Shown here piece after piece: positions 1-51,386 of a DNA stretch of 51,386 nt. This DNA comes from Acidobacteriaceae bacterium. GTDB taxonomy: Bacteria; Acidobacteriota; Terriglobia; Terriglobales; Acidobacteriaceae. The stretch spans positions 1-51,386 of the forward strand of contig PLBE01000096.1 of NCBI GenBank assembly GCA_003134435.1, given 5' to 3'. Positions within the stretch are counted from its first letter, which is position 1. The number at the start of each line of letters is the position of its first letter. The notes below the pieces were generated by a model, which did not search any database, was not told the DNA's origin, and saw only the letters and a list, made by a program, of their open reading frames with translations. The translations under genes were made by a program, and so were the position numbers.

Positions 1-1424
1 TCGCTGTTGTGGCAATCGGTGCAGAGAATCTGGGCGCCCACGCCATTGGCAGGAATGGTGCGGCTCGATGCGCCGCCGGTAATTGTCAGCATCGCGGCCA
101 GCAGGCTGGGCTGTCCGAGTATGCTGTTGCTCACGTGCGTTACCGGATGGCTGGAGGTTGCGCCGATGTCAAACTGCGGAATCAGGTTCAAAGGATCTCC
201 CGCCGAAACCGCCCTGACCGGGAAGTATCCATACATCGTCAGCACCTGTTTGCCGGTGCTGGTGCCGTGGCAGCGCAGGCAGTTCTCAAACTGATTGAGG
301 GCCGGCGTCGGCAGGGGCGTTCCGTTGGTGGCGCTGACGCCTGCAATGTCCTTTTGCGAGACGCGAATCAGCGGAGGAAGCGGGAAAACGCCCACTTGCT
401 CCGATCCATGTGCATTGTGGCAGTCCACGCAGGTGGCATGACGGTTGTTGTTGAGCAGGGTGTTCTCGGCTGCATCGTGCGGATTGGCCGATGTGGGAAA
501 TGGATGTCCCACCTTCGGTGTCGCGTATTCCGGAAACACGTTGGCCCAGGTCACCATCGGCGATACGTTCGCGCCGTTATGGCAGGCGATGCAATCCTGC
601 TCATTCACGCCGCGTAGCAGCCGCGCCGTCGCGCCCGCATTGTGCGGCGCATGGCAGGCGATACAGCCATCCTTGGCCACGGTGGTGTAGCTGCCCACCG
701 CCGCCGTTGGCGCAATCGCATCCGTTGAGATGGCGTGCGCGCTGGTGGCCCAATCGGCGATCGGATTCACCTTGCCGGTGGCGGTTCGTGTGGGATCATG
801 GCAGGCCAAGCAAAGCTGCCCGCCCGTGCCGTCCTTTACCAGAAAATTCTGGCTGATCATGTCCTTGGCCTGCACATGCGGATTGTGGCAAGATGTGCAC
901 TCGACGTTTCCGCCGATCAGTCGCACGGCTCCGGTTGGGTCGGCGGTTCTGTGGCTTTTCGCCAGCGAGGCCGCCAGGTCGATATTGTCCTTCAGCGGCG
1001 CCACCAGGCTGAAGGGATGCGACGTCTGCATGTTGCTGCCGAACACATCCGGGGTGTACATCGATCCGGTCATCGTTACCTGGCCATAGGCGACGGTGTT
1101 GCCCACTCCCACTGTGCCGTCGTGGCAGCTCAGACATTTGTTGCTGTCTGATCCGAGCGTCGGCTGCTTGCCTTTGTTCTTTTCCGTGTCGCTGGTGTAG
1201 AGCGTATAGGTCTGCGTGGTCAGCTTCTGGTTCCACAGGCCGTAGACTGTTCCGGAGTGCGGCGCGTGGCAGTAGGCGCAGGCGTCAGGGCGTGCGCCTG
1301 CGATCGGCGACTTGGTGCCTGGCCCGAATGAGTGCATGCCCAGCACGTCCCCAGTGATCTGCGCGTCCAGCGTGGTCGCGCTCAGCAGCATCGCTAATAC
1401 GGCGGGCAAGATTCCTAACTTCAC
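1..1424 (-). CDS. Multiheme c-type cytochrome, at least 9 hemes (3' end outside window)
   Basis: Reading leftward from a GTG at 1424, the frame stays open to the window edge. It encodes a signal peptide of about 22 residues (VKLGILPAVLAMLLSA...LDAQ) and nine CXXCH heme-binding motifs: CAYCH, CLSCH, CTSCH, CLACH, CIACH, CIACH, CVDCH, CLRCH and CTDCH. Several are followed by PH or NxH, as in doubled-CXXCH cytochromes. The GTG overlaps the TGA of the upstream NHL gene by four bases (GTGA), which suggests translational coupling. The mature N-terminus (DVLGMH, then CAYCHAPHSG, then CLSCHDG) matches the tetraheme cytochrome at 5483-6379. The expected role is electron transfer in the periplasm, at the outer membrane or outside the cell. 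The C-terminus and total heme number lie outside the window. Confidence 0.88.
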   Translation of the reverse strand, partial: MKLGILPAVLAMLLSATTLDAQITGDVLGMHSFGPGTKSPIAGARPDACAYCHAPHSGTVYGLWNQKLTTQTYTLYTSDTEKNKGKQPTLGSDSNKCLSCHDGTVGVGNTVAYGQVTMTGSMYTPDVFGSNMQTSHPFSLVAPLKDNIDLAASLAKSHRTADPTGAVRLIGGNVECTSCHNPHVQAKDMISQNFLVKDGTGGQLCLACHDPTRTATGKVNPIADWATSAHAISTDAIAPTAAVGSYTTVAKDGCIACHAPHNAGATARLLRGVNEQDCIACHNGANVSPMVTWANVFPEYATPKVGHPFPTSANPHDAAENTLLNNNRHATCVDCHNAHGSEQVGVFPLPPLIRVSQKDIAGVSATNGTPLPTPALNQFENCLRCHGTSTGKQVLTMYGYFPVRAVSAGDPLNLIPQFDIGATSSHPVTHVSNSILGQPSLLAAMLTITGGASSRTIPANGVGAQILCTDCHNS

Positions 1425-2476
1425 CTTGTGCCCCCCGTAACCGGTTGTTTTAAACCTGAGTAATGGAAAACCTGCACACGACGGTTGAATGAATCCACCA
1501 CAAAAACCTGATCCTCATGGTCAATGTACAACCCCGCCGGCAACTGAAACTCGCCTGCATGTGTTCCGCTTGAACCGAAGTAATACAGCAGTTGACCCTG
1601 CCGGTTGAAAACCTGCACCATCCCCCACAAACCATCCACCACGTAGAGGTCGCCTTCTGAATCGGTGGCCACGCCCTTCGGTCGGAACATGGCTCCGGGG
1701 CCATCGCCGATTTTGCCGATCGCGTACTGGAAGGCGCCGGAGCGGTCAAATGCCTGCACTCGGAAATTCAGCGCGTCCACCACCATCAGGTTCGGCCCAT
1801 CGAGCCGCAGCTCCGTGGGCGCATTGAATTCGCCGTTGCCATCGCCGGTCTTGCCGATGGTCTTCAGGATGTTGCCCTGCATGTCCAGCACGAAGACTTC
1901 ATCGCGTAGCGTGTCGGTCACATAGATCTGTTGCGCGGCCGAGTCCACGGCGATTCCCGTGGGCCGCTTGAAATAACCTTCGCCGCCCTTCAGGCTGCCG
2001 ATTGCACGAACAAATTTTCCGCTGGGCTCGAAGACAAAGATCACGCCCGCATCGGAATCGGTGACGTAGATGTTGTCCTGGGCATCCACGGCGACGCACT
2101 GCGGCGCCAGCATCGCATTCTTGATTTTGTCCCTTCTCTGGATGAACTTGTACTTGCGTTGCGCGAAGTCGAAGATGTGCACGCCCGCCGCGCCCGGATC
2201 GGTGACGATGACCCGCCCATGCGAATCGGTAACCACGCTGTAGGGGCGCACCAGGAAGCGATAATCCGGCGCGCCGGCAATCACATCCACCAGCTTGTTC
2301 CAGAAGCCTCGGTTCGGCTTCACTTCCTGCTCTGAGCTGAAGCTGCGTTGGTAGGTGAGCTTGCGTCCGCCGTCCAGCGACATCTCCCACTGCTCCGGCG
2401 CCGGCTTGGCTTTTTGAGACGCCCACAGCGGGGCAAGCAGGACCGCTGCGCAGGCCACAATCAGGCCGGCGCGCAT
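1421..2476 (-). CDS. Secreted NHL-repeat beta-propeller protein
   Basis: A protein of about 350 residues with a signal peptide (MRAGLIVACAAVLLAPLWAS) and about six repeats of the NHL type (P.GVAVD..GNIYV.D....V.VF). Examples are APQCVAVDAQDNIYVTDS, RPTGIAVDSAAQQIYVTDT and RPKGVATDSEGDLYVVDG. NHL repeats form beta-propellers that usually bind proteins or ligands. I chose the ATG at 2476 because it begins a clean signal peptide; the frame is open back to a TTG at 2515, which would overlap the upstream gene. The stop overlaps the start of the downstream cytochrome. With a second NHL gene at 6779-8035 in the same locus, a role in assembling or anchoring the cytochromes is plausible, but this is inference. 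Confidence 0.85.
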   Translation of the reverse strand: MRAGLIVACAAVLLAPLWASQKAKPAPEQWEMSLDGGRKLTYQRSFSSEQEVKPNRGFWNKLVDVIAGAPDYRFLVRPYSVVTDSHGRVIVTDPGAAGVHIFDFAQRKYKFIQRRDKIKNAMLAPQCVAVDAQDNIYVTDSDAGVIFVFEPSGKFVRAIGSLKGGEGYFKRPTGIAVDSAAQQIYVTDTLRDEVFVLDMQGNILKTIGKTGDGNGEFNAPTELRLDGPNLMVVDALNFRVQAFDRSGAFQYAIGKIGDGPGAMFRPKGVATDSEGDLYVVDGLWGMVQVFNRQGQLLYYFGSSGTHAGEFQLPAGLYIDHEDQVFVVDSFNRRVQVFHYSGLKQPVTGGTR

Positions 2477-2496
2477 CGGTTGCCGTTTCGCGCGTC

Positions 2497-4320
2497 TCAA
2501 AAGAAATTGAACCAACGTGACACTCCGATGTAGAACGATGATACAACTTCAGGACCTGTTCCGGAGCCGCTGAAACTCTGCCCCAGACGCGAGTATCCGC
2601 TTTGAATCCACAGCTTGCGCACCTGGTATTGAACCAGCGCATTGAACTCGGTGGATGCATTGAGGGACGCAACGCCGCTAAGATTCGTATTGCTGTTCGC
2701 CTTGCCATACGAAGCTGACATGGTAAGCCCCTTCAGGGGTGAACTGGCCAGGGACATTGAGTAGCTGTTCCCGCCGAACAGGCTCACCAGGCTCGAATCC
2801 AGCGTCGGCGGAGGCACGGTGACTGTCACCAGGCCCGATCCGGTAAGGAGCGCCTCTCCACTCGACTTAGAGTAACTTCCGCTGGCCGTAAGGTATTTGC
2901 TGAATCCCGCGCCCGCACTGAAACTCTCGCTGCTGTTAGCCGTTCCTGCCTGTGACGTCAGCGCGGTGCGCCCGCCGCCCCCGCCCACGCTCACGCTGAA
3001 CAGGCCCCAGCGCCGATGGGCATTGCCCGAGTATCGATAGAACGAGTTCAGATAAGTCACCAGCAGGGTTTCCACGTTCTGCGAATAGCCGAATGAGCCG
3101 GCAACCTTCCATCCCTTGATCTCGGTTGTGTAGTTCTCCGTTGTAGAAAAGCTCAACGAATCGTCACTGCTCGGCTCGGTGGAGTTTTCCGCCATATTCA
3201 ACGAGGCGTTGAAATTCCCATTCAGCACCGGCCTTGAATAAGAGACTGTGGCGCCGAGCGCGTCCGATGCATAATTCGTTCCATCGTAGGCCTGCGATCT
3301 GCGTTCAAAATAGGCCGACGTATCCAAATCCTTGCGCGGCGCATAGGTGACCTCGCTCATCAGGTCCAGTGAACTTGTTCCCGCGCTCGCATTCACCGCC
3401 GTGGCCGTACCGCCCGCCGCAATCACCTGCTCAATCAGTTGCCCGGCCAGGTTGTCAGAGTAGCTGGCGCTCGTGGAAAAGGAGACTTGATTGAATGGAT
3501 GCAGGGACGCGGTTGCGCTGTAAAGGTCAAGGGATCCGGTCGAGGTGCTGCCCTGGTAGTTGCTGTCCCAGGTGGAATGTGCGATGGAGCCCGACGCGGC
3601 TCCGTGAAAGGGCAGCCGATGCGAAATATTGAATCCGTAGTTGCTGTTGCCGTTTGTCGACTCCGTATCCGATGCGCCGGAGATCACCTCCGGAATCAGC
3701 GATTTGCTGCCGCCGGAGGCGTAGTACGCCCCCCTACCGAACCCGGCCCATTGATACCACGAGTGCATGCTGAGAGAGTGAAATGAGTTTGTGCCCTGGT
3801 CGTTGGTCCCGTACACCGAATACTGGCTGCTCCCTTTCTGGAATCCCACCGAGAAGCTCGGTGCGTCGGGAAGGTTCTCGCTCCAGTTGATGCCGAAGCC
3901 ATCGCTGTTCCCATGGGTGACGTAATTCGCCAGCCCCGGAACTGCGTAACTCCCTTCGCTGTCGTAGGTTTTGGAATAGCTGATCGAGCCAGGAAAGTGG
4001 CTGCCCCCGAAGATCGACGCGCTCGCCGTCACGCCGCTCGCACTGGAAATCGACTGGTAGTCGGAATTGGCTCGCGACTGATTCAGAAAGAAGCTGGAGT
4101 CGAAGGATAGGAATTTGGGACTATAGAAAGAGCCTGAATAATTGGCGACTCCGCCGATCGTCCAGGTGTGATCGGAGCCTCCCATATTGCTGTAGTCCGC
4201 GGTAAATCCGGGAGCGATGAGCGCGTTCAGGCTTGAGCTGACTTCCCCCGTTTTGATCTGCGCGTCAGCGGGCCACGCCAGCAGCAAGCACACTGCAGGC
4301 ACCACCCACGCAACTCGCAT
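2497..4320 (-). CDS. Predicted outer-membrane beta-barrel protein of a cytochrome locus
   Basis: About 607 residues with a signal peptide (MRVAWVVPAVCLLLAWPADAQ), then a Ser/Gly/Tyr/Asn-rich body of alternating polar and hydrophobic strands, and a C-terminal Phe (RWFNFF). That terminal aromatic residue is typical of outer-membrane barrels inserted by the Bam complex. There is no recognisable enzyme motif and no CXXCH. Size and context fit a porin that could pair with multiheme cytochromes, by analogy with porin-cytochrome conduits, but I cannot assign it to MtrB/PioB or another named family. AAGGGG lies just upstream of the chosen ATG; an in-frame GTG at 4332 is an alternative start. It lies about 70 bases after the parvulin gene and its stop is about 20 bases before the chosen start of the NHL gene, so all are probably one operon. 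Confidence 0.7.
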   Translation of the reverse strand: MRVAWVVPAVCLLLAWPADAQIKTGEVSSSLNALIAPGFTADYSNMGGSDHTWTIGGVANYSGSFYSPKFLSFDSSFFLNQSRANSDYQSISSASGVTASASIFGGSHFPGSISYSKTYDSEGSYAVPGLANYVTHGNSDGFGINWSENLPDAPSFSVGFQKGSSQYSVYGTNDQGTNSFHSLSMHSWYQWAGFGRGAYYASGGSKSLIPEVISGASDTESTNGNSNYGFNISHRLPFHGAASGSIAHSTWDSNYQGSTSTGSLDLYSATASLHPFNQVSFSTSASYSDNLAGQLIEQVIAAGGTATAVNASAGTSSLDLMSEVTYAPRKDLDTSAYFERRSQAYDGTNYASDALGATVSYSRPVLNGNFNASLNMAENSTEPSSDDSLSFSTTENYTTEIKGWKVAGSFGYSQNVETLLVTYLNSFYRYSGNAHRRWGLFSVSVGGGGGRTALTSQAGTANSSESFSAGAGFSKYLTASGSYSKSSGEALLTGSGLVTVTVPPPTLDSSLVSLFGGNSYSMSLASSPLKGLTMSASYGKANSNTNLSGVASLNASTEFNALVQYQVRKLWIQSGYSRLGQSFSGSGTGPEVVSSFYIGVSRWFNFF

Positions 4321-4392
4321 TGACCCCTTCACCGTAACTGCGCCCCAACTTCTCCCAACTCTCCGTGCGGACGGGATTTCCGCTACTGCTGG

Positions 4393-5412
4393 TTAAAGAA
4401 CTTCGATCTTTGCGCTTTCCCGGAGCTTCCGGTCGAGGTCGCCGCGGAGCTTTTCCCGCTTGGTTAGCGGCAGCTCTTTGCTGATTTGCGCCTTTACGTC
4501 TTCAAACTTCGATTCGCCAGCCGTCTGGTGCACGTTCAGCCGCACCACGGTGTATGCCTGGTCCAGTTGAATCAGGCCGCTCACGTCGCCCGGCTTCATG
4601 TTCTTCAGCGCACTCAGCACCTGCGGCGCCAACGTGCTTACGGGCACGGGCTTGTGCTGGCCCATCATCACCCGGTAGTCGTCATCGGAGATCTTCTCCG
4701 CCAGCAGGCCAAACTCCTCGGCCGACTTGGTCACCTTCGCCTGGCGCAGCGCGTCGTCTGCCCGCTTGCGGCCTTCCTTGAGTTGTTCCGCAGTGGCCTT
4801 GTCCGGAGGAAGAATGGAGATGGTCTGAAAGGTATACAACTCCGGATGCTCAAACCGCGCCGGATTCTTGTCGTAGAAATCCTTCAGCTCGGCCGGCGAA
4901 ACCGCGGCCTTGTCCTCGACCTCGGTCTTCAGGAGCGCTTCGATCAGCAATGACCGCTTGATCTTCTCCCGCACCAGCGCAAGCGATCCGTGAAAATCGC
5001 TCTGCACAAACTCATTGAATTCATCGGGCGTGGCAAATGTCTTGCGGAACGCCTGCTCGGAGCGGTCCAGCTTGGCCGGCGGTACAGTCATCTTGCGGCG
5101 CAGCGCCTCCTGGTACACCAGCTCTTCGAAGATCATCATCTTCATGGCGCCGTTGCGAATGTCCGCTTCCATCTCTTTGGGCACTCCGCCGTGCTGGCGG
5201 GCGTAAGGGAAGATTGTGTATTCCTCGCGCACCAGGTCCACATCGGTCAACACAGATCCATTGACGCGTGCCACCGGTCTGGCTGGAGCCTGTGCTGCCT
5301 GTGTCGCAGCGGGCGGCTGCGCCAGGGCCGTCGGTGCATGAGACGCAACCTGGGCGGAAGATGCCGCAACCGAAACAAGAAAAACAAAGCAAATGGGGAA
5401 ATGGGGTTTCAT
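4393..5412 (-). CDS. Periplasmic parvulin-type peptidyl-prolyl cis-trans isomerase (SurA/PpiC-like)
   Basis: About 339 residues with a signal peptide (MKPHFPICFVFLVSVAASSAQ), an Ala/Pro/Gln-rich linker, a helical SurA_N-like region (about residues 45-180, including ARVNGSVLTDVDLVREE) and a parvulin-like region at about 190-290 (ARFEHPELYTFQTISI ... LKNMKPGDVSGLIQLDQAYTVVRL). Such proteins act as chaperones or prolyl isomerases for exported proteins, notably outer-membrane barrels. The ATG at 5412 has AGGA eight bases upstream; the ATG at 5421 has poor spacing. An intrinsic terminator separates it from the upstream tetraheme cytochrome gene. Lying next to a barrel gene and cytochrome genes, it probably serves as their folding factor. 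Confidence 0.85.
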   Translation of the reverse strand: MKPHFPICFVFLVSVAASSAQVASHAPTALAQPPAATQAAQAPARPVARVNGSVLTDVDLVREEYTIFPYARQHGGVPKEMEADIRNGAMKMMIFEELVYQEALRRKMTVPPAKLDRSEQAFRKTFATPDEFNEFVQSDFHGSLALVREKIKRSLLIEALLKTEVEDKAAVSPAELKDFYDKNPARFEHPELYTFQTISILPPDKATAEQLKEGRKRADDALRQAKVTKSAEEFGLLAEKISDDDYRVMMGQHKPVPVSTLAPQVLSALKNMKPGDVSGLIQLDQAYTVVRLNVHQTAGESKFEDVKAQISKELPLTKREKLRGDLDRKLRESAKIEVL

Positions 5413-5431
5413 GAGAACCATCCTGTTTGAG

Positions 5432-5467
5432 AAAAAAAGGGGGAGGGAAGTGTCTCCCCTCCCCCTT
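5432..5467 (-). terminator. Intrinsic terminator behind the tetraheme cytochrome gene
   Basis: Read on the minus strand, an 11-bp perfect stem (AAGGGGGAGGG pairing with CCCTCCCCCTT) with a 9-base loop is followed by a T7 tract. It starts 15 bases after the cytochrome stop and ends about 20 bases before the parvulin start. It should end most transcripts after the cytochrome and allow limited read-through. Confidence 0.85.
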
Positions 5468-5482
5468 CATGCAAATGACCAG

Positions 5483-6379
5483 TTAGAAGGTTGTGGTTGC
5501 TGTTCCGTTGTTGGACTCGTTCGCTTCTCCACCGTGGCACTGGCGGCAGAACTGCGCCGTCTCGTTGCTGAAAGGAGTGGTGCTGGCCGGGTTGTACGGT
5601 GCGTTGATGAAGAACATGGTCGCGTAGTAGCCGGAATTCAGGCCCGTGACTCCGGCGCCGTTGGTCACCTTGACCACATTCATCAAGTGCTGGTTGTGGC
5701 AGGTGGTGCAGAGCACATAAGGCTTGCCGCTGCCATTCACGCCGTAGGGGTTCGACCATGTTCCGGGCGCCAATGCCGGCCAGCCGTAGTTGGCAACGAA
5801 CTGCGCGTACTGTGTGCCTGCGGTTACGCTGAATTTATTATTGGCGAATACCAAGCCGTTGGCGGTGCTGATGGTGGCATTCTGGCCCACCGGGTGATCG
5901 TTGGTGTAGTTGCCGGCCGTGGTGCCGTCGTTGCCGAGCAGGGTTGGAATCTTCTGGCTGCCGTAGGTGGTGTTGGTCAGCAGGCCGATCTGTTGTTCAT
6001 AGGACCAGTTCTGCATCATGTTGGACTGGGTCAGGTTTCCGTCATGGCAGCTCAGGCACAGCAGAATGCCGCCAACTTCCTGGCTTCCACTGGCGATACC
6101 GGTGGGCAGAACTTCAACGTATCTTCCGCCGTCGCCGAAGGCAACCGTCTTGCCATACAGTGGGCTGGCGTCCTGGCCCCACAATGCATAGCTGCCAGCA
6201 TCGGCACCGCCGCCGTGACCGGAACCGAACGAGCCGCTATGCGGAGCATGGCAGCCCGCGCAGCCGCGGCCCTGATTGTTGTGTGCGCCCAGTACGTCAA
6301 CCGTCGACGACCAGTTCTGCGCCATCATAAACCCTGCGAATGCGAAGACGACTAATACGAGTAACATCGCTTTCTTCAT
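5483..6379 (-). CDS. Tetraheme c-type cytochrome, candidate OmcE-like filament cytochrome
   Basis: 298 residues starting at an ATG with GGAGG eleven bases upstream (an in-frame ATG at 6397 lies before that SD). The signal peptide is MKKAMLLVLVVFAFAGFMMAQ. There are four CXXCH motifs: CAGCH at 40-44, CLSCH at 108-112, CTTCH at 224-228 and CRQCH at 278-282. Five other His residues (33, 47, 55, 162, 231) are enough for bis-His ligation of all four hemes. Spacing between hemes is wide, and the chain is rich in Gly, Asn, Thr and aromatic residues with little obvious helix, as in the filament-forming cytochromes OmcE and OmcS. Neighbours (16-heme cytochrome, two NHL propellers, parvulin, barrel) support an extracellular electron-transfer role. 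The filament assignment is inference; a monomeric periplasmic tetraheme protein is the alternative. Confidence 0.85.
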   Translation of the reverse strand: MKKAMLLVLVVFAFAGFMMAQNWSSTVDVLGAHNNQGRGCAGCHAPHSGSFGSGHGGGADAGSYALWGQDASPLYGKTVAFGDGGRYVEVLPTGIASGSQEVGGILLCLSCHDGNLTQSNMMQNWSYEQQIGLLTNTTYGSQKIPTLLGNDGTTAGNYTNDHPVGQNATISTANGLVFANNKFSVTAGTQYAQFVANYGWPALAPGTWSNPYGVNGSGKPYVLCTTCHNQHLMNVVKVTNGAGVTGLNSGYYATMFFINAPYNPASTTPFSNETAQFCRQCHGGEANESNNGTATTTF

Positions 6380-6778
6380 AAAATTTAAGACCTCCATGAT
6401 TTGTACATCGCGTTTCGAATTCTCAGAGGCTTAGGCCTTGGGCTGCGCTGTGTGCCTGGGCACTCTTCGAAGCCGCCTCTCCACCGTGCTAATGCAACTG
6501 GTTGTCCGAAAGGAGCCGAGGCTGCGCATTAAAAGAAGTATGGTGTAAGCTGATGAATCTAAAGAGTAATTATGCTGAGCTTCCCGAAAATCCAAATTGG
6601 GGCTGAGTGCCGAACTGAGGGAAATGATCCAGTTAAAAAGGTGGAGTGGTGAAAATCCGCACTTCCGAGTGTTACCAAGAGTTACATATCACAAGTGTTG
6701 CAAAATGCAGCAGTTGTGGCGGCAGGGGCACAACGACGTTAGTCGCGATGGCGGGGCAGAGCCCCGCCGCCGAATGGA
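6380..6778. promoter_or_regulatory. Long intergenic region and structured 5' leader of the tetraheme cytochrome
   Basis: About 400 bases without a supportable gene. Close to the cytochrome start, positions 6425-6480 can fold on the minus strand: AGAGGC at 6475-6480 pairs with GCCTCT at 6425-6430, enclosing the hairpin GTGCC-CA-GGCAC (6452-6463). I looked for c-di-GMP (GEMM), cobalamin and TPP riboswitch core motifs and saw none. I could not fix a convincing -35/-10 pair. Confidence 0.4.
6750..6768. terminator. GC-rich hairpin after the NHL gene
   Basis: A perfect 8-bp inverted repeat, GGCGGGGC-AGA-GCCCCGCC, starts ten bases beyond the stop of the NHL gene at 6779. It has no T tract, so it may be a 3'-end-stabilising or Rho-assisted structure, or an intergenic hairpin repeat, rather than a classical terminator. 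Confidence 0.5.
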
Positions 6779-8035
6779 CTAGTGGCTCGGGGGAACGGAA
6801 GCGGAAGGAGCGGGGGGCGTGATCGGCGTCACTTCTTTTTGTGTTCCGGCTGATCTCTTTTCGCGCTGCGCTTCCTTTTCTTTTTTCAACTGTTCGGCCT
6901 CGGCATCGGTGACATAGCGGAACTGCTGGACGCGCCCGGGGTAAATCTCGGAAGTGAAGATGCGATTGTTGTTGTCGGCGACGATGTTTACGATTCCCTG
7001 GAACTGCCCGGGGAGCAGGCCGTGACCGCCAAAGGAGATGAGTAGCTGGGTCTCCTGATTGAACACCTGCACGCGATCCTGCACGCCATCGGCAACCCAG
7101 ATGTGATTGTCGCTGTCAATTGCCACGCCTTTGGGGCGGGCGAAGTAGCCGGGGCCGTCGCCATTTTTGCCGAAGGTTTTAATGAATTTGCCGTCGGCGT
7201 CGAAGATTTCGATGCGATCGTTGAGGGTGTCGCAGACGTAAAGATTGCCGTCGGAATCAACCGCCAGCCCAGTCGGTTTGGCGAAATCGCCGGGAGTGGT
7301 GAGTTCGTGCTTGTGCCCGGTGGTGCCCATCGTGCGTTTCAGTTTCAGGGAGTCGGCGTCATAGACAAGGACCTGGTCGAGGTTGATGTCGGAAACATAG
7401 AGTTGGCGGTTCTCGCGATCGATGGCCAGGTTGGCTGGCATAACCAATCCATCGGTGATGACATCGACCGGCTTGTGGGTGGAATCGAAAACCAGAATAT
7501 GGCGCAGGCCGGGATCGGAAACGAAGAGACGGTCGCCGTCGTCCATCGCCAATCCGATAATGCGAACAAAGTGGCCGTGGGTCTTGTTCTTGATCAGCTC
7601 CACGTCGCGGGTCTCAGTGTTGAAGATGAAGATTGCGCCCACCTTCTGGTCGGCCACATAGAGATTGTTCTTGGAGTCGACGGCCATGCCATACGGTTCG
7701 CCGAGTTGGAACAGAACCTTGGTGCTCTCGCTCTGGGGCTGCGTGCCGGCAAGGCGGTCCATCCACTTGGCTTTCTTGGTGCTGTTTTCAGCCTCGACCT
7801 GCGATATTTTCTCGGCCGAATAGAACGCGGTGTAGCGGATGCGCGCAATCGCGGGCGGATTGGGCCAGACGATGTTGGAGTAGTCGATGACGGGAATCTT
7901 CTTGGGCTCGGCGTCCGCTTTCTTCTTCTTGTCGGCGAATCCGGAGATGGGCGCAAGCAACGCCATGGCGAGCAGCAGACACCACACGAGCCAGCCCTTG
8001 GGATTCGGAATCAAGCTTGCCTTGACTTCAGACAT
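6779..8035 (-). CDS. Secreted NHL-repeat six-bladed beta-propeller protein
   Basis: 418 residues. The N-terminus carries a hydrophobic export segment at about residues 15-34 (GWLVWCLLLAMALLAPISGF) followed by a Lys-rich stretch (DKKKKADAEPKK). The rest is NHL repeats, for example EPYGMAVDSKNNLYVADQ, KPTGLAVDSDGNLYVCDT and RPKGVAIDSDNHIWVADG. The C-terminal 40 residues are a charged Lys/Glu tail ending in a Pro-rich segment. It follows the 16-heme cytochrome gene by about 20 bases, so the two are almost certainly cotranscribed. It is related in kind to the NHL protein at 1421-2476 but longer at both ends. Its function is not known; a scaffold or partner for the cytochromes is the contextual guess. 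Confidence 0.87.
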   Translation of the reverse strand: MSEVKASLIPNPKGWLVWCLLLAMALLAPISGFADKKKKADAEPKKIPVIDYSNIVWPNPPAIARIRYTAFYSAEKISQVEAENSTKKAKWMDRLAGTQPQSESTKVLFQLGEPYGMAVDSKNNLYVADQKVGAIFIFNTETRDVELIKNKTHGHFVRIIGLAMDDGDRLFVSDPGLRHILVFDSTHKPVDVITDGLVMPANLAIDRENRQLYVSDINLDQVLVYDADSLKLKRTMGTTGHKHELTTPGDFAKPTGLAVDSDGNLYVCDTLNDRIEIFDADGKFIKTFGKNGDGPGYFARPKGVAIDSDNHIWVADGVQDRVQVFNQETQLLISFGGHGLLPGQFQGIVNIVADNNNRIFTSEIYPGRVQQFRYVTDAEAEQLKKEKEAQREKRSAGTQKEVTPITPPAPSASVPPSH

Positions 8036-8056
8036 ATTTCAATCTCCTCATGCAAA

Positions 8057-9562
8057 CTACCGTTTCGTCAGATCCTTGTGACAAGTTATACAGAAAGCCA
8101 TGTTGTTGGCCTGGTCCTTCACCAGCAGGTCGGGCTGCGCCGACGCATGCGGCTGGTGGCATGACATGCAGTTGATTTTTGCGTACGTCTTGGTGACATC
8201 GGTCGGATCGGGCACGTCGACCACCGGGTGGCCGTCGACCGGATGCCCGCGTCCATAGCGCAGCGGCAGCACGACGGTCTTGTTCTTCGTGAAGTAATCC
8301 TCGGGGAGTTTCACTTTCCCATCGAAGATCGAGATCAGGTGCTCGGCTTCGAGCTTCTTCGGCGCGGCGGAGTCGGGGCCGTGGCACTCGAGGCACAGCG
8401 CATCGGTTTTCGTGGTGCGTAGCAGGTGTTCGTTGTCGCCGCCGTGCGGCTCATGGCAGATCGCACACGACTGTCCAAAAGCCGGTTGATGAAGATGCGC
8501 TTTCTTGAACTGTTCGGCCTGGTCGGCATGGCAGGCGAGACAGGCGCTGACTGGATCGGGCTGCAGGAAGCCGGGAGTCTTGCCGGCATGGGGATTGTGG
8601 CAGGCGATGCATTCTCCCTGGGCTCCGGGATGCGCTACTTTGGCCTTGTCGATGTGCTCCACCTGATCGCTGTGGCAGGTGGCGCAGAGCGCTCGCGAGT
8701 CGGTGTTGGTCAGGACGACTTTGCCGTCCTTGGCGGGCGCGTGACAGATTTCGCAGGTCTTTTCGGCAAAGGGAGGATGCGTAAACTTAGCCATCAGCTT
8801 CGGCTGCGCGGACTGATGCGGGTCATGACATTGGGTGCAGGTGGCGGTGGCAAACGGCTGTCCCTGGTGAGCCTTGATGAGCGCGGCATCTTTGACGTCG
8901 TGGCAGTCGATGCAGAGAGCGGGGACGGCCTTGTTCAGATGATTGTCGAATTCCTGCTTGCCTTTTTCGCCGACTTTGTGAGTCGTGTGGCAAGCGTCGC
9001 ATCCCATGTCGAGCGCGGCGTGGCGGCTGCCTTTGGCGGGAACATTCGTTCCCTGACTGTGGCAATCGAGGCAGAGGTTCTTGCCTTTTTCTCCGGAAGT
9101 GGCCTTCAGCAACTGATTCTTATTGTCGGAAGTATGCGGATCGTGACACTTAAGGCAGTCGCGCACGGCGGGCGGATGCACAGTGCCCTTCAGCGTGGCC
9201 GCGTCCTTGTCCGCATGGCAGGTGATGCAAAGTGCCTGTGGCGTCGAAGTGATGAGCTTGACACGGGTGATGTCTTTGTTAACACGCACTTCATGGCAGG
9301 TCAGGCAGCCCATCGCGATGGCGGAATGGACGGCTTTGCCCTTCGACTTGTCCTCATGGCATTCGAGGCACTTGGCGGCGTCAACGTTCTTATCTAGAGG
9401 AACGGGATGAACCGCCCCCAAAAGAGGCGCGCTGTACAGCAGCGCCAGACTCAGAGTGAGAACGACTTTCGCCGCTGATCTTCGCTTCGCTGAACCTGGA
9501 TGCACGGCTATTTGCGAATCCAGATTTCCAACCTGGCTCACGAATTGGGGGAGGGTGCTCAC
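8057..9562 (-). CDS. Sixteen-heme c-type cytochrome (doubled CXXCH type)
   Basis: About 501 residues with sixteen CXXCH motifs, roughly one per 30 residues, many in doubled-CXXCH form with following PH (CLKCHDPH, CTQCHDPH, CIACHNPH, CAICHEPH, CMSCHQPH). The export signal is the hydrophobic run VVLTLSLALLYSAPLLGA after a long basic N-region (SAKRRSAAK). I chose the GTG at 9562 because GGAG lies six bases upstream; the frame is open to a TTG at 9574. Dense linear heme packing is typical of periplasmic or outer-membrane electron conduits. It is the first gene of the leftward locus. There is no lipobox and no catalytic signature (for example of nitrite reductase or octaheme families), so an electron-carrier role is most likely. 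Confidence 0.9.
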   Translation of the reverse strand: MSTLPQFVSQVGNLDSQIAVHPGSAKRRSAAKVVLTLSLALLYSAPLLGAVHPVPLDKNVDAAKCLECHEDKSKGKAVHSAIAMGCLTCHEVRVNKDITRVKLITSTPQALCITCHADKDAATLKGTVHPPAVRDCLKCHDPHTSDNKNQLLKATSGEKGKNLCLDCHSQGTNVPAKGSRHAALDMGCDACHTTHKVGEKGKQEFDNHLNKAVPALCIDCHDVKDAALIKAHQGQPFATATCTQCHDPHQSAQPKLMAKFTHPPFAEKTCEICHAPAKDGKVVLTNTDSRALCATCHSDQVEHIDKAKVAHPGAQGECIACHNPHAGKTPGFLQPDPVSACLACHADQAEQFKKAHLHQPAFGQSCAICHEPHGGDNEHLLRTTKTDALCLECHGPDSAAPKKLEAEHLISIFDGKVKLPEDYFTKNKTVVLPLRYGRGHPVDGHPVVDVPDPTDVTKTYAKINCMSCHQPHASAQPDLLVKDQANNMAFCITCHKDLTKR

Positions 9563-10235
9563 GTGGTTCTCCAACGAGTGGTATGCACGATGATTGCCGC
9601 ATCGCTGAGGCGCGTTGACATTTCTGACGATTGCCTAACTACTTGTATCATAATGACTCGGAAGCTTGGACTTGTCGTTCGCGAAAACCAAACTGACGGC
9701 CAGAATCGTCGCCGATGGGCTTTCTCCCACATTGCGATTCGCCGAATTGCGCGAGATGCCACAATTTGAAAACAAGGCGTGCGCACTCGCCATCGAACTC
9801 TGACCTCGCGAAGCACCTACCGCCACTGGATGTGAAACTTGGCTGCATCAAACCCCATCCGCAATGCGATTATTCGAATGCAAGCGCGGCGAACCGAGTG
9901 TAGCCTGAATCACCGCCATTTGTGATGTCGATCACAACAGGGTCGATCCCAGCGGAGTGAAGGGTTGTCGCCGACTTCGATTCCGTGTGGTTCGAGTTGT
10001 TGGGAGATGCAGTCTGGGTGGCGCCGTGCTTCAGCGCTTGCGGAGAAAGTCATGAATGCGGGCGTCGAAGTTCACTGCAGATCACAAGTTGACCCGTTAA
10101 ACTATGCCGGCACCTCCGCCAAGGACGACCCTGCGCACGTGCGGCGCCCTCATCTTTCACACCATTCATTTACTATTCCTTTACGCATTCCTTGCGTATG
10201 CTTGTTAACTTTCAGCCTGAGTCTTGCATTCGATA
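9563..10235. promoter_or_regulatory. Divergent intergenic region between the cytochrome locus and the ABC exporter
   Basis: About 670 bases between divergent genes. The small open frames here look like chance frames. A TATGAT hexamer on the minus strand (about 9647-9652) could be a -10 for the cytochrome operon, without a good -35. The clearest element is the CRP/FNR-like palindrome at 9920-9937. Confidence 0.4.
9920..9937. promoter_or_regulatory. CRP/FNR-family-like binding palindrome
   Basis: TTGTGATGTCGATCACAA is a six-base perfect inverted repeat that fits the classical CRP spacing exactly (TGTGA-N6-TCACA). It lies about 360 bases upstream of the 16-heme cytochrome start and about 300 upstream of the ABC ATPase start. 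No regulator of this family is encoded in the window. Confidence 0.5.
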
Positions 10236-11153
10236 ATGCCTCCAGTCATTCAAGTTTCCGCGATCCGGAAAACCTACGGCTCCACAGTGGCGGTCGACGA
10301 TATATCGTTTGAGGTCAACGACGGCGAGATCTTTGGATTAATCGGGCCCAACGGCGCGGGAAAGACCACGACGATGGAGTGCATCGAGGGTCTGCGAACA
10401 CCCGACCGGGGCGCCATATCGGTGCTCGGTCTTGATCCCTTCAACGACGTTTACAAGCTGCAAGAGCGAATTGGAGTTCAGTTGCAGCAGGCACAGCTGC
10501 AGAAGCGCATCAAAGTGTGGGAGGCGGTAGACCTCTGGGCATCCCTTTACCAGAGAAATGCGATCGACGGCGATCGGTTGCTCGAACAGCTTGGGCTTAT
10601 CGACAAGCGGAATGCCTGGTTCATGACCCTGTCGGGCGGCCAGAAGCAGCGATTGTTCATTGCCCTCGCGCTGATCAACGATCCGCAACTGGTGTTTCTC
10701 GACGAGTTAACCACCGGGCTGGACCCCCAGGCCCGGCGCGCCATCTGGGATCTGGTGCGCGGAATCCGCGAGCGCGGCAAGACGGTGTTCCTCACTACCC
10801 ATCTCATGGAGGAAGCCGAGCGCTTGTGCGACCGGGTGGCAATCATCGAACACGGACGTATCATCGACATCGACCGGCCGGACAACCTGGTTAAGCGGCA
10901 CTGCCCTGAACGAACTGTCGTCCTCGCCACCGACGACGGAAGCGCTTTGGAGCGTTTTCGAGCGATCCCGCGAGTCGAGGCGATCACGTGCAGCGGGTCG
11001 CAGTTCACGATTCGGGGTAGCGGCGACGATCTTGTCACCGAGGTGATTCATTGTCTGTCGGAGAATCGGATACGAGTCACCGATTTTCGCACGATTCTCC
11101 CCAACCTTGAGGATGTCTTTCTCAAACTGACGGGTCACTCGATTCGCGATTGA
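10236..11153 (+). CDS. ABC transporter ATP-binding protein (DrrA/CcmA-like exporter ATPase)
   Basis: About 305 residues starting MPPVIQVSAIRKTYG. All ABC ATPase motifs are present: Walker A GPNGAGKTT, Q-loop region GVQLQQAQL, signature LSGGQ, Walker B LVFLDE, D-loop GLDP and the switch His in TTH. The C-terminal 90 residues resemble the DUF4162-like tail of DrrA-type exporters (LPNLEDVFLKLTGHSIRD). The frame is open back to a TTG at 10224; ATG 10236 is preferred. The permease starts 12 bases after the stop, forming a two-gene exporter. The substrate is unknown; drug, lipid or polysaccharide export are family options. Confidence 0.92.
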   Translation: MPPVIQVSAIRKTYGSTVAVDDISFEVNDGEIFGLIGPNGAGKTTTMECIEGLRTPDRGAISVLGLDPFNDVYKLQERIGVQLQQAQLQKRIKVWEAVDLWASLYQRNAIDGDRLLEQLGLIDKRNAWFMTLSGGQKQRLFIALALINDPQLVFLDELTTGLDPQARRAIWDLVRGIRERGKTVFLTTHLMEEAERLCDRVAIIEHGRIIDIDRPDNLVKRHCPERTVVLATDDGSALERFRAIPRVEAITCSGSQFTIRGSGDDLVTEVIHCLSENRIRVTDFRTILPNLEDVFLKLTGHSIRD

Positions 11154-11165
11154 GGCTTGATCTCT

Positions 11166-11912
11166 ATGCTGCGTGGACTCTGGAAATTGACATGGATCGA
11201 AATCAAGATATTCCTGCGCGAACCGTTGGGGGCGATCGGGACGATCGGTATCCCGGTTTTAGTGTTCCTCGTGGCCGGTCGAATGGTCGGCCGCAGAGCA
11301 CTGACCTCACCCGCGGCCAGGAGTTTTACCGGCGTCGGTCTACCCGTTCTCGCTTCGGTCCTGATTCTCATCGGCGCTGTGTTGTCGCTGGTCACGATCA
11401 TTTCGATCTACCGCGAGGGGGGTATTCTCAAACGACTGCGCGCCACTCCGCTGCGGCCCCAGACGATTCTTGGTGCCCACGTGATGGTTAAGCTGCTCCT
11501 CAGCGCGGCCACACTGGTTTTAATGGTTGCGGCAGGCAAACGCTACTATCCGGTCGGCATTCATGTCCCCCTGGTGGGGTTCACGATGGCGCTTCTGGTA
11601 AGCACCTGCAGCATTTTGTCGATCGGTTTTCTCATCGCCAGCCTCGTTCCCACGGCGCGTTTTGCGCAGCCGATTGGCGCCGTCATCATGTATCCGATGA
11701 TGGCGGTTTCGGGACTGTTCGCTCCGGTTGAATCGCTACCCCTGGCGGTTCAAGCGGTAGCCAAGGTTTTGCCGCTGACGTACGCGGTCTCATTGCTCGA
11801 AGGGATTTGGAAGGGCGACGCGTGGTGGGCGCACGCGCGCGACCTGACAGCGCTGGCCGTAGCGTTTATCGTATGCACGGCGCTCTCGGCGAAGGTGTTT
11901 CGCTGGGAGTAG
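11166..11912 (+). CDS. ABC-2 type transporter permease
   Basis: About 248 residues starting MLRGLWKLTWIEIKIFLREP, with six predicted membrane segments: GTIGIPVLVFLVAG, VLASVLILIGAVLSLVTII, LLLSAATLVLMVAA, FTMALLVSTCSILSIGFLIA, IGAVIMYPMMAVSGLF and LTALAVAFIVCTALSA. Typical ABC-2 features are the cytoplasmic EGGILKRLRATPL segment after TM2 and the VESLPLAVQAVAKVLPLTYAV segment before the last helix. The frame is open to a TTG at 11157; the ATG is chosen. It pairs with the ATPase immediately upstream and together they should form a homodimeric-permease exporter. The next gene is convergent about 107 bases on. Confidence 0.9.
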   Translation: MLRGLWKLTWIEIKIFLREPLGAIGTIGIPVLVFLVAGRMVGRRALTSPAARSFTGVGLPVLASVLILIGAVLSLVTIISIYREGGILKRLRATPLRPQTILGAHVMVKLLLSAATLVLMVAAGKRYYPVGIHVPLVGFTMALLVSTCSILSIGFLIASLVPTARFAQPIGAVIMYPMMAVSGLFAPVESLPLAVQAVAKVLPLTYAVSLLEGIWKGDAWWAHARDLTALAVAFIVCTALSAKVFRWE

Positions 11913-12019
11913 GCAATGAGCATTTTCCGGGGCTTGCTGAGAAAAGCAACCGCCCGCCTACTGGGCTGTCCGGTAGCGGTCGTAGTTGCCGTCATTCATC
12001 TCGCTCGCGGAGTTCAGGC

Positions 12020-13399
12020 TCAGGGCAGTACAGGCTTGATTCCCGTAAGTTCACAAAACTCAATCAGCGCAGGATACAAGTCGCTGCCATATCCCAGGCA
12101 AGCGTATTCGTTCGTCCAACTCTCGAGCATCTTTTCAATATCGCAGTGAGCGGTGACGAAGCCGTGCGGCCAAAATGGAATTCCACATTCATTGAGGCGA
12201 TCCCTAATTGTTTCCTTCGGCGGCTCGAAGATGGTGGCGCGCGTAATCACCATCTGGAATTCTCCCTTTACACGGCCAAGGCGCGCCAGAACTCCTTCCC
12301 CAACTTTGCAGATGAGTTTTACCGAAAGGCCGCCCGCCTCGCCTTCCGTAGGGATACCGTGTTCGGAAAAACCTGCCGGCCCCAGTGTACTGGCGAGCGA
12401 TGGCGGACAAGCCCCGTCGCCGATGATCTTGATTTCTTTTTTCTTCTTGTCGATGTGTTGGAGGTCGCCGTAGTACACGGGTTCTTTGCTCAGCTTGGTG
12501 AGCAGCCATACCGTGAGCGCGGTGTTGAAATCGCCGAGCGTGGAAGTTCCATAGCCGTCATCGAGCATCATGCTTTGGGCGAAGCAGGTGGCGGAGTAGT
12601 CGTCACCCAATCCGGGGAAAGACTGAATCGTGTAGAAGTCGAAGTTTTGCGTGTGGACGATTTTCTTGAGCGCAAGGTAAAGACGAATGGAGCGCTCGTT
12701 TACGACGTTCTTGTCGGGTCGAGAACCGAATAACGTTTCCAGGCGGGGCTGAAGGTCTGCGAGTTCCTCGGCGGTGATCTTGTCCGCGGTTCGAATCAGT
12801 TCGGTGGTATCGCGAGAATCGATGTCTACGCCGAACATTCGCATCCACTGCGATGGATCCGCAACGCCGCAGGTCTGCCCCATGCCCCGGCCGCCAAACG
12901 CTCCCATGGTCGACAGGTTCAGAAGATTTTTCAGGTGAGCGGCGCGGGCGTAGCTGGCGATCTTGAGAGTCGTTTCGTCGTCGGTTTCACCGTAGACGAA
13001 CTTGTGCGGCACCCCGATTTCCAGCAGTCCGCCATGCATGACCAATCCACCAACCGGTCGCCAGCCCTGCGAGCCCGGATGAGTCCAGAGCAGGACGGCT
13101 TTACCGCTCGCAGCGTAGTCGCGGATAGCTCCGACTAAATGCGCGGCCCAGACCCACGTGCCCGAGAAGAGGACAATCATATCGACCCGGTCGTCGGACT
13201 TCATCTTTTTCATGACTGCGCGGGCTTCGGCTTTTGTAGCGACGACGATGTCGTGTTCCAGAAGCTTTAGACCTGCTTTAGTCAGGGATTCTTTCGCGCG
13301 CGCAAGGATCGCGTCATCAATGAAGGGAACTCCCATCGGGTCCTTGAGGCCATCTTTGTGGACACCGTAGACGATGAATGCAACAGTAGGCTGAATCAA
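12020..13399 (-). CDS. L-fucose/L-arabinose isomerase-like protein
   Basis: About 459 residues beginning at a TTG with a strong Shine-Dalgarno (AAGGAGG, four bases upstream); the TTG overlaps the TGA of the kinase gene (TTGA). The protein starts LIQPTVAFIVYG and shows the two-part FucI/AraA layout: an N-terminal Rossmann-like half (DRVDMIVLFSGTWVWAAHLVGAI) and a C-terminal catalytic-like half (GDFNTALTVWLL, GDGACPPSLA). It is shorter than E. coli FucI. At the places where I expect the E-x-D and HCG metal and substrate motifs of the family, I read GDFN and DGACPP, so the activity and substrate may differ. As last gene of an aldolase-mutarotase-kinase operon, an aldose-ketose isomerase role is the natural inference. 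Confidence 0.72.
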   Translation of the reverse strand: MIQPTVAFIVYGVHKDGLKDPMGVPFIDDAILARAKESLTKAGLKLLEHDIVVATKAEARAVMKKMKSDDRVDMIVLFSGTWVWAAHLVGAIRDYAASGKAVLLWTHPGSQGWRPVGGLVMHGGLLEIGVPHKFVYGETDDETTLKIASYARAAHLKNLLNLSTMGAFGGRGMGQTCGVADPSQWMRMFGVDIDSRDTTELIRTADKITAEELADLQPRLETLFGSRPDKNVVNERSIRLYLALKKIVHTQNFDFYTIQSFPGLGDDYSATCFAQSMMLDDGYGTSTLGDFNTALTVWLLTKLSKEPVYYGDLQHIDKKKKEIKIIGDGACPPSLASTLGPAGFSEHGIPTEGEAGGLSVKLICKVGEGVLARLGRVKGEFQMVITRATIFEPPKETIRDRLNECGIPFWPHGFVTAHCDIEKMLESWTNEYACLGYGSDLYPALIEFCELTGIKPVLP

Positions 13400-14928
13400 C
13401 GTTCCTCCTTGTGGCTGGCGAAATCCAGGCGCGCGATCATGGCCGCGCGCCAAACCTGATACTGATTGAACTGGTCCGTATACTCGGCGCAAATAGCCGG
13501 GTCCGGGGCGAGCACTCTCGTTTCGTGAACGACTTGAAGTACGGCTTGGCTGAAATCCCTATACTCTCCGATGGCCACGCCAGCCAGGATTGCGGTGCCC
13601 AGGCAGACCGATTCGGACGATTTCATCACATGCAAGCGACGGCCGGTGAGGGCCGCTCGCAATTGCAAACCGAGGGCGGAGCGCGAACCGCCTCCACTTA
13701 CGTAGATATCCGTGAAGTCTCCTGTTCCTTCCGCAAGTATTTTCGCGATCAGCGAGAGTTCGCAAGCCAGGCCTTCGAGGACTCCCTTATAGAGTTGGCT
13801 GCGCGTGGTTGCTGGATTCAGCCCGGCGATGCATCCTCGAGCATGGGGATTGAACTCGGGATTGCAGGTCCCAATCAGATGAGGTGTGACGCACAAGCCA
13901 GTGGGTCCGTCCGAAGCGTGCGCCTCCAGGAAAGCATAATGAGATGCCTCGATGTCCTCGACAAGGGTTTCGGATGTTCCAACCGATCCATCGTGATACA
14001 GCAAGTCATGAAGCCACTTCACCATGATTCCAGAGGGGAAGTAGGCGAGCGTGAGGAACTTCCGGGGAACGACGTGACAGTAAGAATTTAACGAAGCATG
14101 CAGAGCTGCATCGCTGAGGGAAGGCTCGTCGGAGCCGGCCACAATACACTCGTAGGTTCCCATGGAATCGGAGACGCGACCCTTGCCGATAACGCCCATG
14201 CCGAGAGCGCCGCAGGGTTGGTCATGGCCCCCGAGGACAACCGGCGTGCCCGGCGAGAGACCGAGCATGCTGGCCGCCTCGGAAGTCAATCTTCCGGCAA
14301 TTGTGCCTGCGGGCACAGGCTCGGGCAGTTGTTCCTTGCGTAGTTCTGAGGCGGACAAGATTTCGTCGGACCAAGCCTGTTGCCGAACGTCGAAGGCAAG
14401 AAAACGTGAGGCTAGCGAGTAGTCCACGTATGGAGGCAGACCCATCCGTTGCAGCAGATAGCCGATCAAGGTGACGAAGCATGCCGTTGCGGCGAAGACA
14501 TCCGGGTGATGCTTGTGCAACCACACGATCTTGGGGATGGAATACATCGGATGAGAGATAAGGCCCGTGATGTGAAATAAACGCTTGCGGGTGATGGCTT
14601 GTTCGCACCAGTCAGCCTCAATCGTTGCGCGCATGTCCTGGTTGAGGATTGCGTTGGTAAGGGCCCTCCCTTTTGCATCCACCGCTACAAAGGTCTCGCC
14701 GTGAGAGCTCAGGCAGAGTGCCTGGACGGGCTCGACGGCTTCTTTCGTAACCGCACGGCACGCACTGCAAACCGCAAGCCAGAATCTTTCCGGATTCATC
14801 TCCGCAAATGACGGGCGAGGGAACTCGGGGTCGTAGCGGGCCGTGGATTGCGAAAGAATCTCGCCGCCGACCGTGAAGAGGACGGCCTTACATGCGCTCG
14901 AACCGATATCGATGGCCAGCAGACTCAT
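13396..14928 (-). CDS. FGGY-family carbohydrate kinase (xylulokinase-like)
   Basis: 510 residues from ATG 14928 (MSLLAIDIGSSACKAVLF), the expected FGGY N-terminus with phosphate-binding loop. The frame is open much further upstream, but that extension would run through the neighbouring gene. Other family features are the catalytic-Asp region LGGHDQPCGALGMGVI and the C-terminal ATP-binding segment YVSGGGSRSALGLQLRAALTG. Length matches the family (about 480-520). It phosphorylates a ketose or polyol with ATP; the substrate (xylulose, fuculose, rhamnulose and others) cannot be read from sequence. It overlaps the downstream isomerase-like gene by four bases and follows the mutarotase-like gene by 35, so coexpression is likely. 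Confidence 0.88.
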   Translation of the reverse strand: MSLLAIDIGSSACKAVLFTVGGEILSQSTARYDPEFPRPSFAEMNPERFWLAVCSACRAVTKEAVEPVQALCLSSHGETFVAVDAKGRALTNAILNQDMRATIEADWCEQAITRKRLFHITGLISHPMYSIPKIVWLHKHHPDVFAATACFVTLIGYLLQRMGLPPYVDYSLASRFLAFDVRQQAWSDEILSASELRKEQLPEPVPAGTIAGRLTSEAASMLGLSPGTPVVLGGHDQPCGALGMGVIGKGRVSDSMGTYECIVAGSDEPSLSDAALHASLNSYCHVVPRKFLTLAYFPSGIMVKWLHDLLYHDGSVGTSETLVEDIEASHYAFLEAHASDGPTGLCVTPHLIGTCNPEFNPHARGCIAGLNPATTRSQLYKGVLEGLACELSLIAKILAEGTGDFTDIYVSGGGSRSALGLQLRAALTGRRLHVMKSSESVCLGTAILAGVAIGEYRDFSQAVLQVVHETRVLAPDPAICAEYTDQFNQYQVWRAAMIARLDFASHKEER

Positions 14929-14963
14929 AAATCCCGTGGATTTCCAGGCAAAGCAATCAACAC

Positions 14964-16142
14964 TTACAAAAACCTTCCGACCGGAACCGCGAGTTGACGA
15001 AGTGCGCCCCCCGCTTCGATGATGCGAGCTTCTCCGTCTTCGAACAAGACTTTCTTCACACCCGAAAATTGCTCCGGAGTTTGCAGCAACAGGATCAGAA
15101 AGCGAACCGCAACCTGCGATTTTGCCGGAAGCCAGCGATAAGTCCGCTCTCCGAAGAGCGGACCCTGATCGATCGATTCGCGGCGCGGAATCGAGAACGG
15201 CGTTGTGCTGAATTCGATGCCGCGGCAGAATGTGCGCCCGTTCCACGGCGGAGCCGTCTGATGATTTCTTTCTTCCCAGTTGCCAACCCAGGGAAAGTCG
15301 GCTCGCCGGAAGGCGTAGACAACCAGGAATCTCCGCAACGGATTGCACGCGCTGATAAAGGCGATGTTGAGTTTTGGATCGAGAAGTTGGGCCGTGTAGT
15401 GTTCAAATGTTTGATCGGGAGTGGTTCGTAAGTTGGCCGTTCCGCCTTGTCGCCGAGGAGCGTTAGGCCAATCAAACTCAGCCTCGGGCTGCAAGAAGAA
15501 CCGCGAACTGTAGCTCGACGGGCAAACTTTCGCCCGAGTCGCCGGCATGTCGAACACGGTTGCGCCACATTCCAGGAAGGGGGGGCCGAAAGTCACATGC
15601 TCATTCCATGAGATCGGACGGTCGTACGCGCTTAGATTCGTCGCGCGCTCCTCGCAGTAGATGACTGGATTCACGCGGTCGATTGAAATCGTTCGGCTGA
15701 AATCAATCTGCGCATAGGGCAGCGTTTGGCCGTAATCCAGGGTGGGATGGGCCGATTCCGATTCTTGTCGCAGCTTCCACCGCAGTGACGGGGCTTCGCC
15801 GTGAGTGGTGAGACCAGCGGCGATTTCCTCCTTAGAGGGCGGACCAAAGTGGTCGAAGCTCAAACTGTGTCCGGCTATGCCCGCCAACAACTTGCCATCC
15901 GGAGGAGGTCCATAAATGCGGCGATGCCGGGTGGGCGAGTAGTGATGAGGATCGATGGTTGTCCACGGCGGCCGCCACAGCGGATTCACCCCCGGAACCG
16001 ATTTCAGGCCCAAGTCGCAAATGTGCCCGCCCCCTTGAAGAACAGAAACGTGCCCCCATTCTCCGTTCAGGCGAAAACCGGCACGTCCGTCCATGAGATT
16101 GGCGGTCCGGCGGATCGTGCTGTTCCGCTTGCTGCGGGGCAT
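14964..16142 (-). CDS. Galactose-mutarotase-like (aldose 1-epimerase-like) protein
   Basis: 392 residues from ATG 16142, no signal peptide, so cytoplasmic. It resembles beta-sandwich mutarotase-like proteins: RLNGEWGHVSVLQGGGHICDL at the N-terminus, ISWNEHVTFGPPFLE in the middle and WVGNWEERNHQTAPPWNGRT later. These segments recall aldose-1-epimerase or DUF4432-type proteins, which handle the anomeric configuration of sugars. I am sure of the superfamily flavour but not of the substrate. The ribosome-binding site AGAGGTGA overlaps the stop of the aldolase gene, so the two are tightly coupled. It could also be an epimerase-fold protein of another function. Confidence 0.6.
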   Translation of the reverse strand: MPRSKRNSTIRRTANLMDGRAGFRLNGEWGHVSVLQGGGHICDLGLKSVPGVNPLWRPPWTTIDPHHYSPTRHRRIYGPPPDGKLLAGIAGHSLSFDHFGPPSKEEIAAGLTTHGEAPSLRWKLRQESESAHPTLDYGQTLPYAQIDFSRTISIDRVNPVIYCEERATNLSAYDRPISWNEHVTFGPPFLECGATVFDMPATRAKVCPSSYSSRFFLQPEAEFDWPNAPRRQGGTANLRTTPDQTFEHYTAQLLDPKLNIAFISACNPLRRFLVVYAFRRADFPWVGNWEERNHQTAPPWNGRTFCRGIEFSTTPFSIPRRESIDQGPLFGERTYRWLPAKSQVAVRFLILLLQTPEQFSGVKKVLFEDGEARIIEAGGALRQLAVPVGRFL

Positions 16143-16149
16143 GCTGCAA

Positions 16150-16968
16150 TCACCTCTTCGGTTTTAGAACCTCGACTCCATCCAGAACCGCGCGCGCCGC
16201 CCGCAAAAAGGAACCCATGTCGGCAGACTGAAATACGTTGCGTCCGAAAAATACTCCGGCTGCGCCGGCTTCGACTGAGCCGCGCACGACCTCAAGTGCG
16301 TCGGCATCGGATGCTTGCCGGCTTCCGCCAAGCACCAGAATCGGGATCGGACAGCCTTCAACAACCAAGCGCATCGAGTTTGGATCACCACTGTAGTCGG
16401 TCTTGATGGCATCGGCTCCGAGTTCAGTCGCCATGCGGGTATGCAGTGTGAGCCACTTGGGATCTCCCGGATGGGCCACGTTTTGTCCGCGTGCCAGGGA
16501 TTCGACAATCAACGGGATGCCAATTTGTTCACATTCGCGGGCGACTTCGGCTGTACGCGCGACCTCCTTGCTTTCGAAGTCCGTGTCACCCGTGCCCACC
16601 ACCAGGTATGTAAGTACGGCATCGGCTCCGTGACGCAGGGCTGCCTCGGGACTTGCAAGCATGCACGAACGGAGATCGCCTTTGCCCTGGTTGCTGACCG
16701 CTGCCCACACCGTCGTCCAATCGATGCGGGCAATCAGGGCAGGGAATTCGCGCGGCAGCGGCGTGTCTGCGACTTTTCGGATTAGACCAAGGTTCAACAG
16801 CAAGGCATCGACGTTGGCTTCGGCGAAACGGCCGATCTGCGCCAACGGGTCTTCGGTCCCGGGAATCGGTCCGAGGACGAGGGCATGATCAAAGGCGACG
16901 ACCAAGGCGCGATGTTCGAACCCACCTAATACGCGGGATAGACGCACATTCTTACCACAATCACTCAC
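16150..16968 (-). CDS. Class I aldolase of the DhnA/LsrF/DeoC type
   Basis: 272 residues from a GTG at 16968 with AGGGGG six bases upstream; an ATG at 17010 would fall in the repeats of the promoter region. It has the TIM-barrel layout of class I fructose-bisphosphate or related aldolases: VVAFDHALVLGPIPG at the N-terminus, VESLARG in the middle, the Schiff-base Lys in ELGADAIKTDYSGD, the phosphate-binding VLGGSRQ and AAGVFFGRNVFQ. It should cleave a ketose phosphate to DHAP and an aldehyde, or run the reverse reaction. As first gene after the regulated promoter, it gives the final step of the isomerase-kinase-aldolase route encoded downstream. The exact substrate is unknown. Confidence 0.85.
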   Translation of the reverse strand: MSDCGKNVRLSRVLGGFEHRALVVAFDHALVLGPIPGTEDPLAQIGRFAEANVDALLLNLGLIRKVADTPLPREFPALIARIDWTTVWAAVSNQGKGDLRSCMLASPEAALRHGADAVLTYLVVGTGDTDFESKEVARTAEVARECEQIGIPLIVESLARGQNVAHPGDPKWLTLHTRMATELGADAIKTDYSGDPNSMRLVVEGCPIPILVLGGSRQASDADALEVVRGSVEAGAAGVFFGRNVFQSADMGSFLRAARAVLDGVEVLKPKR

Positions 16969-16990
16969 GGTTTCCCCCTCGCTGGATTCA

Positions 16991-17016
16991 AAGCATAGTG
17001 CACAAAGCATAGTGCA
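16991..17016. repeat. Two direct repeats in the 5' leader of the sugar operon
   Basis: AAGCATAGTGCA occurs at 16991-17002 and 17005-17016, a period of 14. The repeats sit between the predicted -10 box and the aldolase start, so they would fall in the early transcript or act as a downstream operator. Confidence 0.5.
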
Positions 17017-17027
17017 GCATGGGAGTC

Positions 17028-17056
17028 AAAATAGCTCGTATGTGATCGATTGTCAA
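17028..17056 (-). promoter_or_regulatory. Predicted sigma-70-type promoter of the aldolase-kinase-isomerase operon
   Basis: On the minus strand, a perfect -35 box TTGACA (17051-17056) is followed after 17 bases by TATTTT (17028-17033) as -10. The -35 overlaps the last codon and stop of the DeoR-type regulator. The spacer contains one copy of the repeated 12-mer described at 17040. Confidence 0.6.
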
Positions 17057-17082
17057 CCGTTTTTGATTACATGTGATCGATT
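17040..17082. promoter_or_regulatory. Candidate operator: two direct repeats 31 bp apart
   Basis: ATGTGATCGATT occurs at 17040-17051, inside the -35/-10 spacer, and again at 17071-17082, inside the 3' end of the regulator gene. Centre distance is 31 bp, about three helical turns, so both would face the same side of DNA. The second copy is part of the near-palindrome GATTACATGTGATC. The adjacent DeoR-family protein is the obvious candidate to bind here. Confidence 0.5.
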
Positions 17083-17877
17083 TCGCCGCCCTGATGAGTT
17101 GGGCTGCTCCATGGGCGCCACGATGACTTCAAGTCCGGATTCCCGCAAGTCGCTGATGTACTTCGTATCCGTGGCCGCGTCCGTTACCAGGACATTGATC
17201 TCGTCGACTGGGCCGACATAGGCGAACGACTGCTTGCCGAATTTCGTGTGATCGGCGAGAGCAATGCGCGTCTTCGCGGCCCGGACGATCATTTTCTTGA
17301 TCTGCGCTTCGGCATGGTTGGCGGTCGAGATTCCGTATCCGGGATCGATCGCGCTGACCCCCAGCACAGCTTTGTCGAGCCGAATTTCCGAGAGCGCACG
17401 TTGTGCCCATTCTCCTGAAAAATAAACGGTGTCTTTTTGCAGGTCTCCGCCGGTGCACAACACGGTGACTCCAGCGCTGTGCTGCAGCTGGCCGACGATT
17501 GTGGGTGAGTTTGTGACGACGGTTAGGCGATTGCGATTATGCAAGCGCCCAGCCAGTTCCACTACTGTCGTGCTGCCTTCCAGAAATACTGTGTCCCCGT
17601 CGAGGATCAGTTTTTCCGCCTCGCGCGCGATGGCTTGCTTTTCCTCGCTGTTGCTGCGCGCCAGCGTTTCGTAGGACGGCTGAAATTTGGTGCTCGACAT
17701 CCGGGATACCGCGCCGCCGTGCGAGCGAACCAGTACGCCTTCCTGTTCGAGGGCCGCGAGATCTCGGCGAATGGTTGCGGGGGTAACGTCAAGCAGGCTG
17801 CAAAGCTCCGACGCACTGATCGTGCGCCGTGTGCTGAGAATCTCGCGAATACGAAATCTGCGCTCTTCGGCTAGCAT
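17053..17877 (-). CDS. DeoR-family transcriptional regulator
   Basis: About 274 residues from ATG 17877 (MLAEERRFRIREILSTRRTIS); the frame is open to 17925 but the family normally starts at this motif. Residues about 1-60 form the DeoR helix-turn-helix, with the signature ISASELCSLLDVTPATIRRDLAALEQEGVLVR. The rest is the DeoRC sugar-phosphate sensor domain (GDTVFLEGSTTVVELAGRL, LTVVTNSPTIVGQL, DHTKFGKQSF). These regulators usually repress sugar operons and are released by a phosphorylated sugar. It lies just upstream of the sugar operon in the same direction and is divergent from the TonB-dependent receptor, so it may control both. Confidence 0.92.
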   Translation of the reverse strand: MLAEERRFRIREILSTRRTISASELCSLLDVTPATIRRDLAALEQEGVLVRSHGGAVSRMSSTKFQPSYETLARSNSEEKQAIAREAEKLILDGDTVFLEGSTTVVELAGRLHNRNRLTVVTNSPTIVGQLQHSAGVTVLCTGGDLQKDTVYFSGEWAQRALSEIRLDKAVLGVSAIDPGYGISTANHAEAQIKKMIVRAAKTRIALADHTKFGKQSFAYVGPVDEINVLVTDAATDTKYISDLRESGLEVIVAPMEQPNSSGRRNRSHVIKNG

Positions 17878-18014
17878 GAAACTCTGCTTTCCCCCTTCAT
17901 GGACTCGAGCCCGGGGCCGATTCATCTTACATCCGCGCCTCCCGGATTTGCAGGAAACGCAATTTCGACACGCCCGCGTTCGAGGAAAATGCTATCTGGA
18001 AACAAACAAAACGG

Positions 18015-18042
18015 TTGACAAACGATCATATTATGATACATT
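18015..18042 (+). promoter_or_regulatory. Predicted promoter with embedded perfect palindrome, upstream of the TonB-dependent receptor
   Basis: A perfect TTGACA (18015-18020) is followed after 16 bases by TACATT (18037-18042). The spacer holds the 13-bp perfect palindrome ATCATATTATGAT (18025-18037), the usual layout of a repressor site. A long leader of about 70 bases separates it from the ATG, which has AGAGG eight bases upstream. Confidence 0.55.
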
Positions 18043-18111
18043 TCGATCCCTAATTGTGATTTCGAACGGGCCAGGATCGGTCTTTCTCAAATTCTCGCCT
18101 AGAGGTCATTC

Positions 18112-21100
18112 ATGACGAACAATTCTGTACACACCCGCTCGCTGTGCTCTGTATTGGTGGCCATTGCAGTCTTAACCGGTATTGCTGCCGGCCAGAAGGA
18201 TTCGGGCGCAGTCGCGGGAATCGTCCGCGATTCTGGCGGAGCGGTGGTGGGTGAGGCCAGGGTGACGGTCACCGATGTTGACCGCGGCAACTCCGTCGTC
18301 TGCCAGACAAATACCCAGGGAGAATACGTTGCGAGTCCTTTGAAAATTGGGCGTTACAACATCACCGTCGAGAAGGCGGGGTTCAAGAAAACGACCGTCG
18401 GGCCGGTAGTCGTCAACATTCAGGAACGCCCCGCCGTGGACGTGACGTTGCTGGTAGGGAGCATCAACGAAAGCGTCACCGTCACCGCCGAAGGTTCGCA
18501 ACTGCAGACTGAGACCTCGGATCTGGGCCAGGTGGTGGACAGTCGGCGCATCAATGCGCTTCCATTGAATGGCCGGAATTATGCTCAACTGGCGCTCCTG
18601 GGCGCGGGCGTCGCTCCCGCTGAGCCAGGGTCGCGCGTCGAAACCACTTTTGGATTCAGTGCTGGAGGTGCGCGGTCGCTCCAGAACAACTTCCTGCTCG
18701 ACGGCATCGACAATAACGCAAATTTGGGTGACGTCCTGAACGGGTCCGCTTACGTGGTCCAGCCAGCGGTGGACGCGATTGCCGAGTTCAAGGTAGAGAC
18801 CAATTCCTACAGCGCAGAATTCGGCCGCGGCAACGGCGCCATCATGAACGCCGTGATCAAATCCGGGACCAATCAGGTTCACGGCGACCTGTGGGAGTTT
18901 CTTCGGAACGAAAAGGTGGATGCCACCAATGCCTTCGACCAATTCGGACAACAGCCTTATAAGCAGAATCAGTTCGGTTTCACGCTGGGCGGCCCGATCG
19001 TAAAGAACAAAATGTTCCTCTTCGGGGACTATGAAGGATTGCGGATTCGACAAGGCTTGCCACAGTTGTCGACGGTTCCGACGCAAGCTGAAATTGGCGG
19101 AGATTTCTCGGCCCTTCTTTACAATACTCCGACCGGCAATCCAACGGTTGCTCCTCAGGTCGATCCCAACACCGGTCTTCCCATCCCGGGCACGACGGCG
19201 CTCGATTGCTCCGGAAATCCCACTTATCTGGGGGAAGTATTCAACTCTCGCCTGGCGATCAACAGCTACGCTTCCAATCCCAACGGCTTTTGCGGAGTCC
19301 CCATCGGAGGCTACGCCCCAGGCGGACTGCCCACCAATATCTTTCCATCCGGGAGCGGATGCCCGGGATGCATCGATCCGCTGGCCGCGCGTCTGGCCGC
19401 CCTCTTTCCCGCCTCCAATACCACAGAGGGAGGTGGCAACAACTACCTCGCCGATCCCAAACGTACGGAAACTGAAGACAAATTCGATACTCGCTTTGAC
19501 TACACGATCAGCGCGAAGGATAACTTCTTTTCCCGCTTCAGCGATGGCAGGGACAGTACGTTCTTGCCCTCACCGTTCAACAACGCCCTTGACGGTGGAG
19601 GCTTTCAGGATGGCTATAGCGAAAACTCAGCGCAAGGCCTGGCGGCTAGCGAAGTTCATTCCTTTAACAGCAACCTCATCAATGAGGTTCGTTTTGGTTT
19701 CAATCGACTGAATTCACATCGCTTCAATCTCAACTACAACGTGAACGAATCGCAGATCCTCGGCTTTCCCGGAGTTCCATTCGGACCGGATATTGGCGGC
19801 CTGCCCTCGCTCAGTTTCAGCGATGGCACCGCCGCGATTGGGAGTTCTGGTTATCAGCCCTCCATCGAAAAGCAGCATAGTTACGTGTTCACCGATAATC
19901 TTAGTTGGGCTCATGGACGACATGCGGCCAAGTTCGGCACTGAACTTCGCTTCGAACAGTTCACCATCTACCAGCCCGCCGCTCCTCGCGGAACCATGAG
20001 CTTCGGCAGCGACTTTACTGACAATCCTGCCTCCCCGGGATCCGGGGGCGAAGCCATCGCCACGTTCCTTCTCGGCATCCCGGACGGAGGCTCGATTACG
20101 AATCTCCACAACGTTGTCTATAACCGTCAGATCTACGCCGTGTATGCGCTCGATGACTTCAAACTCACACCCCAGCTCACGCTGAACCTCGGGCTTCGCT
20201 ATGAACTCTTTACGACGATTAAAGAAGCGGATAATCAGGCGGCCACTTTTGACCTCAGTTCCCTCGCTCTGATCGTTCCCAAGGGACAAGACGCTCAGCT
20301 GACGCCGACGATCGCCTCTGAACTCACACTGCAGCGCACAGGTTCGAACGGGCTGATTCGCCCTGACCGCAATAATTTCGCGCCCCGCATCGGCTTCTCT
20401 TACCAACTCAGTCACAAGCTCGTTCTTCGGAGTGGCTATGGCATCTTCTACGGCGGTCAGGAAAATGGCCCATTCTCCAACCCCAGCCCCGGCTTCAACC
20501 CGCCCTTCTTTGTCACCCAGCAGTTCGTCCCGCCCTGTAGCGCCGCGTCGGCAAATCCTGCCGGTCTGGATTGTTCGATCTCGACCGCGAATTCCGGTCT
20601 GCCGTTGAACGTACTGTCGAATGGTTTCCCCGCCAGTTCGCTCACTGACCCGAATACTCCTAGCCTGTATTCCATTGACCCGCACTTGGTCACGCCCTAT
20701 ATGCAACAGTGGCACCTCGGCCTGGAGTACCAGTTGCCTGCTGATACGGTCCTCGAAGTTTCTTACGCAGGTTCTCGCGGATTGAAACTGTTTGCTTTCT
20801 ACAACGGCAACCAGGTGCCAGGAGGCGACACCAATGCATCGGATCCTACGGCACCGCGTCGGCCGGCTCATGGAGTAACACCCGGCGCCACGGGCGATCA
20901 ATGTACGTTGGACGCGTATTACAATAATCCCGCCATTTATAACTGCAATCCCGCCCTGGACGCGAGCATTGCCACTTTCCGCTCGAATACACAGTCGAAC
21001 TACAACTCCCTGCAAGCGCGTCTCGAGAAGCGCTACTCTCACGGACTGCAGTACGAAGCTGCCTACACCTTTGCGCACGCTCTCGACAACGCTTCCAGCG

Positions 21101-21798
21101 CCAGTCTTGGATCTGTCAACAACGGTGATTTCCGTGACCAGACCAACCCCAATCTGGAATATGGCAATGCAGACTTCGACGTGCGTCACCGCTTTGTGTT
21201 CAGCTATACCTACGATTTGCCTTTCGGCCGTGGCCGCACCTTTGGCCAGAATTCTTCCCGGGTCGCGAACGCAATTCTCGGTGACTGGCAAATGAACGGG
21301 GTCTTTTCCGCGGCCACCGGGAACTACTACACCGCAACGGACGTGGTATCGGTGTCCAACGCGGACTGCGGCGGGTTTGTCGCATTTCAGTGTTCCCGTC
21401 CGAACTTAGTCGGCAACCCCAACGCCCGCCCCTGCGTTCCCGGAACTCTTTTCAACACCTGTGCTTTCGAGCACAACACGGCCCAGGGAACATTCGGGAA
21501 TGCCGGGCGCAACATCATCAAGGGGCCCGGATACAAAACCTGGGATACGTCTTTCGTGAAAGAGATCCCCATTCGTGATCAAATGCACTTCGAATTCCGC
21601 GCGGAATTATTCAACGTGCTCAACCACGTGAACTATTTGTTCGGGAGCTTTGGCGCCATCAGTGTCGAGCCGACGCCGCTCGAGCTTGACCCCAACAATG
21701 TGAATACCGTTTCCAATCCGAGGGCCAGCAATTTCGGATATGCTCTGGCGGCGCGCGCGCCACGACAGGTGCAATTTGCGCTCAAGTTTTATTTCTGA
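18112..21798 (+). CDS. Oar-like TonB-dependent receptor with N-terminal carboxypeptidase-regulatory-like domain
   Basis: 1228 residues. A signal peptide (about 1-27, SLCSVLVAIAVLTGIAAG) is followed by a carboxypeptidase-regulatory-like domain (about 30-115: GAVAGIVRDSGGAVVGEARVTV ... GFKKTTV), a plug-like region (about 120-250: NALPLNGRNYAQLALLGAGV, NNFLLDGIDNN, SAEFGRGNGAIMNAVIKSGT) and a long beta-barrel ending QFALKFYF with terminal Phe. This is the acidobacterial Oar/OmpA-related receptor architecture, thought to import large ligands such as oligosaccharides or peptides across the outer membrane. A DeoR regulator is divergent upstream and a glycosidase is convergent downstream, so a saccharide ligand is likely here. 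Confidence 0.93.
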   Translation: MTNNSVHTRSLCSVLVAIAVLTGIAAGQKDSGAVAGIVRDSGGAVVGEARVTVTDVDRGNSVVCQTNTQGEYVASPLKIGRYNITVEKAGFKKTTVGPVVVNIQERPAVDVTLLVGSINESVTVTAEGSQLQTETSDLGQVVDSRRINALPLNGRNYAQLALLGAGVAPAEPGSRVETTFGFSAGGARSLQNNFLLDGIDNNANLGDVLNGSAYVVQPAVDAIAEFKVETNSYSAEFGRGNGAIMNAVIKSGTNQVHGDLWEFLRNEKVDATNAFDQFGQQPYKQNQFGFTLGGPIVKNKMFLFGDYEGLRIRQGLPQLSTVPTQAEIGGDFSALLYNTPTGNPTVAPQVDPNTGLPIPGTTALDCSGNPTYLGEVFNSRLAINSYASNPNGFCGVPIGGYAPGGLPTNIFPSGSGCPGCIDPLAARLAALFPASNTTEGGGNNYLADPKRTETEDKFDTRFDYTISAKDNFFSRFSDGRDSTFLPSPFNNALDGGGFQDGYSENSAQGLAASEVHSFNSNLINEVRFGFNRLNSHRFNLNYNVNESQILGFPGVPFGPDIGGLPSLSFSDGTAAIGSSGYQPSIEKQHSYVFTDNLSWAHGRHAAKFGTELRFEQFTIYQPAAPRGTMSFGSDFTDNPASPGSGGEAIATFLLGIPDGGSITNLHNVVYNRQIYAVYALDDFKLTPQLTLNLGLRYELFTTIKEADNQAATFDLSSLALIVPKGQDAQLTPTIASELTLQRTGSNGLIRPDRNNFAPRIGFSYQLSHKLVLRSGYGIFYGGQENGPFSNPSPGFNPPFFVTQQFVPPCSAASANPAGLDCSISTANSGLPLNVLSNGFPASSLTDPNTPSLYSIDPHLVTPYMQQWHLGLEYQLPADTVLEVSYAGSRGLKLFAFYNGNQVPGGDTNASDPTAPRRPAHGVTPGATGDQCTLDAYYNNPAIYNCNPALDASIATFRSNTQSNYNSLQARLEKRYSHGLQYEAAYTFAHALDNASSASLGSVNNGDFRDQTNPNLEYGNADFDVRHRFVFSYTYDLPFGRGRTFGQNSSRVANAILGDWQMNGVFSAATGNYYTATDVVSVSNADCGGFVAFQCSRPNLVGNPNARPCVPGTLFNTCAFEHNTAQGTFGNAGRNIIKGPGYKTWDTSFVKEIPIRDQMHFEFRAELFNVLNHVNYLFGSFGAISVEPTPLELDPNNVNTVSNPRASNFGYALAARAPRQVQFALKFYF

Positions 21799-21872
21799 CT
21801 TTCGATTAACTGCTCCCGTTGCTGCGATGTCAACCCTCTATCGAACACTCGCACCGTGGACGCGAAAGTCGT

Positions 21873-24410
21873 TCAATGCTCCGTCTGGAAGCGAGTCGGC
21901 GGCGGGAATGAGACCGTGCCACTTACGTTGACGGTGAAACGCTCCTCCGCCGAAACTCCGTCGAGGCCCTCCACCACGAGTCGCACATTGTGGTTTCCGG
22001 CCACCGTGAATGTGTGGTTGAGCTTCTTTCCTTCAGCGCTTGTCCCATCCCCGAAGTCCCACCGATAGGCGAGAACGGGAACTCCCTCCGTTTCAACCTG
22101 GCAAACAAATTCGATATCCTCCCCAACTCTGGCGTTCTTGGGAGCTTGTATGGCTGCCGCGGGAGCGGCAGCTGGAATCGAAGAGTCAACAATCGCGACG
22201 AGTCTCACGGAGTGGGCCGGAATGTCGAGGCGAATGGAATCACCTTCCAGCGCCAACCGGTGCGCTGGTTCGAGGCCGTCAAGCAATTTGTAACCGCGGC
22301 CAGCCGGAAGATTGAGATCGGAAAGCGAAAAAGTTCTGGATTTGTCTTGTTCAGTCCAGTTGAACACCGTCAATCGCGACTGCCGCCGATCCGCTCGCAG
22401 CAGGAAAACGCTCGGCTGCTCGTCTTCAGCACGATAACTGAGGAGATCCAGTGGCACCGAGGCACGCCCGAGTCTTGCCATTTGCAGCAAGTAAGGATTG
22501 GTGAGGAGTGTCACGCGATCCGCATCGGCGCCCAGGGTTGGAAGATCGTCGCCGATCTCGAACAACCCTCCAGACACCGCGGATAAAGCGATCGAAACCT
22601 GCGCCTCATTGAGTGCGAGAGGAGCCTGGATTTCCCGTTCTTCCATCAGTTGCCGCGACACCGTAAAGGCGTCGGGATCGCTGAGGAAGAAGTTTCGGTG
22701 CATGTAGAAACGCGCCGCGATTCCGGGTGCAGCTTCTTTGCTGCGCACAAAAAGGTGTCCCGTGTCCTGCGAAATTCGGCCGTCATCCACCAGGCCGACT
22801 GGATTGAGCATCGGACTACCGTCTTTGTCCAGCAGAACGTGCTCGCCGACCGCGCTTCGAATGACTTCCAGACCAATCCGCTGAGCTTCCAGTGCGGTTG
22901 TATTCGGCCGGAAATAGCGACCCTCGATGGCCGTATTGTCCATGAAGTCGAGCTTGATATACCGCACTCCCCACTGGTTGACGAGCCAGCGGTAAGTGTC
23001 GCGGAGATGGTCTTGCGCGCCCGGGTTGGTCGTATCCAACACGAAGACCCGCTCCGAAGGCACTTCCTCCGCAGTTGTGATCTGGATGGCCTGCCCACTC
23101 GAATTTTGCACCAGCCAATCCTTATGGTGTTCGTACACCCAACTCCGCTCGCCCACCTCGAAGGGGGCCGTCCACACACCGATCTTGAGTCCCAGCCTGG
23201 AAATGTTCTGGGTCAAAGGCCCCATTCCGTGGGGAAATTGCGAGGCGTTCGGCGTCGTATATTCGTTGCGGGAGTAACCGTAGCCAAGGTCAAAATGAAA
23301 GTAATCGTAACCCAGCGACTTCAGGTGCTGCGCGAGCCATTGCGCATTGGTGAACGCGCTGCCTTCCGCGATCTTCGTGTAGTAAGAAGTCCAGCTCCAC
23401 CAGCCCAGCATGTTTTCTTCCGGTATTCGACCGTGATGCAGGGTGCGAATCGCGGCACCGTAGTTTTCAAGCTGCGTCAGGTAGTTCGTCCCGGCGGCAA
23501 ACATCAAACGCTCGGAACTAACGCTTCCGCCGCCGACGAGCGGTAGATTCAGCTCCACCAGATTCGCCGCCGGACCGTCATGCAGTCCCGATTCCGGGTC
23601 GGAGCCTTGGATCTCCGTCGTGCCCGTGGAATCGATGGTGAAGGACTCGATCCGCGGGCCGTTGGATTCGCGTCTGGTCTTTAAATGCATGATGGTTAGG
23701 AAACGATCTGAGGATAGAGCTCCGAAGAACACGCTGGCTTTACTCTGCTGGTTGTACACAAGTTGACTACCAACCGCGCGGTGCATCCCGCCGGGCGCCT
23801 GGCCCAGGTCGTAAATGCGAAGCGGCGGCCAGTCTTCGCTGAAGCTATCGGACAACACCCGGTCTGAACTTTCCCTGGCGCCGAGGTTAAGGACTGACTC
23901 GCCTGTGGCCTCCAGGCAGCGGACGCTCTCGACCGACAACGTAGATGCTCCCTGATTTGACACCACAACTTGAACATCGCCGAACGGTTGTTCGTCGTAA
24001 GTTCGAATTGTGTACGTCAAGACTGGACGTTCCGGAAGCCCTCTCGATGTGACCGTCACTTGATGGCCCTTGCCGAGCACGTCCTCGAACGAGGATTCCG
24101 AAACTTGGTGGTCAGGGTAATCCGTCGACGTGATCCACTCGTGGTTGACCTCCGCCGCCACTCTCGCTCGAAGAACAATGGGCAAGTCCGCGGCTTGGGC
24201 AATGGTGTATGTGCCGTCTTGAGGTCGGATGCTTACGCGCAAACCGCTATTCTTAAGGGTGACGTCTGCGGCACCAGCTATGCGAGCGGATAGCGCAACG
24301 GCGGCAAACAGAACGAGCTTGGGCAACCAACAATTGGCGGAAGATTGGGCCGACAGGGCACGTCTACGGTCCGCGTTGACTTGGCGGCTGCACGCTCTTT
24401 CCCTCGCCAA
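21873..24410 (-). CDS. Secreted clan-D glycoside hydrolase (GH36-like alpha-galactosidase type) with C-terminal PKD domain
   Basis: About 845 residues from a TTG at 24410 with GGGAGG four bases upstream. A hydrophobic export segment (LPKLVLFAAVALSARIAGA) follows a long basic N-region. The middle carries GH36-type blocks: LGWWSWTSYYTKI, LGYDYFHFDLGYGYS, LGLKIGVWTAPFEVGERSWVY, GVRYIKLDFMDN with the presumed nucleophile Asp, and VDDGRISQDTG with a candidate acid/base Asp. After an all-beta C-domain comes a PKD domain (about the last 75 residues, VLAYRWDFGDGTSAEGKKLNHTF). It should hydrolyse alpha-linked galactosides or related sugars outside the cell or in the periplasm. It is convergent with the TonB-dependent receptor and probably supplies its substrate. 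True specificity is uncertain. Confidence 0.82.
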   Translation of the reverse strand: MARERACSRQVNADRRRALSAQSSANCWLPKLVLFAAVALSARIAGAADVTLKNSGLRVSIRPQDGTYTIAQAADLPIVLRARVAAEVNHEWITSTDYPDHQVSESSFEDVLGKGHQVTVTSRGLPERPVLTYTIRTYDEQPFGDVQVVVSNQGASTLSVESVRCLEATGESVLNLGARESSDRVLSDSFSEDWPPLRIYDLGQAPGGMHRAVGSQLVYNQQSKASVFFGALSSDRFLTIMHLKTRRESNGPRIESFTIDSTGTTEIQGSDPESGLHDGPAANLVELNLPLVGGGSVSSERLMFAAGTNYLTQLENYGAAIRTLHHGRIPEENMLGWWSWTSYYTKIAEGSAFTNAQWLAQHLKSLGYDYFHFDLGYGYSRNEYTTPNASQFPHGMGPLTQNISRLGLKIGVWTAPFEVGERSWVYEHHKDWLVQNSSGQAIQITTAEEVPSERVFVLDTTNPGAQDHLRDTYRWLVNQWGVRYIKLDFMDNTAIEGRYFRPNTTALEAQRIGLEVIRSAVGEHVLLDKDGSPMLNPVGLVDDGRISQDTGHLFVRSKEAAPGIAARFYMHRNFFLSDPDAFTVSRQLMEEREIQAPLALNEAQVSIALSAVSGGLFEIGDDLPTLGADADRVTLLTNPYLLQMARLGRASVPLDLLSYRAEDEQPSVFLLRADRRQSRLTVFNWTEQDKSRTFSLSDLNLPAGRGYKLLDGLEPAHRLALEGDSIRLDIPAHSVRLVAIVDSSIPAAAPAAAIQAPKNARVGEDIEFVCQVETEGVPVLAYRWDFGDGTSAEGKKLNHTFTVAGNHNVRLVVEGLDGVSAEERFTVNVSGTVSFPPPTRFQTEH

Positions 24411-24785
24411 AAAACCTCCCAAAAACTGTTCTGACTGTCAAAATCTCTACCAGTCGAACTCAAACGAACATATTAATACATAAAAGATGCGCATATAGTA
24501 ATCGTCCGGTCGGGTCGCTGGTGGCGGTCCCCATCCAAGGCTCGTGAGCACGAGTTTTGGCGAACGCCAGAACCTTTCGATGTGAGACCGCATCGCCGCG
24601 TCATGCCTGCAATCCCACCTTTCGTGGTTTCTGCCGGTCCAGCAAGACTCACTTCCAGCGGCCCTCCCACAATTAGAGACTCATGAGGTTGCTGAATTGC
24701 ATGCCACGGAAAGGAGCCCTCTAATCTGCAGAGCCAATGCCGACTGGGCCAGAAGTCCTATCCCCTGCGCCAGGCAGGGATGCCG
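24411..24785. other. Divergent intergenic region
   Basis: About 375 bases between the glycosidase and the methyltransferase genes. It includes an AT-rich patch around 24470-24500 with an inner palindrome TATTAATA that probably holds the glycosidase promoter; I could not pick a convincing -35. No gene is supportable here. Confidence 0.4.
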
Positions 24786-26003
24786 ATGCGATTCATGGAG
24801 AGATTTCAGATCACGCTGGTTACACCTCAGGGCCGCGCCGAGGACGACTCATTCCGGCGAGTGGCGCAGACACTCCAGTCCGGCTTACAGGCCTTGGGCT
24901 ACTCCGCCGACATCCAGGCCAACCTCTTCGATCCCGCCGCCACCAACATCTTTCTGGGCGCTCACCTGCTTTCTCCCCAGCAGACCGTAATCATTCCACC
25001 GGGATCGATTGTCTACAACCTCGAACCATTGGATGACCCCAACCTGCCAGATCATTATTGCAATCTGGCGCGTCAGTACGTGCTGTGGGATTGCAGTCTC
25101 AGCAATATTGCGAAGTGGCAGACCCTTTCGTGCGTCTATCCCCCCATCCATGTGCCTTTGGGACGCCTGCCCGAGTTAGGCCCATTCCCCGAGCCCGCGG
25201 TAAGCGACTCCAGTGAATCGGACATATTGCGCCGGGCCCTGCAGCAATCGGAAGGGCCGATCACCGTGGCCACCCATCATCCCCTTCCAAGGCTGCCGGA
25301 GCCTCAGGTCACTCATATCTCCAGCACTTCGCCATCGCCGCTAGTCGGCGCCCTTCAAGCCGCCTTCCATCTGGCTCTCGCCGGACGCAGCGATCTGGAT
25401 CCCGCTGTCCTCTCCATGGACGGTATGTCCGGCAAGAAATACCGCGCGCTCATCAACCATCTCATCAAGCGGCTGGATCATCCCAGATATCTCGAGATCG
25501 GCACCTGGGCCGGGTCCACTTTGTGTTCCGCCATCAACGGCAACTCGGTTCGCGCTACTGCCATCGATAATTGGTCGGAGTTCGGCGGCCCCAAGGCGCA
25601 GTTTCTCAATAATCTCGCCCGCTTCAAGACGCCCAGCGCCAACGTCTCCTTCATCGAAAGCGACTTCCGCAAGGTCGATTTCACACAACTCGGCCGCTTC
25701 AACGTCTACATGTTCGATGGACCCCACACTGCCGCCGATCAATTCGACGGCATCGCGCTCGTCCAACCCGCCCTCGACGACGAGTTCATCCTGATCGTCG
25801 ATGACTGGAACCACACGCCCGCCCGCGAGGGTACCCTGCGAGCGCTGCACAAACTGAATCTGTCCATTGTCCACGCTTACGAAATTCGCACCACCCTCGA
25901 TGGTTCGCATCCAACTGTCGCTCGCCAGGCCAGCGATTGGCACAACGGATACCTCATCGCCGTCATCGCCAAGCCGCAATTCCCGGCCCCTCCGACGCCA
26001 TAA
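24786..26003 (+). CDS. SAM-dependent methyltransferase with GT-like N-terminal extension
   Basis: About 405 residues (an alternative ATG at 24780 adds two). AGGGA lies five bases before the chosen start. The first 130 residues (FQITLVTPQGRAEDDSFRR ... SIVYNLEPLDD ... YVLWDCSLSNIAKWQ) are not methyltransferase-like; the NLE and WDCSLSNI segments resemble N-terminal portions of some glycosyltransferase-like proteins. From about residue 215 a class I methyltransferase domain follows (SGKKYRALINHL, motif I RYLEIGTWAGST, acidic AIDNWS, YMFDGPH, ILIVDDWNH). It likely modifies a sugar or glycan. The next gene starts four bases after its stop, so they are translationally linked. Confidence 0.72.
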   Translation: MRFMERFQITLVTPQGRAEDDSFRRVAQTLQSGLQALGYSADIQANLFDPAATNIFLGAHLLSPQQTVIIPPGSIVYNLEPLDDPNLPDHYCNLARQYVLWDCSLSNIAKWQTLSCVYPPIHVPLGRLPELGPFPEPAVSDSSESDILRRALQQSEGPITVATHHPLPRLPEPQVTHISSTSPSPLVGALQAAFHLALAGRSDLDPAVLSMDGMSGKKYRALINHLIKRLDHPRYLEIGTWAGSTLCSAINGNSVRATAIDNWSEFGGPKAQFLNNLARFKTPSANVSFIESDFRKVDFTQLGRFNVYMFDGPHTAADQFDGIALVQPALDDEFILIVDDWNHTPAREGTLRALHKLNLSIVHAYEIRTTLDGSHPTVARQASDWHNGYLIAVIAKPQFPAPPTP

Positions 26004-26007
26004 AACT

Positions 26008-26970
26008 ATGCGCATCCTTTACATCTCGAACGGCCAGTCCCCCGATTACCTCAGTGACATGCTCTTTCACGGCCTCCGCTCCGAACTGGGCCTCGATGTC
26101 GTCGACCTGGAGCGCGTCTGGTACATGTACGCCGCCGAATTCGGCGAGGGCCGCCACGACAAGTCCAAGCTTTACGGCCGCGGCTTTACCATGTTTGGCC
26201 TCTTGGGAGACGACCTGGCCGTCGATCGCACCGACATTCTGCAGAAAATCCGTTCTAAATATTTCGATCTCGTGATCTACGGCAGCATCCAGCGCTGCGC
26301 CGCATTTCTCGAAGACGTCCTCACGCACTACCCCGCCGAACAGATCGTTTTCGTCGATGGCGAGGATCACACCAACATTGTCCCCGTCCTGCTCGGTCGC
26401 GGCATTTACTTCAAGCGCGAACTCGCCGCTCCCGATCCCCGCCTCCGTCCCATCCAGTTCGCCATCCCGGAAGAACGCATCGCAACCGTATCCCGCCAGA
26501 AATCAAAGGTGCAGGCTTTCATCGACCCACGCGACACTCGAACCTATATTTATAAAGATGAGTCGGCTTACTACGGGGATTACGCCGAAAGCCTTTTCGC
26601 GGTCACCATCAAAAAGGCTGGGTGGGATTGCCTGCGCCACTATGAAATCATGGCCAACCGCTGCATTCCCCACTTCATCGATTTGGATTCCTGTCCGCGC
26701 ACCACGCTGATGTTCCTGCCCAAGTACGAACTGCGCGTAGCCAGCAACTTACTAACGTCCCAGGGACCCGCATTCTTCTGCACTCGGGAAGGTCTGGACA
26801 ATTGGTCCGCGCTTCATCAGCGCATCGACCTCGCATTTCGCCGCCATTGCACCACCCGAGCCTTGGCCCGTTACGTGATCGAAACCGCTTCCATCCTGGC
26901 GCAGCGTTCGCACCCTTCCCTTTGCCCGCCGCCCAGCCTCATGGCCCGCGCTTCCACCGCCTGCAAGTAG
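26008..26970 (+). CDS. Glycosyltransferase-like protein (unassigned family)
   Basis: 320 residues from ATG 26008 (MRILYISNGQSPDYLSDMLFHGL), four bases after the stop of the methyltransferase gene; the open frame further upstream lies inside that gene. The N-terminal beta-alpha start, DLVIYGSIQRCAAFLEDVL, IVFVDGEDH and the later SLFAVTIKKAGWDCLRHYEIMANRCIPHFIDL recall GT-B or CgeB-like glycosyltransferases, in which the last block lies near the donor-binding site. I do not recognise a precise family. A surface-glycan role fits its neighbours: a sugar-type methyltransferase and a GH99-like enzyme. Cytoplasmic; no signal peptide or membrane helix is seen. Confidence 0.55.
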   Translation: MRILYISNGQSPDYLSDMLFHGLRSELGLDVVDLERVWYMYAAEFGEGRHDKSKLYGRGFTMFGLLGDDLAVDRTDILQKIRSKYFDLVIYGSIQRCAAFLEDVLTHYPAEQIVFVDGEDHTNIVPVLLGRGIYFKRELAAPDPRLRPIQFAIPEERIATVSRQKSKVQAFIDPRDTRTYIYKDESAYYGDYAESLFAVTIKKAGWDCLRHYEIMANRCIPHFIDLDSCPRTTLMFLPKYELRVASNLLTSQGPAFFCTREGLDNWSALHQRIDLAFRRHCTTRALARYVIETASILAQRSHPSLCPPPSLMARASTACK

Positions 26971-26977
26971 GGAACGT

Positions 26978-28438
26978 CTACTTCAACAGCATGGCCCCAA
27001 CAGCGTCTCCATAACTTGTTCCATCTTCCGTCGTCGGCACCACATGACTCCCCTCGCCAAATTCGTTCCACGCTTCGATCAGCACCAGCGGCGGAGCCGG
27101 CGCCGCTTCCGGCCGAAGCTGTGGATTAGCATTCGCCCAATTGATCGCGTCCTTCACCAACCCCGCCACGTCTGCCGGTGTCCTCGCATACCACATCAGG
27201 TCCCCAGTCACCGGCTCTACCTCATCCCAGGGACGCGGATCCCAACCCGCCATCGCCGTAGCGATAAACGGAACCGTACTGTCGCGCTTCGCCTCGTTCC
27301 AGGTCCAGTGCGCCGCCGAAGCCAGCTTTGAAAATGGCAACTCTCCCTTCACCGCCGGTGGCGCGAACGGATAGTTATACAGCGCCACCGCATCGTACCC
27401 ATCCGCTCCGGCAATCGAAAATCCAGGAGCCATCGTGTCCTGTCCGATCGTTCCGTCCGGCTCTCCAAATCCGCCCACCACATACACACCGGGCAGACCC
27501 TCTGCCTGCGCCGCGGAACGCAGTTGCGCCAGCGCGTTTGCCACCGCCGCATCCGACCCGAAAATCTGGTACATTTCGCCCACATCGATGATGAACAACG
27601 CCGGCACCCCATTCACCCGCAGATAGTCCGGGTCCTTCATATACTCAATCCACTGTTTGATCGCGGCCGGCCACTCCGACGCCTTCACCTCGAACGGCGC
27701 CCCGTCCACATACAGGATGGCGTATTGCATTCCGTGCCGGTCCCGTAACGCATGCGTGATCTCCAGTGCCGAGTTCAGATTGTCGCCCGGCTCATTCACT
27801 CGGGCGTTGAAGTACCAGTCAAAAACAAAAAAATCGATGCCGAAGTTATGCGCCGCAGCTAACTGCCGCTCCACCCCGCACCGATCGTCGTCCTGCCAAC
27901 CCGAAAACGGTTGCCGATCCTGGTAAGGTCCCAGCGGCAGTCCCTCAAAGTGGAAGTTCGTAAGTGGTCCCGACCAGCCATCGAAGTAGTAAGCTCCCAC
28001 CCGAGCCCGCGTTTGCCCGGAAGCTCCTCCAGTTGCCTCGATCACACAAGGGACAGTAAAAGTCAGCGAGTTCGAGACGATACCCGAAGCAGGATTTGCG
28101 ACCGTAACTACATCCTCCCCGGATTTCGAAACGGCGCTGGCCGGGACCGCCGCCGTCACCAGTTGGCTGTTCACAAACGTCGTTGTCAGCGGGTTACCGT
28201 TCCACTGCACCATCGAGCCGGAAGTGAAATTCGATCCCACCACACTCAACGTGAATGCTCCTCCTCCTTGCAAGCTGCTGTTAGGCGACAGCGCATTAAT
28301 ACTGATATTGATAGTCCGCGCCGAGCCGCCATCCGTCTGCCCGTAGCCATGCACATGGACGATGGCCAGAAAAACCACTGCGGCTACCAGTGAAAACCAG
28401 CGACGCACTTCGGTCTCAAATTGACCTTTCCTTGTCAT
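26978..28438 (-). CDS. Secreted WbsX/GH99-like protein with N-terminal IPT/TIG domain
   Basis: 486 residues. An export signal (RWFSLVAAVVFLAIVHVHGYG) precedes an IPT/TIG-like Ig domain (about 45-130: ALSPNSSLQGGGAFTLSVVGSNF, VQWNGNPLTTTFVNSQLVTAAVPAS). The rest is a TIM-barrel region like the WbsX/GH99 group: VGAYYFDGW, NFGIDFFVFDWYFNA, GVPALFIIDVGEM, and the conserved end LVLIEAWNEFGEGSHVVPT. These proteins are endo-mannosidase-like hydrolases or are annotated in glycan loci. ATG 28438 has AAAGG seven bases upstream. It converges with the glycosyltransferase-like gene with only seven bases between them and is divergent from the pseudouridine synthase gene. Confidence 0.75.
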   Translation of the reverse strand: MTRKGQFETEVRRWFSLVAAVVFLAIVHVHGYGQTDGGSARTINISINALSPNSSLQGGGAFTLSVVGSNFTSGSMVQWNGNPLTTTFVNSQLVTAAVPASAVSKSGEDVVTVANPASGIVSNSLTFTVPCVIEATGGASGQTRARVGAYYFDGWSGPLTNFHFEGLPLGPYQDRQPFSGWQDDDRCGVERQLAAAHNFGIDFFVFDWYFNARVNEPGDNLNSALEITHALRDRHGMQYAILYVDGAPFEVKASEWPAAIKQWIEYMKDPDYLRVNGVPALFIIDVGEMYQIFGSDAAVANALAQLRSAAQAEGLPGVYVVGGFGEPDGTIGQDTMAPGFSIAGADGYDAVALYNYPFAPPAVKGELPFSKLASAAHWTWNEAKRDSTVPFIATAMAGWDPRPWDEVEPVTGDLMWYARTPADVAGLVKDAINWANANPQLRPEAAPAPPLVLIEAWNEFGEGSHVVPTTEDGTSYGDAVGAMLLK

Positions 28439-28485
28439 GGGCGGGCCTTTCCCCAGCGTCGATTCTATCCAATTACTATAGGGAT

Positions 28486-29226
28486 GTGAGCCTGCAGAAA
28501 AGAGTTGGCCTGGCCCGGGCGCTTTCCAAGATAGGCTATTGCTCGCGCTCCCAGGCAGGGGTTTTGATTCGCGCCGGCCGCGTCACTCTCAACGGCCGCA
28601 TCGTCCGCGATCCTGAAACCCCATCGCGAATCCCGCAAGACCGCATCCAGATCGATGGATCGTCATTGGCGAAAGCCATCCCTGTCTATCTGGTCATGAA
28701 TAAGCCCCGCGGAATCGTCACCACCGCCGCCGACGAGCAGGGCCGCAAGACGGTTTACGATCTCCTCGAACCCGGCATCCCCTGGGTCGGCCCGGTGGGC
28801 CGCCTGGATAAAGCCAGCGAAGGCCTCCTGCTGTTAACCAATGATTCGGAATGGGCCGCGAAGATCACCGACCCAGCTCGCCATCTCGACAAGAAATATC
28901 ACGTACAGATCGACTGCATCGCCGACGCCGATCTGCTGGCCAAGATCACCCGCGACTCCCCCGAACCCTTGCGCGCCAAAACCGCCCGCCTGCTGCGCCA
29001 TGGCGATAAGCACAGCTGGCTCGAGATCATCCTCGACGAAGGTAAGAACCGCCAAATCCGCCGCCTGCTGGAAGCGCAGAACATCAGAGTCCTGCGCCTG
29101 GTACGAGTGTCCATCGGCCCACTGGATCTGGGCGATCTGAAGAAAGCCGAGTCCCGCTCGCTGACGCCGGAAGAGAAACGGTCGATCGACCACGCGCTCC
29201 AGGAAGAAACCATGGGCATGAGATAG
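28486..29226 (+). CDS. 16S/23S rRNA pseudouridine synthase of the RsuA/RluB family
   Basis: 246 residues from a GTG at 28486 (VSLQKRVGLARALSKIGYCSRSQ) with AGGG just upstream; the frame is open to 28390, but that would overlap the divergent gene. Residues about 1-60 are an S4 RNA-binding domain (AGVLIRAGRVTLNGRIVRDP). The catalytic domain has MNKPRGIVTT, then GPVGRLDKASEGLLLLTND with the catalytic Asp, and EGKNRQIRRLLEAQ near the end. It converts a specific uridine in rRNA to pseudouridine; RsuA, RluB and RluE cannot be separated here. It stands alone, convergent with the NUDIX gene. Confidence 0.9.
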   Translation: MSLQKRVGLARALSKIGYCSRSQAGVLIRAGRVTLNGRIVRDPETPSRIPQDRIQIDGSSLAKAIPVYLVMNKPRGIVTTAADEQGRKTVYDLLEPGIPWVGPVGRLDKASEGLLLLTNDSEWAAKITDPARHLDKKYHVQIDCIADADLLAKITRDSPEPLRAKTARLLRHGDKHSWLEIILDEGKNRQIRRLLEAQNIRVLRLVRVSIGPLDLGDLKKAESRSLTPEEKRSIDHALQEETMGMR

Positions 29227-29261
29227 CGCATCGTGCGACGCCCCGGTGGTGACCGGTCCCT

Positions 29262-29289
29262 GAACCGTCCGCCACGAACCGTCCGCCAC
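29262..29289. repeat. Short tandem repeat
   Basis: GAACCGTCCGCCAC occurs twice back to back (2 x 14 bp) shortly after the pseudouridine synthase stop. It is too short to assign a role. Confidence 0.6.
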
Positions 29290-29337
29290 GCCTGTCGCTA
29301 GCGAACCTCTGATGAAGTCGTTTTACCGAAAGCTTTG

Positions 29338-29406
29338 AAAGGGCATGGCTTCCCCCATGCCGTCAGAATCCGCTAAAAAGGCGGCGCTGGCCGCTGAGGG
29401 CAGAGG
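29338..29406. repeat. Dispersed intergenic hairpin repeat, short copy
   Basis: Starts GAAAGGGCATGG and contains the stem GGCATGG/CCATGCC, then CGCTAAAAA and a GGCGCTGGCCGCTGAGGG segment. It aligns with the 3' part of the repeats at 36469 and 44199. It lies between the convergent pseudouridine synthase and NUDIX genes. Confidence 0.55.
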
Positions 29407-29412
29407 TTTCAG

Positions 29413-29937
29413 CTACGTAGCCTTCATCTCAGCCAATTCCCGTCTTTCCAGATATTCCTGCGCTTGCCGCAGCACTTTCCGCTCGTTGCTATACGCCATT
29501 TGTTTGGCCGCCTCGGTCAGCGTTACCCACTTCGCCTGCTTGACCTCGATCCGCATGTCGGCAGTCAGGTCGTCGATTTCTCCGGAAACATACCACATCA
29601 GATAAAAGCTCACGATCTTGAAAACCCGCTGGCCGTCACCCCACGTGCGCACGTAGACGTATTTGTTGTCGGAGAGTTTCGTGACCGGCTCCGCCACAAT
29701 GCCCGTCTCTTCCAGAACTTCCCGCACCGCCGCCGCCTGCGGTTTTTCCCCTGGATCCACCAGGCCCTTGGGCAGCGCTAACACGGCGCGGCTGCCTTTG
29801 CGCGGCACTCTTGACTGTCTCTTTTTCAGCAGCGCATTTTTGGGCGGCTCACTTTGATGCGGTTCAATCAAGGCCACTCGCCACACTCCAGAATCCTGCC
29901 GCAGCACCACCCCGCCCGCCGAAATTTCCCGTGGCAT
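29413..29937 (-). CDS. NUDIX hydrolase
   Basis: 174 residues from ATG 29937 (MPREISAGGVVLRQDSGVWRVALIEPH), with AAGGGAAG upstream. The open frame continues upstream into the decarboxylase gene and is not part of it. A perfect Nudix box is present (G-x5-E-x7-REVxEExG: starts GLVDPGEKPQAA, ends REVLEETGI). The protein hydrolyses a nucleoside diphosphate linked to another group; the Lys-rich insertion (NALLKKRQSRVPRKGS) before the box is seen in diadenosine-polyphosphate-type or housecleaning NUDIX proteins. It follows the decarboxylase gene in the same direction after about 86 bases. Substrate unknown. Confidence 0.9.
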   Translation of the reverse strand: MPREISAGGVVLRQDSGVWRVALIEPHQSEPPKNALLKKRQSRVPRKGSRAVLALPKGLVDPGEKPQAAAVREVLEETGIVAEPVTKLSDNKYVYVRTWGDGQRVFKIVSFYLMWYVSGEIDDLTADMRIEVKQAKWVTLTEAAKQMAYSNERKVLRQAQEYLERRELAEMKAT

Positions 29938-30023
29938 CACACTTCCCTTATCGCGAATCCCATCTGCCCTGACCGAGCCCAAACCGAGCCCTCGCCATTT
30001 GCGCCCCATTACATAAGCCGTCG

Positions 30024-31460
30024 TCAGGAACTGCCCAGCCGTCCTGTCTCTTCCTGAATTCGCTGCCACGCGCGCTCCACATGCCGCGCCTGCGTGTTGG
30101 TTTGACCAACACACAACCGCAGCGTGAACTTACCCTCCAGCTTGGTGTGGGTAAGATAGAGATCCCCGCTCGCGTTCAGCCGCTCCATCAGCGCCTGCGT
30201 CGCCTGATCTCCCGCCCGCAGCCGGAAGCACACCAGGTTCAAGCGCGCGGGCGCGGCCAGTTCAAATCGCGCATCCCCGCTTACCCATGCCACGAATTCC
30301 TGCGCCAGACGCACATGCTCCCGAACATGATGCTGCAGTCCTTCGATTCCGTAATGCCGGATCACAAACCAGAGCTTCAGCGAACGAAAGCGCCGCCCCA
30401 ACGGAATATGCCAGTCCCGGTAATCGATTACCGCGCCCGATTCCGTCGCCTGATTGCGCAGGTATTCTGGCAGCACCGATAGCGTCTGGATCAGGCTCTT
30501 TCGATCGGCTACGTAGAAAACACTGCAATCAAAATTCGTGAACATCCATTTGTGCGGGTTGAAGCAGTAGCTGTCGGCCAGTTCCACACCGTCATGAACA
30601 AAACGAAATTCCGGACATAACGCCGCCGTTCCGCTCATGGCCGCATCCACGTGCAGCCACAGATTGCCGCAGATACCGCCAATTTCGCGCACCGGATCAA
30701 TCGCGCCCGAAGACGTTGTCCCTACCGTGGCGCACACGAAACAGGGAATCAGACCGGCTTTGACATCCACGTCGATCTGGCGTGCCAACGCTTCCGGCCG
30801 CATCGCAAAGCTTTCGTCCACTTCGATCGCCCTCAGGTTGTCCGCGCCTAGCCCCGCGATCTTCATCGCCTTTTCCACCGAAGAATGTGTTTGAGTGGAG
30901 CAATACGCTGCTAATCGCCCGTCGCAGCCTTTGCGATTGCTGGCGAACTCGGTCGCCCGTTCGCGCGCCGCCAGCAGAGCGCAGAGCGAACCGCTCGACG
31001 CCGTGTCCTGGATCACCCCGCCCCCATTCCCAGTCGAAAGAAATTTCTCCGGCAGCCCCAGCATCGCTACTAGCCAGTCCAGCACATGTGTTTCAACTTC
31101 CGTGCATGCCGGACTGGTCGACCACAGCATCCCCTGCACTCCCAATCCCGCCGACAACAAATCGCCGAGAATCGCTGGCCCGGACGCGTTCGAAGGAAAG
31201 TAAGCGTAGAAGTTTGGCGACTGCCAATGCGTGATCCCCGGCAGGATGAGCCGTTCCATATCCCCCAGAATCTGCTCGAAACTCTCGCCCCGCTCCGGCG
31301 CCTGCGCCGGCAGCTTCGAACGAATTTCACCCGGTTGCACCCGCGACAGAACCGGAAAACTCTCCACCTGCGAATGGTAGTCGGCGATCCAGTCCACAAC
31401 CGCGTGGCCATGCCGCCGGAATTCCTCGGGAGTCATGTGAAAACTCTTGGGCTCGGTCAT
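30024..31460 (-). CDS. PLP-dependent group II amino-acid decarboxylase (aromatic-L-amino-acid type)
   Basis: 478 residues from ATG 31460 (MTEPKSFHMTPEEFRRHGHAVVDWI), the usual beginning of aromatic-L-amino-acid decarboxylases. Key residues are visible: cofactor Lys304 in NPHKW, Asp272 in HVDAA contacting the pyridine nitrogen and His192 in THSS stacking on PLP. The substrate-side blocks ITHWQSPNFYAYFP and GNGGGVIQDTASS are typical of the Trp/Tyr/DOPA decarboxylase group. Length matches the family. It would turn an aromatic amino acid into its amine plus CO2; the exact substrate is not decidable. No transporter or amine pathway is next to it. The frame upstream to 31514 lacks family similarity. 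Confidence 0.92.
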   Translation of the reverse strand: MTEPKSFHMTPEEFRRHGHAVVDWIADYHSQVESFPVLSRVQPGEIRSKLPAQAPERGESFEQILGDMERLILPGITHWQSPNFYAYFPSNASGPAILGDLLSAGLGVQGMLWSTSPACTEVETHVLDWLVAMLGLPEKFLSTGNGGGVIQDTASSGSLCALLAARERATEFASNRKGCDGRLAAYCSTQTHSSVEKAMKIAGLGADNLRAIEVDESFAMRPEALARQIDVDVKAGLIPCFVCATVGTTSSGAIDPVREIGGICGNLWLHVDAAMSGTAALCPEFRFVHDGVELADSYCFNPHKWMFTNFDCSVFYVADRKSLIQTLSVLPEYLRNQATESGAVIDYRDWHIPLGRRFRSLKLWFVIRHYGIEGLQHHVREHVRLAQEFVAWVSGDARFELAAPARLNLVCFRLRAGDQATQALMERLNASGDLYLTHTKLEGKFTLRLCVGQTNTQARHVERAWQRIQEETGRLGSS

Positions 31461-31538
31461 GTCGATTTGGCAGTTTGTACTGTGTAACTTTGAATCCCGC
31501 CCCCGCAAAATCACAAATTACAAAGTACAAATGTCCAA

Positions 31539-32297
31539 TTACAAATGTCCATAAAATACCCGCGTGTTGTATTCAAATTTGACTTTGCCTTCCCTGGCAT
31601 GAACATCAAAAATCCGCCGCAGTTCCGCCATCATCGGCCCGTAACTCGGATGCCCTTCGAGTGGCGCATAGGAAGAAGACAACAGCCGTCCCGCCACGCC
31701 TTCGTAGTCGAATTCCTGAACCAGCTCAAACCCGCGTTCCTCGCACCGCATCGGCGCGAAAAACTCGTGGATCATCGCCGTCGTTCGTTCGTGCCGCACT
31801 TCCTTGTAGTCGGTCCCGTAGGTCAGCAGCAGTTGCTCGTACTCTTGCAAAAAAGGCGTGCTCGCCGTGCGCCGCTCGTTCCATAGCAATACGCACCATC
31901 CCTCGGTCCGCAGAATGCGCGCGAACTCCGCCCTTGCCCGAGGCAGGTCGAACCAATGCGCCGCTTGCGCCGCCGTGACAAAATCGACTGACGCTGAGCG
32001 CAGTGTAGTCTCCTCCGCCGTCCCCGCCACCATCACCAGCCGATCGTAACGATCAAGCAGGTGCAAGCCCATCTCGCGCATTTCCGCGTTCGGTTCGATG
32101 CCAAACACCGGATTCCCGTGATCCAGCAGAAGCCGTGTAAACGCTCCTGTCCCCGACGCCACATCCGCCACGATATGACTCGGCTGCAGACCGCACTCCC
32201 GCTGCAGCAATCCCAGAACCTCGGCTGGATATCCCGGCCGGTAACGGACATAATTCTCCACTCGGTCGGAAAAACGCGTCGTTGGCGACTTACTCAT
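31539..32297 (-). CDS. Class I SAM-dependent methyltransferase
   Basis: 252 residues from ATG 32297 (MSKSPTTRFSDRVENYVRYRPGYP). A Methyltransf_11/25-type domain is clear: motif I VADVASGTGAFTRLLLDHG, acidic loop VFGIEPNAEMRE, and SVDFVTAAQAAHWFDLPRARAEFARIL. The opening FSDRVENYVRYRPGYP is typical of a widespread bacterial group of UbiE/TAM-like methyltransferases. The substrate is unknown. It lies 78 bases upstream of the decarboxylase gene in the same direction and is divergent from the M28 peptidase gene. Confidence 0.88.
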   Translation of the reverse strand: MSKSPTTRFSDRVENYVRYRPGYPAEVLGLLQRECGLQPSHIVADVASGTGAFTRLLLDHGNPVFGIEPNAEMREMGLHLLDRYDRLVMVAGTAEETTLRSASVDFVTAAQAAHWFDLPRARAEFARILRTEGWCVLLWNERRTASTPFLQEYEQLLLTYGTDYKEVRHERTTAMIHEFFAPMRCEERGFELVQEFDYEGVAGRLLSSSYAPLEGHPSYGPMMAELRRIFDVHAREGKVKFEYNTRVFYGHL

Positions 32298-32381
32298 CGC
32301 TCCTTAGTGTAACCCGTTCCCCCGGTGCCTTCCTCCGCACGATACAATCTCCATTTTGCGCTTGGCGTTACAAGGAGCTTT

Positions 32382-34562
32382 ATGAAACTGATTTCCGGTG
32401 CCGCCCTCTTCCTTTTTTTGATTGCTTGCAATCTCCAGGCTTTCGATCGTCCGGCCAAGGCGTCCGCCGCCAGGGAGAAAAGGGAAGACGATAGTTGGGT
32501 CATCACCGGCTTTCGCGATGTCTCGGCTGAACTGGAACTCGAAAAAAAGTTTCTCGCCGTTCCCGATCCCAAACTCGCCGAAGAACACCTCCGCATCCTG
32601 ACCCAGGCCCCTCACATCGCCGCCTCTCCCGAAGACAAAGCCACCGCCGACTATTTGGCCCGGAAGTTTCGCGAAGCCGGCCTCGACACCGAGATTGTCG
32701 AATATAAAGTCTGGTTCAACTATCCCGCCGAGATTCGCGTGGATATGATCGAGCCCGCCGGAGTCGAAATGCACGGCCCGCGCCGTGAGCGCGTCGATGA
32801 CGATCCCTTTCAGTCCGATCCCCGCGTCGTGACCCCTTTCAACGCCATGTCGCCCTCCGGCGATGCCGAAGCCGATGTCGTCTACGCCAACTACGGCTCG
32901 CCCGCCGATTTCGACAAACTCAAGCAGATGGGCGTCGATGTTCGCGGCAAGATCGTGATCGTCCGTTACGGAGAGAATTTTCGCGGCGTCAAGGTTTTCG
33001 TCGCCCAGGAACGCGGCGCTGCCGGAGTCATCATTTATTCCGACCCCAAAGATGATGGCTACTACCGCGGTGATGCTTATCCCAAAGGCCCCTGGCGCCC
33101 GGCCAGCGGCGTCCAGCGCGGATCCATCGGTTTCATGTTTCAGTTTCCCGGAGACCCCTCTACTCCCGGCGTCGCTTCCACTCCTGCTCTTCCCGATTCC
33201 AGCCGCGTCTCTCCCGCCGACTCCGACCAGTTGCCGAGGATTCCCGTCACTCCTCTTTCCTACGCCGATGCCGCGCCCATTCTCGAACACCTCGGCGGCC
33301 CGCTCTCGCCCCGCGAATGGCAGGGCGCCTTGCCCTTTACCTATCACGTCGGTCCCGGCCCCGCCAAAGTTAAGATCCACCTTAAGCAGGATTACCAGTT
33401 CCGCACCATCTGGGATGTCATCGGCAAAATCCCCGGTTCCTCCGCGCCCGACGAGTGGGTCGTGGCCGGCAATCATCGCGACGCCTGGGTCTACGGAGCC
33501 GTCGATCCCAGCAGCGGCACCGCCGCCATGCTCGAGTCCGTTCACGGCTTAGGTGCTCTCCTCAAGTCGGGCTGGAAACCGAAACGCACCATCCTCATCG
33601 CCAGTTGGGACGCCGAAGAACAAGGATTGATCGGTTCCACCGAGTGGGGCGAAGATCATGCCCAGCAACTCAACCACGCCGCCGCCTACTTCAACATGGA
33701 CGTCGCCGTCGCCGGCAAAAAGTTCGGCGCCTCCGGCGTGCCAACTCTCAAGGAATTCATCCGCGAAATCGCCAAAGCTGTCCCTTCTCCCCAGGGCGGA
33801 ACCGTCTACGACGCGTGGAAGCTATCCACCCAGTCGAACGCGGCCAACGACCATCCCCAGGAAACCAGCACCTTCCGACCGCCTCCCGTAGCCTTGCAAG
33901 GCGATGTACCCGTCGGCGATCTTGGCAGCGGTTCCGACTACACCGTCTTCCTCCAGCATCTCGGCGTTCCCTCCACCGATATCGGATCCAGCGGCGATTA
34001 CGGTGTCTACCACTCCGTCTTCGATAACTTCGCCTGGTTCAAGAAATTCGGCGATCCCGATTTCCTCTACGAACAGCAGATGGCCCGCGTCTTCGGCCTC
34101 GAAGTCCTGCGCATGGCGAACGCCGACGTCCTGCCCTACGATTACGAAATCTACGGCAAGGAAATTCTTGTTTATCTCGACGCCGCCCGCAACAAAAGCA
34201 AGGAGCGCTTCCAAGACCATCCGCCCGATTTCTCCCCCGCCCTCGAAGGCGCGCGCCACCTTCAGGAAGCCGGAGCAAAAATCCTGCAAAAGCAGAGAAA
34301 AATGCCTGCTTCCCCCGATCGTTTGAATGCTAAACTTCGGGAAGCAGAGCGGGCGCTGCTGATTCCCGAGGGACTGCCCAACCGTCCCTGGTTCCACCAT
34401 GCCATTTACGCCCCCGGGCAGTACACCGGCTACGCCGCCGTGGTGATTCCTGGCGTGAACGAGGCGATCGATCGTGGCGACCTTCATCGGACCGAGCAGC
34501 AAATCGCGGCCCTGGCGGCGGCCTTGAACCGAGCTGTTCTGGTTCTGGAGCAGTACCGCTAA
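32382..34562 (+). CDS. M28-family metallopeptidase (glutamate carboxypeptidase II-like), possible lipoprotein
   Basis: 726 residues from ATG 32382 with AAGGAG five bases upstream. The signal peptide MKLISGAALFLFLIAC ends in a lipobox-like LIAC, so it may be a lipoprotein. Domains follow the NAALADase/transferrin-receptor order: a PA domain (ADVVYANYGSPADFDKL ... GKIVIVRYGENFRGVKVFVAQERGAAGVIIYSD), the M28 zinc domain with ligands in VAGNHRDAWVYGAVDPSSG, SWDAEEQGLIGSTEW, FNMDVAV and DYGVYHSVFDN, and a helical dimerisation domain at the C-terminus. It cleaves C-terminal residues from peptides, probably in the periplasm. The next gene starts 20 bases downstream. Confidence 0.9.
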   Translation: MKLISGAALFLFLIACNLQAFDRPAKASAAREKREDDSWVITGFRDVSAELELEKKFLAVPDPKLAEEHLRILTQAPHIAASPEDKATADYLARKFREAGLDTEIVEYKVWFNYPAEIRVDMIEPAGVEMHGPRRERVDDDPFQSDPRVVTPFNAMSPSGDAEADVVYANYGSPADFDKLKQMGVDVRGKIVIVRYGENFRGVKVFVAQERGAAGVIIYSDPKDDGYYRGDAYPKGPWRPASGVQRGSIGFMFQFPGDPSTPGVASTPALPDSSRVSPADSDQLPRIPVTPLSYADAAPILEHLGGPLSPREWQGALPFTYHVGPGPAKVKIHLKQDYQFRTIWDVIGKIPGSSAPDEWVVAGNHRDAWVYGAVDPSSGTAAMLESVHGLGALLKSGWKPKRTILIASWDAEEQGLIGSTEWGEDHAQQLNHAAAYFNMDVAVAGKKFGASGVPTLKEFIREIAKAVPSPQGGTVYDAWKLSTQSNAANDHPQETSTFRPPPVALQGDVPVGDLGSGSDYTVFLQHLGVPSTDIGSSGDYGVYHSVFDNFAWFKKFGDPDFLYEQQMARVFGLEVLRMANADVLPYDYEIYGKEILVYLDAARNKSKERFQDHPPDFSPALEGARHLQEAGAKILQKQRKMPASPDRLNAKLREAERALLIPEGLPNRPWFHHAIYAPGQYTGYAAVVIPGVNEAIDRGDLHRTEQQIAALAAALNRAVLVLEQYR

Positions 34563-34582
34563 CACCGAGGCAATTCCGAATT

Positions 34583-35587
34583 ATGGCCCTGGCCAGAATC
34601 ATTACGCGTTCTCACGCCAGTTCTCAAGAACTGGCGCTGGATCTCCTTGCCCGCGGCTATGCCGTAGAAATTGTTTCTCCCGACCGCATTCCCGACGACA
34701 TCGCCGACCTCGAATTGCGCGTCGATACCGGCCCCGGATATCACCTCTTCGCCGCCGTCGAACCGCGCCGCGGCGAACGCTCGGCTACGCTCGATTTTGT
34801 CCATCACATGAAGGCGCCCATGGAGGACTTCATTCGCCGCGCACCTCTGCCCGGGGAACCCGAGCCCGTTCCGGAAGTACATGTCAGTCACTCCGAGCCC
34901 GGCGCCCAGGCCGCGGAATCGCCCGCGCAACCACCGCAACTCGCCGTCCACACCGTTTCTCCCGCAGTCGAACCTAGAGTGCCGCCGTCACTCCCGCTGC
35001 CCCAGCCCATCGCAAAACCGACGCTGCCTCGGCCAACCCTGGTCCCGCCTCGCCCCGATTCGCTGGTCCGTCGTCACCCTCCCGGATGGTTTGGCCAAAC
35101 AGCTCTGACGTTCGCCAGCGTCGTACTGTTCGCCCTGTTTGTCGGATTCGGCATCCACCGGACCGGCAAAGCTTTCTCCCCGCGTTCCGCATCAATGCCC
35201 ACCGAGAGAGTCGCGGCAGCTTCCACGGAAATGAGCTTCCTGAGTCTGCCCCCGGCCGACCCGCAGCCAATCTCCAAATCGCCAGCGGATTCCGGCCCCG
35301 CCTCGAAGAACTCCCGCGTCGCCCCAGCGGCCTCCGCGACGCCCAGCCCAGCCCCCGAGATTTCTCGCCGCCATCCTGACGACCTGATTGCCCGCAACAC
35401 CGTCATCTATCTCGACAAGAGCTTCGAACCGCCCACCGCCAGGCTCAAACACCCGAATCATTCCGCTAAAAGGAATCCCCGTTCGCGCCCTCATGGCGGA
35501 GTGATCGCTGCCAATTCCGTCACCTATCTCGACCCGTCGCGCCCAAAACCTGCTAAGCCTCGCCAGTCCCACCAGCCGTCGAACTAG
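34583..35587 (+). CDS. Membrane protein of unknown function with Pro-rich linkers and a repeated C-terminal motif
   Basis: 334 residues; I do not recognise a named family. The N-terminal 75 residues look like a small alpha/beta domain (MALARIITRSHASSQELALDLLARGYAVEIVSPD). A Pro-rich stretch (about 90-165) leads to one membrane helix (about 168-192, LTFASVVLFALFVGFGI), so the N-terminal domain is probably cytoplasmic. Beyond the helix the chain is Ser/Pro/Ala-rich and carries two related motifs, DDLIARNTVIYLDKSF (about 266-281) and GVIAANSVTYLDPSR (about 306-320). It starts 20 bases after the M28 peptidase gene and is probably cotranscribed. The layout suggests a membrane-anchored regulatory or signalling protein, but that is only a guess. 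Confidence 0.75.
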   Translation: MALARIITRSHASSQELALDLLARGYAVEIVSPDRIPDDIADLELRVDTGPGYHLFAAVEPRRGERSATLDFVHHMKAPMEDFIRRAPLPGEPEPVPEVHVSHSEPGAQAAESPAQPPQLAVHTVSPAVEPRVPPSLPLPQPIAKPTLPRPTLVPPRPDSLVRRHPPGWFGQTALTFASVVLFALFVGFGIHRTGKAFSPRSASMPTERVAAASTEMSFLSLPPADPQPISKSPADSGPASKNSRVAPAASATPSPAPEISRRHPDDLIARNTVIYLDKSFEPPTARLKHPNHSAKRNPRSRPHGGVIAANSVTYLDPSRPKPAKPRQSHQPSN

Positions 35588-35753
35588 CATCGTGCCTTCA
35601 AATAGTGCCTAAGCTCGAACCCTTGGAGTTGCCAAATTTCCCCGTGGTAGCCGCCCGTCAAACGCCCAACTTCACCCAATCATCCTGCCGTCCACTCCCG
35701 ATGATTAAGATTGATATACTCAGACATACTCAGACTTCCCCTCACCCCAGACC
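35588..35753 (+). promoter_or_regulatory. Upstream region of the MarC-family gene
   Basis: Contains TATACT at about 35713-35718 as a possible -10 and the adjacent tandem repeat ATACTCAGAC x2. No good -35 is visible, and there is no gene. Confidence 0.3.
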
Positions 35754-36401
35754 ATGAACGCCCACATGGCCATCGGCCACCTGCTTCACGACCTGCCCAC
35801 CGCCGCCACCGCCACCTTCCTCGCCCTTTTTCCCATTGTTAACCCGCTCGGCGGCGTGCCCATGTTCTTCAGCCTCACCGCCGATTACTCGTCTCAGGAA
35901 CGTCGCCGCACCGCCCTCAAAATCGCCATCGACGTCATCGCCATCCTCATCGTCTTCATGCTCTTTGGACGATTCGTCCTCAACTTCTTCGGCATCTCCC
36001 TCCCCGTCTTGAAAATCGCCGGAGGCCTCATCGTCGCCAACACCGCCTGGGGAATGGTCACTGGCACCAGCCGGATGACCACCGAAGAAAGCAGCGAGGC
36101 CCTTACCAAACCAGACATTTCCCTCACCCCCATGGCTATGCCCATGCTCTCCGGCCCCGGCTCCATCGGAGTCGTCATGGGCCTCGCCGCCCACGCCGAC
36201 CACTTCCTTTCCTACCTCGGCATGGTCATTGGAATCGTGGCTCTCGGCCTGACCTGCTATCTCCTCCTGTGTCTCGGAGGGCCTTTCGTCAAGCGCCTCG
36301 GCCCCGGTACCGTGGGCGCCATCAATCGCATCTTCGGATTCCTCATCCTCGCCATCGCCGTGCAATTAATCTGGAACGGAGCCGCCGACTTCCACCCCTG
36401 A
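35754..36401 (+). CDS. MarC-family integral membrane protein
   Basis: 215 residues with six hydrophobic segments and the MarC/UPF0056 hallmarks: TFLALFPIVNPLGGVPMFFSLT near the N-terminus, ISLPVLKIAGGLIVANTAWGM in the middle, and TPMAMPMLSGPGSIGVVMGL. These match the duplicated NPxG / GPGS pattern of the family. MarC proteins sit in the inner membrane; despite the name (multiple antibiotic resistance) their function is unsettled and transport of small metabolites has been suggested. It stands alone, followed by a dispersed repeat and a convergent gene. Confidence 0.92.
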   Translation: MNAHMAIGHLLHDLPTAATATFLALFPIVNPLGGVPMFFSLTADYSSQERRRTALKIAIDVIAILIVFMLFGRFVLNFFGISLPVLKIAGGLIVANTAWGMVTGTSRMTTEESSEALTKPDISLTPMAMPMLSGPGSIGVVMGLAAHADHFLSYLGMVIGIVALGLTCYLLLCLGGPFVKRLGPGTVGAINRIFGFLILAIAVQLIWNGAADFHP

Positions 36402-36684
36402 CCCCCCATCCGCCCCTGCAGGGACACGCTGTGCCGCCAGCAATAGAATTCGTGTCGTGAATGGGCTTGGAAAGGGCACAACTCCACAGCTGGCGGGAAA
36501 ACTCCAATTTCACCGTGGTCTTGGGAAGGGCACGAGTTCACTCGTGCCGTATAGTCCTCGAAAATGTTCTGCGCTTCAGCGCCTGCGGCAAGCTCTTCGC
36601 AACCTTGACGAGTTTGTCCGCAGCCTCTTCAGCCGTGCCCGCACGAACTGCACCCCGCACTAGAAATGCGGGTAAACCTACCCC
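36402..36684. other. Convergent intergenic region carrying a dispersed repeat
   Basis: About 280 bases between the MarC gene and the convergent paralogue gene. Half of it is the repeat copy at 36469-36607; no gene is supported in the remainder. Confidence 0.5.
36469..36607. repeat. Dispersed intergenic repeat, copy 1 (about 140 bp)
   Basis: Aligns over its length with 44199-44340: shared blocks are GGAAAGG-CAC, GCGGGAAAACTCC, TTGGGAAGGGCAC, GTGCCGTA, GAAAATG and the end TTCGC-ACCTTG. It contains the 8-bp hairpin GGCACGAG-TTCA-CTCGTGCC. A shorter relative is at 29338. Confidence 0.75.
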
Positions 36685-38628
36685 TCAATTCAGCCCGCTG
36701 CGCGTCAACTTCACCGCGCAGTAGTCTCCCGACGGGCAATTCCCTGACCCGTTGCTCTGCATCAGTGTGCCGAAGTAGATGTTGGCCGTTTGTGGATCCG
36801 TGCCCAGGTTGTCGACCACGAAACCGCTGGTCCCCCCGATTTCATTGGTCGCGCTTGCCGTGGGTGTGCTGCTGGCCGTAAGCCGCGAATTTACATTCCA
36901 TTCCGTCACCAGGTTTGACCCCGTCGTGGTCTGATAAAGACCCGTGCCGGTTCCGACAAACAGACGATCGTTGGTGCCGTCGTAAAAATCTGTCAGTGGT
37001 GAGCATGCCCCCGCCGGGTTCCCCGAGCTGTTGATATTCAGGTTGTTCGACATCGCCGGCGTCGTGTTGATCACTCCCGTGCCCGAAGTGAAGGAAATCG
37101 CATACAGACTCGGCACATCGCCGTTGCTGCTCCCCGGCTCCGTGCCGCACGCGTATAACGTTCCCGCCCCGGTCTTGGGCCCACTCGAAAAATAGCCATT
37201 ATCGAAATCGCCGGCCAGGGCGAACATGTAGGCATTGCTGGAAGGCCCAATCGCCACCGTAGCCTGCGTGGGCGGAGTCACGTTCAAATTGATCTGCGAA
37301 ACAATCGAATTCGTTAACGTCATATCCCCCGCCGAAAACAGGTAAATGAATCCATTGCTTGCGTCCGCCGTCGGAGGTTCCACCGCTTTGAAGGTCCCTG
37401 AAGTGCTCTCAATCTGAATCGGGAAATTTGCCACCGCACTAAACGAGGAACTGCCGGGAGTATAAGCAAAAAGATAAGTCCCGTCGGAAATGTAAACCGT
37501 GTTCTTCATCGCCGCGATGCTGGCCTGCTCACTGCTGATGTACACCGGGGATGTCGTGAAACGCACCCCCGACGTGTTCACGGGCATCGATACGCAGTAT
37601 TGCAACGTCGGCGTCCCCTTGAAGATCCCAGTGATGCGATAAAGTCGGCCATTGTTGTCCCCAACGTAAGCCACATCATTGTCGTAGTCGACATAGGGCG
37701 AGGATTGCGTATTCCCGCTCGCGCTCGCCGTACACCCCGACGTTGTTGTGTTGGTGTAGCTAAGCCGGACCAGCGATGATCCGCCCGTTCCCGGCGTCGC
37801 CGGGGCGGTTACCGTCCCCTGCCCACTCACCCAGGTCAATACATCCAGCATCGCCGTACTGCCGTTGTCCTCTATAAAAGCGACTTTGGTCCCATCCAGT
37901 GAGAACACTGGAGAACCGATGAGTCTCGCCGATCCCGCCTGGTAGGCCCACATGACTTTCGGCGCTGTGTAATTAGTGCTTGGCGGCGTCTGCGGTGCGT
38001 TGGGACAGGAAGAAGAGGCTGTCCCCGTATAGAGGTTGTTGAAGGCAACAATATTGGCCACCGTTGAAGAGGGCGTGACCGCGATGGCGTACACCAGAAA
38101 GTCATTGGCGCAACTGTAAGTTCCATTGACATTAAAATTGTACTTGGCCGGCGCGTCCGAAAAGTATATGTATCCGCCTGCGGTAGACCCAGTCGATACT
38201 GCCCAGTCCCGGCGCAACGGTGCTCTAAGAGGCCACGGATATCGTGGGATTCCCGGCCGCTCCGGGAACGATGGCGGCATCATGAGCGCCGGTTCCGAGA
38301 CTTCCGCTCGTTCCGGTTCCGACCCTTCCGTTTCCATCGGAGCCGGCCGGAAAATATGCCGCCTCACCGCGTCGTTGATCCAGCGCCGCGGATCGTTTGC
38401 CGTCGCCGCCTCGTCCTCCGGCGTCCCTCCGGCCGTGAACAGAATATGCCGCGTGCTCCAATCCACCGGCAGCCCAATATGACCCGTCTGCGGATTTTTC
38501 TTGAAGAACCTTTCGACGACCTCTTGCCCCTTCATCGGGACGTGCAAGAGCAACACCACCGCGCTCATCCCCACGGCGAGGATCAAGCAACGAAGGCTGA
38601 ATCTCCGTTGATAACGGCTCTGGTGCAT
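36685..38628 (-). CDS. Secreted protein of unknown function, tandem paralogue 1
   Basis: 647 residues from ATG 38628 (MHQSRYQRRFSLRCLILAVGMSAVVLLL), a signal-anchor or signal-peptide start aligning with its paralogue at 38786-40717. After the conserved KNPQTGHIGLPVDWSTRH and ANDPRRWINDAVRRHIF segments it has a long Thr/Ser/Gly/Asn-rich beta region with blade-like repeats (GSPVFSLDGTKVAFIEDNG, SSPYVDYDNDVAYVGDNNGRLYRI, NTVYISDGTYLFAYTPG), suggesting a beta-propeller. Paired Cys are scattered through it (YSCAND, SSCPNAP, YACGTEP, GACSPLTDF), so disulfides are likely after export. Compared with paralogue 2 it has an extra acidic stretch (APMETEGSEPERAEVS). No catalytic motif is recognised. Confidence 0.75.
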   Translation of the reverse strand: MHQSRYQRRFSLRCLILAVGMSAVVLLLHVPMKGQEVVERFFKKNPQTGHIGLPVDWSTRHILFTAGGTPEDEAATANDPRRWINDAVRRHIFRPAPMETEGSEPERAEVSEPALMMPPSFPERPGIPRYPWPLRAPLRRDWAVSTGSTAGGYIYFSDAPAKYNFNVNGTYSCANDFLVYAIAVTPSSTVANIVAFNNLYTGTASSSCPNAPQTPPSTNYTAPKVMWAYQAGSARLIGSPVFSLDGTKVAFIEDNGSTAMLDVLTWVSGQGTVTAPATPGTGGSSLVRLSYTNTTTSGCTASASGNTQSSPYVDYDNDVAYVGDNNGRLYRITGIFKGTPTLQYCVSMPVNTSGVRFTTSPVYISSEQASIAAMKNTVYISDGTYLFAYTPGSSSFSAVANFPIQIESTSGTFKAVEPPTADASNGFIYLFSAGDMTLTNSIVSQINLNVTPPTQATVAIGPSSNAYMFALAGDFDNGYFSSGPKTGAGTLYACGTEPGSSNGDVPSLYAISFTSGTGVINTTPAMSNNLNINSSGNPAGACSPLTDFYDGTNDRLFVGTGTGLYQTTTGSNLVTEWNVNSRLTASSTPTASATNEIGGTSGFVVDNLGTDPQTANIYFGTLMQSNGSGNCPSGDYCAVKLTRSGLN

Positions 38629-38661
38629 CGGTGCTTTTGGCCCGAACCACACACCCAACGT

Positions 38662-38698
38662 GTTAGTTTTTCATGGCCAACAAAGCACCGAAAGTTAC
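38662..38698 (-). promoter_or_regulatory. Upstream element shared with paralogue 2
   Basis: On the plus strand GTTAGTTTTTCATG (38662-38675) is followed 14 bases later by GAAAGTTAC (38690-38698). The same two blocks with the same spacing occur upstream of the other paralogue at 40771-40807. The element lies about 35-70 bases before the ATG, the range expected of a promoter or 5' untranslated element. Confidence 0.45.
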
Positions 38699-38785
38699 CA
38701 AGGTTACTGCAAATAATCTCGTGGTGGCGCGGTTTTGCCCCGTCTGGAAATACAAAAGCTGGCGCCGAAAACTAAAAATGCCCCC

Positions 38786-40717
38786 TCAATTCAGCCCATT
38801 GCGGGTCAGCTTCACCGCGCAATAATTTCCCGACCCGCAATTTCCCGACGCGCTGCTTAACGGCGCCAGCGTGCCGAAATATACATTGGACGTCTGCGCC
38901 GCCGTTCCCAGGTTGTCGACCACGAAGCCGCTGGTCCCGCCCATCCCATTCGACCACGTCGCGGCCGGAGTGCTGCTTGCCGTAAGCCGCGAATTCACAT
39001 TCCATTCCGTCACCAGGTTCGAGCCCGCCGTCGTCCCATAATTGCCCGTGCCGGTTCCCACAAACAGACGATCGTTGGTCCCGTCGTAGAAATCGGTCAG
39101 CGGTGAGCATGCGCCTGCTGGGTAGGACGGACTGCCGGCCGTGCCTGTGTTCACATTAATATTCAGGTTGTTGGACATTGCCGGTGTCGGGTTCATCACT
39201 CCCGTGCCCGAAGCGAAGGAGATCGCGTACAGACTCGGCACATCGCCGTTGCTGCTTCCTGGCTCCGTACCGCACGCATACAGCGTTCCCGCGCCGGTCT
39301 TGGGTCCGCTCGAAAAGTAAGCATTATCAAAATCCCCGGCCAGGATGAAGTTGTAGGCACTACTGCTGGGCCCAATCGCAACCGTAGCCTGCGTCGGTGG
39401 AGTCACGTTCAGATTGATCTGCGAAACGATGGCATTGGTCAACGTCAGGTCCCCCGTCGAAAACAGGTAGACGAAACCATTAGTTGTGTCCACCGTCGGA
39501 GCGTCCAGGATTTTGAAAGTCGCCGAGGCGCTCTCCACCTGAATCGGAAAATTCGCCACGGCGTCGAACGTCGAATGCCCCGGGTCAGGGGTGTAGGCGA
39601 AAAGCGAGGTCCCGTCGGAGATGAAAACCTCCCCGTTCGGAAGGCTGGGACTGGGACTGATGAACACCGGCGAGGTCGTAAAACGTTCGCCCGAAGTGTT
39701 CACCGGCATCGTCACGCAGTAATCCAACGTCAGGTTGGTTTCCCCCGTGCCCGCCTTGAAAATGTTCTTGATCCGGTAGAGTCTGCCTTTGTCATCGCCC
39801 ACATAAGCGACGTTGTTAACGTAATCCACATAAGGAGACGACTGCGTGTTCCCGCTCGCGCTCGCCGCGCACCCCGAAACCGTGGTGTTCGTGTAACTGA
39901 TTGACGCCAGCGATGATCCTCCCGTTCCCGGTGTGGCCGGGGCGGCTACCGTTCCCTGGCCACTCGCCCAGGTCAACACATACAGCATCGCCGCCGTCCC
40001 GTTGTCTTCCATAAACGCCACTTGCGTTCCATCCAACGACAGCACCGGAGACCCTATGATTCGAGCCGACCCCGCTTGGTACGCCCACATCAGTGTCGGC
40101 GCCGTGGAGTTCGTCGTCGGCGGACTCTGGGGTGAGTTCGAAGGGCACGAGGACGAAATCGTCCCAGTATATAAGTTGTTGAACGCGATAATATTGGCCT
40201 GCGTCGCGGAGGGCGTCACCGTCAGCGGGTACACCACAAAATCGCTCCCGCAACTGTAGGTTCCATTGACATTAAAGCTGTACTTCGCCGGCGCTTCCGA
40301 GAAGTCCAGTCGGGCGTTTGCCGTCGCTCCCAGCGACATTGCCCAGTCCCGCCGCAGCGTCTTAAGCGGCCACGGATTTCGCGGCATCACCGGCGGTTGC
40401 GGAAACGACGGCGGCATCATCAGCGCCGGTTCCGTCGGGAAGACGTGCCGCCTCACCGCATCATTGATCCACCGCCGCGGGTCGTTGGCCGTCGCCGCCT
40501 CCACTTCCGGCGTTCCCCCCGCCGTGAACAGAATATGCCGTGTGCTCCAATCCACCGGCAGCCCAATATGACCCGTCTGTGGATTCTCGTTTAATTCTTC
40601 CCTGACTGTCTCTTGCCCCTCCACCAGGGTGCCCGGTATTAGCCCGATCGCACTCATTCCCAGCCCGATGATCAAGCAACGAAGGCAGACTCTCCATCCG
40701 CAACTGCTCTTATCCAT
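38786..40717 (-). CDS. Secreted protein of unknown function, tandem paralogue 2
   Basis: 643 residues (MDKSSCGWRVCLRCLIIGLGMSAIGLIPGTLVEGQETV), colinear with and highly similar to the protein at 36685-38628 from the TGHIGLPVDWSTRH block to the last residues AVKLTRNGLN. The beta-rich blade-like repeats and paired Cys are conserved. Differences are a shorter N-terminal linker (FPTEPALMMPP), a small insert around KNIFKAGTGETNLTLDY and another around NVNTGTAGSPSYPAGACS. It lies about 157 bases upstream of paralogue 1 in the same direction, as expected of a local duplication. Function unknown; probably exported. Confidence 0.75.
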   Translation of the reverse strand: MDKSSCGWRVCLRCLIIGLGMSAIGLIPGTLVEGQETVREELNENPQTGHIGLPVDWSTRHILFTAGGTPEVEAATANDPRRWINDAVRRHVFPTEPALMMPPSFPQPPVMPRNPWPLKTLRRDWAMSLGATANARLDFSEAPAKYSFNVNGTYSCGSDFVVYPLTVTPSATQANIIAFNNLYTGTISSSCPSNSPQSPPTTNSTAPTLMWAYQAGSARIIGSPVLSLDGTQVAFMEDNGTAAMLYVLTWASGQGTVAAPATPGTGGSSLASISYTNTTVSGCAASASGNTQSSPYVDYVNNVAYVGDDKGRLYRIKNIFKAGTGETNLTLDYCVTMPVNTSGERFTTSPVFISPSPSLPNGEVFISDGTSLFAYTPDPGHSTFDAVANFPIQVESASATFKILDAPTVDTTNGFVYLFSTGDLTLTNAIVSQINLNVTPPTQATVAIGPSSSAYNFILAGDFDNAYFSSGPKTGAGTLYACGTEPGSSNGDVPSLYAISFASGTGVMNPTPAMSNNLNINVNTGTAGSPSYPAGACSPLTDFYDGTNDRLFVGTGTGNYGTTAGSNLVTEWNVNSRLTASSTPAATWSNGMGGTSGFVVDNLGTAAQTSNVYFGTLAPLSSASGNCGSGNYCAVKLTRNGLN

Positions 40718-41106
40718 TGGTCTTTCTGGCCCAACTGCGCAAAATTAGTTTCCCATGAGAGAAGAACAGCATTAGTTTTCCATGAGAAAGGACTGAGCGA
40801 AAGTTACAGGCGTACGATCTACCACGCGCTTAAAGTAACCACTAACGGGCAGGCTCCCGACCCAGCTGTCCCGGCATCTTCCGCCCGCGCTGCGCCGACA
40901 AATCGACCCACTTCTGCATAATCTTTCATCTTGACTTCACCCCGCCCGTGTACTACTTTCTCCGCAAGCTTGCGGGTAGTCGATTACTCGCTTCTCCCGT
41001 CAACCACAGCTCGACCTAGATTTCTATCACTTGGGGGCTTATCGATTTCCCGGCAATTTTTGCCCACGATTCCCAGGAAAATCGCTAACCCCGTTTGGAG
41101 TGGCAC
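40718..41106. promoter_or_regulatory. Divergent intergenic region between paralogue 2 and the DUF1800 gene
   Basis: About 390 bases. It holds the duplicated upstream element of paralogue 2 (40744-40807), a possible promoter for the DUF1800 gene (TTGACT at 40931-40936, 17 bases, TACTTT at 40954-40959), and the perfect 14-bp palindrome CCGCAAGCTTGCGG (40962-40975) at the predicted transcript start. No gene is supported. Confidence 0.45.
40744..40807 (-). promoter_or_regulatory. Duplicated upstream element of paralogue 2
   Basis: ATTAGTTTCCCATG (40744-40757) and ATTAGTTTTCCATG (40771-40784) repeat with a 27-bp period, and GAAAGTTAC follows at 40799-40807. One copy plus GAAAGTTAC with identical spacing is found upstream of paralogue 1. 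Confidence 0.45.
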
Positions 41107-42690
41107 ATGACCCGGAAATGCATGCACCAGCGCGCTTCTTCTCTCCGCATTCCAGCACTCTTGCTCATGACGCTGTTGCTGTCATGCAGTGGCGTGATCG
41201 CCGCCCAGGTCAATAACAATATGGTCGCCGGCCGCTTCCTCGAGCAAACGAGCTGGGGACCGACACCCGCCACCCTCACCGCCGTGGAACAGACATCCCT
41301 TCAGAATTACCTGCAGCAACAGTTCGCCGCCCCGATCTCCACCTACGCCACCCCCGGTCCAACTGACGGGCTCAATTTCGTGCAAAACCAGTTCTTCGTC
41401 AACGCCATGACTGGCCAGGACCAACTTCGCCAGCGCGTCTCCTTCGCGCTCTCGGAAATCATCGTCATTTCCGCCATTGGCCCCAATATCAAGAGTAAGT
41501 ACCCCGCCGCCTTTACCCTCTGGATGAATATGCTCCAGAACGACGCCTTCGGTAATTTCTTCAACCTGCTGAATGACGTTACCCTCAGCCCTTCCATGGG
41601 CTCCTATCTCAACATGGCCAATAACAATGGATGCCTCTCCCATTGCCGCCCCAACGAGAACTACGCCCGCGAAATATTGCAACTGTTCAGCATTGGCCTC
41701 AACCAGCTCAATCTCAATGGCACTCCCGCCCTCGACCAGAACGGCAACCTCATCCCAACCTACAACCAGGCCACCATCGACGGCTTCGGTGAGGTCTTTA
41801 CTGGTTGGGCGTATCCGGCAGTGCCCGGGAAGACCGCCCACTTCTTCGACTTGCCCTCTTACACCGGACCCATGCTCCCCTTCCAGATGCACTATAGCCA
41901 GTCCTCCAAGGTCCTGCTGAATGGCACGACCCTTGCCCCAAAGGGCAACATCCAGACCGATCTCACCGCCGCCTTGCAGAACATCTTCACTCACCCCAAC
42001 GTTGCCCCATTCATTTCCCAGCAGCTGATTGAGAAACTCGTCACCAGCAATCCCAGCACCGACTACGTTACCCGCGTGGCCCAGGTCTTCAACAACGACG
42101 GTACCGGAGTCGCTGGCAACCTGCAGGCAGTCATCACTGCCATCATCCTCGACCCCGAAGCTCGCCGCGGCGATGATCCCACTCAACTCCAGCTCTCCGA
42201 CGGGCACCTGCGCGAGCCCCTGCTCCAGATGATGGCCGCCCTGCGCGCCGTGAATGCCACTACCGACGGCGTCAACCTCAGCAATTACGCCGCCGCCATG
42301 CTGCAGCCGCCGTTCCTCTCTCCCAGCGTCTTTAACTACTATCCGCCGAACTTCCAGGTCCAGGGCACGTCCCTGCTCGGCCCCGAATTCGCCATTCTCA
42401 ACGCCAACACAACCGTAACCCGCGTCAACTTCATCAACGACCTGATTTACGGCAAAGTCGGCCCCAACACCACCACCAACATCTCCTCCTATGTCAGCGC
42501 CGCCAGCAACGTCCCCAACCTTATCGCTTTGCTTAACACCAACCTCATGCATGGCGAGATGCCCAGCGACATGTCGAGCACGCTTTCCACTACGCTCTCT
42601 TCGTCCGCATTTGCCGGGAATCCTACGGCTACCGCTCAGGCCGCGCTTTACCTGACCTTGAGTTCGTCCCAGTTTCAGATGGAACACTAA
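41107..42690 (+). CDS. DUF1800 family protein, exported
   Basis: 527 residues from ATG 41107 (MTRKCMHQRASSLRIPALLL) with GGAG six bases upstream; the frame is open to a TTG at 41095. It has a signal peptide (IPALLLMTLLLSCSGVIA) and the DUF1800 pattern: AGRFLEQTSWGPTPATL, RQRVSFALSEIIVIS, NENYAREILQLFSIGL, TIDGFGEVFTGWAY, HPNVAPFISQQLIEKLVTSNPS and LQPPFLSPSVFNYYPP. DUF1800 proteins are common in Acidobacteria, Planctomycetes and Bacteroidetes; their role is unknown and they are nearly always paired with a DUF1501 gene, as here (24 bases downstream). It is likely secreted or periplasmic. Confidence 0.92.
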   Translation: MTRKCMHQRASSLRIPALLLMTLLLSCSGVIAAQVNNNMVAGRFLEQTSWGPTPATLTAVEQTSLQNYLQQQFAAPISTYATPGPTDGLNFVQNQFFVNAMTGQDQLRQRVSFALSEIIVISAIGPNIKSKYPAAFTLWMNMLQNDAFGNFFNLLNDVTLSPSMGSYLNMANNNGCLSHCRPNENYAREILQLFSIGLNQLNLNGTPALDQNGNLIPTYNQATIDGFGEVFTGWAYPAVPGKTAHFFDLPSYTGPMLPFQMHYSQSSKVLLNGTTLAPKGNIQTDLTAALQNIFTHPNVAPFISQQLIEKLVTSNPSTDYVTRVAQVFNNDGTGVAGNLQAVITAIILDPEARRGDDPTQLQLSDGHLREPLLQMMAALRAVNATTDGVNLSNYAAAMLQPPFLSPSVFNYYPPNFQVQGTSLLGPEFAILNANTTVTRVNFINDLIYGKVGPNTTTNISSYVSAASNVPNLIALLNTNLMHGEMPSDMSSTLSTTLSSSAFAGNPTATAQAALYLTLSSSQFQMEH

Positions 42691-42714
42691 ATACCAGAAC
42701 TTTTTGGAGGGCAT

Positions 42715-44094
42715 ATGCCTAAGTTCACACGGCGCGATTTTCTGAAAACCAGCTGCTGTACGGCCGCGGGAGTCGCTGCGACCAGCTTCAGCCGGTTCGG
42801 TCTGATGAATGCCTATGCCCAGGGGACCGACTACAAAGCTCTGGTCTGCATCTTCTTGTTTGGCGGTAACGACGCCAACAACATGATCATCCCCTACGAC
42901 AAAGCCGGCTACATGAATTACCAGTCGCTCCGCGCCAACCTGGCTCTGCCCCAGAACCAGTTGCTGCCCATTCAGCCCAAGAGTCAAAGCACCCCGTTCG
43001 CTTTCCATCCCAATTTTCCGCAGATGCAGACCCTCTTCAATAACGGTCAGCTGGCGGCCGTGGTCAATACCGGCAACATCGCCCAGCCCACCACGCGCGC
43101 CCAGTATTTGGCCGGCCAAGTCCCCATCCCCGTCAATCTCTTCTCCCATGCCGACCAGCAGAATCAGATGCAGACCGACACCCTCAATTACACCTTCGCT
43201 CCCACCGTCGGCTGGGGCGGATTGGTCGCGGACCAGATCCAGGCCGTCTACGGCAGCGGCAATTTCCCCATCCTGGTTTCTCTCGGAGGCATCAACGTAT
43301 TTGCCGAGGGCCTCGTCGCCAAACCGCTCCAGACCAGCGGCGACCCCACCCTGTCGTTGTCCGGATTTTCCGGTTCCCCGGCCGACAACGCCCGTCTCAA
43401 CGCGTTCCAGTCGCTGCTGACCTTTGAAGACGGATTGACCCTGGTTCAGGCGGCCAACACCACCACTTCGACTGCCATTCAGAACGCCCAGAACCTGGCC
43501 ACTGCCCTGGCCTCCGGCACGCGCCTCAAAACCGTGTTTCCCAAGAGCCCACTCGGTACCCAGCTCCAGGAAGTCGCCCAGATTATTCAGGTACGTGCCG
43601 CCCTCGGCTTGCCCCGTCAGATATTCTTCGTCTCCAGCGGCGGTTTCGACACACATGGTGCCCAGATTCCCACTCAGGGCCGTCTCTTGCTCGATCTCAA
43701 TGAATCCATGAACGCCTTCTATCAGGCCACCATCGAGCTCCAGATCCCCCAGCAGGTGACCGCTTTCACCATGTCCGACTTTGCTCGCACCTTCCAGCCC
43801 GATAGCACCGACGGCAGCGATCACGCCTGGGGCAGCCACCAACTCATCATGGGCGGCGCCGTCTCCGGTGGAGATTTCTACGGCACCTTCCCGACCCTCG
43901 CCTTGGGCGTCCAGGATGACGCCACCAATCAAGGCCGCTGGATTCCAACCACATCCCTTGATCAGTACGGCGCGACCCTGGCCCAGTGGTTCGGTGTCCC
44001 CACCGCCAATCTGCCCTCCGTATTTCCTCACCTGAATAATTTCCCCGCCGGGTTGCTCGGCTTCCTGCCCGGCGGTGCCAAGGCCCGCATCTAA
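42715..44094 (+). CDS. DUF1501 family protein with Tat signal
   Basis: 459 residues from ATG 42715 with GGAGG four bases upstream. The N-terminus MPKFTRRDFLKTSCCTAAGVAATSF is a Tat signal (RRDFLK). DUF1501 blocks follow: LVCIFLFGGNDANNMIIPYD, TPFAFHPNFPQMQTLF, FFVSSGGFDTHGAQ, TAFTMSDFARTFQPDSTDGSDHAWGSHQLIMGGAV. The family is related to alkaline-phosphatase-like sulfatase folds, and GFDTHG and DHAWGSH could supply metal ligands, but activity is unproven. Tat export implies folding, perhaps with a cofactor, before export. It is cotranscribed with the DUF1800 gene. Confidence 0.92.
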   Translation: MPKFTRRDFLKTSCCTAAGVAATSFSRFGLMNAYAQGTDYKALVCIFLFGGNDANNMIIPYDKAGYMNYQSLRANLALPQNQLLPIQPKSQSTPFAFHPNFPQMQTLFNNGQLAAVVNTGNIAQPTTRAQYLAGQVPIPVNLFSHADQQNQMQTDTLNYTFAPTVGWGGLVADQIQAVYGSGNFPILVSLGGINVFAEGLVAKPLQTSGDPTLSLSGFSGSPADNARLNAFQSLLTFEDGLTLVQAANTTTSTAIQNAQNLATALASGTRLKTVFPKSPLGTQLQEVAQIIQVRAALGLPRQIFFVSSGGFDTHGAQIPTQGRLLLDLNESMNAFYQATIELQIPQQVTAFTMSDFARTFQPDSTDGSDHAWGSHQLIMGGAVSGGDFYGTFPTLALGVQDDATNQGRWIPTTSLDQYGATLAQWFGVPTANLPSVFPHLNNFPAGLLGFLPGGAKARI

Positions 44095-44122
44095 TTCCGT
44101 ACGCCTGCGGAAAAACTCGTGT

Positions 44123-44147
44123 CCAGACGGGGCTCCGCCCCGTCTGG
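44123..44147. terminator. GC-rich hairpin after the DUF1501 gene
   Basis: A perfect 11-bp stem (CCAGACGGGGC against GCCCCGTCTGG) with a TCC loop, 28 bases after the stop, with no T tract. The right arm plus AAA (14 bases) also occurs alone at 38737-38750, so this is probably also a member of an intergenic hairpin family. Confidence 0.55.
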
Positions 44148-44198
44148 AAAATCGCTGATCAAGTGTGGCGCCGACACTCTGATTCACCCGAGTCGCCG

Positions 44199-44340
44199 GG
44201 AAAGGCACGAGTTTCAGAGGTTGCGGGAAAACTCCGGATTCAAGCGCGTTGTTGGGAAGGGCACACTTCAGTCGTGCCGTAAGATCGCTGAAAATGCTTT
44301 GCGCCGCTTGCAGCGCCGCGGTGAGCCTTTCGCGACCTTG
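44199..44340. repeat. Dispersed intergenic repeat, copy 2 (about 140 bp)
   Basis: Aligns with 36469-36607 in the same orientation. The inner hairpin arm GGCAC/GTGCC around TTCA is weaker here than in copy 1. It lies between convergent genes, as do the other copies. Confidence 0.75.
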
Positions 44341-44497
44341 CCTCTTCAGACCTGCCGCAAACCTGTATTTCACCGTCCGGCTTCCGCACATCCGGAGAGC
44401 CCTTACCTCCGACGCCTCCCCTGGATGGAGCCCCCCCCGTCAGCCCGATTCCTCGCCTCCTCGTAAAACGCATCTCGCCAAAAAAAAATAGCCCACG

Positions 44498-44525
44498 AAA
44501 AAGCCGGACGGTCTTGCCGTCCGGC
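44498..44525 (-). terminator. Intrinsic terminator of the exported-protein operon
   Basis: On the minus strand the stem GCCGGACGG/CCGTCCGGC (9 bp, 5-base loop) is followed by T5, with a second T tract a little further on. It lies 28 bases after the stop of the gene at 44553. Confidence 0.85.
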
Positions 44526-44552
44526 CCGCCTGACTCTTACGCTTTCTCCGCC

Positions 44553-45566
44553 CTACTTGTACTTGTCCACAATCGTCGCCGTGATCGAAACCTGGATCAT
44601 CGGCCGGTCGGGAGAGCTAGTGGGAATGTTAAACATCGCCGAGTCGACCGCCGGCTGGTCGGCAAATAACATCAACGCGACTTCACATTTCTTGCCCGGA
44701 TCCACGTGATCGCGGCAAGAACGGTGATAGCTGAAATTCGCCGGATGGCCCTGGGTCACCGTGAACGTCTCCGGACCCAGTTGCAATTTCACGTTGCTGT
44801 CGTTCCTGATCACCAGTACCTTCTTAATCGTTCGACTGCGGAATGCAGAGTAGATTCCGGCCTGTGCGCCCTTGGTTAGAACAATCGTGCCCAGCGCCAC
44901 TGCCGGCGGCTGCACCGTCGCCGGGGCGTAAACCATATCCAGCTGATCGATGGCAACATCGTTGCAGTTGCCCTGCACCGCGCACGCGGTCAAGCTATAT
45001 GCTACCGAAGTGACATTGGGGCCGGTGGTGTCGTTGAGCCCAAGATACACCGGGTCGCCCGCCGCGTCGCTCTGCATGGTAAAAGCTGGCCCCAGCGGCG
45101 TCGTGCCGTTGTAAGCCTGCACGCTGGCCGTGAATTGGCCGGGCGAGTCGGCCTGGATGAATGTGCCTACCCCCATGATCCCGCTGGCAAACGCGATCGT
45201 CACCGGACCGTTCCCGCCGGTCCAGGCGTTGGTCGCCCAGAGTAGGGAATCGCCGGCGGTGAAGCCGTTATTCCAGCTGCAATTGACCGAGTTCGGAGGC
45301 GGGGCCGCGCACACCACCGAGATCACGCTCCCAGCGCCAGCCAGAGTTACGGTGGCTGCGATTTTGTTAGCCGACGTCACCGCGGCCGTTGCCCCGAGTT
45401 GAAATTGATCGCCGCCGAGTTGGCTCCACTGGATGTTGGTGTTGGGTATGAGCTGACCCTGGCTGGTGATTTGCACAACGTTGTCCTGCGCCCATGCGGC
45501 GCAAGTGGCCAGCAGCAGCATTGCGATGGCCGGCAGGTACTGGCTACGACGGAAAAAGTTCGGCAT
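44553..45566 (-). CDS. Exported protein of unknown function
   Basis: 337 residues from ATG 45566 (MPNFFRRSQYLPAIAMLLLATCAAWAQ) with AGGAG seven bases upstream; the frame is open to 45617 but the signal peptide fixes the start. The mature chain is beta-rich and Ala/Thr/Asn-rich (GAGSVISVVCAAPPPNSVNCSWNNG, TGPNVTSVAYSLTACAVQGNCNDVAIDQLDMVYAP). The last 100 residues (KVLVIRNDSNVKLQLGPETF ... HRSCRDHVDPGKKCEVALMLFADQ) resemble Ig-like domains such as choice-of-anchor or ASPM/SPD-2/Hydin repeats, with a Cys pair. I do not recognise the family. It follows the HEVGEAIHD protein gene by about 84 bases and is ended by the terminator at 44498. Confidence 0.72.
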   Translation of the reverse strand: MPNFFRRSQYLPAIAMLLLATCAAWAQDNVVQITSQGQLIPNTNIQWSQLGGDQFQLGATAAVTSANKIAATVTLAGAGSVISVVCAAPPPNSVNCSWNNGFTAGDSLLWATNAWTGGNGPVTIAFASGIMGVGTFIQADSPGQFTASVQAYNGTTPLGPAFTMQSDAAGDPVYLGLNDTTGPNVTSVAYSLTACAVQGNCNDVAIDQLDMVYAPATVQPPAVALGTIVLTKGAQAGIYSAFRSRTIKKVLVIRNDSNVKLQLGPETFTVTQGHPANFSYHRSCRDHVDPGKKCEVALMLFADQPAVDSAMFNIPTSSPDRPMIQVSITATIVDKYK

Positions 45567-45650
45567 TTCGATTCTCCTGGAGTAAGGTCTCGTCATTCGT
45601 TCGGTAGGCATCTTCATTTCGCGACTCTGATTCGCAACCCCGCTTCGCGA

Positions 45651-46913
45651 CTAGTTCGATCCGCCCGGAGGACATGCCTTCGCAAAGCCCGTGAAGGTGC
45701 CATTGTTCGAGTAGTTGCTGCCCTCGGCCAGAGTCGGACCCCCGTAAAACCAGCTATAAAAGGCCAGTTCCTGCAGGGTGTAGTTGAGGCCGTTCGGAAA
45801 CGGGCCCACATTCCAGTCCTTGGTGGGAAATCCGGAATTGTTATCGCTTAACGGATCGCCCACTTCGAAATTGGCTTGGCATGTGCCCGCCCCCACCTGG
45901 CCCACCGCTCCCCATGGCGGCGTCGGATTGTTGCCCGTCTCATCGTGAATGGCCTCGCCCACTTCGTGCGAGATGGTGCCCGAGTACCCCTTTTCAATCG
46001 CTCCCGCCATGTCCACCGCGAACGGCCCGAAAACGATTTCGTTGGCCCCGATATTCATGCCGGTGTGAAACCCGAGGGTGCAGCAATTGGGTCCCATTAG
46101 ATTGGTGTCGCCGTCGCTCATCACCACATTGGTGGTCAGGAAGAGCACCATCGTGCCCACGTTGACCTGACCGGCGAGCGGTCCCGTGATCAGGTTGTCG
46201 ACTGCAGTCTGCATGTCGTTGGTTTGCACCACCCCGAACTCTTCGCAAGCGTTGGCCTGGGCGGGAGAGTAGTTTTGCCCGGCGCCAATTCCGCCGGTGC
46301 CGAACGCCACCGGTTGCGCGGGCAGCGTCGCCACTTGCAGATTCAGGTGATACGGCGTCCCGCCCACCAGCGACCAGAATTCCGCCCGCACATTGGCATC
46401 CTCATATTGCGTCGTGCCGACATTAACGTTATTCATCGTCCATGCGCTATTGACGAAAATCGGCGAATTGCTGATCGTCTCCACCGCCGTGTGGCCCTGG
46501 GCGCACGTGTTATCGGGGGCCGTGGGATCGTAGACGAAGGTGCCGCTCCCGTCCACGATGGTGATCACCAGCGGAACGATGATCGTTGGAATCGTAGTCG
46601 TCGTCTTGCCATGGTTGTAAGGGCTCATGCCCATAATCGTTCCGGTGTACGGATTGCCGTCGTACCCCGTGATGTTGTATGTCCAGGTCGGAATTGGATT
46701 GGTGTTGGCCAATGGCGCCAGCGCGTTCTCATGGACCCCCTCCGCTGGGTGCGCCGGTACGGAAATGACTTTGCCCTTCGGTCGCTGAGGCTGTTCGGGG
46801 GCGCTGCTGACTGGGGAGTCGCGTCGATCCGCGGACGATGTCTGGGCCGTGACTACGCGCAGACTTGCCAGCAAAACCACACAGACCAAGGTGAGTGCAT
46901 GCAATGCTTTCAT
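45651..46913 (-). CDS. Exported protein with a HExxE-type motif, possible metalloprotease
   Basis: 420 residues from ATG 46913 (MKALHALTLVCVVLLASLRVVTAQ) with GGAGAGG six bases upstream; the frame runs to 47090 but the signal peptide and ribosome site set the start. After a polar linker there is a beta-rich region (TWTYNITGYDGNPYTGTIMG, TTTIPTIIVPLVITIVDGSGTFVYDP). The segment EKGYSGTISHEVGEAIHDE contains HEVGE-AIHD, which resembles the zinc-binding helix of gluzincin-like proteins or the SHE.AEA.TDP motif of uncharacterised acidobacterial exported proteins. No second, distant metal-ligand motif is certain. Cys are paired (NTCAQGH, NACEEFG, PNCCTLG). Protease activity is only a hypothesis. 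Confidence 0.72.
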   Translation of the reverse strand: MKALHALTLVCVVLLASLRVVTAQTSSADRRDSPVSSAPEQPQRPKGKVISVPAHPAEGVHENALAPLANTNPIPTWTYNITGYDGNPYTGTIMGMSPYNHGKTTTTIPTIIVPLVITIVDGSGTFVYDPTAPDNTCAQGHTAVETISNSPIFVNSAWTMNNVNVGTTQYEDANVRAEFWSLVGGTPYHLNLQVATLPAQPVAFGTGGIGAGQNYSPAQANACEEFGVVQTNDMQTAVDNLITGPLAGQVNVGTMVLFLTTNVVMSDGDTNLMGPNCCTLGFHTGMNIGANEIVFGPFAVDMAGAIEKGYSGTISHEVGEAIHDETGNNPTPPWGAVGQVGAGTCQANFEVGDPLSDNNSGFPTKDWNVGPFPNGLNYTLQELAFYSWFYGGPTLAEGSNYSNNGTFTGFAKACPPGGSN

Positions 46914-47410
46914 GTTTGTCCTCTCCAAACTGAGTTTTCTATCAACCAACACACTGCGGGACGTCAAAAAGACGGGGGCGATATTCATTCCGCGAGAAGA
47001 ATGATCGATCGGGGGAATCCGCGCGGACCGCCAGTCCCGCGGCCAGCGTACTCGAACCTTAACGCGGCGCATGCAACCGATGTGGCGCACGGTTCACTGC
47101 TCCTGGACCGCCCTGTATTCACAAAACTGTGGAATTGCGGAAGGAAAAATCGAACCAAGCCCCCAATGCCCTCGGAGACTACCGTGCTTCACATTGTCTG
47201 TCAACACAAACCGGCGCCAGGGAACCGGTCTTTGAGATCGCCGCCTGCGATGGCAAGAAAATGACCAGAAGGCGCAAATCTTTTCATGACGCGACGTTCC
47301 ACGGAAAAAAGGGGGCCCGCGGTTCGATTCCGCTGCCAAATTCGACCAGGGAAGATCGCAGCGTAACCCGCTTATGCTGCTTTCATATGCGGGCAAATTA
47401 CGTATATCTA

Positions 47411-47434
47411 TGTACTTACACTAGAATAAGTACA
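47411..47434. promoter_or_regulatory. Perfect 8-bp inverted repeat
   Basis: TGTACTTA (47411-47418) and TAAGTACA (47427-47434) flank eight bases. It looks like a regulator operator and sits two bases from the parS-like palindrome. Confidence 0.5.
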
Positions 47435-47436
47435 AC

Positions 47437-47450
47437 GTTCCACGTGGAAC
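47437..47450. promoter_or_regulatory. parS-like palindrome (candidate ParB/Noc-family site)
   Basis: GTTCCACGTGGAAC is a perfect 14-bp palindrome, close to the widely conserved parS consensus TGTTNCACGTGAAACA, with a symmetrical GG for AA change. A partial match, ACGTTCCACG, also lies at 47294-47303. parS sites are normally near the replication origin; no origin-linked genes are visible in this window. Confidence 0.5.
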
Positions 47451-47488
47451 ATATCTCCATTTTGTAAAAAAGAGTGGGGGGGGTGCCT

Positions 47489-49075
<1,587 letters not shown>

Positions 49076-49488
49076 CTATAAGAAATCTTTAGCGTACATC
49101 AGCAGTTCACCCTGGCTGTCGATGACCTCAAATCCGAGTTTTCGGAAGATACGTCGCGAAGCAATGTTCGACATTTTCACTTCAGCACTCACCCTGGCGT
49201 TACGAACGTCCTGAAGAGTGTTGAACCATGGCGAACCCGTAGCCCTCCCCACGACGATCGGGCGCCACGGTAAATGAAAACGCAGGCATCTCGCTCTGGT
49301 GCCCAGTCGAATCGAACAACGCCGATTGAAACACCGTCGACCTCTGCAATCTGCAAATCGGACTCAGAAGAACGAAGCATGTTGCTGAGCCACTGATGGT
49401 GATTCGCTCGCGACGACTGGTTTACCGAGTTGTACCGCGTGATAGGGTCGTTACGACCTCGCAAGAAGTCTGTCAGCATCGCTATCAA
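49076..49488 (-). pseudogene. GNAT-family acetyltransferase, broken by several frameshifts
   Basis: Read leftward, a GNAT protein is spread over three frames. The first frame gives RNDPITRYNSVNQ ... HHQWLSNML ... LQIAEVDGVSIGVVRFD. The acetyl-CoA-binding motif A, FSFTVAPDRRGEGYGFAMV, continues in a second frame from about 49290. The C-terminal part, SAEVKMSNIASRRIFRKLGFEVID ... MYAKDFL, lies in a third frame from about 49225 and ends at TAG 49076-49078. Each switch is by one base in the same sense. The N-terminus also seems shifted (DADRLLAR in another frame before RNDP). It is thus a decayed gene, unless the assembly has several indel errors here. It lies between thiC and the fad-type gene. 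Confidence 0.8.
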
Positions 49489-49502
49489 CTAAGCATAGGC
49501 TT

Positions 49503-51386
49503 TTAATTTCTTAGGGTTTTGCCGGTTTTCAGGGTGAACTGGATTCTTTCCTGGGTCTTTTTTTCTCCGCAGAGGGATTTGAAGGCCTCGCGTTCCAGGT
49601 CGAGGAGGTATTGTTCGCTGACGGGAGTGCCGGGAGTTACGTTTCCGCCGCAGAGTACTTCGGCGATTTTGGTGCCTAATTTGAGTTCATGGTCGCTGAT
49701 GAATTCGCCCTGGCGCATGAGGTAGACACCCATTTTGAGAGCGGCGAGGATGTTTTCGCCGGGAGCGGGAATGTGGGTGCGCATAACCGGAGGCTCAAAG
49801 CCGGAGCGAAGCAGTTCGAGGGCGCGGGTCTTGGCGTCGGAGAGGACGCGTTCGCGGTTCATGGTGACGCGATCGGAGGTGGAGAGGAATCCCAGGGAGC
49901 GGGCTTCTTCGGCGGAGGTGGCGACTTTGGCGGTGGCGATGGTTTCGAACGCTTTCTTCATCGCCTCCATCAGTTCGACGGATTCTCCGCGGCCATCGGG
50001 ACGGATGGAAGCGGCGCTATCGACGGCGCGGAGCAGCATTTCTTTGCAGCCACCGCCGCCGGGAAGCAGGCCGACTCCGACTTCGACGAGGCCCATGTAG
50101 AGTTCGGCGTGGGGCTGGCGAACGGCGGCGTGGAGCGAGACTTCGCAGCCACCGCCGAGAGCGAGACCGGCGGGGGCGATGACGACGGGCTTGGGCGAAA
50201 ATTTTATGGCCTGGGTCATGCCTTGAAACTGGCGGATGGCGAGGTCGACGTCGTCCCACTCTTCTTCTTGAACGGACATGAGGAGGAGCATGAGATTGGC
50301 GCCGACGGAGAAATTCTGGGCGTCGTTGGCGATGACGAAGGCTTCGAAGGCGTCGCCGGGGCCTCCGGGCTTGAGGGTCTGGAGGATGAGGGAGATAATG
50401 TCGGCGCCGAGGGCGTTCATCTTGGAGTGGAATTCGATGCAGGCGACGCCATCGCCGAGGTCGACCAGGGATGCGCCGGAATTTTTCTTGACCACACCGT
50501 TGGATTTCTTGGCGACAGCCACCGACCAGACTCCGGCGGGAACTTTCACTGGTTCCCAGTTCTCGGTTCTCAGTTCCCAGTAACGCTTTCCCGAGGGAGC
50601 TTTGGCGTCGTCCTCATACCAAGTCTTTTTTCCGGAGGCGAGGAGTTTTTCGACGTTGGCGGCGACGGGGCGGCCTTCCTTTTTCATGCGGGCTACGGTC
50701 GGTTCAACGCCGGCGGCATCCCAGAGTTGGAAGGGGCCGAGTTCCCAGTTGAAGCCGAGGTGCATGGCGCGGTCGATTTCGACGATGGAGTCGGAGATTT
50801 CGGGAATGCGATTGGCGGAGTAGGTCCAGAGATCGGAAAGCGCGGCCCAGAGGAAAGAGGTGGCCTGGTCGGGCTTTTTGGGCGCGCCGCCGTCGAGGCC
50901 GAGCAATGAGCGGATGCGGGCTCCGGTGTCGTCGATGTTTTTGGCGATATCGAGGGCGGCGAATTTCGGTTTCTGGCGGGGATGATAGTCGAGAGTTTTC
51001 CAATTGAGCGCGAGGCGCTCTTCTTCTTGCTTTTCTTTTGTCTCTTTCCGGGTGGGGTCGGCGGACGAAGGCGTCCGGGCCACACCTTTCTTATAAAAGC
51101 CGCCTTTGGTTTTATCGCCGAGCCACTTGCGTTCGAGCATCTGGCGGAAGAACGCGGGAATCTGTAATTCGCTGCGTTCGTCGTGGACGTTCTGGGTCAT
51201 GTTGGAGACGACATGGCCGAGGATATCGAGGCCGACGAGATCGATGGTGCGAAAAGTGGCGGAGCGGGGCCAGCCTACGGTCTGGCCGGTGAGCGCGTCG
51301 ATTTCTTCGACGGTCAGGTCCATTTCCTGCATGAGGCGCATGACATTGAGGACGGAGAATGTGCCGATGCGATTGGCGATGAAGTT
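49503..51386 (-). CDS. 3-hydroxyacyl-CoA dehydrogenase/enoyl-CoA hydratase fusion, FadN-like (5' end outside window)
   Basis: The frame is open from the right window edge to the stop, 627 residues in view. It begins NFIANRIGTFSVLN, the typical start of the C-terminal 3HCDH domain, followed by SATFRTIDLVGLDILGHV and WLGDKTKGGFYKKG. A second 3HCDH-like region comes next (about in-window residues 140-260), then an enoyl-CoA hydratase/isomerase domain (FVIANDAQNFSVGANL, PVVIAPAGLALGGGCEVSLHAA, LVEVGVGLLPGGGGCKEM). This order, dehydrogenase first and hydratase last, is that of FadN-type beta-oxidation enzymes and the reverse of FadB/FadJ. The NAD-binding N-terminal part, about 170-190 residues, is off-window. 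No thiolase is in view. Confidence 0.9.
   Translation of the reverse strand, partial: NFIANRIGTFSVLNVMRLMQEMDLTVEEIDALTGQTVGWPRSATFRTIDLVGLDILGHVVSNMTQNVHDERSELQIPAFFRQMLERKWLGDKTKGGFYKKGVARTPSSADPTRKETKEKQEEERLALNWKTLDYHPRQKPKFAALDIAKNIDDTGARIRSLLGLDGGAPKKPDQATSFLWAALSDLWTYSANRIPEISDSIVEIDRAMHLGFNWELGPFQLWDAAGVEPTVARMKKEGRPVAANVEKLLASGKKTWYEDDAKAPSGKRYWELRTENWEPVKVPAGVWSVAVAKKSNGVVKKNSGASLVDLGDGVACIEFHSKMNALGADIISLILQTLKPGGPGDAFEAFVIANDAQNFSVGANLMLLLMSVQEEEWDDVDLAIRQFQGMTQAIKFSPKPVVIAPAGLALGGGCEVSLHAAVRQPHAELYMGLVEVGVGLLPGGGGCKEMLLRAVDSAASIRPDGRGESVELMEAMKKAFETIATAKVATSAEEARSLGFLSTSDRVTMNRERVLSDAKTRALELLRSGFEPPVMRTHIPAPGENILAALKMGVYLMRQGEFISDHELKLGTKIAEVLCGGNVTPGTPVSEQYLLDLEREAFKSLCGEKKTQERIQFTLKTGKTLRN

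Follow-up and report, generated by a model that had tools for sequence, protein, structure and literature searches.

An acidobacterial gene set with a candidate OmcE-type cytochrome filament and a putative outer-membrane electron conduit

Organization and conservation of the locus

The window, that is, the whole stretch of 51,386 nucleotides analyzed here (contig PLBE01000096.1), comes from a soil-dwelling Acidobacteriaceae bacterium and carries at 3-9574 seven neighbouring genes, all on the minus strand. They encode three cytochromes, with 16, 4 and (in a truncated gene) 9 hemes, as well as a parvulin-like protein, a barrel of 611 residues and two NHL propellers. In the direction of transcription, the set opens with g1 (8057..9574), a secreted MtrA/DmsE-like cytochrome with 16 CXXCH motifs, and g2 (6779..8035), the first secreted NHL beta-propeller (NHL, 2.8e-23). 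They are followed by g3 (5483..6397), a cytochrome with four CXXCH motifs and the candidate filament subunit, and by g4 (4393..5421), a secreted SurA/parvulin-like PPIC protein and putative chaperone (PF13145, 1.7e-17). The predicted outer-membrane beta-barrel g5 (2497..4332), the second secreted NHL beta-propeller g6 (1421..2515; NHL, 3.5e-18) and the truncated g7 (3..1424) complete the set. Gene calls, motif counts and domains confirm the seven consecutive genes, with their heme counts and products, described in the initial annotation, and the overlaps or short gaps reported there correspond to overlaps of 4 and 19 nt and gaps of 21, 60, 61 and 381 nt. The g1 start given in that annotation, 9562, is a possible alternative to 9574; the OmcE-type module in the last gene, the MtrAB-like conduit and the mosaic tetraheme gene were not part of it.

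Across 41 related acidobacterial loci, the PPIC gene accompanies the tetraheme gene in every case, the first and second propeller genes are found in 34 and 36, respectively, and all seven genes are present in 29. Because the PPIC gene is so constant and the complete set so frequent, the grouping appears to be more than chance, and the synteny check suggested in the initial annotation came out in favor of a tetraheme gene conserved together with barrel and NHL genes. The PPIC gene is split across two frames in L009, L038 and L048, and L015 lacks g1 and g2 despite 10 kb of upstream and 3.6 kb of downstream sequence there. We claim no further partner genes; when flanking frames were grouped, most of them merely shadowed the seven genes, in antisense or out of frame. 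An Rfam scan was empty, and the number of promoter-like matches (3) equalled the chance expectation (3.0).

The tetraheme protein g3 belongs to a diverged branch of the OmcE family

As initially described, g3 has wide heme spacing (76 residues per heme) and five histidines outside the CXXCH motifs, at positions 39, 53, 61, 168 and 237. However, only four of these are conserved: His 39, 53, 168 and 237 are invariant in 50/50 g3-family proteins (alignment including the window copy), while position 61 is a histidine in 11/50. Since His61 is not conserved, the idea that a fifth histidine hints at inter-subunit ligation was dropped. The high aromatic content also noted at first was not upheld as a distinguishing trait, the proportion of F/W/Y being 10.5% in g3 against 11.0% in the second NHL propeller and 12.6% in the barrel. 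Alignment A1 holds 46 of the 49 g3-family proteins plus the window copy (L038, L048 and one L044 copy were left out), and alignments A2, A3 and A4 hold 35/37, 32/35 and 26/31 proteins, respectively, each plus the window. An AlphaFold2 model of g3 built from 47 sequences reached a pLDDT of 46, too low for the model to be used.

A single-sequence search of g3 against OmcE of Geobacter sulfurreducens (7tfs) gave no match at E<=10. With the g3-family profile, 9yuq is matched at 3.6e-5; this protein is homologous to OmcE (E 7e-33 against 7tfs). The 9yuq match has a domain i-value of only 0.014 and high bias, and the next one in the same search, at 0.0087, is an unrelated cytochrome. In an hhalign comparison, g3 and 9yuq were aligned with a probability of 98, against 45 for the control pair g3 and g1. 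The two sides are connected by bridging homologs (L060-L070) with four hemes each, which match OmcE or 9yuq (best about 3e-34); L060 matches both OmcE (2.6e-13) and g3 (1.1e-11), and three other matches of this search, L059, L071 and L073, were fragmentary or had a heme number other than four. These intermediates come from other acidobacterial families. In the reverse direction, an OmcE-family profile built without g3 recovers the g3 orthologs at 1e-20 to 1e-11 and scores the window g3 at 51 bits (best domain 45.5).

In a chosen set of 30 aligned OmcE- and g3-type proteins, whose distant members were picked by OmcE-profile match, the four CXXCH motifs, the HP-motif histidine and the histidine after heme 3 are all invariant, and the histidine after heme 1 is present in 29/30. 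Three of the four distal histidines of g3 align with those of OmcE; the first lies nearer heme 1 in the five g3-type rows of the 30, and in g3 it stands just 7 residues before that heme. With 304 residues against 232, g3 is also about 70 residues longer than OmcE, but it has in common with OmcE and 9yuq the four hemes, the distal-His pattern and a homology that runs via the acidobacterial intermediates. These comparisons support, at the level of sequence, the assignment of g3 as a diverged OmcE-family cytochrome. Of the OmcE-like filament proposed in the initial annotation, the family membership is supported by sequence profiles, and from that membership we infer that g3 may polymerise. In the available part of PMC9473688, a histidine of one OmcE or OmcS subunit is described as ligating a heme of the adjacent subunit. 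The OmcS and OmcZ filaments differ from g3 in having six and eight hemes per subunit, respectively, where g3 has four.

A terminator-like hairpin follows g3

Directly 3' of g3, on the same strand, lies a terminator-like hairpin (5436..5468) with a 15-pair stem and a T-rich tail. A comparable hairpin follows 29 of the 49 g3-family genes and was not detected after the other 20; for five other genes in the set, which served as a control in which the stretches are largely coding, it was found in 0-2 of 28-37 cases. Terminator-like matches were overall near chance (14 vs 11.0), and the hairpin after g3 stood out. Such an element is expected behind a subunit made in excess, and its presence suggests that g3 may be produced in this way. 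For comparison, omcE of G. sulfurreducens is a predicted single-gene transcription unit, according to the available part of PMC1829397, whereas g3 sits inside the seven-gene set.

The window copy of g3 is a mosaic

Up to about residue 233, g3 of the window resembles clade A, as do g1 and g2, while its C-terminus resembles clade B/C together with g4-g7, and among the other 49 members of the g3 family no protein comes near to it in both parts at once. Judged from its sequence, this copy is a mosaic, produced by recombination or by an assembly chimera. The second of these, the joining of two related clusters of one genome or sample, comes near to an even call, though slightly below it, and would mean that the family is real but this particular protein is not. 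Besides the switch of resemblance within g3, it would account for the exact A/B matches of 26-30 nt at the junction, all with L025, and it is in keeping with a second, clade-A-like g5-g6-g7 at the start of contig C261 (1-4416). However, window 1-10000 and C261 1-5000 share no exact match of at least 20 nt, as looked for with a simple graph fork with C261 in mind as a possible cause of the contig break in g7 or of the mosaic; the longest A/B match has a median of only 18 nt; and the assembly contains one g3 and one close g4. The GC content is also alike on the two sides of the junction (0.594 and 0.576), and true recombination within a conserved motif would look identical.

g1 resembles MtrA, and g5 is a candidate MtrB-like barrel

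For g1, the sole PDB match at E<=0.001 is 6r2q_A of the Mtr complex (phmmer 1.7e-15; family profile 5.3e-27). We take chain A of 6r2q to be MtrA and chain B to be MtrB, although the PDB table labels chain A 'Cystathionine beta-synthase'. The g1 relatives have 16 hemes in 31/31 cases, against 10 hemes in MtrA, and g1 scores 174.5 bits against the DmsE family, below the 192.2-bit cut-off. The AF2 model of g5 (pLDDT 76.7, pTM 0.61) has 28 predicted strands, and in a Foldseek search against the PDB its top fold match is 6r2q_B (E 2.1e-10, TM 0.51, rmsd 12.8), narrowly ahead of a SlpA-type barrel with a nearly equal E of 2.9e-10 and then of BtuB-type barrels; the modelled fold thus resembles MtrB by a small lead over other barrels. 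No Pfam barrel family was found for g5, for the 36 members of its barrel family or for 8 distant counterparts. At sequence level, the matches support a pair of an MtrA-like protein and a candidate MtrB-like barrel in the locus. No MtrC-like gene is present in the set, and g7 would take its place.

A possible but doubtful alternative is that the barrel serves to export the filament subunit, with g1 as a periplasmic carrier of its own and hence no MtrAB-type plug. The osc operon of Geobacter has genes for a propeller, for channel proteins and for a prolyl isomerase, and its OscEFG have reportedly been proposed as just such an export channel. This omcS companion operon (Shen et al. 2025) is summarized in the available part of PMC13194489 as encoding folding, secretion and morphology proteins with the filament cytochrome. 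The locus shares PPIC, NHL and barrel genes beside a filament gene with it, a likeness by kind only, and the osc operon serves the hexaheme OmcS whereas an OmcE-type tetraheme subunit is found here. An exporter would also fit a barrel that adjoins a chaperone and propellers, and a g1-like gene that in distant loci can sit elsewhere in the cluster and carry 7 to 21 hemes. The first rank of MtrB among PDB chains in the fold search, and 6r2q_A as the only significant PDB match of g1, argue instead for the conduit. Where the initial annotation proposed a secretion and anchoring set, the gene set is conserved, and the 16-heme protein and the barrel look like an MtrAB conduit and not only like a secretion set.

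The last gene carries an OmcE-type module

Because the window starts at base 1 of the contig, g7 is truncated and shows 9 CXXCH motifs; complete relatives have 11 hemes in 34/35 cases. The best PDB match of the g7 family profile is OmcE itself (7tfs, 9.6e-21 over residues 9-212), and the first four hemes form an OmcE-type module, to which further hemes are fused. In L078, L085, L156 and L157, two genes encode the module and the 7-heme part, and both products have a signal-like start of their own. We set aside the reading of these split genes as frame-shifted sequence errors, since in 4/4 loci inspected the 4-heme frame stops 1-3 residues past its final heme, and in the 7-heme frame a Met precedes a signal-like stretch. 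The g7 module clades (support 0.91) with free-standing 4-heme proteins that adjoin 7-heme genes. Among 14 hand-chosen genomes of family f1, g7 is strong in each of the 7 that carry g3 or genes like omcE; in the remaining 7 it is marginal or missing.

We tentatively regard g7, with rather less than even confidence, as a nanowire socket in which a seven-heme head and a filament-subunit module, combined in one cytochrome, would electrically join an OmcE-type filament to the MtrAB-like conduit of the same gene set, across Acidobacteriota. Related arrangements are known. By description, g7 resembles the 11-heme cytochromes beside a porin in cave undecaheme porin-cytochrome clusters; in the available part of PMC13264449, some of the MAGs with porin-cytochrome clusters are Acidobacteriota, and OmcS/OmcE nanowires are stated to lie outside that investigation. 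Sulfate-reducing partners of ANME have OetABI conduit clusters (PMC10553843, available part), and a SEEP-SRB operon holds two large cytochromes with a PPIase and a beta-propeller (PMC12246660, likewise). As far as these portions go, both systems are like ours in placing a barrel and periplasmic or outer cytochromes beside filament-type cytochromes, with PPIase and propeller nearby, but the filament-type cytochromes are of OmcX/OmcS type there and of OmcE type here. OmcE does not occur in the main text of PMC10553843, and the available parts of PMC10553843 and PMC12246660 make no mention of an OmcE-module fusion for these clusters.

A model for the locus

The locus probably encodes an OmcE-type extracellular cytochrome filament, an outer-membrane electron conduit and assembly factors. 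Periplasmic electrons would enter the 16-heme MtrA-like g1 inside the 28-strand MtrB-like g5 barrel and pass to g7, whose seven-heme part would lie at the outer face; the OmcE-type tetraheme module of g7 would dock the first filament subunit, and electrons would then travel along the g3 polymer to an external acceptor, e.g., Fe(III) or humic matter. The g4 protein may escort or fold the subunits, the two NHL propellers may hold or shape the assembly, and the hairpin behind g3 would permit a surplus of the subunit. Even for Geobacter, the passage of electrons between extracellular cytochrome filaments and the inside of the cell is described as poorly understood (PMC10553843, available part). 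The gene set brings together an OmcE-type subunit, a fusion protein with the same kind of module as the subunit, and an MtrAB-like pair; it thereby offers a specific candidate for the missing connection of filament and cell, and a small set for testing.

The resemblance of g1 and g5 to MtrA and MtrB would also suit a plain MtrCAB-like conduit, in which these two span the outer membrane and no filament exists, g3 and g7 acting as monomers on the cell surface with direct reduction of acceptors. The porin-cytochrome clusters around undecaheme cytochromes in cave metagenomes (available part of PMC13264449) provide a precedent, and polymerisation of g3 is something we infer, the AF2 model saying nothing on assembly. 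We nevertheless consider this unlikely: g3 and the g7 module are both of the OmcE family, exactly four invariant distal histidines stand for four hemes, PPIC and propeller genes keep company with g3, and the hairpin suggests an excess of this protein. As to direction, the machinery might also work inward, with Fe(II), humics or partner cells as electron donors. Such conduits can operate both ways, and no feature that we found in the locus decides between them; we found no positive evidence for uptake, however, and consider it decidedly improbable.

Distribution in Acidobacteriota

Strong OmcE-type matches, either free or as a g7 module (best E <=1e-20), were found in 55 of 396 acidobacterial genomes, a count done by hand in which nine of the 55 genomes had supplied profile rows. 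The corresponding profile (A5) reaches 181/396 genomes at E<=0.001, most of them through weak heme-motif matches, and only the 55 were counted. Among the 31 loci of the distant-locus comparison, all of which already held OmcE-like matches, gene order deviates or a recognized member is lacking in L077, L079, L081, L082/L083 (two near-identical loci), L084, L143, L153, L155, L157 and L159, the last without a free tetraheme OmcE gene. According to their titles, the g3-bearing assemblies include bog, palsa and fen samples, settings where the reduction of iron and humics is considered important.

A seven-gene cluster conserved among Acidobacteria

The start of the window carries seven consecutive minus-strand genes, encoding a 16-heme cytochrome (g1, 8057-9574), an NHL propeller (g2 or NHL1, 6779-8035), a tetraheme cytochrome that is the candidate filament subunit (g3, 5483-6397), a parvulin-like PPIC protein (g4, 4393-5421), a barrel (g5, 2497-4332), a second propeller (g6 or NHL2, 1421-2515) and a 9-heme cytochrome (g7, 3-1424). 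These positions and kinds, already proposed in the initial annotation, were borne out by gene coordinates, heme motifs and domains; g7 is incomplete, since the window begins at base 1 of contig C141 (assembly of 261 contigs, 5.75 Mb). When g3 was searched against named species genomes, 41 loci were obtained, all in acidobacterial or Terriglobia assemblies. The PPIC gene accompanies g3 in 41/41, the barrel in 39, NHL2 in 36, g7 in 35, NHL1 in 34 and g1 in 33, and 29 loci hold the complete set. Missing genes are mostly found where contigs end; L015, however, has 10 kb of sequence on the upstream side and 3.6 kb on the downstream side and still lacks g1 and g2. Two gene orders were seen, g1-g2-g3-g4-g5-g6-g7 and g3-g4-g5-g6-g7-g1-g2. 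Distant families have in common, with variants, an NHL gene, a tetraheme gene, a frame of ~550-730 residues, another NHL gene and an 11-heme protein, and the PPIC gene was detected in a minority of their loci.

The tetraheme protein belongs with OmcE

Besides four CXXCH motifs, g3 has exactly four invariant other histidines (residues 39, 53, 168 and 237; 50/50 sequences). Against the PDB, the single sequence gave a weak match only, to 9yuq (E 0.065), an OmcE homolog (7e-33) whose 16 chains suggest a polymer. The family profile reached 9yuq at 3.6e-5, with a best domain that is weak alone (i-value 0.014) and an unrelated cytochrome next at 0.0087; in hhalign, the probability against 9yuq was 98%, compared with 45% for a control multiheme family.

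The step that is decisive for the identity of g3, at the level of sequence, is a search of 396 acidobacterial genomes, with matches in 19. The weaker matches (L060-L070) are all tetraheme proteins with hits to OmcE or 9yuq (best ~3e-34), and an NHL gene lies nearby in 10 of the 11; L060 matches both OmcE (2.6e-13) and g3 (1.1e-11). A profile built from nine of these proteins, OmcE and 9yuq, without g3 (A5), recovers g3 orthologs at 1e-20 to 1e-11 and gives the window g3 51 bits over the whole protein and 45.5 bits for the best domain. The 16-heme protein reaches 66 bits on A5, but this total is spread over separate pieces, none above 25 bits and mostly covering 30-40 residues around heme motifs, so that the level of motif noise is visible. 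Among PDB chains, OmcS and 6r2q_A, a chain of the Mtr complex, were reached by A5 only at ~1e-3.

In an alignment of 30 proteins, each CXXCH, the histidine of the HP motif and that after heme 3 are invariant, the histidine after heme 1 is present in 29, and the first histidine is aligned in 25 and shifted in five g3-type rows. The g3-family pattern is like that described for OmcE and OmcS (PMC9473688, PMC12977616), where heme ligands are conserved and loops are free.

Six loci (L023, L025, L028, L029, L032, L044) carry an extra g3-family tetraheme gene after g7, in opposite orientation to the set, which precedes g1 where g1 is present; a second copy also occurs in L010 and L027.

A terminator-like hairpin follows g3

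Directly after g3, at 5436-5468, lies a terminator-like hairpin of 15 pairs (GA-rich/CT-rich) with a T-rich tail. With one script (7 or more stem pairs and 5 or more T, within 80 nt), such a hairpin was found after 29/49 g3-family genes, against 0/37 for g4, 0/28 for g2, 2/31 for g1, 0/35 for g6 and 0/35 for g5, in a comparison where the relatives are non-independent and the control is not fully matched, the stretches past some control genes being largely coding. The contrast is large and fits g3 as a structural subunit made in excess over the anchor and export genes.

The window copy of g3 is a mosaic

The window g3 combines two clades, with a break at the third heme motif, near 5700. Over residues 28-225, identity to clade A (L009-L021) is 69-86%, against 42-55% to the remaining sequences; over residues 226-304, clade A gives 51-59% and the remaining sequences mostly 63-78% (range 40-78%). 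The g1-g2 side goes with clade A and the g4-g7 side with clade B, g4 less sharply, and among the 49 other members of the g3 family no protein closely resembles the window g3 in both parts. The mosaic may be the product of recombination or of an assembly chimera. The longest exact match between A-type and B-type genes has a median of 18 nt, and at the junction exact matches of 26-30 nt were found with L025. Contig C261 of the same genome begins with another g5-g6-g7 set, which is clade-A-like (1-4416, L093) and comprises a barrel cut at the contig start, an NHL gene and a complete 11-heme g7; no exact match of 20 bases was found between this set and the window cluster. The family-level conclusions are independent of the window copy of g3.

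g1 and g5 as a candidate outer-membrane conduit

The only PDB match of g1 at E<=0.001 was 6r2q_A (1.7e-15 alone, 5.3e-27 as a family), which is labelled 'Cystathionine beta-synthase' in the PDB table and which we take to be MtrA. The g5 model, of fair quality (pLDDT 76.7, pTM 0.61), has 28 long strands as counted from the listed structure elements. In a fold search against the PDB its top chain was 6r2q_B (E 2.1e-10, TM 0.51), presumably MtrB, followed by a SlpA-type barrel at 2.9e-10 and then many BtuB-type barrels; because these are close behind, the model supports, and does not prove, an MtrB-like barrel. Eight counterparts from distant loci matched nothing in Pfam. Outer-membrane barrels often have a C-terminal phenylalanine, and this residue ends 11 of 19 listed frames.

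g7, a candidate filament socket, carries an OmcE-like module

Relatives of g7 have 627-659 residues, with the starts chosen in this analysis, and 11 hemes in 34/35. The best PDB match of the family profile is OmcE itself (9.6e-21, residues 9-212), with 9yuq at 5.7e-16, and the OmcE profile spans the first 210 residues of g7 with 114.8 bits. All four distal histidines of the module are retained without exception in 33 sequences.

In four loci (L078, L085, L156, L157) separate, adjoining genes encode the four-heme module and the seven-heme part. In all four, the four-heme frame stops 1-3 residues past its last heme, and in the seven-heme frame a Met precedes a signal-like stretch; with these frame ends and signal-like starts, the halves resemble distinct secreted proteins more than products of sequencing error. 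The four-heme frame of L156 and that of L157 lack a Met start at the signal-like stretch, and another start codon must be assumed. In a FastTree tree of the 30 aligned proteins, one clade (support 0.91) unites the fused modules with the free-standing modules from L078 and L085.

A filament module that bears a C-terminal extension can prolong the heme chain in a single direction, so that g7 would be expected to cap a filament at one end. We infer that this is the membrane end, because g7 adjoins the barrel and NHL2 and the set is without an MtrC-like gene.

Other cytochromes

Ten distant loci (L140-L143, L146, L147, L150, L151, L153, L080) have a 5-heme frame (open frame of 190-494 aa) after the first NHL gene, and the PPIC gene was not detected in them; the frame is possibly a heme-bearing isomerase, such as is mentioned in PMC12246660. 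In L155, a frame of 1002 residues with 38 CXXCH motifs lies near an OmcE-like gene. In the host genome, CXXCH-coding matches are densely packed on the minus strand of contig C4 (~83.9-89.0 kb) and apparently represent large multiheme cytochromes outside the seven-gene cluster.
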